From: Ignavibacteria bacterium
GTDB taxonomy: Bacteria > Bacteroidota > Ignavibacteria > UBA10030
Reading direction: 5' to 3'
Assembly: GCA_016873805.1 (NCBI GenBank)
Contig: VGVZ01000011.1
Coordinates: forward strand, 25,145-89,144
Length of the DNA: 64,000 nucleotides
The translations under genes were made by a program, and so were the position numbers. Below, piece by piece: positions 1 to 64,000 of this stretch. The notes below the pieces were generated by a model. The model had not been told where the DNA came from. It saw nothing but the letters and a program-made list of their open reading frames with translations, and ran no database searches. Each line of letters opens with the position of its first letter. The stretch's first letter is position 1.

Positions 1-793
1 CCAACCGAATCGGGAGCGTCAACTCATCGACGACGTCCAGCATCATCGCATCGAGCACGCTGAACGATAATATCGCGATGAACATCACGATGAGCAGAAA
101 ACTCGTTCCGCAGCGTGGATGGAATCGAGATCGCTTCTGAACCATTTCCGTGGCGAGGAGATCGTTTAGCTCAAACGCGAAGACAGCCTTATGTTCGGCG
201 CCATGGTACTGGAAGACGCGCCGAATATCCTTCATTCTCGAAATCGCCCCAAGATAGAGGAGCAGGATGGCAATCCTGAATCCACCTGCCACGAGATTGA
301 ACGCGAGCGCGGTTTCGTCAAAATCGAACAGATGCGACGTGAGAAACAACGGCGCCACAAAGAAAATGGCGATCCCGAGTGTGAGCGCGACGACGAGCGT
401 CACCACGAGCGTAAGCGTCGTTTGTCCCTTCCTCTTCGGAATTACCGCCATGCCGTTTCCCTTTTTCTTCGCCTCCTCCAATTCCGCATCGTGCATCGCA
501 ATCTCGGCAGACCAATTCAGCGTCTTGATTCCGAGGAACAGCATGTCCCCGAGTCCCACGGCACCTCGCACGATCGGAATCTTCGAGAGCTTGAACTTTT
601 CGTTGAGCGACTGGAACGGATGCTGACGCACCACAATCTCCCCGTTCATCCTCCTCACGGCAGTCGCGACCAAACCTGGAGCACGCATCATGACCCCTTC
701 GATGACCGCCTGTCCCCCGATTTGCATCGGGTTGTTGCTATCGAATTCCGGATTGGTGGGTGTCCACGTCGAACGCTCTGAGTCTTTCTTCAC
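1..793 (-). CDS. DUF1385 (YqhQ-like) membrane protein, 3' end missing
   Basis: The reverse strand reads as a DUF1385-family protein. It begins with the family's hallmark glycine-rich stretch (QIGGQAVIEGVMMR), which lies 19 residues after the GTG start at 793. A GAGGAAG ribosome-binding site sits 8 bases before that GTG. Further on are the conserved segment EYxGAEHKAV-like (YHGAEHKAVFAFE), a second signature (HPRCGTSFL) and three hydrophobic segments suggesting an integral membrane protein. The reading frame stays open to base 1, so the C-terminus lies outside the window. The biochemical role of the family is not established. It is the last visible gene of the long minus-strand run. Family assignment is firm; the start codon is less so, since a downstream ATG just before QIGG is possible. 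Confidence 0.85.
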   Translation of the reverse strand, partial: MKKDSERSTWTPTNPEFDSNNPMQIGGQAVIEGVMMRAPGLVATAVRRMNGEIVVRQHPFQSLNEKFKLSKIPIVRGAVGLGDMLFLGIKTLNWSAEIAMHDAELEEAKKKGNGMAVIPKRKGQTTLTLVVTLVVALTLGIAIFFVAPLFLTSHLFDFDETALAFNLVAGGFRIAILLLYLGAISRMKDIRRVFQYHGAEHKAVFAFELNDLLATEMVQKRSRFHPRCGTSFLLIVMFIAILSFSVLDAMMLDVVDELTLPIRL

Positions 794-871
794 GAGATCA
801 ACTTCCTCTTCTTCTGTTGCATGAATATACGGAACAATGGGGGGAGTATCAATCCGGCGTCACTGGGAAAC

Positions 872-3112
872 CTACTTGAGGTACACCATCTTCTTCGTCG
901 AAGTGAATGATCCCGCGTTCAGGCGATACAAGTAGATTCCCGAACTCAAGCCGTCCGGGTTGAACGTCACCTCGTAGACGTACGGCAACTGTACCTCGTC
1001 GACCAACAGTGCGACTTCCCTTCCGAGGAGATCGTACACGGCCAACCTCACGGCGCTCTCATCGAGAATTTCGTACAAAATACTTGTGCGTTGATTGAAC
1101 GGGTTGGGATAATTCTGATAGAGAGCAAATCGTTCTGGGAGAAGGAGAGGATCGCGTTCGACGATGTCGCTCGGGCTGAGATACGCCCGCAGATAGAAAT
1201 CGCCCGTGCTTCTGAACATCACCCTTCCCATACTCGCCTGATCGTTAAGCGAAAGATAGCTCATCACGCTTGACTGCATGATATCCCGCCGAAGCAACGG
1301 GTGGGGCGCTCCGGGTCCGTAGATTACCTGAACCACGAAGTCCGGATACCCGCCGATGTCGTATTGGCGGAGATCGACGCCGGTTCCGAGGCGGGACGTA
1401 TCGGTAACGGCGAAAGAAACGGGATTCCCTGAGAATCTCGGCCGCTGACCCAGACCGCTCATGGGTTGAAGCGAGATATCGTACGTCGGATTGGCATCGC
1501 GAATCATCAACGAAGCATCTCCCTGGGTTTCGAACCACATCCTCACGCTGTCCACCCGAGCACCTCTGATCCCGGGGAAGACGACGAACACGGTATCGTT
1601 GTTTCGCAGCATCGTGTTCGGATTCGTGAACGTCTTGCCGTCGTCGTGCGCATACTCGAACACACCGCTCTTTCGGCCGGTGCCGAAGCTGGAAACGCTG
1701 TATGACATCGGCCCGGATGTCTTTCCGCTGTAGACGACGAGGACAAATTCCGAAACCAACGAGCCTCGAAACGTCGCCGTGTGGATTCCGGGGGATCGGA
1801 CATCGAGAACGCGCATCCCCTGGTCGGTCTTTTGGAGTGCCTTGATTCTTAGGTCTTCGGAGGAAGATAGGAACGACACCCGGATGCTATCCACCAACCT
1901 GAATCGCAGATAGTCGACACCGAACGGCTGGAGGTTTGTTCGACTCCCGCTTCCGTTCGCTCCCAGGTAGTCCCGATACCATCCGACCGTGGAACCCATT
2001 GGCGTGCCGGGATAGCCGTAGGCCGGATGGATGCTCCGATCGTTGATCGCGTTGGCGATGAAGAAATCTTCTGCAACCCGCTCGACTGTGATTGAAAGCC
2101 CCGACTGGGCCGCGGCGGCATCGAATCCCGCGAGACCACTCTTCGGATTCTGCGTCAACGCGCGAATGAACTGATCCCCAAATTGAACGCTTGTGTAGTA
2201 TGTCCAGAGGCCCGCGCGCTCGTAGTCCGCCAAATTATCACTCCAGTCGAGAAGAGCCACGTTGGTATTCCTGTAATAACGCGACGGATCCCGAAGGCCG
2301 TAACCGGTCACGAGTTGCGCGTATTCCGACAGTCCTTCATTGAAGAATTTGATTTCCGACGGATCGTAGTTCCAGTGAACAAGATGTTGAAACTCATGGC
2401 TCAGAACATCCATCGAATTGTCGATATCGCGCTTGCCGTCGAATCCCATGATGCCCGGATACGAATCAATGTACAGCAGATCACGCCTGTTGCTATAAAG
2501 GGAAGAGGTCGAGGTGGGGTCAACATCGACGCGGTGAAAATATCCCTTGACGAAGAGGCCGCCCGGCTTGGCCCCGTCCTTGATATCGTAGATCAAGACA
2601 TGCGTGCGTCCATCCCCCGCCCCTTTGACAAATTGGGAATTGATGTTCGGTGGATTTCCAAAGTACTGTCGAACGAGGGAGAGAATTCCTTTTGTGGAAT
2701 CCTTCGAGGCGCGCGGAGTTTTTTGTTCGAGCACCTGAATGATGGCGCTTACATCTGAGACTCTGATCCGTCCGTTCGACATCTCTGAGAGGGCTACCCA
2801 CACGTGGCTCGATGATCCGCTTGCGATGAGCTCAGCTCGTACAGTGTCGAAATTCGAGCGTTCGAAATTGAAGGTCCAGAACAACTCTTGCACGCCGAGT
2901 CGGAGCGGCTCCGTCCCTTTTTCGATGTTCCAGGCGGTGACGGCCTCCGATATTCCCGGAAAGCGAGCCAGGGTGTTCTTCCATCCCGCTTCGGCAAGCG
3001 AATCGCTCAGGAGAGGAAAGCCGCAAATACCTTGGGTTCTTTGCGCATAAGCAACGGAGGAGGTGTATATGGCGAGGAAAACGACGAGGATAAAGGGGAG
3101 GATTCTGTGCAT
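872..3112 (-). CDS. Secreted M30-like zinc metalloprotease with type IX sorting domain
   Basis: A 746-residue exported protein. Starting at the ATG at 3112 gives a clean signal peptide (MHRILPFILVVFLAIYTSS, then a likely cleavage after AYA). An in-frame ATG at 3160 is possible but would overlap the upstream gene. The catalytic zinc motif HEFQH is at residues 239-243, with the third ligand in NEGLSEYA (Glu259), the arrangement of hyicolysin-like M30 and related gluzincin peptidases. The middle is beta-rich and not recognised. The last ~80 residues match a Por/T9SS sorting domain (QNYPNPFN, then GIYLYRL, ending with Lys), so the protein is predicted to reach the cell surface or medium. It follows a flippase gene by 20 bases. 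The substrate is unknown. Confidence 0.85.
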   Translation of the reverse strand: MHRILPFILVVFLAIYTSSVAYAQRTQGICGFPLLSDSLAEAGWKNTLARFPGISEAVTAWNIEKGTEPLRLGVQELFWTFNFERSNFDTVRAELIASGSSSHVWVALSEMSNGRIRVSDVSAIIQVLEQKTPRASKDSTKGILSLVRQYFGNPPNINSQFVKGAGDGRTHVLIYDIKDGAKPGGLFVKGYFHRVDVDPTSTSSLYSNRRDLLYIDSYPGIMGFDGKRDIDNSMDVLSHEFQHLVHWNYDPSEIKFFNEGLSEYAQLVTGYGLRDPSRYYRNTNVALLDWSDNLADYERAGLWTYYTSVQFGDQFIRALTQNPKSGLAGFDAAAAQSGLSITVERVAEDFFIANAINDRSIHPAYGYPGTPMGSTVGWYRDYLGANGSGSRTNLQPFGVDYLRFRLVDSIRVSFLSSSEDLRIKALQKTDQGMRVLDVRSPGIHTATFRGSLVSEFVLVVYSGKTSGPMSYSVSSFGTGRKSGVFEYAHDDGKTFTNPNTMLRNNDTVFVVFPGIRGARVDSVRMWFETQGDASLMIRDANPTYDISLQPMSGLGQRPRFSGNPVSFAVTDTSRLGTGVDLRQYDIGGYPDFVVQVIYGPGAPHPLLRRDIMQSSVMSYLSLNDQASMGRVMFRSTGDFYLRAYLSPSDIVERDPLLLPERFALYQNYPNPFNQRTSILYEILDESAVRLAVYDLLGREVALLVDEVQLPYVYEVTFNPDGLSSGIYLYRLNAGSFTSTKKMVYLK

Positions 3113-3132
3113 GACCCGACTCTGCGCTTCGT

Positions 3133-4617
3133 TCAATCTGGACGTTGTTGAGGTCGCCATGTTCTGAGTCGGAGAAAGATCTCCTGCACTTCGCTCGTTT
3201 CGATGATCCCGAGGGTCGGAAGCAGTCCGGCGAATGCAACGACGATGAGAATCCGCACAACGGCATCGGCAAACGCGTGATCGAGCCGACCGGTCAACAG
3301 GTAGCCGCCGAAGAGAATGGCTGTCAGAATCACGAGACGCCCGATCTTCGACCATTCGTACCGAACTTCATAGAAGCGTCGAGAGACAACATAGATGCCG
3401 GCGGCAATCACAACGTAGCACACGAGCGTTGCGATCGCGGCACCGGTGATGCCATAGACCGGAATGAGGAGAACGTTGACAACGATATTGCTCAGTGCTC
3501 CGGCACCGGTGATATACGGAAGATACTTCGTCTGTTTCTGGAGATACACACCGATCACGAAATTCACGTATGCGCCATTGAAGACATAGGCGAGGAGAAT
3601 CCATGGCACGATACTCAACCCCGACCAGTAGTCAGGATGTATCAGGTGCTTCCCCGCGACGTGAATCTGCACGATATCGCGGATAAAGAGGGACAGAACC
3701 AAGAACAATCCGAGCATGAACGCACAGAACAGGGTGAAGACGCGCGAGAAGAGGGCCTTGGCCCCCTCTTCAGAGGCGTGTTTAAGGAAGAACGGACGCC
3801 AGGCATAATCGAACATGCCGACGACAAGCATCATAAATATTCCCAGCTTGTAGTTGGCCTGGTAGACACCCACAGTCGCATCGTTCGTCAACGCTTTCAG
3901 AATTGGCCGATCCACGACCTGCATTGCCACGCCCGCAAGTCCCGCAGGAATGTAGGGAATGCCGAACTTCAGCAGCTCGCGATAGAGCGGGAATGAGAAC
4001 GACCACGTGAAGTTCTGGGCGACGTATCGAAAGAGAATACCGAATGTCATCCCGGACGCGATCAGATTTGCGAGGAGAATGCCCTCAGCTTTCATTCCGA
4101 ATCCGACAATCAAAACGACGTTGCATGTCACATTCAAGAGGATGTTGATGACGCGGATGGAAGCGAACGTCATCGCTTTGTTCTCCATCCGGAGATATGC
4201 GAACGGAATCGTTGCGAGCGCGTCAAACAAGAGCACGCCGGCGGCGTACTGAATGAGGATGTGGTATTCCCCTGTGATTCCAATGAGCGACGCCAGACTG
4301 CGTGAAAACGTCGAAAGGAGAATGGAAAAAAGCACCGACGTCAGGATGAGCGAGACAAGCGGTACAGAGAAGTTCTGCCTCTTGTCGCCGATTTCAAGAG
4401 ATGAGACGAAGCGCATGTATGCCGCTTCCATCCCGAATCCATACACGATGAAGAGAAATGCGATGTAGGAGTACAGCGTAGCGATGACGCCGTATTCCGA
4501 GGGAAGGAGAAAATTCGTGTAGAGTGGGACCAGAAGGAAGTTGATGAAGCGACCCACGACGGAACTGAGACCGTAGATCGCTGCCTCTCTGCCGAGCTGG
4601 AAGATCTTCTCAATCAT
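3133..4617 (-). CDS. Polysaccharide flippase (Wzx/MOP family), copy 1
   Basis: A 494-residue multi-spanning membrane protein with about 12-14 hydrophobic segments. The N-terminus (REAAIYGLSSVVGRFINFLL) is typical of oligosaccharide flippases of the MOP superfamily, which move undecaprenyl-linked repeat units across the inner membrane. Length is normal for the family. This is the second of two flippases in the window; the other is at 15312-16847. It is separated from the main polysaccharide block by accA, a thioesterase gene and a Trm112-like gene, so it may serve a different glycan. The specific substrate cannot be read from the sequence. Confidence 0.9.
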   Translation of the reverse strand: MIEKIFQLGREAAIYGLSSVVGRFINFLLVPLYTNFLLPSEYGVIATLYSYIAFLFIVYGFGMEAAYMRFVSSLEIGDKRQNFSVPLVSLILTSVLFSILLSTFSRSLASLIGITGEYHILIQYAAGVLLFDALATIPFAYLRMENKAMTFASIRVINILLNVTCNVVLIVGFGMKAEGILLANLIASGMTFGILFRYVAQNFTWSFSFPLYRELLKFGIPYIPAGLAGVAMQVVDRPILKALTNDATVGVYQANYKLGIFMMLVVGMFDYAWRPFFLKHASEEGAKALFSRVFTLFCAFMLGLFLVLSLFIRDIVQIHVAGKHLIHPDYWSGLSIVPWILLAYVFNGAYVNFVIGVYLQKQTKYLPYITGAGALSNIVVNVLLIPVYGITGAAIATLVCYVVIAAGIYVVSRRFYEVRYEWSKIGRLVILTAILFGGYLLTGRLDHAFADAVVRILIVVAFAGLLPTLGIIETSEVQEIFLRLRTWRPQQRPD

Positions 4618-4677
4618 GAATCCTCGGGAAGGAATCCGATCGTCTCGCCGTCGAGTCCGACGCGGCGATGGATCATT

Positions 4678-4842
4678 CTACGGAGTTTTGTCTTCTTCAA
4701 CAAGCATGATCGGAATGCCATCCTTCACCGGATAGACACGTCGGCATTCTTTGCATGTCAGTGTGGCGGCGGGCTCGTTGTAGGCAAGGTCTCCCCGGCA
4801 TTTCGGACAGCAGAGGATATCAAGGAGTTCTTTTTTGAGCAT
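4678..4842 (-). CDS. Trm112/YcaR-like zinc-ribbon small protein
   Basis: A 54-residue protein of the Trm112p/UPF0434 type. It starts [15 protein letters not shown] and contains two Cys pairs (CCPKC and CKEC) that can form a zinc knuckle, followed by the conserved YPVKDGIPIML. In eukaryotes and archaea Trm112 activates methyltransferases; the bacterial short form has no settled role. Its start lies 23 bases inside the end of the upstream thioesterase gene, suggesting translational coupling. Assignment is strong because length and the VKDGIPIM motif fit the family well. Confidence 0.9.
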   Translation of the reverse strand: MLKKELLDILCCPKCRGDLAYNEPAATLTCKECRRVYPVKDGIPIMLVEEDKTP

Positions 4843-5290
4843 GATGGGGTCCCGTGGTAAATGCACCCTCGATGATGCGCAGCATGTTTTCCGGAATCCG
4901 CACCGGTCGTGACGATTCAGCACTCACGATCGCATGGATTGTATGCCCCTCGACAATCGGTTTGGAATCACCATCCCGAAAGATCTTGTACCCGATTCGG
5001 ATTCTCGTGGTTGGGATCTCCGACATTGTCGCTTCGACATCGAGAAGATCGTCGTAAAAGCCTGGACGTTTGTATCGCGCCGAGGCTTCCAGGACAGGAA
5101 AGTAGATTCCCTGCTTTTCGATTTCGGTGTACGGCAAGCCATGACTCCGAAGGAGATCGGCTCTCGCCTGTTCGAAGTACTCAAGGAACTTCGCGTGGTA
5201 CACAAAGCCCATCTGATCTGTATCCGCATAGCGTACCCGAATGCGGGTGATGCTGCGAATGCCGCGCCCCTCGTCCGTCACTCCTTCCAT
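4820..5290 (-). CDS. YbgC/FadM-like acyl-CoA thioesterase
   Basis: A 156-residue hotdog-fold protein. The segment [20 protein letters not shown] contains the family's D-x-D-x-x-G-x-V-x(H/N)-x-x-Y active-site signature, with Asp as the likely catalytic residue. The family hydrolyses short-chain or aromatic acyl-CoA, and some members associate with the Tol-Pal system, but no tol genes are here. The ATG at 5290 was chosen because it starts 13 bases inside accA and the preceding sequence only makes sense in the accA frame; a GTG at 5281 is an alternative. It overlaps the Trm112-like gene downstream. Substrate is unknown. Confidence 0.85.
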
Positions 5291-6228
5291 GCCCCCATCT
5301 TGGAGAACTTTTCGATGCGCTTCTTGATGAGCTTGTCCGGCGTGATCTTCGCGAGACCGTCGATCTCTTCGATGAGGACGTCTTTCAAAATAGATGCAGC
5401 CTTCTGGGGATTCCGGTGGGCTCCTCCGATTGGCTCGGCGATAACCCGATCCACGATCCCCTGCTCGACGAGATCCTGAGCAGTCAGCTTGAGCGCCTCG
5501 GCGGCTTGCTCTTTGTAGTCCCAACTGCGCCACAGAATGCTCGAACACGATTCCGGAGCGATGACGGAATACCACGCGTTCTCCATCATCAGGATGCGGT
5601 CTCCGATCCCGATCCCCAATGCACCGCCTGAAGCCCCTTCCCCAATGATCGTCGCAACGATCGGCACAGGCAAATGAGACATCTCGAAAAGGTTCCGCGC
5701 AATGGCCTCCGCCTGTCCTCGTTCTTCGGCCCCGATGCCCGGATAGGCCCCGGGCGTATCGAGAAATGTGATGACCGGCTTTCCGAATCGGGCCGCCAAC
5801 TGCATCAATCTCAACGCCTTGCGATATCCTTCCGGATTCATCATCCCGAAGTTGCGATAGAGGTTCGACTTCGTATCCCTCCCCTTCTGCTGACCGATCA
5901 ACATGACGGTCCGCCCTTCCAGAGAGGCGAATCCTCCCACCACGGCCTTGTCATCGGCGTACCGTCGATCACCGTGAAGCTCCACGAAGTCTTTCATGAT
6001 CATCCCGACGTAGTCAAGTGTGTAGGGGCGATCGGGATGACGAGCAAGCTGGACACGCTGCCAGCGCGTCAGATTCGTGAAGATGCTTTCGCGGAGCTGG
6101 TCGACCTTTTTCTCGAGCGTTCCAATCTCGTCCGCGATGTCGAGATTGTCCGCGTACTTTCGCATTTCCTCAATCTTCTGTTCCAGCTCAATGATCGGGC
6201 GTTCAAATTCGAGAGTTCCTTTTGCCAT
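5278..6228 (-). CDS. accA: Acetyl-CoA carboxylase carboxyltransferase subunit alpha
   Basis: A 316-residue protein matching AccA over its full length. It shows the N-terminal helix ([18 protein letters not shown]), the [13 protein letters not shown] segment, and the crotonase-like core with [20 protein letters not shown] and [15 protein letters not shown], the oxyanion-hole region. With AccD it transfers the carboxyl group from biotin to acetyl-CoA in fatty acid synthesis. accD and the biotin carboxylase genes are not in this window. It follows the GT2 fusion gene by only 3 bases, so it is probably transcribed with the polysaccharide genes. Confidence 0.96.
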
Positions 6229-6231
6229 GGG

Positions 6232-8364
6232 CTACTTCTCCCTCTTACGAGACGATTTCCCTCGCACGTTGCGAATCCGCTTCGGTCTCCCCGCTGCGGA
6301 TTCATCGGTAGAAAATCGCAACTCGTCCGCCGGACGAGCCGGCGAAACAAACAGCGATTTCACGAGGATCTCCATATCGAGAAGCATCGATTGGTTTCGT
6401 GCGTAGTAAAGATTGAACTGCTCCGCTTCTGCATCAGTGAGCGGACGGTTTCCGTGAAGTTGAACCAGCCCTGCCAATCCCGGTTTGCCGAGCCACGAGG
6501 TGTTCACTCCCCGCCGGCCCGGATCTGTCGATTCCTGCGGCGACGGCGGGCCAACAAGTGACTTCCGTCCGACGAATACGTCCGGAAGTCCAAGCAGGAT
6601 ATGACCGGCCTTTGTGGGTGAGTGTCGATGTCTCCAATATACGAAAGGATACACGGAAATCAACAACAACCCCGAAACCAGAAAATCAACGCTTCGCTTC
6701 GCAATACGATGGAACGGTCGCTCAAGATTGTACGAGATCTCCACCAGCGGAAGATCGTCGAGACTATCAACATTCCCTTTGCCGATGATCACTTCGAGGG
6801 TGCTGGGCACCAGATGATAGTTCACGAGCCGGTTACCCGTCCTGCTGATCACCGAGAGAATGTCGCTGTACGACAGCTTTGCCGTGGAGAAGATCACATC
6901 GCTGATCCGATGTTCATGAATGACCTTTCCAACATTTTCCAGACTCCCGAGGATCGGGAGGCCATCGATCTTCTCGCCGACAAACCTACGCGATGTATCG
7001 ACGAATCCGACGATCTGAAAACCCTCCGCAACCCGCTGGCGCAAGCGGCGATAGAGTCTGCGCGTATGCTCATCTGTGCCGACGATGAGTGTCCGTTTGC
7101 CGAACAACCCATGCCGACCGCTCACCGAAGCGCTTCCCCTCATCCGATAGAGAAGCCGCCACCCCGGCAGCAGAACCACCGCCAGGACGCCCGACAGAAC
7201 GATGACCATGCGGCTGAATGCGTACTGTTTGAAGAATGCCACGAGCGCCGAAATGAGGACATAACTGACGACAACACCGGCAAATGTCCGCGATACGGAC
7301 ATCCGACGATGCGTATAGACACCGCTCGCATAGAGCGTGATGACAACGATCAGGGAGGGAACGGTATAGACAATCGGATACCCATAGGCCGGAAAGAAAA
7401 AGATCGTCCCCAGCCAGATCAACTCTGCAAGAATGAGACAGAGGTCGATAATCAGCATATCCACCAGGCCGATTGAGAGCGGACGAAGATACTCGCGCAT
7501 CATCGCAAGTCGTGAAGAGAGACTGATCGCCGCTCGAAGGATTAGGGTCGAGATCCATGAGCGACCGATATGTTTCTTGACGAACAGATGCATCGCCTCG
7601 TAAAACGTCTTGATTTCATCGATACCACTCCGACGCGTACTCTCCCCCTTATAGTGGATGATCTTCGTGGTGGGCACGTAGTAGATTTTCCACCCTGCCT
7701 GTTGAATCCGATAACACCAGTCGAGGTCTTCACCGTACATAAAATATTCTTCGTCCAATCCTCCCACCTGCTCGATGACCTCCCGTCGGAGCATCATGAA
7801 CGAACCGCTCACCGCATCGATTTCATACGACTCATCTTCGCTGAGGTAGGTCAGATTGTATCGCCCGAAGAGGCGCGACTTCGGAAACAGGCTGCTGAGT
7901 CCGGAAATCTTGGTGAAGGCCACCCATGGAGTCGGAAAACTCCGCCGGCACGAAAGCTGAAACGAACCGTCGGGATTGAGGATCTTGCATCCTGCTAAGC
8001 CGACATCGGCGTTTTCATCGAAGAACTTCAACAGCGTGGTGAACGTGTCTTCCTGAACGACGGTATCGGGATTCAGAAGCAGCAGATACTTCCCGGCTGA
8101 GGTCCTGATCGCGAGGTTGTTGGCTTTTGCAAACCCGAGATTCACGTCGCTCGCAATCAGACGAACGGAGGGGAAACGTCGCCTGACCATTTCCACACTG
8201 CCGTCATCCGAGGCATTGTCGACGACGATGATCTCCCCTCGCAATCCCTTCATGGCTTTCTGAACAGACATGAGGGCATGCTGGAGGAATTCGCGAACAT
8301 TGTAGTTCACGATGATGACCGAGAAGAGAGGTCTCTTCCGTTGTTTGCTCTTAGATGCCACCAA
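6232..8364 (-). CDS. GT2 glycosyltransferase fused to a truncated polyprenyl phosphoglycosyltransferase
   Basis: A 710-residue fusion. Residues 14-255 are a GT-A family 2 domain (FSVIIVNYN, VVDNASDDGS, LLLLNPDT, FMYGEDLDWCYR). Residues ~297-405 hold about four membrane segments, followed by a Rossmann-like domain at ~424-530 (KRTLIVGTDE), as in WbaP/WcaJ-type enzymes. The C-terminal transferase domain begins normally (AKRSVDFLVSGLLL, ~555) but jumps from ~578 to a fragment KSLVGPPSP (~601). The KFR-x-M, D-A-E and DE-x-PQ catalytic segments, which the WbaP-like protein at 10230-11648 does have, are absent. The GT2 half looks active and the second half does not. The frame is open throughout, so this is not a simple frameshift. 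It overlaps the upstream GT2 gene by 14 bases. Confidence 0.85.
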   Translation of the reverse strand: MVASKSKQRKRPLFSVIIVNYNVREFLQHALMSVQKAMKGLRGEIIVVDNASDDGSVEMVRRRFPSVRLIASDVNLGFAKANNLAIRTSAGKYLLLLNPDTVVQEDTFTTLLKFFDENADVGLAGCKILNPDGSFQLSCRRSFPTPWVAFTKISGLSSLFPKSRLFGRYNLTYLSEDESYEIDAVSGSFMMLRREVIEQVGGLDEEYFMYGEDLDWCYRIQQAGWKIYYVPTTKIIHYKGESTRRSGIDEIKTFYEAMHLFVKKHIGRSWISTLILRAAISLSSRLAMMREYLRPLSIGLVDMLIIDLCLILAELIWLGTIFFFPAYGYPIVYTVPSLIVVITLYASGVYTHRRMSVSRTFAGVVVSYVLISALVAFFKQYAFSRMVIVLSGVLAVVLLPGWRLLYRMRGSASVSGRHGLFGKRTLIVGTDEHTRRLYRRLRQRVAEGFQIVGFVDTSRRFVGEKIDGLPILGSLENVGKVIHEHRISDVIFSTAKLSYSDILSVISRTGNRLVNYHLVPSTLEVIIGKGNVDSLDDLPLVEISYNLERPFHRIAKRSVDFLVSGLLLISVYPFVYWRHRHSPTKAGHILLGLPDVFVGRKSLVGPPSPQESTDPGRRGVNTSWLGKPGLAGLVQLHGNRPLTDAEAEQFNLYYARNQSMLLDMEILVKSLFVSPARPADELRFSTDESAAGRPKRIRNVRGKSSRKREK

Positions 8365-9073
8365 AGATACTCTTCAGTTTCAGTTTCCAGACCATCCAGA
8401 CGGCTTCATGGATAATCTTCTTCGACATTTTGGAAACACCAACCCGCCGATCGACGAAAATGATCGGGATTTCGCAGACCTTGAAACCCTTCTTGTACGC
8501 AAGAAAGTTTGTTTCGATTTGAAAGGCATATCCGTTCGAATGAATGGCGTCAAGATCGATACTCTCGAGCACGCGTCGCCGGTAGCACTTGAAACCTCCG
8601 GTCGCATCGCGCACGGGCATTCCCGTGATGACGCGGGTATAGAGATTTGCCATGTAGCTGAGAATCAGTCTCTTCAACGGCCAGTTGACCACATTGACAC
8701 CGCTGATGTAACGCGACCCGATGACCACGTCGCATGTTTCCGCCTTCTTCAGGAGCCGGGGAAGCTCGACCGGATCGTGTGAAAAATCGGCGTCCATCTC
8801 GAAGACGAATTCGAAGCTGTGTTGGAGAGCATACTTGAATCCGGCAACGTATGCCGTGCCGAGCCCCAGCTTTCCCTGGCGCTGGATGAGATGAACCCGT
8901 TTCTCCGACTGTTGAAGTGCTTTCACGAGGTCAGCCGTTCCGTCGGGGGAATTGTCATCGACCACAAGGACCTCGAAGTGGGGTCCTTGCTTCAGGATGG
9001 CCGGAACAATCTGCGGAATGTTCTCCGCCTCATTGAAGGTCGGGATAATCACAAGCGTTCGGTTATTCATCAT
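8351..9073 (-). CDS. Polyprenol-phosphate mannosyltransferase-like GT2 (Dpm1 type)
   Basis: A 240-residue GT2 enzyme of the dolichol-phosphate mannose synthase type. Visible motifs are LVIIPTFNEAENI, VVDDNSPDGTADLV, the metal-binding DADFSHDP and the GSRYISGG-like loop (GSRYISGVNVVNWP). It lacks C-terminal membrane helices, like the soluble bacterial form. The family moves mannose or a similar sugar from a nucleotide donor to polyprenyl phosphate at the cytoplasmic face, providing a lipid-linked donor. The downstream GT2 fusion starts inside its 3' end. The exact sugar cannot be deduced. Confidence 0.9.
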   Translation of the reverse strand: MMNNRTLVIIPTFNEAENIPQIVPAILKQGPHFEVLVVDDNSPDGTADLVKALQQSEKRVHLIQRQGKLGLGTAYVAGFKYALQHSFEFVFEMDADFSHDPVELPRLLKKAETCDVVIGSRYISGVNVVNWPLKRLILSYMANLYTRVITGMPVRDATGGFKCYRRRVLESIDLDAIHSNGYAFQIETNFLAYKKGFKVCEIPIIFVDRRVGVSKMSKKIIHEAVWMVWKLKLKSIFGGI

Positions 9074-9100
9074 AAATCAACAATCGATGATCGATAGTTC

Positions 9101-10237
9101 TTATGAGACGGATTTCGACTGCTCGACGGCCCTCAAGAGATGATCCACGACGGATCGCTGCTGATCCTCGGCAAGCTCCGAATGCATCGGTAGCGAAAGG
9201 ACCTCTTCGGTGGCCTGTTCGGTGATCGGAAGACTTCCCTTCGGCTTACCAACCGACTTGAATGCTTCCTGGAGATGAAGCGGAATCGGGTAGTAGATGG
9301 CATGAGGAATCGACTTCGACGCCAACACTCGGGCCACAGCATCGCGATGCTTCAGACGGACCGTATATTGATGGAAGATATGATGCGCGTACTCATCTTC
9401 GCTCGGCGTCACAACGTCGCGTCCCGACAGCAGTCTGGTATAAATCTCGGCAGACGAGCGTCGCGCCTTGTTCCACATGTCGAGATACTTCAGCTTGACA
9501 CTCAGAATTGCCGCTTGCAGTGCATCGAGGCGACTGTTGACACCAAGAATCTCGTGCCTGTATCGAATTCGAGATCCATGGATGGTGATCATCCGGATGA
9601 GCTCCGCGAGTCGATCATCGTTCGTCACGACCATTCCCCCATCTCCATATGCCCCGAGATTCTTGCTCGGGAAGAAACTGATCGCGCCCACCGCTCCGAT
9701 TCCCCCCACCATCTTCCCTTTGTACTCCGCCCCCATTGCCTGCGCAGCATCTTCGACGATCGGGATTCCATACTTCTGCGATAGCTCTCGAATGGGATCC
9801 ATATCGCACGGGTGACCGTAGAGATGAACGGGAAGGATGGCTTTCGTCCGCTTCGTGATCGCCGACTCAATCCGCGCGGGATCGATGTTGAATGTCTTCG
9901 GATCGATATCGACGTAGACAGGGACGCCTCCGAGCAAAACGATTGTCTCCGTCGTCGCCACAAACGTGAAAGAGGTCGTCACAATCTCGTCGCCAGGCTT
10001 GATTCCGAGCGCCATCAAGCCGACCTGAAGCGCGTCCGTTCCGGAAGCGCAGCCGATCGCATGTTTCACACCCAAATAGCTCGCGCACGCCTTCTCGAAA
10101 TCTTCAACGGCTTTTCCAAGTATGTACTGTCCCGATTCCAGTACGTGGAGGACAGTTTCATCGATTTCTTTCTTGATCGATTGGTACTGCGTAACCAAAT
10201 CGACCATCTGGAGTTTTTTCGATTCCACGTCAGGCAT
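9101..10237 (-). CDS. DegT/DnrJ/EryC1/StrS family PLP-dependent sugar aminotransferase
   Basis: A 378-residue protein with the features of nucleotide-sugar aminotransferases. These are GCASGTDALQVGL near residue 62, VEDAAQAMGAEYKG near 161, and SFFPSKNLGAYGDGGM with the PLP-binding Lys at about residue 192. The enzyme most likely adds an amino group to a keto sugar nucleotide made by a 4,6-dehydratase such as RmlB at 22347-23366. Its start overlaps the end of the WbaP-like gene by 8 bases. Which keto sugar it uses is not clear from the sequence. Confidence 0.93.
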   Translation of the reverse strand: MPDVESKKLQMVDLVTQYQSIKKEIDETVLHVLESGQYILGKAVEDFEKACASYLGVKHAIGCASGTDALQVGLMALGIKPGDEIVTTSFTFVATTETIVLLGGVPVYVDIDPKTFNIDPARIESAITKRTKAILPVHLYGHPCDMDPIRELSQKYGIPIVEDAAQAMGAEYKGKMVGGIGAVGAISFFPSKNLGAYGDGGMVVTNDDRLAELIRMITIHGSRIRYRHEILGVNSRLDALQAAILSVKLKYLDMWNKARRSSAEIYTRLLSGRDVVTPSEDEYAHHIFHQYTVRLKHRDAVARVLASKSIPHAIYYPIPLHLQEAFKSVGKPKGSLPITEQATEEVLSLPMHSELAEDQQRSVVDHLLRAVEQSKSVS

Positions 10238-11648
10238 GTCCTTTTCCTCGAACCATCACATAGAAAGTATTGAAGAGGATCTTCAAATCCATCCTCCACG
10301 ACATGTTCTCGATGTAAAAGAGATCGTATTTCACTTTCGCCTTCACATCTTCGACCGATTGATCGTACTTGTGCTTCACCTGTGCCCAACCCGTAATACC
10401 GGGTCTGACTTTGAGTCGCCGACGATAGAGAGGGATTTCCTTTGAAAGCTGTTCGACAAAGAACGGGCGTTCAGGCCGAGGCCCGACCAGGCTCATCTCC
10501 CCCAACAGCACGTTGATGAACTGAGGAATCTCATCGAAATGGAGTTTGCGCAGCCACTTGCCGACCCGCGTCACACGCGGATCGTTCTTGCCGGCCCAGA
10601 CAGGACCTGATTTGGACTCTGCATCGGCGACCATTGAACGGAACTTGTGAATCTTGAATATCGCCCCGTTCTGCCCCATCCGTTCCTGATCATAGAGAAC
10701 GGGCCCTCGTGAATCAATCTTGATCGACAGGGCAACGAGAAGCCACACCGGAAGACCGAGGAGGAGGATGCCGGAAGAGACGACAACATCAAACCCTCTT
10801 TTCAGTACGTCTTCCCACGGCTTCAGCAGTTCGGGCATGACCTCGATGAGGGGAAATCCATAGATGGAGTTCACGCGTGCCTGACCGCTGACGATATCGT
10901 AGAGATCGGGAATGATTTTCAGACCGACGTCATACCCGTTACAGTACTCGATGATTTCCAACAGCTTGTCGTGTTCCGTCGAATCCAGGCCGATGAGGAC
11001 TTCCTTGATCCCGCTTCGTGTGATCAAATCCGGAAGCTGTTTCATGGTTCCAACGACGGGAACGCTGCGATACTCCTCTCGCTTTCGGCTCTTCCCCTTC
11101 TGCCCCCGGTCCAAGATCGTGAGGAATCCGACAACGTGATATCCCAATGCAGGATATTTCAGCACCATGTCGCACAGGTCAAACGCTTTCTTCGACCAGC
11201 CGATGATCAGCGTGTTGCGTGCGCCGATGCCCGCTTCAAGGAGTCGACGCTGTAACGCTCGGAGAGACATCCTGCCGATCGTCAAGAAGCCGAACAACAC
11301 CGTGCCGTATGCCAGGATGAGCCAGCGTGAGACCGGTAGAGCTCCGCTCGATTGGTCGTCCACGAGGATCAGGAAGAAAAGAACAAGAACGCCGAAGACG
11401 ATCGTACGAAAGAGCGTCATCACTTCGTCGAGACGCGATTGGGCGTACCAAGAGCGATAGAGCCCGAAGAATGCAAACCAGAGGAGCCAATAGACATACA
11501 CGGCGAACATCGGGAGCCAGATGTCCGGTTCGATCGCGTACGAGACGAAGCCGCTTCGCACTCTCAGCCAGAAATAGATCACAAAGGCCGAGTTGATCAT
11601 GAGAAAGTCGAGGGAGAGAAGCAGTATACGTTCGGTTCTTTTGCTCAT
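10230..11648 (-). CDS. WbaP/WcaJ-type undecaprenyl-phosphate sugar phosphotransferase
   Basis: A 472-residue initiating transferase with about four N-terminal membrane segments (to ~130), a Rossmann-type domain (~142-260) and a complete catalytic domain. The domain has KRGFDVVVSSGILLLGLP (283-300), KFRSM (335-339), DEIPQ (372-376), SLVGPRPE (386-393) and PGITGWAQV (416-424). The family transfers a sugar phosphate to undecaprenyl phosphate, the first step of repeat-unit assembly. This intact copy is the likely initiating enzyme of the cluster and contrasts with the truncated relative at 6232-8364. It overlaps the aminotransferase gene downstream. Confidence 0.95.
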   Translation of the reverse strand: MSKRTERILLLSLDFLMINSAFVIYFWLRVRSGFVSYAIEPDIWLPMFAVYVYWLLWFAFFGLYRSWYAQSRLDEVMTLFRTIVFGVLVLFFLILVDDQSSGALPVSRWLILAYGTVLFGFLTIGRMSLRALQRRLLEAGIGARNTLIIGWSKKAFDLCDMVLKYPALGYHVVGFLTILDRGQKGKSRKREEYRSVPVVGTMKQLPDLITRSGIKEVLIGLDSTEHDKLLEIIEYCNGYDVGLKIIPDLYDIVSGQARVNSIYGFPLIEVMPELLKPWEDVLKRGFDVVVSSGILLLGLPVWLLVALSIKIDSRGPVLYDQERMGQNGAIFKIHKFRSMVADAESKSGPVWAGKNDPRVTRVGKWLRKLHFDEIPQFINVLLGEMSLVGPRPERPFFVEQLSKEIPLYRRRLKVRPGITGWAQVKHKYDQSVEDVKAKVKYDLFYIENMSWRMDLKILFNTFYVMVRGKGHA

Positions 11649-11678
11649 AGGATAGCCAGTGCGGAGACGCTCAGATCT

Positions 11679-12923
11679 TCACGCGCTCGCATGATTGGAG
11701 CCCGACATTCTGGCAGCATCTGTCAACACCTTCCGAACCTGTGCCAGAATCGCGGGAAAGGTGTATTTGGATTCAGCGGCCTGCCGGGCCCGCTTGCCCA
11801 TCTCGGTGAGGCGGCCCGGATTCAAGCGGATCTCGCGTATCGTTTCCGCCAGCCGGCGAGGCTGAGCGGTTGGGACAACCCACCCAATTTCCTCTTCTCT
11901 TACGACCAGACCCAGTTCGGAATCTTCGTCTGCCACCGCGAGGATCGGTCTGCCTGCCGCCATGATATTGTACATACGACTTGGTACAGAAATACCGGAC
12001 ATCCCGCCAATAAACGGAATGATGGCAATGTCGCATGCCGCGAGAAGAACGTCAAGATGGTCACGTGCTTCCGGATGGAGGATTGTCACGTTCTTCAAAC
12101 CGGCAGAACGAACCGCATCTTCAAACGACTTTCGTTTTGCCCCCGCCCCGAGAACGAGAAAATGAATGTTGGCGTCGTTCGAAAGCATCGTGGCCGCCCC
12201 GAGTAACGTCTCGAGGTCGTGAGTCCTCCCCATATTGCCGGAATACTGCACAACAAATTTATCACAAAGCGCGTGCTCCTTCAACAACCGGTTCTCTGTT
12301 TTTCCTGCGGGGGCAATCTCTCCTGTATCAGCCCAGTTGGGAATAAGATGGATGCGATCGCGGATTTCCGTTGTCTTTCTCAGTACACGTTCCTTCATAT
12401 CCCGACCAAGAACAATGACCCCTACGGCATTCCGATAGTTCAGGCTACTGAGCCAATCCAGCAATCTTGCGAGTAGGTCTCCGCTGCGGATCAATGAGGT
12501 CGCGACAAGAACGTCAGGATACACGTCATGAATTAGCAAAACGTACCGGGCGCGCTTGACGAGACAGACCATCATCACGACGAACGGCATCGTTGGAGGA
12601 TTGGTCACCGCAAGAACAACGTCATCCCTCCGCACTTCGAATACACCTCTCCAGAACATCGCCAGACTCAGCGTGATGATGTTCACAATCCGATTCGCGA
12701 CCCTGTTTTTGTCAAGATGCGTTCCCCGACACCGTTGAACATGAACTTGGTTGCGGATGTGATGATTCCCTGAGGAAGGTTCCACACCTCGTCCGAGGTG
12801 CTTCGTGAACACCTGGACATGGAACTGTGCACAAATACCCTCAGCGATCCTTGTGAGGATGTAACCCGTCGCCGATTCATCCGGATAGTAGTGTTCGGTA
12901 AATATGCAGATGCGCGATCTCAC
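11679..12923 (-). CDS. GT4 glycosyltransferase, WbuB-like
   Basis: A 414-residue GT-B enzyme. The N-terminus (ICIFTEHYYPDESATGYIL) is typical of WbuB-like transferases that add amino sugars to lipid-linked intermediates. The C-terminal half has QYSGNMGRTHDLETLL and a nucleotide-sugar binding region (IIPFIGGMSGISVPSRMYNI, then the Glu-rich loop). It starts 4 bases inside the upstream GT4 gene, so the two are probably co-translated. It is expected to act at the cytoplasmic face of the membrane. Acceptor and donor are not determinable here. Confidence 0.9.
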   Translation of the reverse strand: MRSRICIFTEHYYPDESATGYILTRIAEGICAQFHVQVFTKHLGRGVEPSSGNHHIRNQVHVQRCRGTHLDKNRVANRIVNIITLSLAMFWRGVFEVRRDDVVLAVTNPPTMPFVVMMVCLVKRARYVLLIHDVYPDVLVATSLIRSGDLLARLLDWLSSLNYRNAVGVIVLGRDMKERVLRKTTEIRDRIHLIPNWADTGEIAPAGKTENRLLKEHALCDKFVVQYSGNMGRTHDLETLLGAATMLSNDANIHFLVLGAGAKRKSFEDAVRSAGLKNVTILHPEARDHLDVLLAACDIAIIPFIGGMSGISVPSRMYNIMAAGRPILAVADEDSELGLVVREEEIGWVVPTAQPRRLAETIREIRLNPGRLTEMGKRARQAAESKYTFPAILAQVRKVLTDAARMSGSNHASA

Positions 12924-14161
12924 GACGATCGATCACTCCTCGGCGCGACCCGCTCACGCGGGTGACCGTCCATAATCTCACGATAGGCGTTCTCCAGTTG
13001 ATACGCGACATGTTCCCAACGATAATTTTGGTCTGCGAGATGCTTTGCATTCTTTTGCACAGTCGATCGGAAGTCTGAATCTTCCAACATCCGCAATATT
13101 CCCTCCGCGAATTCCGTCGGTGTGTCTCCGATGGAGAGATGTTCCCCATGGTTGGCTTTGATTCCCTCGGCGCCAATGGATGTCGAGACGACCGGCAGAC
13201 CCATGGCAAAGCTTTCCAGAATCTTCATCCGGATACCCGCACCAATCCTGAGTGGAACGACTGTGAGCACGTATTGAGCAAGCTCCGATTTCAGGTCGGG
13301 GGCAAAGCCACGAATCACAATCTTGCCGGGATAACGAACCTCATACTGTTTTGGCGAATGTTTTCCCACAACGTACAATGTGATTTCCGGATCGCGTTCC
13401 AGCACCCGTGGGAATATGTCTTCGACAAACCACGAGAGTGAATCTCGATTCGGGAGCCAGTCGAAACTCCCAAAGAGGCAGATGGATTTTGGAATGGGCT
13501 CGCGGTTCACGGTTTGAAAGAACTCCTCGGCAATCCCCTCAGGGATGTCCCGGACGTTCGCGGACGGAAGCAGGGTCAACAGACGCTTTGAATCCTCCGC
13601 GGTCACCGTACAGTTGAGATCACATTGGCCTGCTCGTTCTGCCTCATATTTCTTGATCCGTCGTTTTTGAAGCTGCATCCACTGTCGGAAGACCGGTATC
13701 CGCACGGAGTCGGCAAATCGCTCCACAATCGTACTTTCCACATTGTGCTCACGGAGAAGCACCGGCAGTCCCTTGCTTCTCTTTGCGTGCACGCCGTAGT
13801 GTGCCATGTGCAGATGGTCGACGTGTACCACATCAAACGTTCGCGATGCGAGCAGGTTCTCCAGTTTCGCCAGCATGATGGGGGATCGATATTTTGAAAT
13901 ACCGTACGGGACGGCGGTGAATAGATTCTTGCCCGCCCTGTACAGCGAATCCTTGTTGGAGTGAGGAACTGCGATCAGCTGGCAATACTCGCGCATAGGA
14001 TCCGGGTTCACGCTTCGATCCAGATGGAATGCCAGCATAGTGAGTTCGTGACCCCGACGCGCCAGATACTTCGTCGTATTGAAGATCGCAACCTTGCCGC
14101 CGTCTGACAGCGGTAATGGAACCTGCGGCGAGATCTGGAGTATGCGTAGAGGTTTCATCAT
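12920..14161 (-). CDS. GT4 glycosyltransferase
   Basis: A 413-residue GT-B glycosyltransferase. The N-terminal domain begins RILQISPQVPLPLSDGGKVA and includes the DVVHVDHLHMAHYG segment. The C-terminal donor-binding domain includes VPLRIGAGIRMKILESFAMG and the E-x7-E-type region typical of GT4. It resembles enzymes of exopolysaccharide clusters that add hexoses to a lipid-linked chain. The first two codons are both Met, so the start may be at 14161 or 14158. Upstream lies a 172-base gap holding an inverted-repeat element. Confidence 0.9.
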   Translation of the reverse strand: MMKPLRILQISPQVPLPLSDGGKVAIFNTTKYLARRGHELTMLAFHLDRSVNPDPMREYCQLIAVPHSNKDSLYRAGKNLFTAVPYGISKYRSPIMLAKLENLLASRTFDVVHVDHLHMAHYGVHAKRSKGLPVLLREHNVESTIVERFADSVRIPVFRQWMQLQKRRIKKYEAERAGQCDLNCTVTAEDSKRLLTLLPSANVRDIPEGIAEEFFQTVNREPIPKSICLFGSFDWLPNRDSLSWFVEDIFPRVLERDPEITLYVVGKHSPKQYEVRYPGKIVIRGFAPDLKSELAQYVLTVVPLRIGAGIRMKILESFAMGLPVVSTSIGAEGIKANHGEHLSIGDTPTEFAEGILRMLEDSDFRSTVQKNAKHLADQNYRWEHVAYQLENAYREIMDGHPRERVAPRSDRSS

Positions 14162-14169
14162 TCCTCAAG

Positions 14170-14298
14170 CTAGTGCCGTTCCAACAAAGTGATCTTGTGT
14201 CCTCTCATCGAGCATCAAGTGGGAACGAGCACTGGTGCTCGCTCCCACTAACCGATCCCGCATCACAACACAATATTTATTTTTGGGAGCGGCACTAG
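14170..14298. repeat. MITE-like element with terminal inverted repeats and internal hairpin
   Basis: The two ends of this ~129-base stretch are inverted copies of each other: CTAGTGCCGTTCC at 14170-14182 and GGAGCGGCACTAG at 14286-14298, with one mismatch. The similarity extends a few bases further inward. In the centre (14219-14248) is a 14-base stem hairpin with one mismatch (GTGGGAACGAGCAC paired with GTGCTCGCTCCCAC). No reading frame of note is present. This resembles a miniature inverted-repeat element or a REP-like element sitting between two co-oriented genes. No clear target-site duplication is visible. It could also affect transcription through the cluster. Confidence 0.5.
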
Positions 14299-14333
14299 GA
14301 TTACGAGTTCCGGTTACACGCTACAGTACGTTT

Positions 14334-15290
14334 CTAGCGACGCGACTCAGCGACGCCGGAAAACCGAGTTCGGGGACGACGCAAGAGCGTGGCCAGCACC
14401 CTGAAATAGATCCACGATTTTCGGAGCCAGGCCGGCCGAAGTGTGAAGAATCCCACAATTGCGTACACCGGTACGCGGATGGCCACCTGCAATACTTTGA
14501 GCACCACTGCGAACACCAGGGGCAATCCCCTGAAATGCTTTAGGATGAACAGCATCTGGCTCCGATGCACCTGTTGGAAGTGCATGACCGGCTCCTTCAC
14601 TGACCCCCCTTCATAATGAATGACGTGCGCGTGCGGATAGAAGTACACGCCGTGTCCGGTCATCCGAGCACGATAGCAGAGATCCGTCTCCTCCGTGTAC
14701 ATGAAGTACGACTCGTCGAACCCCCCCAGAGTGCGCATAACGTCGGCCCGTATAAGCATGAATGCTCCTTTGACGACTTCCACCTCACATGGTTTGTCAG
14801 TGCACGGCAGGGATTTGTAGTACCCTTCAAACAGATCCGAACGACCAAACAGCTTGTGGAGAAACAGCGTTTCAATCAACAGTGACGTTGGCGAAAGAAA
14901 ATTGGCTGTGGACGGCTGGACAGATCGATCCGCATTGAGCAACTTACAACCCGCAACTGCGGCGTGGGAATTTGATTTCATGAAACCGAGAGTCTTCTGA
15001 ACCGCCCCATCAAGAACGAGTGTATCAGAATTCAGAAGGAGGAGATACTCGCCACGCGCCTGCCGCATCCCGATATTGTTGCCGGCCGCGAAACCAATAT
15101 TTTGGCTGTTGAAAACACGCATCACTGACGGGAACTCAGATTCTAACATCTCCCGGGAGTGATCTGTCGAGGCATTGTCAACAACGATCACCTCGTACCG
15201 CAAACCGTCCGTCTGATCGAAGATCGATTTCAGGCACTGTCGGAGGAGCGCTTCCGTGTTGAAGTTCACGATGATCACTGAGAGATCCAT
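14334..15290 (-). CDS. GT2 glycosyltransferase (rhamnosyltransferase-like)
   Basis: A 318-residue GT-A family 2 enzyme. Motifs in order are LSVIIVNFNTEALLRQCLKS, VVDNASTDHSREML, LLLLNSDTLV (metal-binding region) and FDESYFMYTEETDLCYRARM, with a C-terminal basic hydrophobic segment that may associate with the membrane. It is similar in layout to the GT2 half of the fusion at 6232-8364. Such enzymes often transfer rhamnose or related sugars, which would fit the nearby rmlB-like gene, but the donor is inferred only from context. Confidence 0.9.
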   Translation of the reverse strand: MDLSVIIVNFNTEALLRQCLKSIFDQTDGLRYEVIVVDNASTDHSREMLESEFPSVMRVFNSQNIGFAAGNNIGMRQARGEYLLLLNSDTLVLDGAVQKTLGFMKSNSHAAVAGCKLLNADRSVQPSTANFLSPTSLLIETLFLHKLFGRSDLFEGYYKSLPCTDKPCEVEVVKGAFMLIRADVMRTLGGFDESYFMYTEETDLCYRARMTGHGVYFYPHAHVIHYEGGSVKEPVMHFQQVHRSQMLFILKHFRGLPLVFAVVLKVLQVAIRVPVYAIVGFFTLRPAWLRKSWIYFRVLATLLRRPRTRFSGVAESRR

Positions 15291-15311
15291 GCCCGTTCCC
15301 GTCTTCCCGTC

Positions 15312-16847
15312 CTACCGCCCTGATGGTCGGACGCGTTGAACAAAACTCAGCACCATTTGTCTGTCCGCGCCATCAAGACCGAACAGCCACACACCAGCTG
15401 CATACAGAACCAGTGCCGCACCCACGAAGAGAATTCGGGTCGTCACTGCATCGAAGACCACAACTGAAAACGCAACTGAAAGGACAATGAGCACGAACAG
15501 AGCGCTCTTGACCCAGCGGTCACGAACACGGTCGAATCCGGTCACAAGCCGGCTTGTCAAGATGAATAGGAGCGCGGCATCGATCGTAACCCTCAAAGAC
15601 CACGCAATCCCCGCTCCAACAATACCATATCGAGGAATCAGCAGCACGAGCATCAGGAGCATCAACGGGATTTCGATCAACAACAATTTCGGGGGAACAT
15701 CGGGACGACCAATCCCAAGCAGTACCGTCACCGGAATCTGCGCCAACGCGTTGAAGAGTACGCCGACGGCGAGGATCTTCAGTACGGGGGCACTCTGAGC
15801 TGAAAAATCGGATCCCATCCATAAGGTCAGAATCACATCCGAGAACGCGACGAGTACCAGCACGGCAGGCAAAAGGCCATAGAGCAGTAGACGGACGATT
15901 CTCACGGATACGCTCACGATCTCTTGGGAAGATCTTTCGTCGGCTGTAGCACTGCTGATGGCCGGGAACAACGCCATTGTCAAGCTTGTCGGCACAATGA
16001 GCAGACGAAGCAGTGCATCAAGCGGTACTGAATAATAGGTGACGGCTGCGAGCGACCAGAACGCCGCGAGCATGAGCCTGTCAACATGCTGGAAGACGGG
16101 GGCGACGAGATGCGAGAGGGTTACCCACCCTCCGAACGACAAGACGTTTTTCAGTATCCTGAAATTCCAGCGGGGGCTTCTGGAGAAAAAATCCTGGAAT
16201 AACATCGGCACCGTTGTCAGCATGCCGAGAGCCACAGCGATCCTCACGACCGCAATCAGCACCACAATTTCGGTAAAACCAAACCCAAGCCATACGAGGA
16301 TCGCTGCGCCCAGCCACTGTCCGATCCCGATGGCCGCAGTAAAGAAGTTGACAATCCCAAAATGCTCATGAGCAATCTGGAATCCACGAACGGACCCGTA
16401 GAGAACGACAAACGGAAGCGAAATTGAGGCGACGTACAGGCCTGTCCTTGCCTCGGCGGCAAACGATGCCGGAATGTTGAAGAGGGAGTCGACGATGAAC
16501 GGAGTGGCCAATGTGATACACATTGCCGCCACCATGCCGATCCCCGTCGTGGCCAGAAGCGACGTCCACGCCAATTGGCGCAGCTGCAACTGCTCTCCCC
16601 GCGCCCTCAGCTCAGAGACATATTTTGTGCTCGCGATCCCAATTCCAAGGTCAAGCAGACTGAAGTATCCAAGAAACACAAGGATCAGAGTCAGCAGACC
16701 GAACTTCACTTCAGAGATCCCGGATACAATGATCGGGATAGCCCAAATCGCAAGCAGCATAAGTCCGATCTGCGTACTGAAATTCAGGAGCGAGTGTCGA
16801 GCGATCCGAACCGGCGTTGTCCCTGCGTCGATATTCTGACTATACAT
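15312..16847 (-). CDS. Polysaccharide flippase (Wzx/MOP family), copy 2
   Basis: A 511-residue protein with about 12-14 hydrophobic segments, beginning RIARHSLLNFSTQIGLMLLA after a short cytoplasmic tail. It is of the polysaccharide transporter type of the MOP superfamily. Lying directly after the Wzy/WaaL-like gene (overlap 8 bases) and before a GT2, it is the flippase most likely paired with the Wzy-Wzz-Wza machinery of this cluster. The other flippase is at 3133-4617. Confidence 0.9.
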   Translation of the reverse strand: MYSQNIDAGTTPVRIARHSLLNFSTQIGLMLLAIWAIPIIVSGISEVKFGLLTLILVFLGYFSLLDLGIGIASTKYVSELRARGEQLQLRQLAWTSLLATTGIGMVAAMCITLATPFIVDSLFNIPASFAAEARTGLYVASISLPFVVLYGSVRGFQIAHEHFGIVNFFTAAIGIGQWLGAAILVWLGFGFTEIVVLIAVVRIAVALGMLTTVPMLFQDFFSRSPRWNFRILKNVLSFGGWVTLSHLVAPVFQHVDRLMLAAFWSLAAVTYYSVPLDALLRLLIVPTSLTMALFPAISSATADERSSQEIVSVSVRIVRLLLYGLLPAVLVLVAFSDVILTLWMGSDFSAQSAPVLKILAVGVLFNALAQIPVTVLLGIGRPDVPPKLLLIEIPLMLLMLVLLIPRYGIVGAGIAWSLRVTIDAALLFILTSRLVTGFDRVRDRWVKSALFVLIVLSVAFSVVVFDAVTTRILFVGAALVLYAAGVWLFGLDGADRQMVLSFVQRVRPSGR

Positions 16848-18285
16848 CGCGCGAACACCCGCCTCCCTTCGTTCGACCGTCCCGAACCTGTGCGGCGCTG
16901 ATGGTGGCCCAGCAGATTGTTATGATGAGAATAGAATCGCGCGCGTAGAATTGGGGGGAGGTAACGGAGATTTGGAGCATCGCGACAAGGATTGCAACCG
17001 CAGCGACCAGAAATGGGCGAAGTGACTTGTCAACCTGATTTGTCCACGCGACCCTCAGGCCATCCCGAATCTTTGAAAGATACATGACAAGGAAGATGAC
17101 AAGCCCGGGAAGTCCGAGCTTGAACCATAGGTAGAGATACGCGTTGTGGACGTACTCCGTATCATGTGTTACTGTGCGCAACAGATGATAATACGAGTAC
17201 TTGGCACCCAGTCCGTAACCGATGAGAGGATTCTTCAAGATAAGATCCCACACGACCTGGGTCTCAATAAGTCTGTTCGCGACCGAAATGTCCGTCGTCG
17301 CCGTTGCGGCAGATACAAACCGACCGAACACACTGAGGAACAGGGCGATAACCACGTCGGAAAACAGCACCGCCATCACCGCGGACACAACGAGTCCGAG
17401 CGTGATTCCGAGCTGGAGGATACGAACGCGTTCAGTCCTGGTTCCGAGGATGAACATCACAAGCACCGCGAGGGCTGCTCCCAGCCAATACCCCCGGGAA
17501 AAGGTCACGAGCAGCGCCAACGCAAAGAACGCGGCAATCATCAGAGCCGCGATTCGAATCATCCGGCGTCCCGAGGCCATAAAGACCGCGATACTCCCGA
17601 CGAGAATCGTCATCGTCAGGGGTTCGTTTGCGGTCTGACGACTGCGTAATACCTCCCACAGATAGGTGGCGAGCATGAGTCCCGACCGGTACTGAATAAG
17701 GTTCTTCACGGAAATCGCCAGAGCCAACAGTAATAGCGCAGCATAGACAATCCGTCTTCCACGTTTCTCACGCATCAGATCACGGAGGGGAAAGAACAAC
17801 AAGAAGCTCAGGAATACAAGGAGCTCGCGCAACCACAACAAGATGTTGCTCTCGAAGCCAATTGCCAAGGCAAGAGAGCTTGCGGCTAGCGCCAGGAAAA
17901 GTATAAGCGGACGATCGCCGGCATCGACCAAAAGCGATTGCCGTTCAACCAAGAGGCGGTCAAACATCCAAACTGTGATGACGCCGAAGAAGAGGAACGC
18001 AAATCCCACCTCTGCGATCGAAATCCCCTCCGTCCGTTGGACAAAGACAAGAGCGTGTGCGAGGATGATGAGGGGAATAGCCACGGAAAGGGAGGTCGAG
18101 GCCACGAAGGCCAACGCGACCACAGTAATGACGACAGGAAGATAGACGATCTCCCCAACAACAATCCATCCTACTATCAGAGCCGTTTGGAGGACAAGGA
18201 ACAGGAGGAGAGAACGGTCCATTCGACCTTTCGAGAGCCGACGATCGAACCCGCTATGCAACGCATGTTGCAATGACATGATCAC
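16840..18285 (-). CDS. O-antigen polymerase/ligase family membrane protein (Wzy/WaaL)
   Basis: A 481-residue protein with about 11-12 membrane segments and one large periplasmic loop near residues 330-380 (KNPLIGYGLGAKYSYYHLL, then HNAYLYLWFKLG). That loop has the conserved G-x-G and H-N-x-Y-L motif of the O-antigen ligase (PF04932-type) family. Members either polymerise repeat units or ligate glycan to an acceptor. Its position between a Wzz-like co-polymerase and a Wzx flippase favours polymerase. It overlaps both neighbours by a few bases. Confidence 0.88.
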   Translation of the reverse strand: MIMSLQHALHSGFDRRLSKGRMDRSLLLFLVLQTALIVGWIVVGEIVYLPVVITVVALAFVASTSLSVAIPLIILAHALVFVQRTEGISIAEVGFAFLFFGVITVWMFDRLLVERQSLLVDAGDRPLILFLALAASSLALAIGFESNILLWLRELLVFLSFLLFFPLRDLMREKRGRRIVYAALLLLALAISVKNLIQYRSGLMLATYLWEVLRSRQTANEPLTMTILVGSIAVFMASGRRMIRIAALMIAAFFALALLVTFSRGYWLGAALAVLVMFILGTRTERVRILQLGITLGLVVSAVMAVLFSDVVIALFLSVFGRFVSAATATTDISVANRLIETQVVWDLILKNPLIGYGLGAKYSYYHLLRTVTHDTEYVHNAYLYLWFKLGLPGLVIFLVMYLSKIRDGLRVAWTNQVDKSLRPFLVAAVAILVAMLQISVTSPQFYARDSILIITICWATISAAQVRDGRTKGGGCSRDV

Positions 18286-19439
18286 TTCCTTCGCCGGAAG
18301 CTGAACGCGGAACGGATTACATCATAAGATTCCGGTGAACGAGACTTCAGCGCATCAAGTTGCTCACGGAGCGCGTAGAAACTCAGCGAGAGCATACCTG
18401 CAGACAGCGTGGCGATCAGGATAATCAGGAGTCGCTTGGGCTTCGCCTTGCGCTCGGCGGGTATTGCCCGGTCGAGAACTGCAACAGAAGGGGTCTCTTT
18501 CTTTTCTTCCAGACGAGCTTGTTCATAGACCGGAATCATGACCTCGAGGATTCGGGCCTGGATGAGAAGATTGCGGTAGATACGCCACTGCGTCAATCCG
18601 AGATCCGGAATCAGGGACAGCTTGTTGTTCAGGATCCTGAGTTCTGCTCGACGTCGCTGGACCTCTGAGTTTTCACTCCCGGCAACCTGCAAGAGGAACT
18701 CGAGCTCGATCTCCTTGATCGCCTTGTCGGCATAGAGCTGGGCGAATGCTTTTGCCCCCGCCTGGATGTCATCCGGCACGGCTACCATCCCCGAGGTCTT
18801 CTGGAAATTCCTGAATGCCTCCTCGTACGCTGCCAGGCTGTCCTTGGCTTCACGAACCCCCGCTTCAAGAAACTCACGGTACTTGCTCGAGCCCTGATGG
18901 TTCAGATCGGTGCTGATCGTATTCAGAATATCGATGTAGTGGTTCGCAATCGCCGCGGCGCGTTCGGGTTCCTTGTCGAATACCGTGATGTTGATATGTC
19001 CTTCTTCAGACACTTCGACATCCACGTTTGTCTCGAGCAGCTTGATCGTTTTCTCCATCGACGAATCCGCGATTTCGTACACCTTCTTCAGGTCGAACTG
19101 ATTGACCATCGCTTCCTTCGCGCTCCGGCTTTCCAGGATCGAGAGGTAGTTATACTGGCCACCCCGACCTCCTAGCGCGCCAATGGAACGGATCGGGGCG
19201 AAATCGCGGAGTGCCGATCCTAACGAGCCCAGCGAGCTCAGAATTCCGGTTTCCCGTGGCGGCAAGATAGTCACCGTACTTGCATACCAATGGGGCAGGA
19301 GGGAACTTACCCCTCCCGAAATGACGGCCGTCAGCAGACAGCTCACCAACACAAACGTGCGCGCCCGACCGAGCAGAGCAACGAACCAGACGATGGATGA
19401 TTGTTTCAGCAATCGAGATTCATTCATATTCGACGACAT
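18282..19439 (-). CDS. Chain-length determinant protein (Wzz/GumC type, no kinase)
   Basis: A ~385-residue polysaccharide co-polymerase. It has an N-terminal membrane segment (~25-50), a periplasmic part with a long coiled-coil stretch (~180-290), and a C-terminal membrane segment preceded by PAERKAKPKR, the usual Pro-rich approach. A C-terminal tyrosine-kinase domain is absent. The ATG at 19439 was chosen because a GGAG ribosome-binding site lies 9 bases upstream; an upstream in-frame ATG at 19454 lacks one. It should control chain length with the Wzy-like protein and the Wza-like exporter. Confidence 0.9.
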   Translation of the reverse strand: MSSNMNESRLLKQSSIVWFVALLGRARTFVLVSCLLTAVISGGVSSLLPHWYASTVTILPPRETGILSSLGSLGSALRDFAPIRSIGALGGRGGQYNYLSILESRSAKEAMVNQFDLKKVYEIADSSMEKTIKLLETNVDVEVSEEGHINITVFDKEPERAAAIANHYIDILNTISTDLNHQGSSKYREFLEAGVREAKDSLAAYEEAFRNFQKTSGMVAVPDDIQAGAKAFAQLYADKAIKEIELEFLLQVAGSENSEVQRRRAELRILNNKLSLIPDLGLTQWRIYRNLLIQARILEVMIPVYEQARLEEKKETPSVAVLDRAIPAERKAKPKRLLIILIATLSAGMLSLSFYALREQLDALKSRSPESYDVIRSAFSFRRRK

Positions 19440-19505
19440 GTCGTGTGGCTCCATTGTTCATAGACACAGCTCAACAACGACTGATCCGACCAAGACGCGA
19501 CGGGT

Positions 19506-21218
19506 CTACTTCGACACCTGGATGTAAAGGAGCACCGCCGTGGCCACGGCGGCTGTGACACTGACGGCATCACGCAGGATCGTGAAATAGTACGCAAAAT
19601 CCCTCTGCACCCCTTTCGGTACCCAGATCTGATCCCCTGGTTCCAGGTTTGTATCACCCGGATCGACCCACGCGAGCGTCGCTCTCTTGATGATCTTCAC
19701 ATCTCCGCTCAAGGCCGATCCGAGGAATCCTCCCGCCTGCCGAATGTAGTAGTCATACCTAGCCCCTCGAACAAAGGGGATGTGTCCTGGCTTGGACACC
19801 TGTCCGTTGACGATGACCGTTGACAGGTCCGATGGAACAAAGATGATGTCCTCATCCTGCAGGACAATATCCTGAGTCGAATCCCCCTCATTCAGCAGCT
19901 TGTGGAAATCAACAACGACAGGCACATATGATGATTGCATATTCAAGAGAAAGTACGCGCTGTCGCCGGGAAAACCGGGGTATGCCCTCAGATTTCTCAT
20001 CCGCTGCAAACTCGGATCCAAATCCTCAGAAATCTCCTGTTCTTTGCGGAGCAATATTGCCCCCGTGAGCAAGGCGTGGTCCGTCAATCCTCCGACTTTT
20101 TTCATCACGGCCGAGAGCCGCGTGTTGCTGACGCTGATCGGATACCGTCCCGGAAAGAGCACCTCGCCCGAGACAACAACTTGGTAGTCTCGTTTGCGGC
20201 TTTCGACCTGCGATACGACAATACGGTCACCTCTCATCAGCGGAATATTCTCCCGCTCACCACGCAAGACCCTTTTCAGCTCGATTGTCTGGTCCGACAA
20301 ATTTCGGCCGCTGTCGTCCATGCGAGACAGCACAATGGTTCCGGAGTCTGCTGCCGGAGCCAACCCCTGCGCAATCCCAATCAAGTCCACTAACCGGTCT
20401 CCCGGGACGAATTCATATGATCCCGGCGAATTGACGGCACCGAGGACAGAGACAAAATCAGTCTTCAGATCTCTCCGCGGAACGACGATGATGTCGCCGT
20501 CGAGAAGAAACGGATTATATCGATCCTCTTGAGTGCTGTAGAACTTTGGGATGTCGATGCGGAGCGTATCACCGGACTTCCGTATGAGCAGAATATTCCG
20601 GAGCGATGATGATTTGGAGAATTCATCCTGGCGATCCAACTGGGGAACGCGAACCACGTCACGGCCGACGGACGGAACATTCATGGTCGTGGTCGGTTGA
20701 GGAATCTTGATTCCCTCTCGCACAATCTTCTCAACCCGCACGACCGGAGACGCTACGTACGATCCCGGCATCAATACTGCCCCTCGCAATGTGACAACAA
20801 ACGATCGCGGCGTCATCAGCGTCATCGAGATCTCTCCCATCACGAATCTCTTCCGGACCATATCCCGCACGATTTGTTTAGCCGCAACGAGGGTACGCCC
20901 TCCGATCTTTGCTTCCCCGACAGTGGGAATAATGACCGTACCTTCCGGCGTCACCGACAACGAGTAGGTGAGACTGATCGGTCCCCACAGGCTGATCGAA
21001 ACAACGTCCGCCGGTCCTACGACGTAAGTCTCGGGGTCGATCATCCCTTCCATCGGAACGACGGAAGTCGCCGGCGGCAGTTGAGTCTTGCCCAAAAGTT
21101 CTTCCAGTGATCGCTGGCCTACCCGGTCATCAGGCATCTGCTTGACCTGTGATACCAGATCCGCTGAAACCCCGATCAGAACCATCAATCCCATACTAAG
21201 CACGGATGAGAATTTCAC
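19506..21218 (-). CDS. Polysaccharide export outer-membrane protein (Wza-like, SLBB repeats)
   Basis: A 570-residue exporter with an N-terminal signal sequence (MKFSSVLSMGLMVLIGVSA). A Poly_export domain begins around YVVGPADVVSISLWGP. Several SLBB repeats follow, recognisable by repeated V-x-G-x-V-x-x-P-G patterns (VTLRGAVLMPGSY, VSVLGAVNSPGSYEFVPG, VVSGEVLFPGRYPI, VIVNGQVSKPGHIPF). It ends with a hydrophobic segment (AVATAVLLYIQ). The protein is longer than E. coli Wza and has more SLBB copies, as in FCB-group exporters. It most likely forms the periplasm-spanning outer-membrane channel. Confidence 0.93.
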   Translation of the reverse strand: MKFSSVLSMGLMVLIGVSADLVSQVKQMPDDRVGQRSLEELLGKTQLPPATSVVPMEGMIDPETYVVGPADVVSISLWGPISLTYSLSVTPEGTVIIPTVGEAKIGGRTLVAAKQIVRDMVRKRFVMGEISMTLMTPRSFVVTLRGAVLMPGSYVASPVVRVEKIVREGIKIPQPTTTMNVPSVGRDVVRVPQLDRQDEFSKSSSLRNILLIRKSGDTLRIDIPKFYSTQEDRYNPFLLDGDIIVVPRRDLKTDFVSVLGAVNSPGSYEFVPGDRLVDLIGIAQGLAPAADSGTIVLSRMDDSGRNLSDQTIELKRVLRGERENIPLMRGDRIVVSQVESRKRDYQVVVSGEVLFPGRYPISVSNTRLSAVMKKVGGLTDHALLTGAILLRKEQEISEDLDPSLQRMRNLRAYPGFPGDSAYFLLNMQSSYVPVVVDFHKLLNEGDSTQDIVLQDEDIIFVPSDLSTVIVNGQVSKPGHIPFVRGARYDYYIRQAGGFLGSALSGDVKIIKRATLAWVDPGDTNLEPGDQIWVPKGVQRDFAYYFTILRDAVSVTAAVATAVLLYIQVSK

Positions 21219-21221
21219 TTT

Positions 21222-22328
21222 TCATTCTCCCAGACATTTGTTCACAAGGATTCCCGCAATCCTCTCCGCCGCTTTGCCGTCCCACAGGTGCGGGATACTG
21301 CCTTTCTTAAATCTTCCCTCAAACACGTCATGACATGCCGCAAGAACCCGATCGGCGTCAAGACCGGTGATACGATTCGTCCCAATCTCCACCGTGATCG
21401 GACGCTCCGTGTTTGATCTCAACGTGAGACACGGAATTCCCAGAACCGTGGTTTCTTCCTGAATGCCACCGGAGTCCGTCAGCACGAGAGTCGAGTTCTC
21501 CATGAGCTTGAGGAAATCGAGGTAACCGACCGGCTCGATCACCTTGAGACGCGCGATGCGCTCGAAGCGCTTGCCGAGCCCGTATTCGCCAATCATCTTT
21601 CGCGTCCGCGGATGCAAGGGAAAAACGATTGCGCGATCGTGTGACACCCGCTCGAAAATCTCCGCGATGGTATTCAGTCCTTCGCTCGTATCGACATTCG
21701 TCGGTCGGTGGAGCGTGACGAGCACGTACGCTTCCCCGTTCAAGCCCAGGTTCTCGATGATATTCGAGGCTGCGGAATGATCCCGGTAGGCCAACAGCGA
21801 ATCGACCATCACATTTCCGACATAGAAGATCCTCGACTCGTCGACTCCTTCCTTGATCAGATTTGCGATCGCGCTCGGTTCTGTGACAAAGAGGTAATCG
21901 GAAATCGCGTCGGTGAGAACACGATTGATTTCCTCCGGCATCGTTCGATCAAAACTCCGGAGTCCGGCCTCGATATGAGCAACCGGTACACCCAGTTTCA
22001 CGCTCGCAATACTGCACGCGAGTGTCGAGTTCACGTCTCCGACCACCACCACAAGATCGGGCCTCATCTTCTCCAACACCTTCTCAAATTCCACCATGAT
22101 CTTCGCTGTCTGCTGGCCGTGCGTCCCCGAACCAACGCCGAGCGAGAAGTCCGGTGCGGGAAGTCCGAATTCGTCGAAGAATACCTTTGACATCGACTCG
22201 TCGTAGTGTTGGCCGGTGTGGACGATGAGATGGCGGATTCGATCACGGTACGGCGTCAGCGCGTTGTGAAACGGCCCCAGCTTCATGAAGTTCGGCCTGG
22301 CGCCCCCGACACTGACAATCGTCTTCAT
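21222..22328 (-). CDS. wecB: Non-hydrolysing UDP-N-acetylglucosamine 2-epimerase
   Basis: A 368-residue protein matching WecB/MnaA. Motifs are VGGARPNFMKLGP, HTGQHYDESMSKVFFDE, VVVVGDVNSTLACS, VAHIEAGLRSFDRTMPEEIN and TDSGGIQEETTVLGIP. It interconverts UDP-GlcNAc and UDP-ManNAc, giving a precursor for ManNAc-containing glycans. It follows rmlB and precedes the exporter gene with only 3 bases between. Family and reaction are firmly supported by the motifs. Confidence 0.95.
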   Translation of the reverse strand: MKTIVSVGGARPNFMKLGPFHNALTPYRDRIRHLIVHTGQHYDESMSKVFFDEFGLPAPDFSLGVGSGTHGQQTAKIMVEFEKVLEKMRPDLVVVVGDVNSTLACSIASVKLGVPVAHIEAGLRSFDRTMPEEINRVLTDAISDYLFVTEPSAIANLIKEGVDESRIFYVGNVMVDSLLAYRDHSAASNIIENLGLNGEAYVLVTLHRPTNVDTSEGLNTIAEIFERVSHDRAIVFPLHPRTRKMIGEYGLGKRFERIARLKVIEPVGYLDFLKLMENSTLVLTDSGGIQEETTVLGIPCLTLRSNTERPITVEIGTNRITGLDADRVLAACHDVFEGRFKKGSIPHLWDGKAAERIAGILVNKCLGE

Positions 22329-22346
22329 CGCGATCGTTATCCTCTT

Positions 22347-23366
22347 CTAGCGTCCTTCGTACATCTTCTGATAGTACTCTTTGTACTCGCCGCTGATAAT
22401 CCGCTGCCACCAGTCCTGATGGCGGAGGTACCACATGATGGTCTCCTCGATCCCACGTTCAAATGTATGCGCCGGTGTCCAACCAAGTTCTTTCTGGATT
22501 TTGTTCGAGTCGATGGCGTACCTGCGGTCATGGCCCGGCCGGTCTTTCACGAATGTGATCAGACTCTCCGACTTGCCGAGAATCTTCAAGAGGAGCTTGA
22601 CAAGCTCGATATTGGTCTTCTCGCTGTTTCCGCCGATGTTGTACACCTCGCCGGCGGTCCCACCGTGAAGGACTGCGTCGATTGCAGAACAATGATCGCT
22701 CACATGAAGCCAATCTCTCACGTTGAGTCCGTCGCCGTAAACGGGAAGCGGCTTCTCCTGCATCGCGTTGGCAATCATCAGCGGAATGAGTTTTTCGGGA
22801 AACTGAAACGGACCATAGTTGTTCGAACAGCGTGTAATCACGACCGGAATCGAAAACGTGTGATGATAGGCAAGAGCGAGGAGATCAGCCGCCGCCTTGG
22901 TCGCGGCGTACGGACTGTTGGGATGAAGCGGCGTCGTTTCGGTGAACAATCCTTCGGGACCGAGGGAGCCGTACACTTCATCGGTCGAAACCTGGACAAA
23001 CTTCTTGAGTCGGAGTTCTTTTGCCAGCTCGAGCAGGACGTTCGTGCCGACCACATTCGTCTGGGCAAACTCTGCGGCTCCCATGATGCTCCGATCGACG
23101 TGCGATTCGGCAGCAAAATTGACGATGGCGTCAATGGCATGATCCCGGAGAATCGATTCAACGACATTCCGGTTTGCGATATCTCCCTTGACAAACATAT
23201 GCCGCGTGTTCTCTTTCAGTCCTTCGAGGTTTTCGAGGTTCCCCGCGTAGGTCAGTTTGTCAAGGTTGACCACTGTGTAAGTCGGATATGCTTCGAGGAT
23301 ATGGTACAGGAAGTTGCTACCGATGAAGCCCGCACCGCCGGTGACGAGAATGTTCATAATCCTCAA
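22347..23366 (-). CDS. rfbB: dTDP-glucose 4,6-dehydratase
   Basis: A 339-residue extended short-chain dehydrogenase. It has the NAD-binding VTGGAGFIGSNF, the TDEVYGSL segment with catalytic Asp-Glu, the YAATKAAADLL motif with the active-site Tyr-x-x-x-Lys, and RCSNNYGPFQFPEKLIP. It converts dTDP-glucose to the 4-keto-6-deoxy intermediate used for rhamnose and amino sugars. It overlaps the upstream RmlC-like gene by 4 bases. The third codon is also followed by Met, so translation may start at 23357. rfbA and rfbD are not in the window. Confidence 0.94.
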   Translation of the reverse strand: MRIMNILVTGGAGFIGSNFLYHILEAYPTYTVVNLDKLTYAGNLENLEGLKENTRHMFVKGDIANRNVVESILRDHAIDAIVNFAAESHVDRSIMGAAEFAQTNVVGTNVLLELAKELRLKKFVQVSTDEVYGSLGPEGLFTETTPLHPNSPYAATKAAADLLALAYHHTFSIPVVITRCSNNYGPFQFPEKLIPLMIANAMQEKPLPVYGDGLNVRDWLHVSDHCSAIDAVLHGGTAGEVYNIGGNSEKTNIELVKLLLKILGKSESLITFVKDRPGHDRRYAIDSNKIQKELGWTPAHTFERGIEETIMWYLRHQDWWQRIISGEYKEYYQKMYEGR

Positions 23367-23851
23367 TCCATTGTGTAGGGGGTATTCCCATCAAGTTCGT
23401 GACGAATCTCATCGACCCGGTCCCGTCGTCCTTCGCCGGCATAAAGCCGGTTGGGCAGATTGACGACCCAGCCCAGAGAGTCGCCGATGTTTCGGTACGC
23501 ATGCACCACTCCGGGAGGCACGATGACCGAGCAGGGGTGATGCTCGCCGACCTCAAGAACCATTTTTCGCCCGAATGTTGCGGATTCCTTCCGCGCATCC
23601 CAGCAATACAATCTGAACCTCGACGGCCCGATGAAGCAGAAGCAATCAGCCTGGTCTTTGTGTTCGTGCGGCCCACGCGCGACTCCGGGTTTTGTTGCCG
23701 AGATGTAGCACATGACGGGAAGAAATTCTCGGGAGATTTCATCACTGCGAAAGAGCTCTGTCAGCCATCCGCGCGGATCGTTGAAGAATTTCAGCTCCCT
23801 GACGACAACGCCGTCAATCGCACCTGAGTTGAACTCCAAGGAATCCTCCAT
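23363..23851 (-). CDS. RmlC-like sugar epimerase (cupin)
   Basis: A 162-residue cupin related to dTDP-4-dehydrorhamnose 3,5-epimerase. It carries ELKFFNDPRGWLTELFRSDE and a RGPHEHKDQADCF segment with the likely catalytic His, then VIVPPGVVHAYRN. The start at the ATG at 23851 (MEDSLEF) fits the family length better than the upstream in-frame ATG at 23893. It differs from canonical RmlC in details, so its product could be another 4-keto sugar. It is the first gene of the polysaccharide run; the 200 bases upstream contain no gene. Confidence 0.82.
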   Translation of the reverse strand: MEDSLEFNSGAIDGVVVRELKFFNDPRGWLTELFRSDEISREFLPVMCYISATKPGVARGPHEHKDQADCFCFIGPSRFRLYCWDARKESATFGRKMVLEVGEHHPCSVIVPPGVVHAYRNIGDSLGWVVNLPNRLYAGEGRRDRVDEIRHELDGNTPYTMD

Positions 23852-24053
23852 ACGAAATGAGAAATCGCAATGGAACTGTGACGAACAAGACAACCGATAG
23901 AAAGTACCAAAAAAACGTAAGTTCTGTGACAGAAGGGAAAACTAAGCAGTAGCAAGCGGCGGGTCTGGTGAGCCTCGTCTGTTCGTTCGTAACGTCTCGA
24001 AACTAACCTTTTTTTCGTCGATTGTCAATTGCCGGGCCGGGCGTCATCAGGTG

Positions 24054-24998
24054 CTACACGAACGAATCCCCCGGATTCAGGCGGTATCCACGGAGAAACT
24101 CCGCCGCGGACATCCGTTTCCTCCCTTCCTGCTGAAGCTCTGCGACTCCGATCACACCCTCTCCCGCCTGCACAATGAGCTCGTTGCCGCCTGCGGTCAC
24201 CACGGTCCCGGGAGGTGGCGAAGCAGTCCGATCGCGTGAATTCGGAGACGCGATCCCGATGGTTCTGTAGATCCGCATCACCTTTTCCGCCTGCATGGTC
24301 CAAGCGCAGGGAGTTGGCGACAATCCTCGAATGAAATCGTGGATGCGCGAAGCCGGCGCGGTCCAGTCAATTCGACAATCATTCTTGAAAATCTTCGGAG
24401 CTCGCGTTGCCTGACTGTTGTCCTGCTCGCGTCCCTGGGCTTTCCCTAGCTCAATCAGACGGACTGTTTGGAAGACGATTTCGGCTCCCACCCGTGGGGG
24501 CTTGTCATGGAGCTCGCCTGCGGTTTCATCTTCGCCGATCCGGACGCGCGCTTGAAGGATCACGGAGCCGGTATCCACCTGTTCTCGCAGAAAAAAGGTT
24601 GTCACACCGGTTTCCGACTCGCCGTTGATGATGGCCCAGTTGATCGGCGCCGGCCCGCGATACTTTGGAAGGAGTGAGGCATGTAAATTGAACGATCCGT
24701 GGGTCGGGATCGAAAACAGTGCTGAGGGGAGGATTCTGAAGGCAACGACAACAAACACATCAGGCCGGAGAGCAGTGAGGCGAGCAATGAACTCGGGATC
24801 GCGGAGGTCGGCGGGCTGAAGGAGAGGAATCGACTTCTGGAGAGCGATCGTCTTGATCGGAGAGTGCTCCACGCGTTGCCCCCTCCCTTGGGGTTTGTCC
24901 GGAACCGTCACAATCGAGACGACGGAATAGTGCGACTCGAGAAGTCGTTCAAGGCTGGGAATAGCAAACTCCGGCGATCCCATGAAGACGATCCGCAT
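24054..24998 (-). CDS. fmt: Methionyl-tRNA formyltransferase
   Basis: A 314-residue protein with the N-terminal formyltransferase domain (IVFMGSPEFAIPSLERLL, the catalytic HASLLPKYRGPAPINWAI segment, and TGVTTFFL with the Asp-containing loop nearby) and a C-terminal tRNA-binding domain (~205-310). It formylates initiator Met-tRNA. It follows def by 7 bases, the common def-fmt arrangement. Length and motifs are standard. Confidence 0.96.
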   Translation of the reverse strand: MRIVFMGSPEFAIPSLERLLESHYSVVSIVTVPDKPQGRGQRVEHSPIKTIALQKSIPLLQPADLRDPEFIARLTALRPDVFVVVAFRILPSALFSIPTHGSFNLHASLLPKYRGPAPINWAIINGESETGVTTFFLREQVDTGSVILQARVRIGEDETAGELHDKPPRVGAEIVFQTVRLIELGKAQGREQDNSQATRAPKIFKNDCRIDWTAPASRIHDFIRGLSPTPCAWTMQAEKVMRIYRTIGIASPNSRDRTASPPPGTVVTAGGNELIVQAGEGVIGVAELQQEGRKRMSAAEFLRGYRLNPGDSFV

Positions 24999-25005
24999 AG
25001 ATCCC

Positions 25006-25599
25006 TCATACTTCGGCGTAGGAGACGACAGGGTATCCGACTTCGATCTCCCCCTTCTTGATGGCTCGGAGCTTTCCCCGGAGAAGCGCTCGCTTTGCTC
25101 CGCTGATATGATCTACAAAGAGAATGCCGTCAAGATGATCAATCTCATGCAAGATGACACGCGCAAGAAGTCCATCCGTCGTCAGGAGCGTTTCTTTGAA
25201 ATCGCCATCCCGGTAACGGACAGTAATCTTCTCCGACCGTTCCACATCGGCTCGAACATCGGGGATGCTCAGACAGCCCTCCTCCATCGTCCAGGCATTC
25301 TCCTCCTCAATCACTTCAGGATTGATCAGCACCAGGCGTTGAGGCATGGAAGGTTCACGATCTGATCGATTGACCGGAGATGTTTCTTCGCCGTCATCAT
25401 CGACACCGGTGATATCGACCACGATAACACGTTTGAGCACACCGACTTGGGTAGCGGCGAGACCGACCCCGTGGGCTTTTTCCATCGTCTCAAACAGGTC
25501 GACGATGAGTTTGATGGTCTCGGGATTGAGATCTTCGACCTGTCGGGCTTTCTCGCGCAACACATCGGTTCCATAGAGGTAGATTGGGAGTACAGACAT
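25006..25599 (-). CDS. def: Peptide deformylase
   Basis: A 197-residue metalloenzyme with all three deformylase motifs: GVGLAATQVG (44-53), EGCLS (107-111) and HEIDHLDG (151-158), whose Cys and two His bind the metal. It removes the formyl group from nascent proteins. An insertion around residues 66-85 (GVDDDGEETSPVNRSDRE) lies between motifs 1 and 2, as in some FCB-group deformylases. It is transcribed just before fmt. Confidence 0.96.
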   Translation of the reverse strand: MSVLPIYLYGTDVLREKARQVEDLNPETIKLIVDLFETMEKAHGVGLAATQVGVLKRVIVVDITGVDDDGEETSPVNRSDREPSMPQRLVLINPEVIEEENAWTMEEGCLSIPDVRADVERSEKITVRYRDGDFKETLLTTDGLLARVILHEIDHLDGILFVDHISGAKRALLRGKLRAIKKGEIEVGYPVVSYAEV

Positions 25600-25660
25600 G
25601 GAATGAAGTTCCTTGCACTCCGGGGTGGCACATCATCGTGCTTCGCGGAGAGATGTTTAA

Positions 25661-26293
25661 TCAGTAGATGATACGGCGCGCGCCTTCCAGGCGCTTCTTG
25701 TAGTATGAACTCTCGAGTGAGGAGATTGTCACTCCCAGCGAGACGCTTGCGTGGGCAAACAGATCGTCACCGAGGTAGATCCCGACGTGCGAATACCGCT
25801 CACCGCTCGTGTTGAAGAAAACAAGATCGCCAAATTTCAGATCTTCGACGGGAATACTCATCCCCACGTGGGCTTGCTCTGCCGACGTGCGCGGAAGCTG
25901 TTTCCCGAGAGCAGTCCCATAGACCGCGAGCACGTATCCGGAACAATCGATCCCTCGTTGATCCTCCCCCCCGATGACGTATTTCGTTCCCATGTACTTT
26001 GAAATCTCGCGCATCATTTTGCTTTGATTCAACGGGGAGATGGAGGTGTTTTTTTCCTTCCGGAAATCGCGGGAACCCGAAGTGATCTTCTCAATCTCGG
26101 CCGGGTCGGGTTTCCGGTCGTCCTCCTTTCGTTCTTCCTCAGCTTCCCTCGACGAAAAGCGCGGCGAAGAATTCTTCGTCCTTTCGGTATTCGCCCGGTC
26201 ATCACCACTCCGAAACCGCGGCGACGAACCGGTACATCCGATCAGGATGAGAGCGAACAACAAGAGACTGCAGAATGCGATTCTGACGTTCAT
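25661..26293 (-). CDS. NlpC/P60 family lipoprotein (cell-wall peptidase)
   Basis: A 210-residue predicted lipoprotein. The ATG at 26293 gives a signal peptide ending in the lipobox LIGC with the lipidated Cys at residue 20. A charged, low-complexity linker follows (residues ~21-90). The C-terminal NlpC/P60 domain has the catalytic Cys in GIDCSGYVLAVYG and the His in YSHVGIYLG. The family cleaves peptide stems in peptidoglycan. It sits between the sigma factor gene (with an intervening terminator) and def. Confidence 0.9.
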   Translation of the reverse strand: MNVRIAFCSLLLFALILIGCTGSSPRFRSGDDRANTERTKNSSPRFSSREAEEERKEDDRKPDPAEIEKITSGSRDFRKEKNTSISPLNQSKMMREISKYMGTKYVIGGEDQRGIDCSGYVLAVYGTALGKQLPRTSAEQAHVGMSIPVEDLKFGDLVFFNTSGERYSHVGIYLGDDLFAHASVSLGVTISSLESSYYKKRLEGARRIIY

Positions 26294-26323
26294 CGCGACA
26301 TCGGCTCGCGAATCGTGTTTATG

Positions 26324-26359
26324 AAAAAGCCCCGATCGCGATCGAGTCGGGATCGAGGC
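26324..26359 (-). terminator. Intrinsic terminator after the sigma factor gene
   Basis: Read on the minus strand, GCCTCGATC (26359-26351) pairs with GATCGGGGC (26337-26329) to form a 9-base-pair stem with one G-U pair and a 13-base loop, followed directly by five T. It lies 25 bases past the stop of the rpoD-like gene and before the lipoprotein gene, as expected for rho-independent termination. Confidence 0.65.
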
Positions 26360-26383
26360 CTGCAATTCTTGACGATCGACACC

Positions 26384-27241
26384 TTATCCGAGATAGGCAC
26401 GGAGCTGTTTGCTGCGGGATGCATGGCGCAGTCGGCGGATCGCCTTTTCCTTGATCTGTCGGACTCGCTCTCGAGTCAGATTGAACTTCTCGCCGATCTC
26501 TTCAAGTGTGAGCGAGTGCTCCTGGTCGAGCCCAAAGTAGAGTCGGATCACCTGAGCCTCTCTGTCGCTCAGTGTCGCCAGGGCTCGGCGCACTTCCACT
26601 TTGAGGGACTCATCCATCAAAATGTGATCGGGGGAAGGCTGGCGCTGATCCTGGATCACATCGAGCAGGCGGTTATCTTCCCCCTGTGCAAACGGGGCAT
26701 CCATTGAAAGATGCCGACCGGAGATCTTGAGCGTGTCGGAGACCTCGAACAGGGACATATCGAGTTCTTCCGCCAGTTCGCTGGCACTCGGTTCGCGCTC
26801 GAATTCCTGCTCCAGCGTGCTGAACGCTTTCCCTATCTTGTTCAACGCGCCGACGCGATTCAGCGGCAGGCGCACGATACGCGACTGTTCCGCAAGCGCC
26901 TGGAGAATCGATTGCCTGATCCACCACACCGCGTACGAGATGAATTTGAAGCCACGGGTCTCGTCAAACCTTTTGGCCGCCTTGATCAATCCCAGATTCC
27001 CCTCGTTGATCAGGTCGCCGAGCGAGAGGCCCTGATTTTGATACTGTTTCGCCACGCTGACAACGAACCGCAGATTCGCCTTTGTGAGCTTCTCAAGTGC
27101 TTTTTCGTCCCCCTTCTTGATGCGTCGCGCAAGATCGATCTCCTCCTGGGGAGTCAGCAGTTCGACCTTCCCGATTTCCTGAAGGTACTTGTCGAGGGAC
27201 TGGCTCTCTCGATTCGTGTATTGTTTGCTGATCTTTACCAT
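26384..27241 (-). CDS. rpoD: Primary sigma-70 factor, short FCB-type RpoD
   Basis: A 285-residue sigma-70 factor starting at region 1.2 ([20 protein letters not shown]), lacking the long N-terminal regions of the E. coli protein. Region 2 is classic ([43 protein letters not shown]), region 3 follows, and region 4 carries the helix-turn-helix ([20 protein letters not shown]). This is the usual form of the housekeeping sigma factor in Bacteroidota and relatives. It would direct RNA polymerase to most promoters of the cell. A terminator follows it. Confidence 0.94.
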
Positions 27242-27332
27242 TCCAACGTCACCTTACCTGAAAAATATTTGCATCGCCCCTCGACTGCGATCCTGTTCCC
27301 GAAAGTAGAACAGAAGATCGGCGGAAAAGATT

Positions 27333-27605
27333 TCATGCTTTTTGGAGATCGATGCGGTCCACAATGCCGACGATGCTCGCATCGACGGGAGCCATCTCGA
27401 CGGGCAGAGGGATGACCGCTTCACGCGCCGTAATGTAGAACACAATTTCTCCCGGTCCCGCTCCCACCGTGTCGACAGCCACGATTGGACTCCCGACCGG
27501 CTTTTGCTTCGCGTCCAGGGGCTGAACAAACTGGAGCTTGAAGCTATGTAGCGACTCTTCCTTGCGCGTCGCCCATATCGTTCCGATGACTTTCCCGAAG
27601 AACAT
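27333..27605 (-). CDS. EutN/CcmL bacterial microcompartment vertex protein, copy 2
   Basis: A 90-residue protein of the EutN/CcmL (BMC-P) family. It begins MFFGKVIGTIWATRKEES, the family hallmark, and ends with the VDASIVGIVDRIDL strand. BMC-P pentamers cap the vertices of microcompartment shells. It lies 20 bases downstream of a second copy. The two copies are clearly related but not identical, as is usual when a shell uses several pentamers. No hexameric shell protein gene is in the window. Confidence 0.93.
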   Translation of the reverse strand: MFFGKVIGTIWATRKEESLHSFKLQFVQPLDAKQKPVGSPIVAVDTVGAGPGEIVFYITAREAVIPLPVEMAPVDASIVGIVDRIDLQKA

Positions 27606-27625
27606 GAAAGATCCCGATTGAACGA

Positions 27626-27901
27626 TCAGGTTTTTACTACGATGTCGAGTTTGTCCACCACGGCAATAATGATGGCATCGACGGGCCGGTTCTTTGTCAG
27701 CGCCGTTTGCCGGGCCGAACTTCCTGAAGTCACCAGCACAACATCTCCCACGCCGGCCTGCACGCTGTCCACGGCGACAACAAACGTATCCTTCAGCTTG
27801 TAGTCCAGATCAATGTGTTTGACGATCTGGAGCTTCATCCCGACAAGCTCTTCGTCTTTTCTTGTCGCCCAAACAGTTCCGACCACTTTTCCCAAAAACA
27901 T
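27626..27901 (-). CDS. EutN/CcmL bacterial microcompartment vertex protein, copy 1
   Basis: A 91-residue BMC-P protein, starting MFLGKVVGTVWATRKDEE at the ATG at 27901; a more upstream in-frame start would add a poorly conserved tail. It contains the FVVAVDSVQAGVGDVVLV strand pair and ends VDAIIIAVVDKLDIV, matching EutN. It is downstream of deoB on the same strand, separated by about 95 bases without a visible terminator. It is predicted to close shell vertices together with the neighbouring copy. Confidence 0.93.
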   Translation of the reverse strand: MFLGKVVGTVWATRKDEELVGMKLQIVKHIDLDYKLKDTFVVAVDSVQAGVGDVVLVTSGSSARQTALTKNRPVDAIIIAVVDKLDIVVKT

Positions 27902-27996
27902 AATGTTTTCCTTCGAGTCGGGTTCAGTGCACTTCTGAGTGCGTTCGAACACTAGAGAACAGACGTATCGGAAGCTCTAATCGTTCCTCCCGATTC

Positions 27997-29178
27997 CTAC
28001 GCGACAGTACTGAAAAAACTCCGGCCGGCAAGTTCGTTGGCTGGAACCTCGAAGAACTCTGCGACGGTCTTCCCGGCATCGGCGAACGAGTCCCTCGTAC
28101 CGAGATCGATGCCTCTCTTGCCGTTCCTTCGATAGGTCAACAGCGGGACGAATTCCCTCGTGTGATCCGTGCTCGCGTCCGTCGGATCATTTCCGTGATC
28201 CGCGGTCAGGATCAGCAGATCATCATGTCCCAGGCACTCGATAATCCGCGGCACGGCTGAATCAAACGCCTCGAGCGCACGGGCAAAACCGCTCGGATCC
28301 TGACGATGACCGTAGAGCATGTCAAAATCGACGAGGTTCGCGAAAATAAGTCCCAAGGAATGAGAGGTCGAGTATTGGACAATCCTCTCGATCCCTTCCT
28401 CGTTTGATTTCGTATGTATTTTTTCGGTCAATCCCCGACCCGCGAACAGATCATCGACTTTTCCAATACTCACCGTCGGGATGTTCCGCTCTGTCAACAA
28501 ATCGAGCACGGTGGATGATGGAGGTGCAACGGAATAGTCCCGTCGATTCCCCGTTCTTACGTAGGCACCGGACGTGCCGATGAACGGACGTGCAATTACC
28601 CGACCGACTCGATGATCACCGACAAGAATCCTCTCACGCGCGATGCTGCAGAGGCGATAGAGTTCTTCCAGCTTAATGATCTCCTCATGCGCCGCAATCT
28701 GGAAGACCGAATCGCCGGATGTGTAGAGGATCGGGTATCCGGTCCTCCGATGCTCATCTCCCAATTCTTCAATGATCTGGGTTCCGGATGCGGGCTTGTT
28801 TCCAAGATATCCCTTGTGTCCTGTCGCTCGCAAAAAGGCAGTGAGCAAATCCTCAGGAAATCCATTCGGATAGAGCGGAAAGGGGCGCTCGGTAACAAGA
28901 CCGGCGATTTCCCAATGACCGGTGGTACTGTCTTTGCCGGCAGACTGCTCGGCCATCTTTCCGTAGCATCCTTCCGGAACGCTTGCCGGAGGAACGCCCT
29001 CAACCGGAGCGATGTTCCCCAGACCCAAACGCTGCAGATTCGGCAGATTCAATCCGCCGACGGCGATGCTGACGTTCGCGAGAGTATTCGCCGTTGCATC
29101 TCCGTAGGCCGGTGCGTCGGGAAGTGCCCCAATGCCCACGCCATCAAGGACGACGAATATGATCTTTTTCTGAGCCAA
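27997..29178 (-). CDS. deoB: Phosphopentomutase
   Basis: A 393-residue member of the alkaline phosphatase superfamily. Motifs are VVLDGVGIGALPDAPAYGD (metal-binding Asp), GKDSTTGHWEIAG (with the Thr that is phosphorylated) and LTADHGNDPTDASTDHTRE (metal ligands). DeoB moves phosphate between carbons 1 and 5 of ribose and deoxyribose, the step before cleavage of deoxyribose-5-phosphate by DeoC. Length is standard. Its position directly upstream of two microcompartment vertex genes is unusual and suggests a link to an encapsulated pentose or deoxyribose pathway (inference). Confidence 0.95.
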   Translation of the reverse strand: MAQKKIIFVVLDGVGIGALPDAPAYGDATANTLANVSIAVGGLNLPNLQRLGLGNIAPVEGVPPASVPEGCYGKMAEQSAGKDSTTGHWEIAGLVTERPFPLYPNGFPEDLLTAFLRATGHKGYLGNKPASGTQIIEELGDEHRRTGYPILYTSGDSVFQIAAHEEIIKLEELYRLCSIARERILVGDHRVGRVIARPFIGTSGAYVRTGNRRDYSVAPPSSTVLDLLTERNIPTVSIGKVDDLFAGRGLTEKIHTKSNEEGIERIVQYSTSHSLGLIFANLVDFDMLYGHRQDPSGFARALEAFDSAVPRIIECLGHDDLLILTADHGNDPTDASTDHTREFVPLLTYRRNGKRGIDLGTRDSFADAGKTVAEFFEVPANELAGRSFFSTVA

Positions 29179-29216
29179 GAACGATGGAACGCTGGAACGA
29201 GGGAATGACGTCAGGC

Positions 29217-29411
29217 CTATTCAAGAATCTGCTTTTCGTTGCACTTGCAGATTTGGACGTTCTGACGGCTGAACTTGTATGAACCGCGCTTCGATGCGGT
29301 TGCCTGCACGTACAGCGTAGGAATCTTGACCGTGCCGCACTTGGGACACTTGACCCCTTTTTCCTGGGATGCCTTTCGTGCCTTCTCTGCAAAATCAGTC
29401 TGCTTCGCCAT
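29217..29411 (-). CDS. Small zinc-ribbon protein of unknown function
   Basis: A 64-residue protein with a CPKC motif near residue 22 and a CKC motif near residue 55, enough for a partial zinc-binding site, and a basic middle (ASKRGSYKFSRQN). I do not recognise a named family. It starts 37 bases after the GGDEF-type sensor gene ends and is followed by deoB after 38 bases, so the set may be one operon. The start at 29411 gives MAKQTDFAEKARKASQ, plausible for a cytoplasmic protein. Confidence 0.6.
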   Translation of the reverse strand: MAKQTDFAEKARKASQEKGVKCPKCGTVKIPTLYVQATASKRGSYKFSRQNVQICKCNEKQILE

Positions 29412-29448
29412 GAAACTCTCCGTCTGACAATTCGGTACGTGAACTACC

Positions 29449-31383
29449 CTAGTACACTCTTACCATATTCCCACCTGCCTCGATGGCTTTCGAGAGCACG
29501 TGTCCCGCGTTTTCAATCAACTCCATGTCGCTCAGCTCGCTCAAGGTCCCACAGACACCAATACTCACGGTGACCGAAAAACTGCGCTGGTCCAGATTAA
29601 TGACGTTGGATGCGATGTTTTTGCGGACTTTCTCCGCCCAGATGTACGCTTCATTGGAACTGGTATTGACGAGCAACACGGCAAACCGATTGAAATCAAA
29701 CCGGCCAATCAGATCGTAGCTCCGGATAAACGATTTCACCAATCGGCCCACATTCCGCAAGACAAAATCGAAACCATCTTTTCCCAAGCGCGCCAGCTGA
29801 TCCTGCACGCCGTCGATCGAAAACATCACGACCGTCACCTCATTCTCGTAATCCTTGCCCCGCTGCGTCTCCTGATGAAGGCGCTCCATGAAGTACTTGC
29901 GCGTGGCGACCCCCGTCGTCTCATCCATCAGGACATAATTGTTCACGACTTCATTCAACGCGTGGATTTCCAGCGCCATCGCGGCGGATTCGACAAGTTT
30001 TCCTATGACTCGTGCATCAGACTCGGAATACGATTTCGGATCTTTGCATTCCACGACCAGCGCACCATAGCACCGGCTATGAGAATTCAATGGAAGAATC
30101 AACGCCGAACCGGTTGAATCCACACGTTCGGCGTGATAATACCGTGGCTTCGCGAGAACTGTCGTATCTTCCAACAACTTTGCCACACCGGACTGGATGA
30201 CCAAACCCACAAGACTTCCGGCATGATCGATTTCCTGACCAATCGCGACATAGCCGTCATTCATCCTATTCAGAACGAGCTGAATCTGCCAAGCTTTGCG
30301 GCGCTCGTCAAACAACACAGCCGCAATGTAGTCCCACGGAACCAGACGCGACGTCTCTTCGCTCAGAGACCGGACGATCGAGTGGAGACTGAAATCGATC
30401 TTCATTTGTTCGCGGATTCTACCGATCGAACGGAGAACTTCGGAATCGATCAAGAGATCATACTTGCCGGTATAGCCTTTGATGAGCGATGACAATGTCT
30501 TGGCGAACTGGCCGAGAATGTTCATCGACTCAGGGCCGAACAGGTCGTCGCTCAGGAAATCAAGCGAAAGCACCGCAACCGGCTTGGCCTCCACCCCGCT
30601 TCCGCGTGGGAAAAAGATCGGAATCGCGACGAAGGAAGAGACCGGTTCGAGATTTTGGTAGTACCCGAGGGCCTCCAGTTGACCCGACGCGCTCAAGTAC
30701 TGGACGATTCGCGGTTGACCCGAATGTGCGACCTGGCTGATCAAATCGAATCCGAGTTCTTTCCGCCGATGCGACGTAAAATGCGCACTATCGCTTACGA
30801 AATTTTCCAGAACGAGTTGCTTTTTCTCTCTGTTCACCCACCAAAACGCCACCGTGTGCGCGAAGTTCACTTCTTTCACGACCGACAGAATTTTGCGCAC
30901 GATCAAGCTGAATTCCGACCTCGCGCCGGTTTCTTTCCCCGGCGTTTCTTCCTCGATCTCACAGAAATCATCGATATTGAACTGATACTCGCTGATCATC
31001 GGTCGTGCTGGCCTCTCCTTGGGATCGGTGGGCGGCTCCGGCGTCTGGTGGATCTCCGGTGCCTGGGGACTTCGCTCAAGAGCATCATCCTCATCGGCAT
31101 CGTGATCATCGAGCCCGGCGGAGCGCAATTCAGCCGTATGCGGCACGACATCGGCGTCGCGTCGCTGAGGTCTCCTTGTTCCTGCCGTGCTCCGGCGAAT
31201 GTTCTCGTAGACATACACAAATGCTCCGGCGCTCGCAAGAAGCGCAATCACCTTCGGCGCCAGCGCGGACAATGCGAGGCCGACAAAAAACAGAACGACG
31301 CCCGCCAGCACTATCAGTTCCTGCATCAACGTGATTGAGTTAACATAGGAACGAACAGTGTTCGACCAGCGGGCGTCAATCAT
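29449..31383 (-). CDS. Membrane-anchored GAF sensor with degenerate GGDEF domain
   Basis: A 644-residue protein. Hydrophobic segments near residues 20-60 anchor it, then comes a charged, Pro-rich linker (~70-130). Two GAF-like domains follow (~155-305 and ~320-470), and a GGDEF-type domain (~480-644) with a recognisable N-terminal DETTGVATRKYF and C-terminal FSVTVSIGVCG. The signature loop reads GRFDFNRFAVLL, so GGDEF is replaced and catalysis is unlikely. It may bind nucleotide or act as a partner. The start at 31383 was preferred over a TTG at 31413 because a promoter-like pair at 31423-31451 leaves almost no leader for the TTG. Confidence 0.82.
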   Translation of the reverse strand: MIDARWSNTVRSYVNSITLMQELIVLAGVVLFFVGLALSALAPKVIALLASAGAFVYVYENIRRSTAGTRRPQRRDADVVPHTAELRSAGLDDHDADEDDALERSPQAPEIHQTPEPPTDPKERPARPMISEYQFNIDDFCEIEEETPGKETGARSEFSLIVRKILSVVKEVNFAHTVAFWWVNREKKQLVLENFVSDSAHFTSHRRKELGFDLISQVAHSGQPRIVQYLSASGQLEALGYYQNLEPVSSFVAIPIFFPRGSGVEAKPVAVLSLDFLSDDLFGPESMNILGQFAKTLSSLIKGYTGKYDLLIDSEVLRSIGRIREQMKIDFSLHSIVRSLSEETSRLVPWDYIAAVLFDERRKAWQIQLVLNRMNDGYVAIGQEIDHAGSLVGLVIQSGVAKLLEDTTVLAKPRYYHAERVDSTGSALILPLNSHSRCYGALVVECKDPKSYSESDARVIGKLVESAAMALEIHALNEVVNNYVLMDETTGVATRKYFMERLHQETQRGKDYENEVTVVMFSIDGVQDQLARLGKDGFDFVLRNVGRLVKSFIRSYDLIGRFDFNRFAVLLVNTSSNEAYIWAEKVRKNIASNVINLDQRSFSVTVSIGVCGTLSELSDMELIENAGHVLSKAIEAGGNMVRVY

Positions 31384-31422
31384 CAAGAGTGAGTTTTGTC
31401 TTAGTGCCCTCAAGTTGCGGTA

Positions 31423-31451
31423 AATTTAGCTCTTTAACCCTATAAAGTCAA
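31423..31451 (-). promoter_or_regulatory. Sigma-70-like promoter for the GAF-GGDEF gene
   Basis: On the minus strand TTGACT (31451-31446) and TAAATT (31428-31423) are separated by 17 bases, close to the -35/-10 consensus (5 of 6 and 4 of 6 matches). The start site would fall near 31416, giving a leader of about 33 bases to the ATG at 31383. This is inferred from sequence only, and FCB-group promoters can differ from this consensus. Confidence 0.4.
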
Positions 31452-31562
31452 GGTGAAAAAGAGATCTCCCCCGAGAGAGCAATAAGAATCAATGACTAAT
31501 CCCTCCTCAAGGTTGCACAGCGTTATTTTTTTCTCTATTTTCGGAGAAATTCTTTCCTCACA

Positions 31563-34088
31563 ATGCCCGAGCAACCGATGAAAGCAGTTATCATGGCTGG
31601 CGGATTCGGCACGCGGTTGCGTCCACTTACGTGCAACACGCCGAAACCGATGGTTCCCATGGCGAACAAGCCCATGATGGAACACATCGTCGGGCTCCTG
31701 AACCACCACGGCATCACCGACATCGTTGCGACCCTCTTCTTCCATCCCGAAATGATCATGGATCATTTCGGCGACGGGAAACGCTTCGGCGTGAAGATCA
31801 GCTATCGCAAAGCGGAGGCCGATCTCGGCACAGCCGGGAGCGTCCGGAACGCCCACGATCTTCTCGGCACCAGGTTCATCATCATCAGCGGCGACGTGCT
31901 GACAGATTTCGATCTCACCAAAGCGATCGCATTTCACACGGCGAAGAAAGCAAAGGCGACGATTCTTCTCACTCGCTCTCCAAATCCGTTGCAGTTCGGC
32001 GTCGTCCTGACGGCGGACGACGGCAAGATCACGCGTTTCCTCGAAAAGCCGACGTGGGGGGAAGTGTTCAGCGACACTATCAATACCGGGATCTATATTC
32101 TCGAGCCCGAGATCCTCGACTTGATCCCTCCCGGCGAGGAATTCGATTTCAGCAAAAACCTCTTCCCGTTTCTCCTGGAACAGGAAATGCCGCTGTACGG
32201 CTACGTCGCAGACGGGTACTGGCGTGATATCGGAAATCTGAACGAGTACCAGGATGCACATGTCGATATTCTCCAGGGCCGCGTGAACATTCCGTTGGCG
32301 GGAACAAAGACCAACAACGCGTATGTCGGGGAAGGTTCAAAAATCGATACCAGCGAACGGAATGTGTCTGGTACCGTCCTCATCGGCTCCGACTGCCATA
32401 TTCATCACGACGTCGTGCTCTCGAACTCCGTGATCGGAGATCGTTGTGAGATCATGCCTGGCGCGGTCATTCGCAACTGCGTCGTCTGGAGCGACACGCA
32501 GATCGGCTCGGGTGCGGAGATGTCGTCCGATGTAATCGGGAACAAGTGTACCGTAGGTGATGAGGCCCGCATCATGGACAATGTGTTCGTGAGCGACCAC
32601 TGTACGATCGGACGGCAGAGCCAAATTTCCTCGAACGTCAAGATGTGGCCCGAAAAGGTGGTTGAGGAAGGAGCGACGGTCACCCGAAGTCTCGTGTGGC
32701 AGGATCGCTGGCTGCGCGAGCTTTTTACCGATGCGCGCGTGACCGGCATTTCGAACATCGAGATGAACGCGGAATTCGGCGCCAAACTCGGCGCGGCCTT
32801 CGGGGCGTTTGTTGGACCTGGTTCAACCGTTGTCGCGAGCCGCGACGGCGACAATGTTTCCCGAATGATCAACCGTGCAGTGATGTGTGGATTGATGTCG
32901 GCCGGGGTCCACTGCAACGACCTTCGGGCAAGCTCCATTCCCATTGTTCGTCACGAGCTTCGGAGCGGGAAGGAACGCGGCGGGATTCACGTCCGGAAGT
33001 CTCCCTACAACAAGAACTTCACCGACATTGTTTTCTTCGATGGCGACGGAAAAGACCTGCCGGTGAGCAAGACCAAATCGGTGGAGCGATTGTTCTTTGG
33101 AGAGGACTTTGCCCTTGCCTCGTACGAGAATGTCGGTTCGGTCTCCTTTCCGGAACGGACAACCGAAAGCTACATCGAGCGATTTCTGAACATGATCGAT
33201 ATCCCTCCCATCCAGGGCGCCGATCTGAAATTGGTGATCGACTATTCAAACGGCATCGCCTCGACGATCTTTCCCAACATTCTCGGAAACCTCAATGTCC
33301 AGGTCGTCTCGCTGAACGCCTATCTCGACAACCGCAAGCTCACCCGTTCAAAGCTGGAGCTCGAACAATCCCTCAAGGAGCTCTCGTACGTCGTGACGGC
33401 GTTGAAATACGATCTGGGAATCATGCTCGATGCCGGTGCGGAGAAGATATTTGCCGTCGATGAAAGCGGCCACGCCCTTTCCACGAAGCGGCTTGTCACC
33501 ATTATGACCAAGCTGATCCTGCAGGCACATCCCGAGATCAAGACGATTGCCATCCCCATTTCCGCCTCGCGCGAGATCGACGTGCTCTGTCAGGACTTGG
33601 GTGTGAAGCTGGTGTACACGCGGGATAGCCACCTCGCCATGATGGAAGCGGGAGCAAAGAAGGAGATCAAGTACATCGCGGGGACGCGGGGAGGATTTAT
33701 CTTCAGCGATTTCTTGTTCGCGTCCGACGGGATGTTTGCCGTCGCCAAGATGCTCGAAGGACTTGCTCTCGCCAAAACCCGACTGGGAACGCTTGATGCT
33801 GAGACAGTGCGGTTACACACCGTCAGCAACGATCTCGCATGCCCGTGGCATCTGAAGGGGCAAGTAATGAGGAAACTCATCACGCACACGGAATCCATCG
33901 AGCGCGATCTTGTCGAGGGAGTCCGGCTCTATCCAAAGAAACGAACGAACCATACGACGATCTTCATGAACCCGGATCCCACGCGGCCTGTCTTCCACAT
34001 CACAGCGGAATCAGAGGACGCGGAAATTGCGAAACAATTGTCGGATGAATACAGTAAGAGGATTGGTGAGTGGATCAAGTCGAAATAG
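31563..34088 (+). CDS. NDP-sugar pyrophosphorylase fused to degenerate phosphomannomutase domain
   Basis: An 841-residue fusion. Residues 6-240 are a nucleotidyltransferase (KAVIMAGGFGTRLRPLT, ISGDVLTDFD, EKPTWGEVFSDTINTGIYIL). Residues ~250-380 form left-handed beta-helix repeats (IGSDCHIHHDVVL and similar). Residues ~390-835 have the shape of a phosphomannomutase but the active-site loop is VRKSPYNK instead of TASHNP, the metal loop is LDAGAEK (residue ~622) instead of D-x-D-x-D-R, and the sugar loop GTRGGF replaces G-E-x-S-G-H. The N-terminal domain probably makes GDP-mannose or a similar sugar nucleotide; the C-terminal one is likely regulatory or structural. Related fusions occur in other bacteria. 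Confidence 0.88.
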   Translation: MPEQPMKAVIMAGGFGTRLRPLTCNTPKPMVPMANKPMMEHIVGLLNHHGITDIVATLFFHPEMIMDHFGDGKRFGVKISYRKAEADLGTAGSVRNAHDLLGTRFIIISGDVLTDFDLTKAIAFHTAKKAKATILLTRSPNPLQFGVVLTADDGKITRFLEKPTWGEVFSDTINTGIYILEPEILDLIPPGEEFDFSKNLFPFLLEQEMPLYGYVADGYWRDIGNLNEYQDAHVDILQGRVNIPLAGTKTNNAYVGEGSKIDTSERNVSGTVLIGSDCHIHHDVVLSNSVIGDRCEIMPGAVIRNCVVWSDTQIGSGAEMSSDVIGNKCTVGDEARIMDNVFVSDHCTIGRQSQISSNVKMWPEKVVEEGATVTRSLVWQDRWLRELFTDARVTGISNIEMNAEFGAKLGAAFGAFVGPGSTVVASRDGDNVSRMINRAVMCGLMSAGVHCNDLRASSIPIVRHELRSGKERGGIHVRKSPYNKNFTDIVFFDGDGKDLPVSKTKSVERLFFGEDFALASYENVGSVSFPERTTESYIERFLNMIDIPPIQGADLKLVIDYSNGIASTIFPNILGNLNVQVVSLNAYLDNRKLTRSKLELEQSLKELSYVVTALKYDLGIMLDAGAEKIFAVDESGHALSTKRLVTIMTKLILQAHPEIKTIAIPISASREIDVLCQDLGVKLVYTRDSHLAMMEAGAKKEIKYIAGTRGGFIFSDFLFASDGMFAVAKMLEGLALAKTRLGTLDAETVRLHTVSNDLACPWHLKGQVMRKLITHTESIERDLVEGVRLYPKKRTNHTTIFMNPDPTRPVFHITAESEDAEIAKQLSDEYSKRIGEWIKSK

Positions 34089-34119
34089 GCGACCGGGGTA
34101 ACCATTATCGGACGAGCGG

Positions 34120-34593
34120 ATGATGAAGATTACAGATATCCTGACCGAAGACATGATCCGGACAAATGTGCCGGACAAGGGCAAGACAGAGGTGATCAAC
34201 TCTCTGATCGAGATCGTCTCCCACCGGGACAAAGTGCATGATAAGGAGAAGGTCCGCGAAGCGATATTTGAACGGGAGAAAATCATGTCGACCGGCGTGG
34301 GGAACGGGTTCGCAATTCCTCATGGAAAAACGGACGCGGTGACCGATATCGTGGGCGCCTTCGCCACGACTGCCGATCCCATAGACTACCAATCGCTCGA
34401 CGAACAGCCGGTCAGGATCGTCCTGCTTCTTGTCGGACCCGAAACGATGGTTGGTCAGCACATCAAACTTCTGAGTCGCATCTCACGCTTGATGAACAAG
34501 GAAGATTTCCGCAAGCGTCTCGTGCAGGCTGAATCCCCTTCCAAAGTCTTTGAGATCTTCCGGACTGAAGAATCTGCATATTGTGAGGCATAA
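34120..34593 (+). CDS. PTS EIIA-type (PtsN-like) regulatory phosphocarrier
   Basis: A 157-residue EIIA domain of the fructose/nitrogen class. The phosphorylatable His is at residue 68 in GNGFAIPHGKTDAV, the EIIA-Ntr signature. No EIIB or EIIC domain is nearby, so it is more likely a regulatory protein than a sugar transporter subunit. It follows the sugar-nucleotide fusion gene by 31 bases. A second Met at position 2 is an alternative start. Its partner kinase and targets are not visible in the window. Confidence 0.88.
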   Translation: MMKITDILTEDMIRTNVPDKGKTEVINSLIEIVSHRDKVHDKEKVREAIFEREKIMSTGVGNGFAIPHGKTDAVTDIVGAFATTADPIDYQSLDEQPVRIVLLLVGPETMVGQHIKLLSRISRLMNKEDFRKRLVQAESPSKVFEIFRTEESAYCEA

Positions 34594-34664
34594 CGATTCC
34601 ATTCTCGGTTTCGTCTGCGAGATTTTGCCTCCGAGAACAACAACCCCTTCCGAAGGACACCGTT

Positions 34665-35915
34665 TTGAAATACCGATCAATCAAAGGCACAAAGGACATT
34701 CTCCCCGGCGAGGTTGAGGCATGGCAGCACGTTGAGGGGTCGGTGCGTCGCGTCATGCAACGCTTCAATTACCACGAGATCCGCACGCCGGTGTTCGAGA
34801 CAACGGCGCTCTTCTCCCGCAGTATCGGCGAGCTGACCGATATTGTGACGAAGGAAATGTATACGTTTCGCGATCGCAGTGATGAGAGTGTCACGCTCAA
34901 GCCGGAAGGCACCGCGTCCGTTCTTCGCGCATACATCCAGAACAATATCGGGGAACAAGCGTCGCTCACGAAGCTGTACTACATTGGTCCCATGTTTCGA
35001 CAGGAGCGTCCGCAGGCCGGACGACTCCGACAATTCCATCAATATGGAGCGGAAGCCCTGGGATCACAGTCGCCTGCGCTGGACGCGGAGATGATGATCA
35101 TCACGCTGGAAATCTACCGGGCGCTCGGCATCACGGATACGATGCTCAAAGTCAATTCGGTCGGCTGTCAACGCTGCCGCCCCCGATACAAAGACCTCCT
35201 CATCGATCATCTGAAGAAGATCGCTTCACAGCTGACACCCGATAGTCAATCACGGATCCAGAACAATCCGCTGAGGGTTCTCGATTCCAAGGACGAAGGG
35301 GATCAGCGCCGTCTCCGCGATGTCCCTCTGATGAAGGACTTCCTTTGCCGGGAATGTTCCGAGCATTTCGTTGAGGTCCTCTCGCTCCTCGATGAAGGGG
35401 GAATTCCGCACCAGATCGACGGGAAGCTCGTGCGCGGATTGGATTACTATACCAAGACGGCGTTCGAGATCACAAGTTCCGCTCTCGGCTCTCAGGACGC
35501 CCTCGCGGGAGGTGGACGGTACGATCTTCTGGTGGAGGAACTCGGAGGGAAACCGACACCTGGAGTGGGTTTCGCTGCCGGCATCGAACGCCTCATCATG
35601 GTTCTGAAGAAGAAGGAGTTGCTCCCGTCCGCCTTCCGGGGGCCCAGATTGTACATTGTTTCGGCGGATAAGAACGCGCGGCGATGGACGTTTCAGCGAT
35701 CGATGGAACTCAGGAGACATGGAATCGCCGTTGAGATTGACTACCTTGAACGCAGTGTCAAGGCGCAAATGCGCGAAGCGAACCGAATGGCATGCGAACT
35801 TGTTCTCATCGTCGGTGAGCGCGAACTGAGCTCGGGGAGCGGCACGATCAAAAACATGACCAGCGGTATGGAATCGAGCGTCGCCCTATCCCAATTGGAA
35901 TCACTCTTCACCTAG
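34665..35915 (+). CDS. hisS: Histidyl-tRNA synthetase
   Basis: A 416-residue class II aminoacyl-tRNA synthetase. Features are the N-terminal GTKDILPGE, motif 2 (FRQERPQAGRLRQFHQYGAE), the His-binding LVRGLDYYTKTAFEI, the GGGRYDLL segment and motif 3 (GVGFAAGIERLIM), followed by an anticodon-binding domain (~325-416). The start is TTG at 34665, preceded by the ribosome-binding site GAAGGA; the next Met is far inside. It is followed after 2 bases by a gene of unknown function. Confidence 0.96.
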   Translation: MKYRSIKGTKDILPGEVEAWQHVEGSVRRVMQRFNYHEIRTPVFETTALFSRSIGELTDIVTKEMYTFRDRSDESVTLKPEGTASVLRAYIQNNIGEQASLTKLYYIGPMFRQERPQAGRLRQFHQYGAEALGSQSPALDAEMMIITLEIYRALGITDTMLKVNSVGCQRCRPRYKDLLIDHLKKIASQLTPDSQSRIQNNPLRVLDSKDEGDQRRLRDVPLMKDFLCRECSEHFVEVLSLLDEGGIPHQIDGKLVRGLDYYTKTAFEITSSALGSQDALAGGGRYDLLVEELGGKPTPGVGFAAGIERLIMVLKKKELLPSAFRGPRLYIVSADKNARRWTFQRSMELRRHGIAVEIDYLERSVKAQMREANRMACELVLIVGERELSSGSGTIKNMTSGMESSVALSQLESLFT

Positions 35916-35917
35916 CC

Positions 35918-36322
35918 ATGGCCCGGCGAAAACTGGCGAAACTCCCGGAGTACGTTCTTCATGTGTTTCACGCGAACGATGAGCAGACCCGCAAGCGGCT
36001 GGTTGTTTTTCTCATCCGCACTGTGAAAGACTTCGTGAACTTTGGCTACGAGATTCTTCTGGAGGATTCGCACAAGGAACGCGAAATCGGCCTCAGGATT
36101 CACGGACTTCATACTCCGGCGATGATCATGCCGGGAACAGGTCCGGCATACGGATTCCGGGCCTTTCAACATCTTTCGGGACGGTACGTCGTCTCTGTCG
36201 CAAAGCTGAATCGCACAACCAATGAGTTCATCATCGAAATCAGTCCCGACGCAATCACGCTGATCCAGTCACCTTCAAATCCCTTTGTTCAGTTCACCAC
36301 CGAGGTGTTCAACATTCACTAG
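35918..36322 (+). CDS. Conserved-looking protein of unknown function
   Basis: A 134-residue protein beginning MARRKLAKLPEYVLHVFHAN, with no signal peptide or membrane segment. The centre (RIHGLHTPAMIMPGTGPAYGFRAFQHL) is rich in Gly and aromatic residues and would suit a compact alpha/beta fold. I do not recognise a family. Codon usage and the 2-base spacing after hisS indicate a real gene, co-transcribed with hisS and lgt. Nothing in the context gives a reliable function. Confidence 0.7.
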   Translation: MARRKLAKLPEYVLHVFHANDEQTRKRLVVFLIRTVKDFVNFGYEILLEDSHKEREIGLRIHGLHTPAMIMPGTGPAYGFRAFQHLSGRYVVSVAKLNRTTNEFIIEISPDAITLIQSPSNPFVQFTTEVFNIH

Positions 36323-36351
36323 CGACGCATCACTTCCGCCACTCCTAAACT

Positions 36352-37173
36352 ATGTGCCCACGACTTCTGGAAATCGGACCCTTTACCATCTATTCCTACG
36401 GATTGATGCTCGCCATCGGTTTCATTACGGCGAGCTATCTGATGTCGCTCGAGTTCAAGCGGAAGAAGCTCGATCCCAATCTTCCCGGAACAATCACGTT
36501 GCTCGCGCTCATCGGCGGAATCATCGGCGCGAAGCTCCTCTTCGTCGTGGAGAATTGGAGTGACTTCGTCCGCGATCCGTCGGGGATGGTATTCTCCCCT
36601 GCAGGTCTGACATTCTACGGCGGATTTATCGTCGCCACCCTCGTGATCTACACATATCTTCGTTCCAAGGGGCTCAGCTTCCTCGTTGCGGCGGACGGTG
36701 TCGCGCCCGGATTGATGCTGGGATACGGGATCGCTCGAACCGGATGTCACTTCGCGGGAGACGGCGATTACGGATTTCCCACCGATCTTCCCTGGGGAAC
36801 TGATTACTCAAACGGCACGTATCCTCCCTCTCAGGCGTTCAAGTCGTTCCCCGAAATTGCGGGTCAGTATCCGGGCGGCATCGTCCCGGACACAACGCCC
36901 CTCCATCCGACTCCCATTTACGAATTTCTTATCTGCGGATTCCTCTTCCTCGTCATGTGGAGATTTCGGAAGCGCATTCAGCCGGCGGGAAAGATGTTCA
37001 TGCTCTATCTGATATTCGCCGGAATGGAGCGATTCGGCATTGAATTCCTGCGCATCAATCCACGCGTTTTCCTCGGCCTGTCAGAAGCGCAGATTATCGC
37101 CGCCGGACTCATGCTTCTTGGCGTCGTTGGTTGGAATTATTTGTCCAGGCCTTCTGTTAAGATGAAGGAGTAG
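36352..37173 (+). CDS. lgt: Prolipoprotein diacylglyceryl transferase
   Basis: A 273-residue integral membrane enzyme with about seven hydrophobic segments. The motifs are FTIYSYGLMLAIGF near the start, GYGIARTGCHFAGDGDYG (the Lgt signature region with conserved Arg, Asn/Asp and Gly) and HPTPIYEF near residue 187. It attaches diacylglycerol to the lipobox Cys of prelipoproteins, such as the NlpC/P60 lipoprotein encoded at 25661-26293. It is 29 bases after the unknown gene. Confidence 0.95.
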   Translation: MCPRLLEIGPFTIYSYGLMLAIGFITASYLMSLEFKRKKLDPNLPGTITLLALIGGIIGAKLLFVVENWSDFVRDPSGMVFSPAGLTFYGGFIVATLVIYTYLRSKGLSFLVAADGVAPGLMLGYGIARTGCHFAGDGDYGFPTDLPWGTDYSNGTYPPSQAFKSFPEIAGQYPGGIVPDTTPLHPTPIYEFLICGFLFLVMWRFRKRIQPAGKMFMLYLIFAGMERFGIEFLRINPRVFLGLSEAQIIAAGLMLLGVVGWNYLSRPSVKMKE

Positions 37174-37344
37174 GGCCAGTCCGATTCTCTACGACATCCA
37201 TCCATCGGTCAATCTAGGGCGCGGAGAAAAGGTCGAGATCCTCGAGAATTCCTCTCCGAGCAGAATCTCGTCACTCGAAACACCAGCACCATATTGCCGT
37301 ATACAGTCGCGGACGAACGCAACTCAGTACCAACCGGGAGAGTT

Positions 37345-38079
37345 ATGAGCGAGATCATTGTGGGGAGACAACCGGTGGTCGAAGCCCTCAAAGCGGGAAC
37401 ACCGATCGAGAAGATCGTGCTTCTCTACGGCGTGAAGGGGAACGCGATCGAGCGAATTCGACAACTTGCGAAACAGCGGGGGATTGCTGTTGCTGAATCG
37501 AATCGCCAGCGATTCCGCGAACTTGCGGAAGACGCGACAACGCAGGGTGTCGTTGCCCTCGTTGCCACGAAAGACTACATCGAGGTTGAGGACATTCTCG
37601 CCGCTGCCCGGAAACGGGGAGAACCTTGCTTCATCCTTGTGCTGGATGAAATCGAAGATCCGCACAACGTGGGGGCGCTCATCCGCTCCGCGGAAGCCGC
37701 GGGGGCACACGGTGTGATCATCACCAAACATCATTCCGCGATGCTCAATCAAACCGTCGCGAAGACTTCCGCCGGCGCATCCGTCCATCTCCCTGCCGCC
37801 AAAGTCACGAATCTGGCACAGACGATCGACGAACTGAAAAGAGCCGGGTTATGGATCGTGGGAACGACACCGGAATCAGAGAAGCTGTATACTGAAGTGG
37901 ATTACAAGTCCCCCGTCGCCGTGGTGGTCGGAAGCGAAGGGAAGGGAATGCGAAAGTTGATTTCGGAGAAGTGCGACTTCCTGGTGCGGATCCCGATGTA
38001 TGGAAAGATCGACTCCCTCAACGCCTCGGTTGCCGGAGCATTGGTGATGTTTGAAGTTGCACGGGCGCGGCGATCATAG
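37345..38079 (+). CDS. rlmB: SPOUT 23S rRNA 2'-O-methyltransferase, RlmB-type
   Basis: A 244-residue SpoU/TrmH-family methyltransferase. It has a small N-terminal substrate domain (MSEIIVGRQPVVEALKAG) and the three SPOUT motifs: DPHNVGALIRSAEAAG (as EDPHNVGALIRSAEAAG), VVGSEGKGM and SLNASVAGAL, which form the trefoil-knot SAM site. The ATG at 37345 was chosen because of the GGGAG ribosome-binding site 5 bases upstream; an in-frame ATG at 37294 adds a non-conserved tail. It probably methylates G2251 of 23S rRNA, though closely related members modify tRNA. Confidence 0.9.
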   Translation: MSEIIVGRQPVVEALKAGTPIEKIVLLYGVKGNAIERIRQLAKQRGIAVAESNRQRFRELAEDATTQGVVALVATKDYIEVEDILAAARKRGEPCFILVLDEIEDPHNVGALIRSAEAAGAHGVIITKHHSAMLNQTVAKTSAGASVHLPAAKVTNLAQTIDELKRAGLWIVGTTPESEKLYTEVDYKSPVAVVVGSEGKGMRKLISEKCDFLVRIPMYGKIDSLNASVAGALVMFEVARARRS

Positions 38080-38099
38080 CTCGACACCCACGCCTCCGA

Positions 38100-38243
38100 T
38101 CACCGGGACGTTCCCCTTGGAAGGTTTCTCTTCGGCCTCTTTTCGCCGCCGGTGCGCGCAAGCCGTTCTGCGCGCAGTGTATGCTTCTGCACAGTCTCAC
38201 GCGACACAACAACCTTCTTCTGTCGATTACGAATCTGCTTCAT
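38100..38243 (-). CDS. Possible 47-residue basic peptide downstream of sigma-54 activator
   Basis: A short open frame, MKQIRNRQKKVVVSRETVQK onward, starts 17 bases inside the end of the response-regulator gene in another frame and ends with RGTSR before a TGA. It is strongly basic. It occupies most of the gap to the convergent rlmB gene. I see no family and no proof that it is translated. A second open frame in the same gap gives NVPVIGGVGVEL, so the true coding content is uncertain. Confidence 0.2.
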   Translation of the reverse strand: MKQIRNRQKKVVVSRETVQKHTLRAERLARTGGEKRPKRNLPRGTSR

Positions 38244-39594
38244 CCCCCTCCCCTTTTGTGAGGTTATAGCGCTTCATCTTCGTGTACAGGTGACTGCGTT
38301 GAATGTCGAGCGACTCGGCCGTCTTCGAGATGTTCCATTTGTGACGCTCAAGCTGGCCTTTGATAAACGCCGCTTCCATCCGCTCCTTGAACTGCTGAAA
38401 TGTTTCGGATCGATTGATCAGGAAACTCGATTCGTCTCCGGATGGGGCTGAAGTCGTCTCAAGGAACTCATCGTCGAGCGTGCTGCCTCGGGAAAGAATC
38501 ACGAGTCGCTCAACAACGTTCCGCAATTCCCGGACATTTCCCGGCCACGTGAGCTGCTGCAACTTCTCGATCAACTCCGGTTTGACCGCTTTTGCCGCGG
38601 TTCCATATCTCTTGCAGAGATCCTCGACAAATGCCCGGACGAGGATCGGAATGTCGTCCAGCCGTTCCCTCAACGGGGGAATGTGAATGGGAAAAACCTT
38701 GAGACGGTGATAGAGATCGTCCCGGAAACTTCCCTTCTTGATTTCCGTCTCGAGCGCTTTGTTGGTCGCAGCGATCACCCGGACACTGACGGGAATCGAT
38801 TTGCTGCCACCGACGTGCTGAACCTTCCCATCCTCGAGTGTGCGCAGTACTTTTGCCTGGGCCTGCAGGCTCATATCGCCGATCTCGTCCAAGAACAGGG
38901 TCCCGCCGTGCGCTTGCTCGAATTTCCCGATCCGTTGAGCCGTTGCACCGGTAAATGATCCTTTTTCATGCCCGAAGAGCTCAGATTCAATCAGCTCCGA
39001 GGGGATCGCCGCACAGTTTACTTCAACGAATGGCCCTTCCGCTTGCCTGCTGGCGCGATGAATTGCGCGAGCAACAAGCTCTTTGCCCGTGCCGTTCTCG
39101 CCGGTAATCAGCACGCGTGCGTCGGTCGGAGCCACACGCTCGATGAGCGAAAGAACGTTTCGTATTGATTCGCTCTCGCCCAGAATCTGAAATCTCCCCT
39201 CGACACTCTCCTTCAGCCGTCGGAACTCCGTCGAGAGGCGGCCCTGCTGCAGCGCATTTCGCACGGTGACAAGGACTTTGTCCCGGTCAAGGGGTTTGGG
39301 AAGAAAATCGAACGCCCCAAGTTTTGTCGCCTCAACGGCAGTTTCGATCGTGCCGTGTCCGGAAATCATGATCACCGGAAGCTCGACGTTTTTCTTGCGG
39401 ATGTGCTGGAGCGTTTCCAGACCATCCATCCCCGCCATTTTGACATCCAGGAGAACGACTTCGAATTCCGTCTGGCTGATCGACTGGATGGCCTGTTCAC
39501 CGTTGTGCGCGAACTGGACTGAGTGTCCTTCGTACTCCAGAATCATTTTGAGCGACTCACGGACGCTCGACTCATCATCGACAACAAGTATCAT
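38227..39594 (-). CDS. Sigma-54-dependent response regulator (NtrC family), copy A
   Basis: A 455-residue activator with a receiver domain (phospho-acceptor Asp50 in VVLLDVKMAGMDGLE), an AAA+ domain with Walker A GENGTGKE (~165-172), GSFTGA loop (212-217) that contacts sigma-54, and the Walker B LFLDEIGDMSL. The C-terminal Fis-type helix-turn-helix reads NISKTAESLDIQRSHLYTKM. No sensor kinase gene is adjacent. It lies directly downstream of an unknown secreted-protein gene, 21 bases apart. The regulon is unknown. Confidence 0.94.
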   Translation of the reverse strand: MILVVDDESSVRESLKMILEYEGHSVQFAHNGEQAIQSISQTEFEVVLLDVKMAGMDGLETLQHIRKKNVELPVIMISGHGTIETAVEATKLGAFDFLPKPLDRDKVLVTVRNALQQGRLSTEFRRLKESVEGRFQILGESESIRNVLSLIERVAPTDARVLITGENGTGKELVARAIHRASRQAEGPFVEVNCAAIPSELIESELFGHEKGSFTGATAQRIGKFEQAHGGTLFLDEIGDMSLQAQAKVLRTLEDGKVQHVGGSKSIPVSVRVIAATNKALETEIKKGSFRDDLYHRLKVFPIHIPPLRERLDDIPILVRAFVEDLCKRYGTAAKAVKPELIEKLQQLTWPGNVRELRNVVERLVILSRGSTLDDEFLETTSAPSGDESSFLINRSETFQQFKERMEAAFIKGQLERHKWNISKTAESLDIQRSHLYTKMKRYNLTKGEGDEADS

Positions 39595-39615
39595 GCTTGC
39601 ACTCCTTCAGACATA

Positions 39616-40350
39616 TCACTCATCCACACGGATCCTCAGGTAGTCTGATGGAAGAAGGTTCTTGACGGTCAGTAAATGATGACCAAACATCTCCCCCTGC
39701 TTGTTTGCCCGGCGATCACGATCGTCATCGGCCCCCCCTACAACAAACTTCGCCTCCCCCCATTCGATCATGTTTCCCGTGGCGCGGGCGAATCCTGGAG
39801 ACTCCGAGACGTATGCGATGTAGGCCGATCCGAAGAAATGCTGGAGCTTGTCACGATCACCTTGAGCTGTGGCAGGACTATCGTGATAGATGCGGCGCGG
39901 CAGATTGCGGATCCGGCGTTGAAACAAGCTGTCTTCCTCAAACGTGAGGGGGATTCCAAGCGAGCCAATCACCGGAACTCTCAGTTCGATGTTCTGATGC
40001 TCGAGTGTTGCCATCATCGCAAGGAAGAGGGCGCGGGCGACTTCGTACTCTGCGACCCTCAACGCTTTCTGGTAGATCGCGTCGATCGTCCTCATCTCTC
40101 CGCAACGCTGAGCGAGTGCTGCAAACCGTTGATCACGCACATAGACGCGGATGGCCTCTGTGTCCTGAACGATCTGGGGGGTTACCAGGTTTTTGAGCAA
40201 GCGGCCAAGCTTGAAGCCTCCCACTTCCGTCTCATCAAACCTCCAATGCAAACCATTCCCGGGATCGACATCACCGCACTGGGCCCGAGCTGCTCGACCT
40301 CCGAACAGCAGAACCAAGACCAGGATGATTCGTGTGAGGAATCGGACCAT
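39616..40350 (-). CDS. Secreted protein of unknown function
   Basis: A 244-residue protein with a signal peptide (MVRFLTRIILVLVLLFGGRA, cleavage likely after ARA). The start at 40350 was chosen for this signal sequence; upstream codons read as a shadow of the carboxylase gene. The C-terminal part has DKLQHFFGSAYIAYVS and later WGEAKFVV and DRDRRANKQGEMFG, a spacing loosely like YfiM/DUF2279 proteins, but I would not assign it. It lies between a carboxylase gene and a sigma-54 activator on the same strand. Confidence 0.65.
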   Translation of the reverse strand: MVRFLTRIILVLVLLFGGRAARAQCGDVDPGNGLHWRFDETEVGGFKLGRLLKNLVTPQIVQDTEAIRVYVRDQRFAALAQRCGEMRTIDAIYQKALRVAEYEVARALFLAMMATLEHQNIELRVPVIGSLGIPLTFEEDSLFQRRIRNLPRRIYHDSPATAQGDRDKLQHFFGSAYIAYVSESPGFARATGNMIEWGEAKFVVGGADDDRDRRANKQGEMFGHHLLTVKNLLPSDYLRIRVDE

Positions 40351-40367
40351 GCTCTCTGTACGATCCC

Positions 40368-42023
40368 CTATGTCTGAATGACTCCCGGATTGAACCGGGG
40401 AATATCGGGGTTGTTCGCGGCCATCGCGAGGCCTTTGGAAATGATCTCTCGTGTCTCCACCGGATCGATAATTCCGTCCACCCAAAGTCGCGCCGCGGCA
40501 TAGTACGGATCAAGTTCCTCCTCATACCGATCCTGAATTTCCTCGAGTAATTTCTGCTGTTGTTCCTTCGAGATGTGGGTGCCGTCCCGCTCCATCTGAT
40601 TGAGCTTGATGGAGAGGAGAGTCTCGCTTGCCTGTTTTCCTCCCATCACGGCGATCTGCGCGGTGGGCCATGCGAAGATCAATCGAGGATCGTATGCTTT
40701 TCCGCACATCGCGTAGTTTCCCGCTCCGTAGCTGTTCCCGACGAAAAAGGTGAACTTCGGCACGACGCTATTCGCCACCGCATTGACCATCTTCGCGCCA
40801 TCCTTGATGATGCCTCCGCGCTCGGCGCGGCTCCCTACCATAAATCCGGTCACATCCTGAAAAAATATCAACGGTATTGACTTCTGGTTGCAGTTCATCA
40901 CAAACCGGGCTCCCTTGTCTGCACTGTCGCTGTAGATGACGCCTCCAACCTGCATTTCCCCCTCGGCAGTACGCACGACCGATCTCTGGTTTGCCACGAT
41001 GCCGACCGCCCACCCGTCGATTCGAGCATAGCCCGTGATCAGTGTTCTTCCATACTCCGTCTTGTATTCGTCGATTTCGCTCCCGTCGACGATTCGCGCC
41101 AATACCTGATACATATCAAACGGTTTGGTACGATCCGCCGGCAGTATGCCATGGATTTCTTGGGGATCGAACTTCGGGGGCCGCGAATCGATCCGGTCGA
41201 ATCCCGCCCGCGGCCTCTGCCCAAGTTTGCCGATGATGCTGCGGATCTTTGCCAGACACTCCTCGTCGTTTTTCATCTTGTGGTCGGTGACGCCGCTGAT
41301 TTCGCAATGCACGGAGGCGCCACCGAGCGCCTCGTTGTCGATCTCTTCGCCGATCGCCGCCTTCACGAGATGCGCACCTGCGAGGAAGACACTCCCCGTC
41401 TTGTCAACGATCATCGCCTCATCGCTCATGATCGGCAAATACGCTCCCCCCGCCACACACGGGCCCATGATGGCGGCAATCTGCGGGATTCCTATTGCCG
41501 ACATCACAGCATTGTTACGAAAGACGCGCCCGAAATGTTCCTTGTCAGGGAAGATTTCGGATTGCATGGGAAGAAACACGCCAGCAGAATCGACCAGATA
41601 CACAATAGGAAGCCGGTTTTCAATTGAGATTTCCTGCGCCCTGAGATTCTTTTTGCACGTGACCGGAAACCACGCCCCCGCCTTGACCGTCGCATCGTTG
41701 GCAACAATGACGACTTCACGTCCATGGATGTTCCCGACGCCGAAGACCGTTCCGGACGACGGCGCACCGCCGTATTCTTCGTACATCCCGTAGGCCGCAA
41801 ACATCCCGATTTCGAGGAATCGTGAACCGGGATCGATCAGCCGTGCGATGCGTTCCCGTGCGAGAAGTTTTCCTCTCTTCCGGTGTTTTGCAGTCGCCTC
41901 TTCTCCTCCGCCCGCACCAATCTCACGACTCCGGGACTGGAGGATTTCGATCATCTCACGAAGACTGGATGCATTGTTCTTAAACGCCTTATCTTTGGGG
42001 ATATCGGATCCGATGAGCGACAT
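40368..42023 (-). CDS. Acyl-CoA carboxylase carboxyltransferase subunit (MccB/PccB-like)
   Basis: A 551-residue biotin-dependent carboxyltransferase. The N-terminal half has ARERIARLIDPGSRFLEIG, VYLVDSAGVFLPMQSEIFPD and AAIMGPCVAGGAYLPIMSDE; the C-terminal half has ITGYARIDGWAVGIVANQR and PLIFFQDVTGFMVGSRAERG and FAWPTAQIAVMGG. The pattern PMQSEIFPDKEHFGRVF is closest to methylcrotonyl-CoA carboxylase beta. The ATG at 42023 (MSLIGSDIPK) is used because an upstream start would overlap the acyl-CoA dehydrogenase gene. A biotin carboxylase partner is not in the window. With the acyl-CoA dehydrogenase upstream, leucine breakdown is plausible. Confidence 0.9.
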   Translation of the reverse strand: MSLIGSDIPKDKAFKNNASSLREMIEILQSRSREIGAGGGEEATAKHRKRGKLLARERIARLIDPGSRFLEIGMFAAYGMYEEYGGAPSSGTVFGVGNIHGREVVIVANDATVKAGAWFPVTCKKNLRAQEISIENRLPIVYLVDSAGVFLPMQSEIFPDKEHFGRVFRNNAVMSAIGIPQIAAIMGPCVAGGAYLPIMSDEAMIVDKTGSVFLAGAHLVKAAIGEEIDNEALGGASVHCEISGVTDHKMKNDEECLAKIRSIIGKLGQRPRAGFDRIDSRPPKFDPQEIHGILPADRTKPFDMYQVLARIVDGSEIDEYKTEYGRTLITGYARIDGWAVGIVANQRSVVRTAEGEMQVGGVIYSDSADKGARFVMNCNQKSIPLIFFQDVTGFMVGSRAERGGIIKDGAKMVNAVANSVVPKFTFFVGNSYGAGNYAMCGKAYDPRLIFAWPTAQIAVMGGKQASETLLSIKLNQMERDGTHISKEQQQKLLEEIQDRYEEELDPYYAAARLWVDGIIDPVETREIISKGLAMAANNPDIPRFNPGVIQT

Positions 42024-42084
42024 AATGAGCTCTGGGATGATGGATTTGTTCGGTGTGATTTCAGGTCCGGTGGAGCGACAACTT

Positions 42085-43221
42085 CTATCGGAGAATATTC
42101 CTGGCGATGACAAGCCGCTGCACTTCGGAAGTACCTTCACCGATGGTCAACAACTTGGCATCACGATAGAATTTCTCAACCGGGTAGTCCTTGGTGTATC
42201 CATATCCGCCGTGGATTTGCACCGCGGCCGTTGCCACGCGCTGAGCGACCTCGCTCGCGAAATACTTTGCCTGGGCTGCCAGCAGGTTGATGTCTTCCCC
42301 TTTCGTTTTTGCAGCCGCAGCCCGATACGTCAACAATCGTGCTGCTTCAATCTCGACTCCCATGTCTGCCAGCTTGAACTGGATGCCTTGAAAATCCGCG
42401 ATGGGGCGACCAAACTGCGACCTCTCTTTTGCGTACTTCGCCGCCGCATCGAATGCCCCCTGCGCAAGACCGATCGCAAGTCCGGCGATGCCGACCCTCC
42501 CGCTATCCAGCACACTGAGCACTTGGAGGAATCCTTCTCCCTCTTTGCCGAGAAGATTTTTCGATGGCACGCGCACCTGGTCGAACGACAGCTGGACGGT
42601 GTCACTGGCGCGCATTCCCAGCTTATTCTCTTTCTTCCCCACGACGATTCCCATTCCCTTCTCGACGATAAACGCGGAAATGCCCTCTCTTCCCTTGGAC
42701 ACATCCGTCTTCGCCATGATAACAAATGTCGAGGCGTTCGCACCGTTGGTGATAAACGATTTGGATCCGTTGAGGACGTAGAACTCTCCCTCTAGTTTCG
42801 CCGTCGAGCTCATGGCGGCGGCATCGCTCCCTGAAGCCGGTTCAGTCAATGCCCATGAGCCGATCTTCCTCCCGCTTGCCAGATCAGGGACGTAGGCAGC
42901 TTTTTGTTCATCGTTCGCGAATTCCAGGATGTGCTGGAGACAGAGCCCGCTGTGTCCGGCCAGCGCGAGCGCGATGGACGGATCGACCCGTGCGAGTTCC
43001 TCCATGATCACGACCACGTCGAGTGTGGACAATCCAGCACCGCCGTACTTCTCAGGAACAGCCGGTCCCATGAATCCCAGGTCCCCCAATTTCGCCATAA
43101 CGTCCAGCGGCAATTCCTGCACTTCGTCCCACTTCATGAGATGGGGCGCTATTTCGGTTTGGGCAAACCGTCGTACGGACTCCTGTACGAGCTTCGTTTC
43201 CTCCGAGAACGTAAAGTCCAT
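42085..43221 (-). CDS. Acyl-CoA dehydrogenase (short/branched-chain type)
   Basis: A 378-residue FAD-dependent dehydrogenase. Motifs include [68 protein letters not shown] and the C-terminal [18 protein letters not shown] with the catalytic Glu in GEGTSE. It introduces a double bond into an acyl-CoA. Position before an MccB-like subunit suggests an isovaleryl-CoA-type role, but the sequence alone does not fix the substrate. Confidence 0.93.
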
Positions 43222-43277
43222 GATCGTTGAACCTCCTCATATTCGGTATCAGACGTTGCGAGTGAGACAGCAGACTT

Positions 43278-44240
43278 CTACTTCCTGAAATCACTGATGA
43301 GTCGATCGGCCAGATCGTACGGCGTCAGCGTTCGATTGAGAACGTTCTCGATTTCACTACGAACGATCGATGTGCGATCGGCAGTCCAGAAATCGACATG
43401 GAACTGTTCGTCGACGAGTTCCCGAATCGTCTTCTCCAGTCGATCTCTTCGCCGTCTTGCCAGTTCTCCGTTCTGCGCGATCGCCTCCCGGTGAATGCCC
43501 ACCAGCCGGCTGATTTCGTCAATCCCTTTCCCTTCACTGGCGACAGCCTGAACAACATCCGGAATCCAATCCTCACCGCTCATCGGTGATCCTTTCTTGA
43601 ATCCAAGGATCATCTTGATGGACAGAGCTGCCTGTTCCGCCCCAGGTCGATCGGATTTGTTCATGACGAACAGATCGGCAATCTCCATCAGTCCGGCTTT
43701 CATCGCCTGAATCCCGTCGCCCGATTCGGGGACCAGCACGACGATGGTCGTATCTGCGGCTCGGGCAATATCAAGTTCAGACTGCCCGACGCCAACTGTC
43801 TCCATAATGATCAGATCGTGTCCTGCGGCATCCAGGACATCCGCCGCCTCACGAGTCTTCACGCTCAATCCACCCAAGCTTCCCCGTGAAGCCATGCTCC
43901 GTATGAACACGCCGGAATCCATCTCCACGTCCGTCATCCTCACTCTGTCTCCCAGGAGTGCGCCTCCCGTAAACGGACTGGTAGGATCGACCGCAAGAAT
44001 CCCGACACGCTGTCCCTGCTGGCGGTAGAGCCGGGCAAGTCGGTTTGTGAGCGTGCTCTTCCCGGCACCGGGCGGTCCCGTAATGCCCAGGCGATAGCCC
44101 TTCCCCGTCGACGGAAAGATTTTGCGAAGCAGATCCTGCGCTTCCGCCGCGTTGTTCTCGACCAGCGAGATTGCACGGGCGATCGAACGACGGTTACCGT
44201 CGCGCAGCGAGTCGGCCAGCTGAGCAATGGAGCGATTCAA
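43278..44240 (-). CDS. meaB: Methylmalonyl-CoA mutase-associated GTPase MeaB/ArgK
   Basis: A 320-residue G3E-family GTPase. It has the P-loop GPPGAGKS (55-62), the DPTSPFTGGALLGDRVRM region, METVGVGQSE (Walker B/switch) and NKSDRPGAE (the guanine-specific motif). MeaB protects and assists B12-dependent methylmalonyl-CoA mutase. The mutase itself is not in the window. The gene overlaps the galE-like gene by 4 bases and is followed by an acyl-CoA dehydrogenase, fitting a propionate/branched-chain acid context. Confidence 0.94.
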   Translation of the reverse strand: MNRSIAQLADSLRDGNRRSIARAISLVENNAAEAQDLLRKIFPSTGKGYRLGITGPPGAGKSTLTNRLARLYRQQGQRVGILAVDPTSPFTGGALLGDRVRMTDVEMDSGVFIRSMASRGSLGGLSVKTREAADVLDAAGHDLIIMETVGVGQSELDIARAADTTIVVLVPESGDGIQAMKAGLMEIADLFVMNKSDRPGAEQAALSIKMILGFKKGSPMSGEDWIPDVVQAVASEGKGIDEISRLVGIHREAIAQNGELARRRRDRLEKTIRELVDEQFHVDFWTADRTSIVRSEIENVLNRTLTPYDLADRLISDFRK

Positions 44241-45169
44241 GAACTCCCTCCGTGTTGTTCCCGGAAAAAGGAGGCGGTCAGCGCAAGTCCCCGTATCACA
44301 TCAACGTGCGGCGACCATCCCATCTCCCTCTTAATCTTCTCACAGCTGATCACACTCCGCCGTTGCTCTCCCTGCTTGGCCGGTCCGTGTCGTTCCGGAC
44401 AGTCAGGTTTCAAGTGCCGACGAAGTTCAGAAAAGAGGACGTTGACGTCGGTTTCCACGCCCGTTCCCACGTTGAAGATATCGGAGGAGGGATACTCGAG
44501 GGCCATGAGGTTGGCACGCACGACGTCCGAAACAAAGGTGTAGTCGCGCGTTTGCTTGCCGTCTCCGTTGATGATCGGTTCCTGGTTGTTGAGCATCCGG
44601 CTGGCGAAGATCGCCACGACACCTGCTTCGCCATGGGGATTCTGCCGCGGACCGAAGACATTCGCATAGCGAAGAATGACGTGTTCGATGCCATGAACTT
44701 CTTTGTAATAGTAGAGGTACTTCTCTGTACAGAGTTTTGTAATACCGTACGGGGAGAGAGGTCGAAGCGGATGCTGTTCGTCGGCCGGAAAAGTATCCTG
44801 CTCCCCGTAGATCGCCCCCCCTGTCGATGCAAAGACGATCCGCTTGGCTCCGTACTTCCGTGCATTCTCGAATACGTTCAGTCCGCCGAGAATATTCACC
44901 GAGGCGTCAAAGGATGGATCGGAGACGGATGTGCGGACATCCATCTGCGCCGCGTGGTGATTGACGATGTCGAATGCCTCACGACGAAAGATATCCTCGA
45001 GTTCGGGATGTCGAATGTCGAGTTGGTAGAAGTGGGCATTCGGGTGAACGTTGTCTCGACTTCCGCTCGAGAGATCATCAACGATCACAACCGAGTGTCC
45101 GGCTTCCACGTACGCATCAGCGACATGTGAACCGATGAAGCCGGCCCCGCCGGTAACGAGAATCTTCAT
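44237..45169 (-). CDS. NAD-dependent sugar-nucleotide epimerase (GalE-like)
   Basis: A 310-residue extended short-chain dehydrogenase with VTGGAGFIGSHVADAY at the N-terminus, a TGGAIYGEQ segment, and SPYGITKLCTEKYLYYY containing the active-site Tyr-x-x-x-Lys, followed by YANVFGPRQNPHGEAG. It is a likely UDP-glucose or UDP-GlcNAc 4-epimerase. Family members are hard to separate by sequence. It overlaps purD and meaB by 4 bases each, so all three are probably co-translated. Confidence 0.88.
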   Translation of the reverse strand: MKILVTGGAGFIGSHVADAYVEAGHSVVIVDDLSSGSRDNVHPNAHFYQLDIRHPELEDIFRREAFDIVNHHAAQMDVRTSVSDPSFDASVNILGGLNVFENARKYGAKRIVFASTGGAIYGEQDTFPADEQHPLRPLSPYGITKLCTEKYLYYYKEVHGIEHVILRYANVFGPRQNPHGEAGVVAIFASRMLNNQEPIINGDGKQTRDYTFVSDVVRANLMALEYPSSDIFNVGTGVETDVNVLFSELRRHLKPDCPERHGPAKQGEQRRSVISCEKIKREMGWSPHVDVIRGLALTASFFREQHGGSS

Positions 45170-46509
45170 GAACCGCTTCCTTCTGGTCTCTTTGATTTGT
45201 TCAGGTATGTCCGTTGCGTTTCCGATGTCCGACGAATTCCTTTTTGCCCGATATCACTTCGATAGTATGCGCCGTCGAAGGCAATCCTGTGAACGGCCCG
45301 ATATGCTTGATCGATCGTCCCGGCAAGATCGTGCTCGAATCCCAATGCCGTCACCCCAAGAACTCTTCCCCCGGATGTCAATACCTTCGCACCATCTCGT
45401 CTTGTGCCCGCGTGAAAAACCACAACGCCGTCTGACGACCGCACGCTATCCAAACCGCGGATTTCTTTGCCAGTGTCGTAATCGCCGGGGTAACCCCCGG
45501 AGGCCATCACGACACAGACGGCCGAGGCTCCATGGGCCTTTGCGTGCTCTCGCGCAATGGGCCCCGCTGCAGCGGAACGGAGCAATTCGGCAAAATCTCC
45601 ATCAATCAAGGGGATCACCACCTGGGTCTCGGGATCACCGAAACGACAGTTGTATTCGAGAACTTTCGGTCCGGTTTGAGTAATCATTAACCCGACATAG
45701 AGGCATCCCTGATAGGGATTTCCCTCTAAGGCCATCCCTCGAAGAGTGGGAATCACGATTTCGCGTTCGATCTGTGACATCAGATCGGGCGTGACCAGGG
45801 GTGCCGGCGCGTAAGCACCCATGCCTCCCGTGTTCTTCCCCTTGTCGCCATCGAAGATCCTCTTATGATCCTGCGCCGCCGGAAGCGTGACAAAATTTTC
45901 CCCGTCCGAAATGACAAGAATGGAGGTCTCTTCCCCTTCGAGCCACTCCTCAATAATCACGCGCTCGCCAGCTTTGCCGAACGATCTTCGCCCCACCATG
46001 TCATGCAAAGCCTCGACCGCATCGTCCTTCGTCTCAGCGATGATGACCCCTTTTCCCGCGGCAAGCCCGTCGGCCTTCACGACAATCGGTGGCGAGAGTT
46101 CCGCGATGAATCGTTCCCCCTCGTGCACATTCTGAATACTGAATCGTCCAAAACGCGCGGTGGGAATTCCATGACGAGCCATAAACTCCTTGGCAAACAC
46201 TTTGCTCCCCTCCAATTGAGCTGCCTTCTTTGACGGACCAAAGACGAGGATCCCCTCTTGTCGCAGGAGGTCGGAGAGTCCATCCACAAGCGGTTGCTCA
46301 GGACCTATCACAACCAGGTCTATCTTATTTTCGCGAGCGAACCGGATGAGCGCAGGGGAGTCGGACGTTTTCACACCAACGGTTTCGGCAATCTCGGAAA
46401 TGCCGCCGTTCCCCGGAGCGCAAAAGAGCGCGGTCACCGACGCGCTGTGGTGCAGCTTCCACGCAAGAGCGTGTTCGCGGCCTCCCGAGCCGATGATCAA
46501 GATCCTCAT
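45166..46509 (-). CDS. purD: Phosphoribosylamine-glycine ligase
   Basis: A 447-residue ATP-grasp enzyme. It begins ILIIGSGGREHALAWKL, has FGPSKKAAQLEGSKVFAKEFM, PPIVVKADGLAAGKGVIIAE and LEYNCRFGDPETQVVIPLID, all typical of PurD. It catalyses the second step of de novo purine synthesis. The C-terminus (~425-447) is an Arg/Lys-rich tail beyond the usual end. It overlaps neighbours by 4 bases on both sides. guaB lies further upstream in the same run. Confidence 0.96.
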   Translation of the reverse strand: MRILIIGSGGREHALAWKLHHSASVTALFCAPGNGGISEIAETVGVKTSDSPALIRFARENKIDLVVIGPEQPLVDGLSDLLRQEGILVFGPSKKAAQLEGSKVFAKEFMARHGIPTARFGRFSIQNVHEGERFIAELSPPIVVKADGLAAGKGVIIAETKDDAVEALHDMVGRRSFGKAGERVIIEEWLEGEETSILVISDGENFVTLPAAQDHKRIFDGDKGKNTGGMGAYAPAPLVTPDLMSQIEREIVIPTLRGMALEGNPYQGCLYVGLMITQTGPKVLEYNCRFGDPETQVVIPLIDGDFAELLRSAAAGPIAREHAKAHGASAVCVVMASGGYPGDYDTGKEIRGLDSVRSSDGVVVFHAGTRRDGAKVLTSGGRVLGVTALGFEHDLAGTIDQAYRAVHRIAFDGAYYRSDIGQKGIRRTSETQRTYLNKSKRPEGSGS

Positions 46510-47822
46510 GCATCGCCTCCGTCAGGTTTCATCACTTGATGAAAGTCGTGGTCAAGGAGCGACTCAAACACTTTCGCGAGCTCGGCCGTCAACGCGTACC
46601 GATTGAACCGATCCGCAAACTGTTGGGAGATCGCTGGAAGGGTCTTCTTCTCAGAGCGGGCGAACAGCTCCCGAAGAGCGGCTTCGTGACTCGGAACGTC
46701 TGTCAGAGAAACGCAAATCGCCGCTTTGCTCTCTTCGATGAGCTGTTTCGTGTATCCCTCTACGATCGAAGCAAGGATCGGTTTCCTGGATCCGAAGTAC
46801 TCGTAGAGTTTCCCGGGAGACGAGAGGTCGTTGTCATTGATAAACCAAAGCACATCGGAACCCTGCAGCAGCCTTGTGCATTCGCGGTGATCGACATATC
46901 CTGTGAACGATACATCATTCTGAAGACCGAGTCGTTGAACAAGTTTCTGATCCGGCTCGCGGATGTTACCGATGAGGATCAATTCGATTCGGCCGCGAAG
47001 ATGCGTGTCGGCCTTGAGGACGTTATGTAGAGCTTGGATCAGCACCGCCGGATCTCTGCCGCCATAGAATGTTCCCGCATGTGCGATCCGCATCCGCTTC
47101 ACTTTGTGATGGTGCGTCGGGCGTCGGTCAAAATCTTCTTCGTCGTATCCCTGAGAGATGATGGAGATATCGTGGAATCCGAGGTCACGGTGCACTTTGA
47201 GGATGTTCTCTTTCATTCGTCGGTGGGTGACGATGATGCGGTCGGCGGCCTTCAGGACCTTGTATTCGAGCCGCTTATGAAGATACCGATGAAGCGGAGT
47301 CGGAAAATACTTGAAAGGATAGTCGAGCCAGGCATCCCGGTATTCCACAACGAGGGGAATCTTGAATTCCTGTTTGAGCTGTTTGCCGATGAGGAAGTCC
47401 GTCTGCGGCGGTGCTGTCGCGAAGATCGCGTCGAACGATTCGTGTTTAAGAAGCTCCCGGGCCGCTTTGAGCGCCGGTTGTTTCCAGCCAATCTTTGTGT
47501 CCGGAATGATGAACGTGTCGCCGACGAATTGGAGAAACTTCCTCATTCCCTCGGGGGGCATCTTCATCACTCCCTTCTTGGAAAGGACGCGATTAGCGTC
47601 AAGGGAGTTGCTGCGAACGACCCGAACTTCCGATGCCTCGATCTCCTTCAGGAGCGAGTGATCGGTCGCATAGTAGGCCGCCGGCATCACCGTGAGAACC
47701 GTCGGGATCCAGTTATGTGCGGGAAGGTACTTGACAAATTTCAGCGTGCGTTGAACGCCGCTCAATCCCATGGGGGGAAAGTAGTAGGCAATGTAGAGGA
47801 CTTTTCGTTTCCGCTGGATCAT
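46506..47822 (-). CDS. GT4-like glycosyltransferase
   Basis: A 438-residue GT-B type protein starting KVLYIAYYFPPMGLSGVQRT. The N-terminal domain includes DAIFATAPPQTDFLIGKQL, and the C-terminal domain has RIAHAGTFYGGRDPAVLIQA and a donor-binding region (LWFINDNDLSSPGKLYEYFG). It resembles exopolysaccharide glycosyltransferases. It sits far from the main polysaccharide cluster, between purD and an M24 peptidase gene, next to a galE-like gene. Substrate unknown. Confidence 0.88.
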   Translation of the reverse strand: MIQRKRKVLYIAYYFPPMGLSGVQRTLKFVKYLPAHNWIPTVLTVMPAAYYATDHSLLKEIEASEVRVVRSNSLDANRVLSKKGVMKMPPEGMRKFLQFVGDTFIIPDTKIGWKQPALKAARELLKHESFDAIFATAPPQTDFLIGKQLKQEFKIPLVVEYRDAWLDYPFKYFPTPLHRYLHKRLEYKVLKAADRIIVTHRRMKENILKVHRDLGFHDISIISQGYDEEDFDRRPTHHHKVKRMRIAHAGTFYGGRDPAVLIQALHNVLKADTHLRGRIELILIGNIREPDQKLVQRLGLQNDVSFTGYVDHRECTRLLQGSDVLWFINDNDLSSPGKLYEYFGSRKPILASIVEGYTKQLIEESKAAICVSLTDVPSHEAALRELFARSEKKTLPAISQQFADRFNRYALTAELAKVFESLLDHDFHQVMKPDGGDA

Positions 47823-48886
47823 ACGACGATAAGGTCTTTCGTTGCTTGTGAGAGGACAGAACAGTGATCATCGTCGATCACCACCACGTCTTCGATACGC
47901 ACACCCCCGAGCGCGGGGAGATAGATTCCTGGTTCGATCGTCATGACCATGCCGCGGTGAAGTGTATCGGTGCTCAACTGAGACAGGCGGGGGAGTTCGT
48001 GCACATTGAGGCCGATGCCATGACCGAGCGAATGCTTGAAATAGCGGCCGTATCCTGCCTGACGGATGATACGACGGGCCACGCCGTCGAGTCTGCGACA
48101 TGTACGACCCGGCCGTGCCGCCTCAATCGCGGCCGCCTGTGCATCGGCGAGCACGCCGTAGATTTCCCGAAGTTGCTTCGGCACCGCCCCGACGAATACG
48201 GTGCGGGTGAGATCACTGTGATACCCCTCGACGCGACAGCCGAAGTCCAGCACTACAGAGTCGCGATTCTCGATTTTCTTGTTGCTTGCGCGCGCGTGCG
48301 GATAGGCGCTCTGAACACCGCTGGCCACGATCGGTTCGAATGCATCGGCTTCGGCGCCATGCATTCGTTGCTGGTACGTGATTTCGGCAGCGATCTCCGA
48401 TTCCCTCACGCCGGGTGCGACACGTTTGACGACGATGTCGAAGACTTTGTCGGTAATCTCTACTGCCTTACGGATCGCCTCCCGTTCGGTTTCGTCTTTC
48501 AGGGCGGCTATCTCTTCTACCAGTCCGGCTGTGGGCGCAAAGATCGTTCGGGGGAAGAGCTTACGCAGGTTTGTCAACGCGCTGACCGTGAGGTGTTCCG
48601 ACTCGTATCCGATTCTGCCGCCCGGGAGAATTGATCGCTTGGCAATCAATTCGAACAGTCTTCCCTTTCCGACAAGAACCCGCGCGATGCTGACCTCGTG
48701 GGCCGCCTGCTCTTCATAGCGCGGGTCCGTGAGGAAATAGACTTCCCTGCGTGTGACAACACAAATGGCGTTGGAACCTGTGAAGCCGGTCAGATATCGT
48801 ATATTGTGAATGGCAGTGACGAGGAATGCATCAAGGCGGTGCGATGTGAGGCGACGACGAAGGGTCTCGATTCTGTTTGCACGCAT
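47819..48886 (-). CDS. M24 family aminopeptidase P-like (Xaa-Pro peptidase)
   Basis: A 355-residue pita-bread metallopeptidase. The N-terminal domain (MRANRIETLRRRL, then YLTGFTGSNAICVV) is creatinase-like. The catalytic domain carries the five metal ligands: VVLDFGCRVEGYHSDLTRTV (two Asp), SLGHGIGLNVHE (His), MTIEPGIYLP (Glu) and VRIEDVV (Glu). The start at 48886 gives the usual family length; an upstream start would run into guaB. It overlaps the downstream glycosyltransferase by 4 bases. Confidence 0.93.
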   Translation of the reverse strand: MRANRIETLRRRLTSHRLDAFLVTAIHNIRYLTGFTGSNAICVVTRREVYFLTDPRYEEQAAHEVSIARVLVGKGRLFELIAKRSILPGGRIGYESEHLTVSALTNLRKLFPRTIFAPTAGLVEEIAALKDETEREAIRKAVEITDKVFDIVVKRVAPGVRESEIAAEITYQQRMHGAEADAFEPIVASGVQSAYPHARASNKKIENRDSVVLDFGCRVEGYHSDLTRTVFVGAVPKQLREIYGVLADAQAAAIEAARPGRTCRRLDGVARRIIRQAGYGRYFKHSLGHGIGLNVHELPRLSQLSTDTLHRGMVMTIEPGIYLPALGGVRIEDVVVIDDDHCSVLSQATKDLIVV

Positions 48887-48899
48887 GCTGGAGTCTCGG

Positions 48900-50363
<1,464 letters not shown>

Positions 50364-50387
50364 TTATCGTCTCCCGGGTGCCGGGTC

Positions 50388-51557
50388 CTATGCGTAGGCC
50401 GCGATTCCCGTAATGTCTTCCCCGATAATCAATGTGTGGATATCGTGTGTCCCTTCGTACGTCTTCACAGACTCGAGATTCGCCATGTGGCGCATGATCG
50501 GGTACTCATCGAGAATGCCGTTTGCACCCAGAATGTCCCGCGCGATACGGGCAATCTCCAGCGCATGGTAGACGTTGTTCCGCTTCGCCATGGAAATATG
50601 CGTGAACTTCACCTTGTGCTGATCTTTCAGGCGGCCAAGCTGGATGCAGAGCAACTGTCCTTTGGTGATTTCCGTCAACATATAGACGAGCTTTTCCTGC
50701 ACAAGCTGGAAGGATGCAATCGGCTTGTCAAATTGGATGCGGGATTTGGCATAGTTCAGCGCTACATCATAACATCCCATGGCGGCCCCCAGAGCCCCCC
50801 AGGCAATACCGTAGCGGGCCTGAGAGAGACACATCAGCGGGGCCTTCAATCCTTTCCCATTCGGAAAGATATTTTCCTCAGGAATCCAGCAGTCTTCGAA
50901 CACGAGTTCGGAAGTCACCGATGCTCTCAGCGAATGCTTCCCCTTCATTTCCGGAGCCGAAAACCCTTTAGTTCCTTTCTCGACGAGGAATCCGTGAACG
51001 ACGCCATCAAGCTTGGCCCATACGACGGAGACATCCGCGATGGTTCCGTTTGTGATCCACATCTTCGCCCCATTGAGCACGAACCCTCCGTCTTTCCGGA
51101 CGGCGCGCGTGATCATCCCGCCCGGGTTGGAACCGTAGTCAGGTTCCGTAAGGCCGAAACTCCCGATCGCTTTGCCCGACGCAAGGAGCGGAAGCCACTT
51201 ATCCTTCTGCTCCTCAGAGCCGAAGGTGTAGATCGGGAACATCACGAGTGCGCTCTGAACCGACGCGAAGCTCCTGATGGAGCTGTCGCCTCGTTCAAGT
51301 TCCTGCATCATGAGGCCGTAGGAGACATTGTTCAGACCGGCACACCCGTACGTTGTGGGAAGTGTTGCACCGAAGACACCGAGTTCAGCCATTTTCTGAA
51401 CGATATCGCGCGGAAACGTTCCGGCTCGATTGTGCTTTTCGATTACCGGGAGAACGCTATCTTCGACAAATTCCCTCACAGTGTTCCTGACAAGCCGTTC
51501 CTCCTCAGAGAGAAGTTCGTCCGCATTGAAATAGTCAACACCCTGAAACGCTGGCAT
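50388..51557 (-). CDS. Acyl-CoA dehydrogenase (glutaryl-CoA dehydrogenase-like)
   Basis: A 389-residue FAD-dependent dehydrogenase. The fold motifs are [67 protein letters not shown] and [19 protein letters not shown], where the Glu is the catalytic base. The D-Y-G-S-N-P and T-H-D-I-H patterns match glutaryl-CoA dehydrogenases, which dehydrogenate and decarboxylate glutaryl-CoA. The ATG at 51557 has GGAT 7 bases upstream. It heads the minus-strand run toward guaB. Confidence 0.9.
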
Positions 51558-51679
51558 GAGATGATCCTTTGGTGGGGCGAGAAGTGTCTATAATAATAAA
51601 CAACAGGGGGAAAAAGTGCTTAAAAGTAGAAAGAAATGGAAGGAATGTCAAGGAAACGTTCGGGAGGGTGACAGAAAGA

Positions 51680-51725
51680 AAAGAGCCAGATGCAGACCGG
51701 ACGGCGATCACACAACTGGCTCTTT
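51680..51725 (-). terminator. Possible second terminator: perfect 10-bp inverted repeat
   Basis: AAAGAGCCAG (51680-51689) and CTGGCTCTTT (51716-51725) are perfect inverted copies around a 26-base spacer. On the minus strand the hairpin runs into TTTTCTTTCT, a weak U-tract. It may be a backup terminator, a processing site or a protein-binding site. The long loop makes the terminator reading uncertain. Confidence 0.35.
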
Positions 51726-51788
51726 AAGGAGGAGATAGATACTACAATCACGCATACGAGAGTGGCAACGAGAAGTTGCGCGCCGGAC

Positions 51789-51825
51789 AAAAAAAATCCG
51801 GCTGAGTTGAATTTCTCAGTCGGAT
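51789..51825 (-). terminator. Intrinsic terminator after the sigma-54 activator
   Basis: On the minus strand TCCGACTGAG (from 51824) pairs with CTCAGCCGGA (to 51797) with one mismatch-type G-U/A-C position and an 8-base loop, followed by eight T at 51796-51789. It lies about 33 bases past the stop codon of the activator gene at 51858, as expected for rho-independent termination. Confidence 0.75.
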
Positions 51826-51857
51826 GAACGGAGACGATTGTCTGCAGTCAACGATCG

Positions 51858-53252
51858 TCAGTTTTCCTTGAGGCCGTATTTCTTGATTTTCAGATAGAGC
51901 GTCTTGGGCGTAATACCCAGCATTTCAGCGCTTCGGGCGCGATTCCACTCGTTGTGCTCCAGGATCTTCATGATGTGTTTCATTTCCAGTTCTTCCAGCG
52001 AGCAGAGCGAATCACCTGTCGGTGGGTTCGTGACGGGGGATTGGTGTCGCACTTCCACGGGTTCCCCTGGTTTCTCCTTGCCTGAGAGGGACGCATTCAC
52101 CCAAAGATCTTCCGCCTCAATCGTGTCGCCATGAGCCAACGCGATCGCCCCTTCGATGACATGTTCCAGTTCACGCACATTTCCCGGCCAATGATATGAC
52201 ATCAGAACAGCCAGTGCGGAGGGGGAAAGTCTCTTTTTCTGAGCTTTTGATTTGAGATTGAGAAAATGCTCGGCGAGATGTGGGATATCTGCCTTCCTCT
52301 CCCGAAGCGAAGGAACGGCAATCGTGACGATGTTCAGGCGGTAGTACAGGTCCTCGCGGAACCGCCCTTCCCGAACCTCGGCCAGCAGATTCTTGTTGGT
52401 CGCAGAAACAACGCGCACATCGACTTTCATCGAGGAGGTCCCCCCCACGCGACGGAACTCACCGGTTTCGAGAAAGCGAAGGAGTTTGGGCTGAGTTGCC
52501 GGACTGATGTCTCCAACTTCATCCAGAAACAACGTTCCACCGTTTGCCACCTCAACGAGTCCCTGTTTTGCAGAGTATGCGTTCGTGAAGGCCCCCTTTT
52601 CATGGCCGAACAGCTCGCTTTCCAGAAGCTGATCGGGGATGGAGGCGCAATTCACCGGCACGAAGGGGCGATCTCTGCGCGGACTCTCCTGGTGAATGAG
52701 GTAGGCAATGAGTTCTTTCCCCGTGCCGCTCGGTCCCTGGACGAGCACAAAGGCATCGCTCGCGGCCACCTTCTTTGCGTTCGCCACAACCTCTCTGAAG
52801 ATCGGCGTTTTGCCCACAAGATCCCGACCCCGCCGCAACCGTTCAATCTTCAGTGCCTCCTTGTCCATGAGGAGCTGGCGACGTTCCACGGCACGCCGGA
52901 CCGTCGCGATGAGCTCATCGACATCGTACGGTTTCGTCACATAATCGTAGGCACCGTACTTCGAGACCTCAAACGCCGTTCGGACGTCGACGACGCTCGT
53001 CAGCATGATGGGTTGTGTGCTGGGGGATGACTCGTTGATAAACTTCAGGACATCGATGCCACTCACGCGGGGCATCTTGATATCAAGGAGAGCAACGTCG
53101 TAGATCTTCGATTGGAGGAGATTGATTGCCTCGGTCCCGTTTTGGGCGATATCAATCTGAAATTCAGGGTATTGCTCGAATTCGGTTTGAAGCAGGAAGG
53201 TTATCGATTCGTCGTCATCCACAACGAGAATCTGGAACGGTTTAGTCATCAC
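51858..53252 (-). CDS. Sigma-54-dependent response regulator (NtrC family), copy B
   Basis: A 464-residue activator. The receiver domain has Asp57 in [13 protein letters not shown] and the TKPYD Lys near 107. The AAA+ domain has Walker A GPSGTGKE (~173-180), the sigma-54 contact loop as GAFTNA (220-225) rather than GAFTGA, and [11 protein letters not shown]. The C-terminal helix-turn-helix is [20 protein letters not shown]. It is 15 bases downstream of the CheY-like gene on the same strand and ends just before a clear terminator, so the pair forms a unit. Confidence 0.93.
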
Positions 53253-53267
53253 ACCCCACTTGAGCTT

Positions 53268-53642
53268 CTATGCGGACGTTCCCAGCACTCGTTCGACCGT
53301 GGTGAGGAGATCGACGAGGTCGTACGGCTTGCTGACGAAATCCTCCGCGCCGAGTTTCTTTGATTCGATCGCGTTCTTGAGGTCCGCAAATCCAGTCAGC
53401 ATGATGACCTTCGTCTGGGGATGCTTCTGTTTCAAAAACTTCAACACCTCGAACCCGTCGACGTTCGGCATCTTGATATCCAGAAGCACAAGGTGAAAAT
53501 CTTGTTCCCCCAAGATCTTCATCGCTGCCTCACCATCACCTGCCGACTGGACGAGATACCCTTCGCTCTCAAGTTCGGAACTGAGGACAGTTCTCAAGGC
53601 CTCCTCATCGTCTACAACCAAGATCTTATTTGCGACGGCCAT
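53268..53642 (-). CDS. Single-domain CheY-like response regulator
   Basis: A 124-residue receiver domain with VVDDEE (10-14 region), phospho-acceptor Asp55 in LVLLDIKMPNVDG, a Thr in VIMLTGFADL and Lys in VSKPYD. No output domain is attached. The ATG at 53642 starts exactly at the domain; the longer upstream frame crosses the promoter-like sequence at 53715-53743. It precedes sigma-54 activator B and lies opposite the receiver-HisKA gene, suggesting a shared relay (inference). Confidence 0.9.
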   Translation of the reverse strand: MAVANKILVVDDEEALRTVLSSELESEGYLVQSAGDGEAAMKILGEQDFHLVLLDIKMPNVDGFEVLKFLKQKHPQTKVIMLTGFADLKNAIESKKLGAEDFVSKPYDLVDLLTTVERVLGTSA

Positions 53643-53714
53643 AGTCGAGCTCCCATGCTGCAGGATTCTGTGGATTTCGGACACCCGATCGGGCGGGTTT
53701 AAACAGTTCATGCG

Positions 53715-53743
53715 ATAATAGGCAAAAACGCAGTAAGATGCAA
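53715..53743 (-). promoter_or_regulatory. Sigma-70-like promoter for the CheY/activator pair
   Basis: On the minus strand TTGCAT (53743-53738) and TATTAT (53720-53715) are spaced by 17 bases, a good -35/-10 fit. Transcription would begin near 53708, giving a leader of about 66 bases to the ATG at 53642. A perfect palindrome AAGAGCTCTT lies just upstream at 53746-53755 and could be a binding site. Confidence 0.45.
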
Positions 53744-53858
53744 ACAAGAGCTCTTGTGTGTTGCATCACAACCTTCTTTCGGCGTGATCAGGACGCTATC
53801 CGGCGTATTCCGCGTCTGTGATTGAATTATTCGAATCTGAAACGTATCTTTCGGCGTC

Positions 53859-54581
53859 ATGGGGAAAAGCACCTCCGCAACACCTCGGAAAATCACCGTC
53901 CTGCTGGTCGACCAGGATATTACGTTCGCCAGTATCGTTCAACAACATCTCCAGAGATTTCAGGGAAGGAAATTCAATCTGATCTGGAAGGAATCTGCTG
54001 AAGAGGCGTTGAAGGAGATTCAGCAAAATCAGAAGATCCATGTGATTTTGACGGATTTTTCCCTTCCCGGAACCAACGGCCTCGAGTTTTTCCTCCAACT
54101 GAACGAAAAGAATATTCGTATTCCGGTGGTCTTCGCGACCTCGACACGCGAGCTGCGGAATGCCATCGAAGCAATGAAGCTAGGAGTTGAGGACTACATC
54201 CTCAAGGACGAACTCTCGGAATCGCTGCTTCCAAGGACCATTGTGAACGCGTTTGAGCGGGCGACACGTCGGGATCAGACGCGAGCAGTCGAGAAGCAAA
54301 TGCTCCTTGCGCAGAAGCGGGCGGAGGCAATCCGCGAGCTCGTCGTGACCGTCTGCCACGAGTTCAACAACCCGCTGGCTGCAATAAAAATCAGCACCGA
54401 CCTCTTGTTGCGCCAGAATCCATCCGAAAAGGAAAGGAATCTTCTCCGACTCTTGGAGAAAGAGGTCATCCTCATCGAGGAAGAGGTGAAGCGACTTCGA
54501 GACGTGGGCTTCGACCAGGGGAACGAGGGGGGCCTGAGGGAGAATAGACGTGAGGGTGACACGACCTCCGCCGGTTCGTGA
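53859..54581 (+). CDS. Receiver domain fused to HisKA dimerisation domain, no ATPase domain
   Basis: A 240-residue protein. Residues ~12-125 are a receiver domain with Asp66 in VILTDFSLPGTNG and Lys116. Residues ~140-216 form a HisKA-like helical hairpin with the phosphorylatable His167 in VCHEFNNPLAAIK. The HATPase_c domain that normally follows is missing; the protein ends after a short Glu-Arg-rich tail. A strong terminator follows at 54748, so nothing further is encoded in frame. It may be a phosphotransfer protein or a decoy partner for a kinase. It is divergent from the CheY-like gene. Confidence 0.85.
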   Translation: MGKSTSATPRKITVLLVDQDITFASIVQQHLQRFQGRKFNLIWKESAEEALKEIQQNQKIHVILTDFSLPGTNGLEFFLQLNEKNIRIPVVFATSTRELRNAIEAMKLGVEDYILKDELSESLLPRTIVNAFERATRRDQTRAVEKQMLLAQKRAEAIRELVVTVCHEFNNPLAAIKISTDLLLRQNPSEKERNLLRLLEKEVILIEEEVKRLRDVGFDQGNEGGLRENRREGDTTSAGS

Positions 54582-54747
54582 GGGACTTGATTCTGGTTCA
54601 AAAAATGGGTACACTTCAATATCTTTTCTGAGTACTCGGATTCGATCTCAACATGAGAAATGACAAGATTGGCTAGAATCTCACTTGATGTTGTCAAAAA
54701 GCCGATGACCCTGGCCTGCTCCACGCATCAAAGAAGCTAGGTCTTGT

Positions 54748-54780
54748 GTGTCCCGCCCGAAAAGCGGGACACTTTTTTTG
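54748..54780 (+). terminator. Strong intrinsic terminator after the receiver-HisKA gene
   Basis: GTGTCCCGC (54748-54756) pairs perfectly with GCGGGACAC (54764-54772) around a 7-base loop, followed by seven T. It lies about 165 bases past the stop of the receiver-HisKA gene and 18 bases before the start of the Nif3-like gene. It also shows that a longer N-terminus for the Nif3-like protein, running through this hairpin, is unlikely. Confidence 0.85.
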
Positions 54781-54797
54781 TACTAAACGCGGATTCG

Positions 54798-55922
54798 ATG
54801 ACCGTCGCTGAACTGGCACACGTTTTTGAAGATTGGGCCCCCAAATGGAGCGCGTGGGAGCGTGACAACGTGGGAATCCAGATGGGGGATCTGGGGAAAT
54901 CCGTCCGGACGATTCTCCTCACGCTTGACATGACGGAGTCTGTCGCACAAGAAGCGGTTGCGCGGAAGGTGGATCTTATTGTTTCGCACCACCCCCTCCT
55001 TTATCGTCCTCTCGCCACTGTGACAGCACAGGAACCAACAGGTCGGATCGTCCTGGCCCTTGCGAAGAAAGAGATTGCCGTTTATTCCGCCCACACGAAT
55101 CTCGATTTCACGACCGAAGGAGTCAGCTTCACTCTTGCCCGGGTGCTTGATCTTCAGCATATCCGGTTTCTCGCCCCTCTTCGTTCGACGCTCGCGAAGA
55201 TTGTTGTCTTCGTACCGGAACCGCATGTCGAGCGCGTGACGGCGGCAATGGCCGCTGCGGGAGCCGGCATTATCGGAGAATACTCGTCCTGTTCTTTCCA
55301 ATCGCTCGGCACTGGCACGTTTCTCGGTTCCGACCGCACGCATCCTTTCGTGGGGAAACCGGGAACGCTCGAGCAGGCAGACGAGATCCGCCTCGAGATG
55401 GCTGTTCCTCGTGCCAAGACCGAGTATGTGGTTCGCGCAATGAAAAGTGTTCATCCCTACGAAGAAGTCGCGTACGACATCTACCATCTTGAGAACGAGA
55501 ATCCGAATTTCGGCATGGGGGCTCTGGGAGATCTTCCGAGGCCAACATCACTCAAATCGTTTCTCGCCCTGACGAGTAAACGACTTCACGCGCCGTCGCT
55601 CCGCTACGCAGGATCGTTGAACAAGAAGATTCAGCGCGTCGCCCTCTGTGGTGGCAGTGGTTCCGATCTTCTTGCCGCTGCCAGGAATCAAGGCGCTGAC
55701 GTGCTTCTCACCGCCGATGTCCGTTACCATACGTTTCACGAGGCGGACGAACAGATCGCGTTGATCGACGCGGGACACTGGGAGACTGAGTATCCCGTTC
55801 TCGAAACAATTGCCGCGCGGCTGCGTGGGTATGCGACGCTGCGACGTGAACCGCTCACAGTTCTTTTTTCGAAAACAAACACAAATCCCGTACGATCATT
55901 TTGTTTTGATGGGAGGAGATAG
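54798..55922 (+). CDS. Nif3-like dinuclear metal-centre protein (GTP cyclohydrolase I type 2 family)
   Basis: A 374-residue Nif3/YqfO-type protein. Metal ligands are in VSHHPLLYRP (His64, His65), SAHTNLDF (~100) and the C-terminal DAGHWETE. An internal insertion of about 110 residues (~130-240: VFVPEPHVERVTAAMAAAGA) matches the PII-like domain found in the long form of the family. Its function is uncertain; it is often annotated as GTP cyclohydrolase but this is debated. The ATG at 54798 follows the terminator. The next gene starts 2 bases after its stop. Confidence 0.9.
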   Translation: MTVAELAHVFEDWAPKWSAWERDNVGIQMGDLGKSVRTILLTLDMTESVAQEAVARKVDLIVSHHPLLYRPLATVTAQEPTGRIVLALAKKEIAVYSAHTNLDFTTEGVSFTLARVLDLQHIRFLAPLRSTLAKIVVFVPEPHVERVTAAMAAAGAGIIGEYSSCSFQSLGTGTFLGSDRTHPFVGKPGTLEQADEIRLEMAVPRAKTEYVVRAMKSVHPYEEVAYDIYHLENENPNFGMGALGDLPRPTSLKSFLALTSKRLHAPSLRYAGSLNKKIQRVALCGGSGSDLLAAARNQGADVLLTADVRYHTFHEADEQIALIDAGHWETEYPVLETIAARLRGYATLRREPLTVLFSKTNTNPVRSFCFDGRR

Positions 55923-55924
55923 AG

Positions 55925-56656
55925 TTGGAAAATCGGTTAAGACTTCTGTATTCGCTGCAGCGGATTGATTCCGAACACGACGATATTCGCGATCTCAAAG
56001 GGGACCTTCCGCAGCGCGTAGCGAATCTCGAACAACAACTCTCCGAGAAAGAGTCGATCCTCCGTTCGCTTCAGGACCAATCGAAGACATCGGTACTGCG
56101 GCGCGACGAACACGATCTCGAAATCGCCGCCCAACGGGAAAAGATTGAGAAATACAAGAGCCAACAATTCGATGTCAAAACCAACAAGCAGTACGATGCC
56201 CTCACCCGGGAAATCGAATTTTCTCAGGAACGGATCGATACACTCCAGCGCGAAATTGATGTGCTCGAAGGGCGCGCCAAACTCGCCAAGGACGACCAGG
56301 AGCTCTTGAAACCCGAAATCGAAGCCCTCCGAAACGAATTGAAGGAACGGATCGAAGAACTGGAGGTCGTCAACGCCGAGCATGAGGAAGAAGAGTTGAA
56401 ACTCCAGCATGAGCGAGAAAAGATTGTTGTGCAGATCGCGAAAGCAGATATCCGTACGTACGAGCGGATACGGCAGGCCAAAGAGGGCATCGCCGTCGTC
56501 CCGGTACGCCGGAATGCATGCGGCGGATGTTTCAAGCGAGTGCCTCCGCAGACCATGCAGGAACTCCGGAAAAACGCTCAGCTCATGACATGCGAGCATT
56601 GCGGGCGGATTCTCGTGTCTGACGGAATCGTTGAGGCGGTCGCAGCACAGAAATGA
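55925..56656 (+). CDS. Coiled-coil protein with C4 zinc ribbon (DUF164/CdsZ-like)
   Basis: A 243-residue protein that is almost wholly coiled coil from ~1-190 (LYSLQRIDSEHDDIRDLKGD onward), ending in a C4 zinc ribbon (CGGCFKRVPPQTMQEL and CEHCGRIL). This layout matches the zf-RING_7/DUF164 family often found beside nif3-like genes. Start is TTG at 55925 with GGAGG 9 bases upstream. It overlaps the RNase H gene by 4 bases. Members have been linked to protein secretion or RNA/DNA contacts, but no role is certain. Confidence 0.88.
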   Translation: MENRLRLLYSLQRIDSEHDDIRDLKGDLPQRVANLEQQLSEKESILRSLQDQSKTSVLRRDEHDLEIAAQREKIEKYKSQQFDVKTNKQYDALTREIEFSQERIDTLQREIDVLEGRAKLAKDDQELLKPEIEALRNELKERIEELEVVNAEHEEEELKLQHEREKIVVQIAKADIRTYERIRQAKEGIAVVPVRRNACGGCFKRVPPQTMQELRKNAQLMTCEHCGRILVSDGIVEAVAAQK

Positions 56657-57069
56657 CGATCCACGCCTACACGGACGGTGCTTCACGCGGTAACCCCGGC
56701 GAAAGTGCCATCGGCGTCGTCCTCAAGGATGAGCAGGGAAACGTCATCCGCTGTATCGGCAGGTACATCGGGACGGCGACCAACAACATGGCGGAGTACA
56801 CGGCACTCCTGGCATGCCTGGCCATGGTCCAGGAAACCAAATGCCGTCACCTGATCGTTTATACGGATAGCGAACTCATGGCGCGGCAACTCAGCGGGCA
56901 ATACCGCGTGAAGGATTCGAGACTGAAAACGATGTTCCGGGAAATCCAGGAGAAACTCGACGCCGCAGCGTATACGTTTGAACTCCGACAGATCGCGCGA
57001 GACCAAAACAGCGAAGCCGATGTGTTGGCAAACCGCAGTCTGAATCTCAAACGATCCATTGAAACATAG
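56653..57069 (+). CDS. Ribonuclease H family protein
   Basis: A 138-residue RNase HI-like protein. The acidic catalytic residues are visible: Asp8 in AYTDGASRGNPG, Glu48 in NMAEYTALLACL, Asp72 in VYTDSELMARQL, and Asp in QNSEADVLAN. It cleaves RNA in RNA-DNA hybrids. It is of the short RnhA-like type without the basic handle, as in many Gram-positive and FCB bacteria. The RNase P RNA gene begins within 20 bases of its stop. Confidence 0.92.
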   Translation: MTIHAYTDGASRGNPGESAIGVVLKDEQGNVIRCIGRYIGTATNNMAEYTALLACLAMVQETKCRHLIVYTDSELMARQLSGQYRVKDSRLKTMFREIQEKLDAAAYTFELRQIARDQNSEADVLANRSLNLKRSIET

Positions 57070-57087
57070 ATTTGTTTTAACGAATCA

Positions 57088-57549
57088 GCAGGGGTGTCCG
57101 GCCAGGCAGTCGCTCTCCGCTTCGGCGGGGGGAGGAAAGTCCGAACACCACCGGGCAAGGTGCCCCGAGAAATCGGGGGTCTCACAGGCCATATCCTGTG
57201 GGAACGGAAAGTGTCACAGAAAATACACATCCCCTTCTCTCAATTCGTTGGGAGAGGGAGAAACGGTGAAAAGGTGGTGTAAGAGACCACCGCATCCCGA
57301 GCAATTGGGATGGTCCCGGAAGGGATCCTGACGGCGAGGATGTCGCCATCGGGACACGACAAACCCCACCTGGTGCAAGACCAAACAAGTTCCGCGCCCC
57401 GTTGCACGCCGTCGGCGGTCAACGGGGGAAGAGCGGCCCGCTCAACCCTCTTGCAGGCAACGGAACGGGTAGGTCGCATCAGATAAATGACTGCCTCTTC
57501 TCCCTCGGGAGAACAGACAGAATTCGGCTTATCGGCCGACATCTCCTGC
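57088..57549 (+). ncRNA. rnpB: RNase P RNA, bacterial type A
   Basis: Conserved elements appear in order: GGAGGAAAGTCCGAACACC (57133 region), GGGCAAGGTGCC, the P12 stem CCCTTCTCTC/GGGAGAGGG, GTGGTGTAAGAGACCACCGC, ACAAACCCCACCTGGTGCAA, GGGTAGGTCGC..ATGACTGCC and the 3' ACAGAATTCGGCTTATCGGCC. The outer P1 helix forms between GCAGGGGTGTC (57088-57098) and GACATCTCCTGC (57538-57549). This is the catalytic RNA that matures tRNA 5' ends. No promoter fits in the 18 bases after the RNase H gene, so it may be transcribed from inside or upstream of that gene. Confidence 0.95.
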
Positions 57550-57642
57550 CAATATTATCCGCGTGTGCACCACGGATCGGTGCGCGCTTGATATCGCGTC
57601 GCTTTGAACGGGTCGCGATATCCTTCAGAAAAGGAGTCTTCC

Positions 57643-59418
57643 TTGACACCCCTTCACAACTACCGCTGGAGTCGTCTGAGTTGCCAGACGGAGCCAACAG
57701 TCGCGGCAGAGCTGGCCGAAAAGACCAAAGCGCTTTCCGACGAACTTTCGATTTCACCCCTCCTCGCGCGGATTCTTGTGCGACGAGGGATCGACGACCG
57801 CGAAAAGGCGCGCGTCTTCTTCCGCCCAACACTCGACGACCTTCACGATCCGTTTCTGATGGATGGGATGGATCGCGCAGTATTGCGCATCCTCCAAGCG
57901 ATCCGGAACAGTGAAACGATCACCGTCTACGGAGACTATGACGTCGACGGCACGAACGGCACGGCGCTCCTCTGGACATTCCTCGGCTCGCTTGGTGGAA
58001 AGGTCCATTACTACATTCCGGAACGCCTCAACGAAGGATACGGGATCTCGAACAGCGGCCTCGACCGCGCGAAATCCAACGGCACCACGCTCGTGATCTC
58101 CGTCGATTGCGGCATCACCGCCGTCGAACAGATCAAGTATGCCCGCTCGATCGGGCTCGAGGTGATCATTTGCGATCACCACGAACCGGGAGAGATCCTT
58201 CCGGATGCTTTTGCCGTGCTCGATCCCCTCAAGCCGGGCTGTCGATATCCCTTCAAGCATTTGAGCGGCTGTGGCGTGGCGTTCAAACTCATCCAGGCGC
58301 TCGCGAACCAGGAATATGCCCAGACGTTCCTGGGGGGAGACGCGATCGAGCACGTGGCGGGCTATCTGGATCACGTCGCTCTCGCCACCACTGCAGACAT
58401 CGTTCCGTTGGTCGGAGAAAACCGGTCTCTCGTCAAACTCGGGTTGGAGCTCATCAACGCGCGCCCGAGACCGGGCATTCGCGCCCTCATCGAGTCAGCC
58501 GGATTTCGGGTCGGAAAAATCGCGACGGGAAATATCGTGTTTGGACTGGCTCCCCGGATCAATGCGGTGGGGAGACTTGGAGATGCTCAACGCGCCGTCC
58601 GACTTCTTACCTGCTCCTCGTACGAAGAGGCCATCGAGCTTGCGAAAGTGTTCGAGGAAGAAAACCGCAACCGGCGCAAACTGGACGAAGATGCTTTTTC
58701 GGAAGCGCTGGAGCTCGTCGAAGAAACGTTTGATTTCAAGAAAGATAATGTGATCGTGCTCCACAGCGACCAATGGCATCCCGGCGTGATCGGCATCGTC
58801 GCATCTCGGCTCGTGGAGCGGTACTACCGGCCCACCATCCTGATGACAACGGTCGACGGCGTTGCCAAGGGATCTGCACGCAGCATTTCGGGATTCGATA
58901 TCTACCAGGCCCTCAAGAAATGCGAGGACAAGATTCTGCAATTTGGCGGTCACAAGTATGCCGCGGGGCTCTCCGTGCAGATTGATAGACTGCCGGAGTT
59001 CAAGAATGCCCTCTCGGTCGTAACCGAGGAGCTGCTTGACAAAGAGCTTTTAGTTCCCGAAATCGATATCGAGGCAGAAGTCGAGATCACCGATATCACC
59101 CCGAAATTCGTCAACCTGTTGAACCAGTTTGCCCCGTTCGGACCGCAGAATAGCCGACCGGTGTTTGCGGTTCGAAACGCGGAGGTTGTGGGCACGCCGC
59201 GAATCGTCGGCTCCAACCATTTGAAATTCAAGGTCCGTAAGGGAGAGCGGGTGATCGATGCGATCGGATTTAACCTCGGTCCCTTGATTGATCGCGTCAA
59301 TGGCGGCGGAAAGAGGGTGGACCTCGCATTTTCGATCGACGAGGGAGAATTCGCCGGTACCGCAATCCCGCAGTTGAAAATCAAAGATCTGAAACCCGCA
59401 TTCGGAGCGGACTTTTAG
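57643..59418 (+). CDS. recJ: Single-stranded-DNA-specific exonuclease RecJ
   Basis: A 591-residue DHH-family exonuclease. Motifs include VYGDYDVDGTNGTALL, VISVDCGITAVEQ, VIICDHHEPGEILPDA, IAPRINAVGRLGD-like (LAPRINAVGRLGDAQRA), WHPGVIGIVASRLVE and FGGHKYAAGLSV (DHHA1 domain), with an OB-like C-terminus. It degrades single-stranded DNA 5'-3' in repair and recombination. The start TTG at 57643 has AAGGAG 6 bases upstream; the ATG-free frame upstream overlaps nothing conserved. It is followed by ruvC, ruvA and ruvB. Confidence 0.95.
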   Translation: MTPLHNYRWSRLSCQTEPTVAAELAEKTKALSDELSISPLLARILVRRGIDDREKARVFFRPTLDDLHDPFLMDGMDRAVLRILQAIRNSETITVYGDYDVDGTNGTALLWTFLGSLGGKVHYYIPERLNEGYGISNSGLDRAKSNGTTLVISVDCGITAVEQIKYARSIGLEVIICDHHEPGEILPDAFAVLDPLKPGCRYPFKHLSGCGVAFKLIQALANQEYAQTFLGGDAIEHVAGYLDHVALATTADIVPLVGENRSLVKLGLELINARPRPGIRALIESAGFRVGKIATGNIVFGLAPRINAVGRLGDAQRAVRLLTCSSYEEAIELAKVFEEENRNRRKLDEDAFSEALELVEETFDFKKDNVIVLHSDQWHPGVIGIVASRLVERYYRPTILMTTVDGVAKGSARSISGFDIYQALKKCEDKILQFGGHKYAAGLSVQIDRLPEFKNALSVVTEELLDKELLVPEIDIEAEVEITDITPKFVNLLNQFAPFGPQNSRPVFAVRNAEVVGTPRIVGSNHLKFKVRKGERVIDAIGFNLGPLIDRVNGGGKRVDLAFSIDEGEFAGTAIPQLKIKDLKPAFGADF

Positions 59419-59472
59419 TCCACGCACTGTTCAGCCGGACATCCGAAGCGTTTCTTGCGAGGTTCGCGCCCG

Positions 59473-60036
59473 ATGATCATCCTCGGCATCGACCCGGGAA
59501 CACTTGTGACCGGATATGGGATTCTCGAAGGGGACGGCAACACGTGCACGGCGGTGCACTTCGATGCCGTCAAGAACTCCGCCTCTGATCCGATGCCGGA
59601 TCGTCTGAAACGCATTTTCGATTCACTCTGCGGTGCCATCGATCGGTACCACCCTGATCATCTCGCCATCGAGACTGCCTTCTACGGGAAGAATGCCCAA
59701 TCTGCTCTCAAGATCGGTCAGGCACGAGGGGTAGCAATTCTGGCGGGCGTGAACTATGGTATTCCGATCGCCGAGTACTCCCCGCGTGAGGTCAAGAAAG
59801 CAATCGTCGGAAATGGAGCAGCCTCCAAGGAACAGGTCCAGTCGATGGTAAAACGAATGCTTCATCTCCGCCAGACTCCTCGCATGTTCGATGTCTCCGA
59901 TGCCCTTGCGGTCGCTTTGTGCCATCACTTTCGCCTGACAACACAGCGCCTACCGCGCGAACCGAAAGTGGGGAAATACCGCGACTGGAAATCGTTCGTC
60001 GAAGCCAATCCACAGCGGATCGTCAAAACCAAATGA
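59473..60036 (+). CDS. ruvC: Holliday junction resolvase RuvC
   Basis: A 187-residue RNase H-fold nuclease. It begins IILGIDPGTLVTGYGIL with the catalytic Asp7, has LAIETAFYGKNAQSALKIGQ (Glu) and FDVSDALAVALCHHF near the end (Asp). It resolves Holliday junctions with RuvAB. The start at 59473 was used because the upstream codons (RGSRP) are not conserved. Its stop overlaps the start of ruvA (ATGA). Confidence 0.96.
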   Translation: MIILGIDPGTLVTGYGILEGDGNTCTAVHFDAVKNSASDPMPDRLKRIFDSLCGAIDRYHPDHLAIETAFYGKNAQSALKIGQARGVAILAGVNYGIPIAEYSPREVKKAIVGNGAASKEQVQSMVKRMLHLRQTPRMFDVSDALAVALCHHFRLTTQRLPREPKVGKYRDWKSFVEANPQRIVKTK

Positions 60037-60641
60037 TCGCCTCGCTCAAGGGTATTCTGAAAACCAAAGCCCCGACGGAAGTTCTTCTTGATGTCGGAGG
60101 AATCGGGTACGCTGTGAACATCCCGATCTCCACTTCCGAGAAATTAGGCGCCGTCGGAACGGAGATTCTCCTCTTCACTCATCTGCATGTTCGGGAAGAT
60201 GCGCTACAACTCTACGGATTTGCGACCGAAGAAGAACGTTCATTGTTCAGACTTCTGATCTCCGTGACGGGGATCGGCCCGAAGATTGCTCAGGGAATCA
60301 TGTCCGGCGTCTCCACCGACGAACTCCAGCACCACATCATCGCGGGAGACACAAACGCCCTCTCATCAATTCCGAACATCGGGAAGAAGACGGCCGAGCG
60401 GCTTATCGTCGAGCTTCGGGACAAGCTGACGAAGGGAGGGGCCGTAACAGCTCCAACCGGGAGACGATCCGATGATGGTGTGCAACTTCGTGGCGACGCG
60501 CTCCAGGCACTCATTTCCCTCGGATTTGCACGGGCCTCCGCTGAGAAGGCGCTCCGTCAGGCGCTGAACGAAGCGGGATCGAAACCGACATCTATCGAAG
60601 AGCTGATCAAGAAAGCACTCCGCCAGATGTCTTCGAAATGA
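60033..60641 (+). CDS. ruvA: Holliday junction branch migration protein RuvA
   Basis: A 202-residue protein starting [20 protein letters not shown], the N-terminal OB domain, followed by helix-hairpin-helix motifs ([16 protein letters not shown] and [19 protein letters not shown]) and a C-terminal domain (~150-202) that binds RuvB. It tetramerises on Holliday junctions. It overlaps ruvC by 4 bases and precedes ruvB by 58 bases. Confidence 0.96.
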
Positions 60642-60699
60642 TCTGGCACAATCTCCTTTCCTTGATATTCACTCCCCTTCTTGCTATGTTCTCCCCTGT

Positions 60700-61737
60700 A
60701 TGAGGAAATCAGATTATACATCGCCGGAGCGTTTCGAGAACGAGATCGAACTTGACCGGACATTGCGGCCGGCTTCGTTCGACGAGTTCTCGGGGCAATC
60801 GAAACCCGTCGAAAACCTCAAGATTTTTATCACGGCGGCGAAACAACGGAGCGAACCGCTCGATCACGTCCTGCTGACGGGACCTCCGGGACTGGGGAAA
60901 ACTACCCTAGCCTATATCATCGCAAACGAAATGGCGTCGAATATTCGTGTGACGTCCGGACCCGTTCTCGACAGGCCGGGAGATCTTGCCGGTATTCTCA
61001 CAGGTCTCGGTGATCGGGATGTTCTCTTCATCGACGAGATCCATCGTCTCAACCCCATCGTCGAAGAGTATCTCTATTCGGCGATGGAGGAATACAAGCT
61101 TGATATCATTCTCGATGCCGGTCCGAATGCGCGCAGCATCCAGATCACCCTCCCCCCCTTCACTCTCGTTGGAGCCACCACGCGAGCAGGCTTGCTGACG
61201 GCACCATTGCGAGCCCGCTTTGGGGTGAGCAATCGGCTTGACTACTATCCACCGGAAATCCTCTTCAACATCATCCTCCGATCGGCGCGAATCCTGGATG
61301 TCAAGATTTCGGAGGAGGGAGCGCTGGAAATTGCCCGGAGATCTCGTGGTACACCTCGTATTGCGAATCGCTTGCTGAAACGATGCAGGGATTTTGCCGA
61401 GGCCGATCACAAACTGCGCCAGTACGAAGGGTCGATCACGTCGGAGGTGGCCCATCATTCCCTCGCCGCACTCGAAGTCGACGAACTTGGACTGGACGAA
61501 ATGGATAAGCGCATTCTGAGGACGATCATTGAAAAGCACAGCGGCGGCCCTCTCGGCCTGAATACGCTCGCCGTTGCCGTGGGGGAAGAGCCCGGAACGA
61601 TCGAAGAGGTCTATGAGCCCTATCTGATTCAGGAAGGACTGCTCCGACGGACGCCTCGGGGGCGTGAAGCGACCGACCGCGCGTATGAGCATTTCAGGAT
61701 CTCCCGACGCAAGCCGGGGCAGGAATCGTTGTTCTAG
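60700..61737 (+). CDS. ruvB: Holliday junction branch migration helicase RuvB
   Basis: A 345-residue AAA+ motor. Motifs are [12 protein letters not shown], Walker [14 protein letters not shown], Walker [17 protein letters not shown], the [24 protein letters not shown] sensor region and a C-terminal winged helix ([22 protein letters not shown]). It drives branch migration with RuvA. Gene order ruvC-ruvA-ruvB is the common bacterial set. Confidence 0.97.
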
Positions 61738-61816
61738 GAAAAACATTCACCGCGGATGACGCTGGAAAAAACCGATGCACGCGGATTGAGGATCAAAACT
61801 TCGAAACAGGCCAAGA

Positions 61817-61845
61817 TTGATACTGAAATGAAATCGGTTTACATT
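61817..61845 (+). promoter_or_regulatory. Sigma-70-like promoter for the aldehyde dehydrogenase gene
   Basis: TTGATA (61817-61822) and TACATT (61840-61845) are separated by 17 bases (5 of 6 and 4 of 6 matches to consensus). Transcription would begin near 61852, about 31 bases before the ATG at 61883. This supports independent expression of the dehydrogenase from the ruv genes. Confidence 0.45.
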
Positions 61846-61882
61846 CGGGCATTCTGATTCAATCACATCCGACTCCACTCCC

Positions 61883-63571
61883 ATGGCACTCGACAAAGAC
61901 CTTCAATCGATTCAGGAAACACGGGACCTCCTCGCGCGAGCCAAACAGGCCCAACTCGCGTTCAAGTCTTTTGACCAGAAGAAGGTTGATGCCGTCGTCA
62001 AGGCAATGGCCGATGCGGGATTTGCCGCAGCAGAAAGACTTGCCAAGCAAGCCCACGAGGAAACGGGATTTGGAAAGCCGGCAGACAAGAAGAAAAAGAA
62101 TGAGTTTGCCACGAAACGAGTGTGGGAATCCATTAAGGAGCTTCCGACGGTCGGGGTCATCCACGAAGACAAAGAGAAACGGATCATCGAGATCGCCGAA
62201 CCGATGGGAGTCGTCGCCGCCCTCATCCCCTCAACCAATCCCACTTCAACGATGATGTTCAAGGCAATTATATCGTTGAAGGGACGAAACGCGATCGTCG
62301 CGAGCCCGCATCCGCGGGCCGTCCACAGCACACTTGAAGCAGCTCGCGTAATCTCACAGGCGGCAGAAAAAGCCGGTGCGCCGCCGGGATTGATCAATTG
62401 CATTTCCATTCCGACCACCGAAGGGACGAATGAACTGATGCGGCACAAATTGACCGCGGTGATTCTTGCGACCGGATCGAATCCCATGGTCAAGGCCGCC
62501 TACAGCTCCGGTAAACCTGCGTACGGCGTCGGTTCCGGCAATGTTCCAACGTTCGTTGAACGAACAGCGAACGTGCGCAAAGCGGTAGCCGACATCGTCT
62601 CGGGAAAGATGTTTGATTGGGGAGTGCTCTGTTCGACTGAATCCGGGGTCATTCTGGACGAACCGATCAAGAAACTGGCAATCGAAGAATTCAGAAAAAG
62701 AGGAGCGTACATCGTCTCGGATGACGAGCGCGACCGCTTGAGCAAGTTGATGTTCGACAAGAGAGGGGCGATCAATCCCGAGATCGTCGGAAAATCCCCG
62801 ACATTCATCGCCCAGAAAGCGGGCTTCGACGTCCCGCACGACACCACGTGTCTCATCGCTGAACTTCCGGGGATTGGGCCCGAGTATCCTCTTTCCCGTG
62901 AGAAACTCTCGCCGGTTCTATCGATGTTCACGGTTCGCGGCTGGCGAGAAGGGTGTGAGAAGTGCATCGAGATGCTTCAGTTCGGCGGAATCGGTCACTC
63001 AATGGTCATCCACTGCACCGATCCGGAAATCATCCTCCAGTTCGGGTTGGAGAAGCCTGCCTTCCGAGTTCTTGTGAATACGCAGGCCGCGCTGGGAGCG
63101 GTTGGATATACGAACGAACTGCTTCCTTCGCTGACTCTCGGTCCAGGCACATTCGGCGGCTCAATCATCTCGGACAACGTCTCGGCACAGCATCTCATCA
63201 ACATTAAGCGACTTGCGTTCGAAACCAGGCCGATCAATCCTCCCGAAAAGTTCCTGCATCCTTCGGGGCGCATCACACTTGGGTCAACTCCAGCCCCTTC
63301 GATTCGCGGAGTGGATGGGGGCGGCCGTGCCTCACACATTGCTTCATGGATTGAAGAAATCGACGAGCGGATTCGGCTGAAAGCGGGAAACATGCCGGTC
63401 ACTCTGAAGGAACCAGAGCCCAAGCATGTGACGCCTACTCCGGCGCCTGTCAGGGTGGAAAAGAAGAAGGAAGAACCGTCAACCAAGCCGGAAGTGCCGC
63501 CGAGCGGATTCGGCGTCGGTATTACGTCTGATGAGATTGACCGGATTATGCGTGAATTTGAGCGGCGATAA
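61883..63571 (+). CDS. CoA-acylating aldehyde dehydrogenase (EutE/PduP-like) with C-terminal encapsulation-like tail
   Basis: A 562-residue enzyme of the EutE/PduP type that turns acetaldehyde or propionaldehyde into the acyl-CoA with NAD. The core (~1-505) has VVAALIPSTNPTSTMMFKAI and the nucleophile Cys250 in DWGVLCSTESG. After the core comes a Pro/Lys-rich linker (~512-540) and an amphipathic 17-residue end, GITSDEIDRIMREFERR (546-562), with hydrophobic I, I, I, M, F spaced as in a helix. This is the layout of a microcompartment encapsulation peptide at the C-terminus. It fits the BMC vertex genes at 27333-27901. The downstream gene follows by 8 bases. Confidence 0.92.
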   Translation: MALDKDLQSIQETRDLLARAKQAQLAFKSFDQKKVDAVVKAMADAGFAAAERLAKQAHEETGFGKPADKKKKNEFATKRVWESIKELPTVGVIHEDKEKRIIEIAEPMGVVAALIPSTNPTSTMMFKAIISLKGRNAIVASPHPRAVHSTLEAARVISQAAEKAGAPPGLINCISIPTTEGTNELMRHKLTAVILATGSNPMVKAAYSSGKPAYGVGSGNVPTFVERTANVRKAVADIVSGKMFDWGVLCSTESGVILDEPIKKLAIEEFRKRGAYIVSDDERDRLSKLMFDKRGAINPEIVGKSPTFIAQKAGFDVPHDTTCLIAELPGIGPEYPLSREKLSPVLSMFTVRGWREGCEKCIEMLQFGGIGHSMVIHCTDPEIILQFGLEKPAFRVLVNTQAALGAVGYTNELLPSLTLGPGTFGGSIISDNVSAQHLINIKRLAFETRPINPPEKFLHPSGRITLGSTPAPSIRGVDGGGRASHIASWIEEIDERIRLKAGNMPVTLKEPEPKHVTPTPAPVRVEKKKEEPSTKPEVPPSGFGVGITSDEIDRIMREFERR

Positions 63572-63579
63572 CATCTTTC

Positions 63580-63873
63580 ATGAAATCACTCCTCGAATTC
63601 ATCAAGACCGAATTCTATCCCCTTCTGATCCGGGAACGGATCGTCCCGGTCGTCATCGGAGTCCTGCTCGCCCTCGCGGCGTATGATCTCCTCTCACCGA
63701 TCAACTTCTTTGCCGCACGGCTCTACGAGTATGCGGCCTTCGGCGAAATTCGCCCTGGCTTCATCCTCGGGGGCGAGTTGATGCAGTTGGCCGTCGTGCT
63801 TCTGAAAGGAGCGATCGTGGTTCTCCTCATTGCGTGGTACCTCAAGCACAAATATCCTGTCGAGAAAGACTAG
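63580..63873 (+). CDS. Small membrane protein of unknown function
   Basis: A 97-residue protein with two hydrophobic segments (~22-42, IVPVVIGVLLALAAYDLL, and ~68-87, LMQLAVVLLKGAIVVLLIAW) and a basic C-terminus. I do not recognise a family. It lies 8 bases after the aldehyde dehydrogenase gene and is probably co-transcribed with it. Downstream to 64000 I see no complete gene; an ATG at 63991 could begin the next one. Confidence 0.6.
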   Translation: MKSLLEFIKTEFYPLLIRERIVPVVIGVLLALAAYDLLSPINFFAARLYEYAAFGEIRPGFILGGELMQLAVVLLKGAIVVLLIAWYLKHKYPVEKD

Positions 63874-64000
63874 TGGACTGTTACGATGATTGTGTGACAT
63901 TGGCATAATGCCGGGCCATGGTTTCTCGTGCCCGGTTCGTGGTAAAGCGCCACGAGATGGTGGTTCGATGACGGTTACGCTGTTGCTCCCATGAGCGAAC

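Follow-up and report, generated by a model that had tools for sequence, protein, structure and literature searches.

A candidate microcompartment of the SPU type, dispersed over the genome of an Ignavibacteria bacterium and most likely serving deoxyribose-5-phosphate

In the classical deo pathway, the products of deoB and deoC carry deoxyribose-1-phosphate to acetaldehyde and glyceraldehyde-3-phosphate. The microcompartments of the SPU type are described in two surveys by a DeoC-type enzyme (PF01791), an RpiB-type enzyme (PF02502), an aldehyde dehydrogenase and shell proteins (PMC8217296, of 2021; PMC4207490, of 2014). According to the FRAG description, FRAG microcompartments, reported from Ignavibacteriae, have shell genes spread over as many as six sites, including a BMC-P triplet drawn from set clades, and are placed among the types that have an aldehyde dehydrogenase and no obvious signature enzyme, their function being left unnamed there (PMC8217296). 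The same survey reports that some genomes of the HO type, named for the microcompartment of Haliangium ochraceum, encode a distant PF01791 enzyme whose N-terminal extension resembles an encapsulation peptide (PMC8217296); a peptide of this kind is characterized as an amphipathic helix, about 18 residues long, that sits at a protein terminus and is carried by a disordered linker (PMC12339742). A literature search, whose scope left most subscription papers and all of bioRxiv outside, found the FRAG and SPU microcompartments treated only in PMC8217296, and within the same scope the combination of phosphopentomutase and microcompartment matched only two papers, which by their listings survey encapsulins and report a Streptococcus transcriptome.

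Genes of the window and of the rest of the genome

The window analyzed here, a stretch of 64,000 nucleotides, corresponds to C11:25145-89144 of a genome of 3.2 Mb (60 contigs, 99% complete). A gene run on its minus strand begins with a zinc-ribbon-like open reading frame of 64 aa (29411-29217), which matched no Pfam or NCBIfam model and is probably a positional neighbor. Next lies deoB (29178-27997, minus strand, 393 aa), which scores over the cut-offs of both NCBIfam models PRK05362 (522.6 bits) and TIGR01696 (464.5 bits) and thereby passes the equivalog test for phosphopentomutase DeoB; residues 4-389 match solved phosphopentomutases (3m8w and others), and no terminal extension beyond the family model was seen. 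Two genes for BMC-P vertex proteins follow. EutN-A (27901-27626, minus strand) encodes 91 aa from its ATG, the open frame extending beyond it to a GTG at 27952, and was identified by PF03319 (E = 2.6e-29); its nearest solved chain is 5v74 of the EutN/CcmL family (E = 1.4e-21), which we take to be a Haliangium protein. EutN-B (27605-27333, minus strand, 90 aa) likewise matches PF03319 (E = 1.3e-28) and is followed by an RpoD-like sigma-70 gene (27241-26384, minus strand) with the Pfam sigma-70 regions 1.2, 2, 3 and 4. The first-pass annotation had described the first four of these genes as running in one direction with gaps of 38, 95 and 20 bases, which we confirmed; the gap between EutN-B and the sigma gene is 91 bases. 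It had also seen no terminator. In our scan of 24000-31600, terminator-like matches were no more than chance would give (7, with shuffles averaging 7.5), the one at the end of EutN-A (27630-27613) being a weak hairpin that overlaps the gene, and the same was true of promoter-like matches (4 against 3.7).

The tailed EutE-type enzyme mentioned in that annotation lies elsewhere in the window, near the contig end (61883-63571, plus strand), and is an acylating aldehyde dehydrogenase of 562 aa. TIGR02518, the acetylating-acetaldehyde model, gave 585.9 bits, below its cut-off of 620.1, with a match reaching residue 449 and leaving about 113 residues beyond the matched core; the counterpart in genome G085 of the same class, described below, gave 559.5 bits. 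The last 16 residues of the tail (63521-63568, plus strand) form a predicted amphipathic encapsulation helix, whose hydrophobic moment was reached by 4% of shuffles, and each of 15 further orthologue loci that were read shows a similar C-terminal stretch.

Together with its partners outside the window, the whole set is spread over seven sites on five contigs. Shell genes of the BMC-H and BMC-T kinds, deoC and a nucleoside phosphorylase had been suggested as things to look for in the rest of the genome, and all were recovered. The PF00936 scan detected four BMC domains, encoded by two BMC-H genes (C2:90.4-91.5 kb), one of which is extended at its C-terminus by about 100 aa, and by a two-domain BMC-T gene (C2:133.2-133.7 kb) lying directly after a PduS/RnfC-like gene. 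A third EutN gene (PF03319, C18:48.5 kb) adjoins a GlmM-type mutase, so that shell genes occupy four sites, at none of which BMC-H and BMC-P occur together. Of two proteins that matched PF01791, the C43 protein proved to be the deoC equivalog, with 288 aa and a TIGR00126 score of 286.2 bits, which is over cut-off; its match begins at residue 67, and the N-terminal extension before it holds a helix-forming segment as well as a conserved cysteine stretch. RpiB (PF02502) is present as a canonical copy and as an extended copy of 225 aa (C3:149.7 kb), whose N-terminal domain of 75 residues bears weak likeness to EutQ (E = 1.7e-4) and TIGR02536 (E = 1.5e-5), both below cut-off. There are two purine-nucleoside-phosphorylase genes, one of them adjoining a CNT-type nucleoside transporter. 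A search of the genome for PduL found none, and the queries used recognized no other module gene in the surroundings of DeoC (17 kb) or of the extended RpiB (16 kb). An assembly artefact was considered as the source of this fragmentation and was ruled out by the distances in four one-contig genomes. Dispersal is incomplete in places, since no more than 20 kb separates DeoC from the best BMC-H match in 21 of the 84 genomes for which both were listed; the 21 include the SPU genome G085, and the other 20 are genomes with the module.

Linkage of deoB to the vertex-protein genes

Every part was counted in the same 245 genomes of the class, a sample drawn from a larger group: 97 have BMC genes, 92 have EutN (all within the 97) and 83 have deoB over cut-off. 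The first-pass annotation had asked whether the order deoB-eutN-eutN is conserved in relatives, and it is. Seventy genomes have both genes, and in at least 62 of them EutN lies 44-827 bases after deoB and shares its strand, the figure of 62 being a lower bound because the 150 EutN matches listed cover 87 of the 92 positive genomes; in G140, G215 and G242 deoB stands at a contig edge. The distances form a short group (26) and a long group (36), and in five loci read the long gap contained a PIN-domain gene. All 62 genomes have the EutE orthologue, 60 the extended RpiB and 61 the DeoC extension (match start at or before 40), the remaining DeoC starting at a contig end. Among the best 80 deoB loci of a named collection, eight have two EutN genes after deoB; six of these carry an Ignavibacteria-type or Bacteroidetes label, another is labelled Chlorobiaceae, and the last, the MAG L069, Caldithrix.

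The linkage has a limit, however: 22 of the 92 EutN-positive genomes have no deoB over cut-off. Seventeen of the 22 were read at EutN (the SPU genome G085 and G035, G045, G054 and G144 being left out), and in all 16 that have the EutN pair, sigma follows the pair immediately, and in 15 of them the zinc-ribbon gene precedes it; the seventeenth, G065, carries a compact BMC locus of another kind. Conversely, the zinc ribbon, deoB and sigma genes occur without EutN between them in G188, which has no BMC, and in G170 and G089, deoB and sigma do so in G177, and deoB over cut-off was found in 13 genomes without EutN. Because EutN keeps its place before sigma with or without deoB, the deoB-eutN link looks largely positional.

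These neighborhoods are what one would expect if the organelle were of the deoxyribose type and its vertex genes merely sat in an old housekeeping run of zinc ribbon, deoB and sigma, with deoB a bystander, an explanation to which we give roughly even odds. Such a run would give steady expression. Three observations pull the other way: DeoB acts upstream of DeoC and so suits the established pathway; in G033 the N-extended DeoC itself belongs to the deoB/EutN run, where it stands four genes beyond EutN (by eye, def and fmt are among the genes there); and the order deoB-EutN-EutN recurs in the Caldithrix-labelled L069. This explanation is compatible with the organelle reading and alters only the part played by DeoB. 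DeoB was also considered as cargo and rejected on its lack of a terminal extension and on its being below cut-off or absent in the 22 EutN-positive genomes. It is at most a cytosolic feeder, plausible where present, and the anchor tying the set to deoxyribose is the N-extended DeoC, not deoB.

DeoC, RpiB and joint presence across the class

A compact locus with the order RpiB-DeoC-EutN-EutE-BMC-H...EutN, which is the set of genes that the two surveys give for SPU, is present in G085, and allowed the two kinds of DeoC extension to be compared. A search with the N-terminal part of the DeoC from C43, with candidates limited to 0.55-1.75 times the query length, returned 112 proteins, all with a DeoC domain; that with the G085 counterpart returned 920, of which the best 120 were taken. 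The extensions were cut before the enzyme core, and a length filter left 102 sequences from the first search and 119 from the second. HHalign matched the two kinds with a probability of 96.9 (E = 1.3e-10), as compared with 1.9 or less for ten column-shuffled controls, the match spanning the cysteine stretch and not the helix. In addition, all 12 extended RpiB sequences read have Asp in place of the Cys of the canonical RpiB from the same genome as the window, and so does the RpiB of G085, a single SPU sequence. The match between the DeoC extensions and the shared Asp of RpiB thus support a common origin with SPU. In the predicted model of DeoC, residues 3-15 form a helix, which a linker of low confidence joins to the DERA core; the hydrophobic moment of the helix was reached by 31% of shuffles and is not significant alone.

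The Asp residue hints at a changed reaction of the extended RpiB, and the 22 EutN-positive genomes without deoB would also fit an organelle that acts on other or wider sugar phosphates, with deoxynucleosides as only one source. We consider this unlikely. DeoC retains the DERA fold, its model superposing on the solved deoxyribose-phosphate aldolase 8qps with a TM-score of 0.92 (by target) and 62% identity, and the model that the dehydrogenase comes closest to is the acetylating-acetaldehyde one, whose cut-off it does not reach.

Across the 245 genomes, the EutE orthologue was found in 84, the N-extended RpiB in 81 and a DeoC match starting at or before 40 in 91 (78 at or before 24), the counts for DeoC and RpiB resting on the matches listed, with weaker unlisted matches taken as lacking the extension. 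BMC, EutN, the EutE orthologue, the extended RpiB and DeoC (start at or before 40) occur together in 77. The EutE orthologue and EutN are both present in 84 genomes and both absent from 153, eight having EutN only and none EutE only; orthologues were defined as matches above a group at 41-44%, and G042, G201, G209 and G239, which have only EutE matches of that group, all lack EutN. Similarly, the extended RpiB is found in 80 of the 92 EutN-positive genomes and in one elsewhere, and a DeoC match starting at or before 24 in 77 of the 97 BMC-positive against 1 of the 148 BMC-negative genomes, so that 77 of the 78 genomes at this strict cut have BMC. Fisher tests of EutN against each of the three enzymes gave p values of 5e-47 or lower, which ignore shared ancestry, and contrasts within the family therefore weigh more.

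The family to which the genome belongs has 18 members in the sample, eight with the set, three with another BMC and seven without BMC. None of the seven has EutN, the EutE orthologue, a listed extended RpiB match or a DeoC start at or before 24, and five of them keep deoB and six a DeoC match. Within genus group g3 of this family, G033 has the set and a full DeoC extension, and in G177, G188 and G208, which have no shell genes, the DeoC N-terminus is eroded or gone and the core stays. Loosening the DeoC start to 40 admits seven BMC-less genomes (G139, G166, G042, G177, G188, G208 and G244): G139, whose genome is 78% complete, has a full extension, G166 keeps a helix-like N-terminus and lacks the cysteine stretch, and the other five have none of that stretch.

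The 13 BMC-positive genomes without N-extended DeoC at start 40 or earlier were considered as counter-cases, and each was set apart. G089, G119, G170, G204 and G242 have EutN and deoB without the extended DeoC, the EutE orthologue or the extended RpiB; deoB lies away from EutN in four of them and the contig ends there in G242, and at the shell genes of G204 and G119 the BMC and EutN genes form a compact locus together with PduS and dehydrogenase genes. G065, with the compact locus already mentioned, is a further case, G031 has its DeoC match beginning at the end of a contig, the genome of G114 is 74% complete, and BMC occurs without EutN in five (G105, G107, G130, G165 and G222). G013 was counted with the full set, yet its EutN genes adjoin another dehydrogenase, its deoB lying before sigma and EutN elsewhere. 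It is very improbable that leftover shell genes and ordinary nucleoside genes merely co-occur by descent without a functional link: shared ancestry does inflate the counts and the genes are far apart in this genome, but the parts are missing in a coordinated manner within the family, the DeoC N-terminus is eroded or gone, with the core kept, in the BMC-less G188, G177 and G208, and the five genomes with EutN and deoB that lack the extended DeoC lack the other two enzymes as well, with deoB apart from EutN in all but G242, where the contig ends.

Proposed organelle and comparison with described types

Since the parts come and go together and the DeoC extension is homologous to that of SPU, we propose that the genome most likely encodes a dispersed SPU-type microcompartment whose locus has come apart, probably for deoxyribose-5-phosphate, and which fits the FRAG description; judged from sequence, we put the probability of this reading at about 0.8. 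The parts would assemble into a single shell, into which the DeoC helix and the EutE tail may target their enzymes. Nucleosides would be taken up by the CNT-type transporter and deoxynucleosides cleaved by phosphorolysis, whereupon DeoB, where present, would supply deoxyribose-5-phosphate that passes through the shell. In the lumen, DeoC and EutE would convert it to glyceraldehyde-3-phosphate, acetaldehyde and acetyl-CoA, and acetaldehyde would be kept out of the cytosol. The PduS-like flavoprotein may recycle NADH, and the three EutN proteins would cap the vertices. The deoxynucleoside breakdown proposed in the first-pass annotation is supported insofar as a deoxyribose-type microcompartment is the best reading; deoB as the link is not supported in the form proposed, because EutN keeps its place without it.

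More broadly, the FRAG microcompartments of Ignavibacteria may be SPU organelles dispersed into housekeeping loci, with the tagged DeoC as signature, vertex genes before the principal sigma gene and a role in routine deoxynucleoside turnover in place of an induced operon; the chances of this broader proposal seem to us evenly divided. The tagged DeoC would be the signature enzyme of FRAG. The analysis offers a candidate enzyme set and a testable function for the FRAG form of this class, and suggests that co-inheritance together with predicted cargo tags may be enough to maintain a whole organelle whose genes are not clustered, in which case surveys based on loci would miss its enzymes.

Compared with the classical deo pathway, the chemistry proposed here is the same, but that pathway has no shell and its DeoC no N-terminal extension. 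FRAG matches in its description, which like the present genome has the shell genes divided among several sites (four here) with no defined locus, and in its three BMC-P genes, a correspondence made by description. The first-pass annotation had pointed to a known Haliangium microcompartment with a DeoC-type aldolase, and the BMC-P triplet is shared with it; in the available part of PMC8217296, however, HO has a main locus, and deoB is unmentioned for it. SPU agrees in the DeoC-type enzyme (PF01791), the RpiB-type enzyme (PF02502), the aldehyde dehydrogenase and the shell proteins, and its DeoC N-terminal extension is homologous. It differs in that SPU microcompartments are described as loci with shell genes, whereas the parts here lie at seven sites, with no main locus of BMC-H and BMC-P, and in that the N-terminal domain of the extended RpiB differs from that of the SPU RpiB in G085. 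The closest described type is SPU rather than that of Haliangium.

Sequence features of the DeoC and RpiB extensions

The motif CxxGxCxDxxCxxHN is conserved in the N-terminal extension of DeoC at 29 of 30 loci, and lies at about residues 22–37 of the enzyme from our own genome (DNA stretch L014). This cysteine stretch is a candidate site for a metal or an iron-sulphur cluster. The N-extended RpiB proteins (L156:1270-1947; L174-L185) carry Asp at the position of the canonical active-site Cys. This replacement was found in all 12 N-extended RpiB read and is shared with the RpiB of the compact sugar phosphate utilization locus in genome G085; the extended proteins may thus catalyze a reaction different from that of canonical RpiB.

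Shell genes and a deoB reading with stops

One of the BMC-H proteins of our own genome (L008:10387-10941) is extended at its C-terminus by about 100 aa. In many relatives a second BMC match has a long open frame, which suggests that C-terminally extended BMC-H is common among them. The third EutN gene of our own genome directly follows a GlmM-type phosphosugar mutase gene (L010:8509-10252). In G208, a BMC-less genome of the same family, the deoB reading contains several stops (contig C36, about 11.7-12.7 kb; L162). Its neighbours there are a sigma gene that is intact and a DeoC that lacks the cysteine extension. Separately, positions 31563-34088 of the window hold a single 841-aa ORF comprising nucleotidyltransferase, left-handed beta-helix and phosphomannomutase domains.

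A PIN-domain gene between deoB and the EutN pair

At five loci, the stretch that separates deoB from the two EutN genes contains a PIN-domain gene, which scores above the PF01850 cut-off in each of them (L018:7291-7680, L020:2259-2648, L037:5860-6288, L093:3106-3546 and L166:7548-7946). By length, the deoB-EutN gap could hold such a gene in 36 of the at least 62 genomes in which EutN follows deoB on the same strand. A small ORF precedes the PIN-domain gene in L093 and L166, an arrangement resembling that of toxin-antitoxin pairs.
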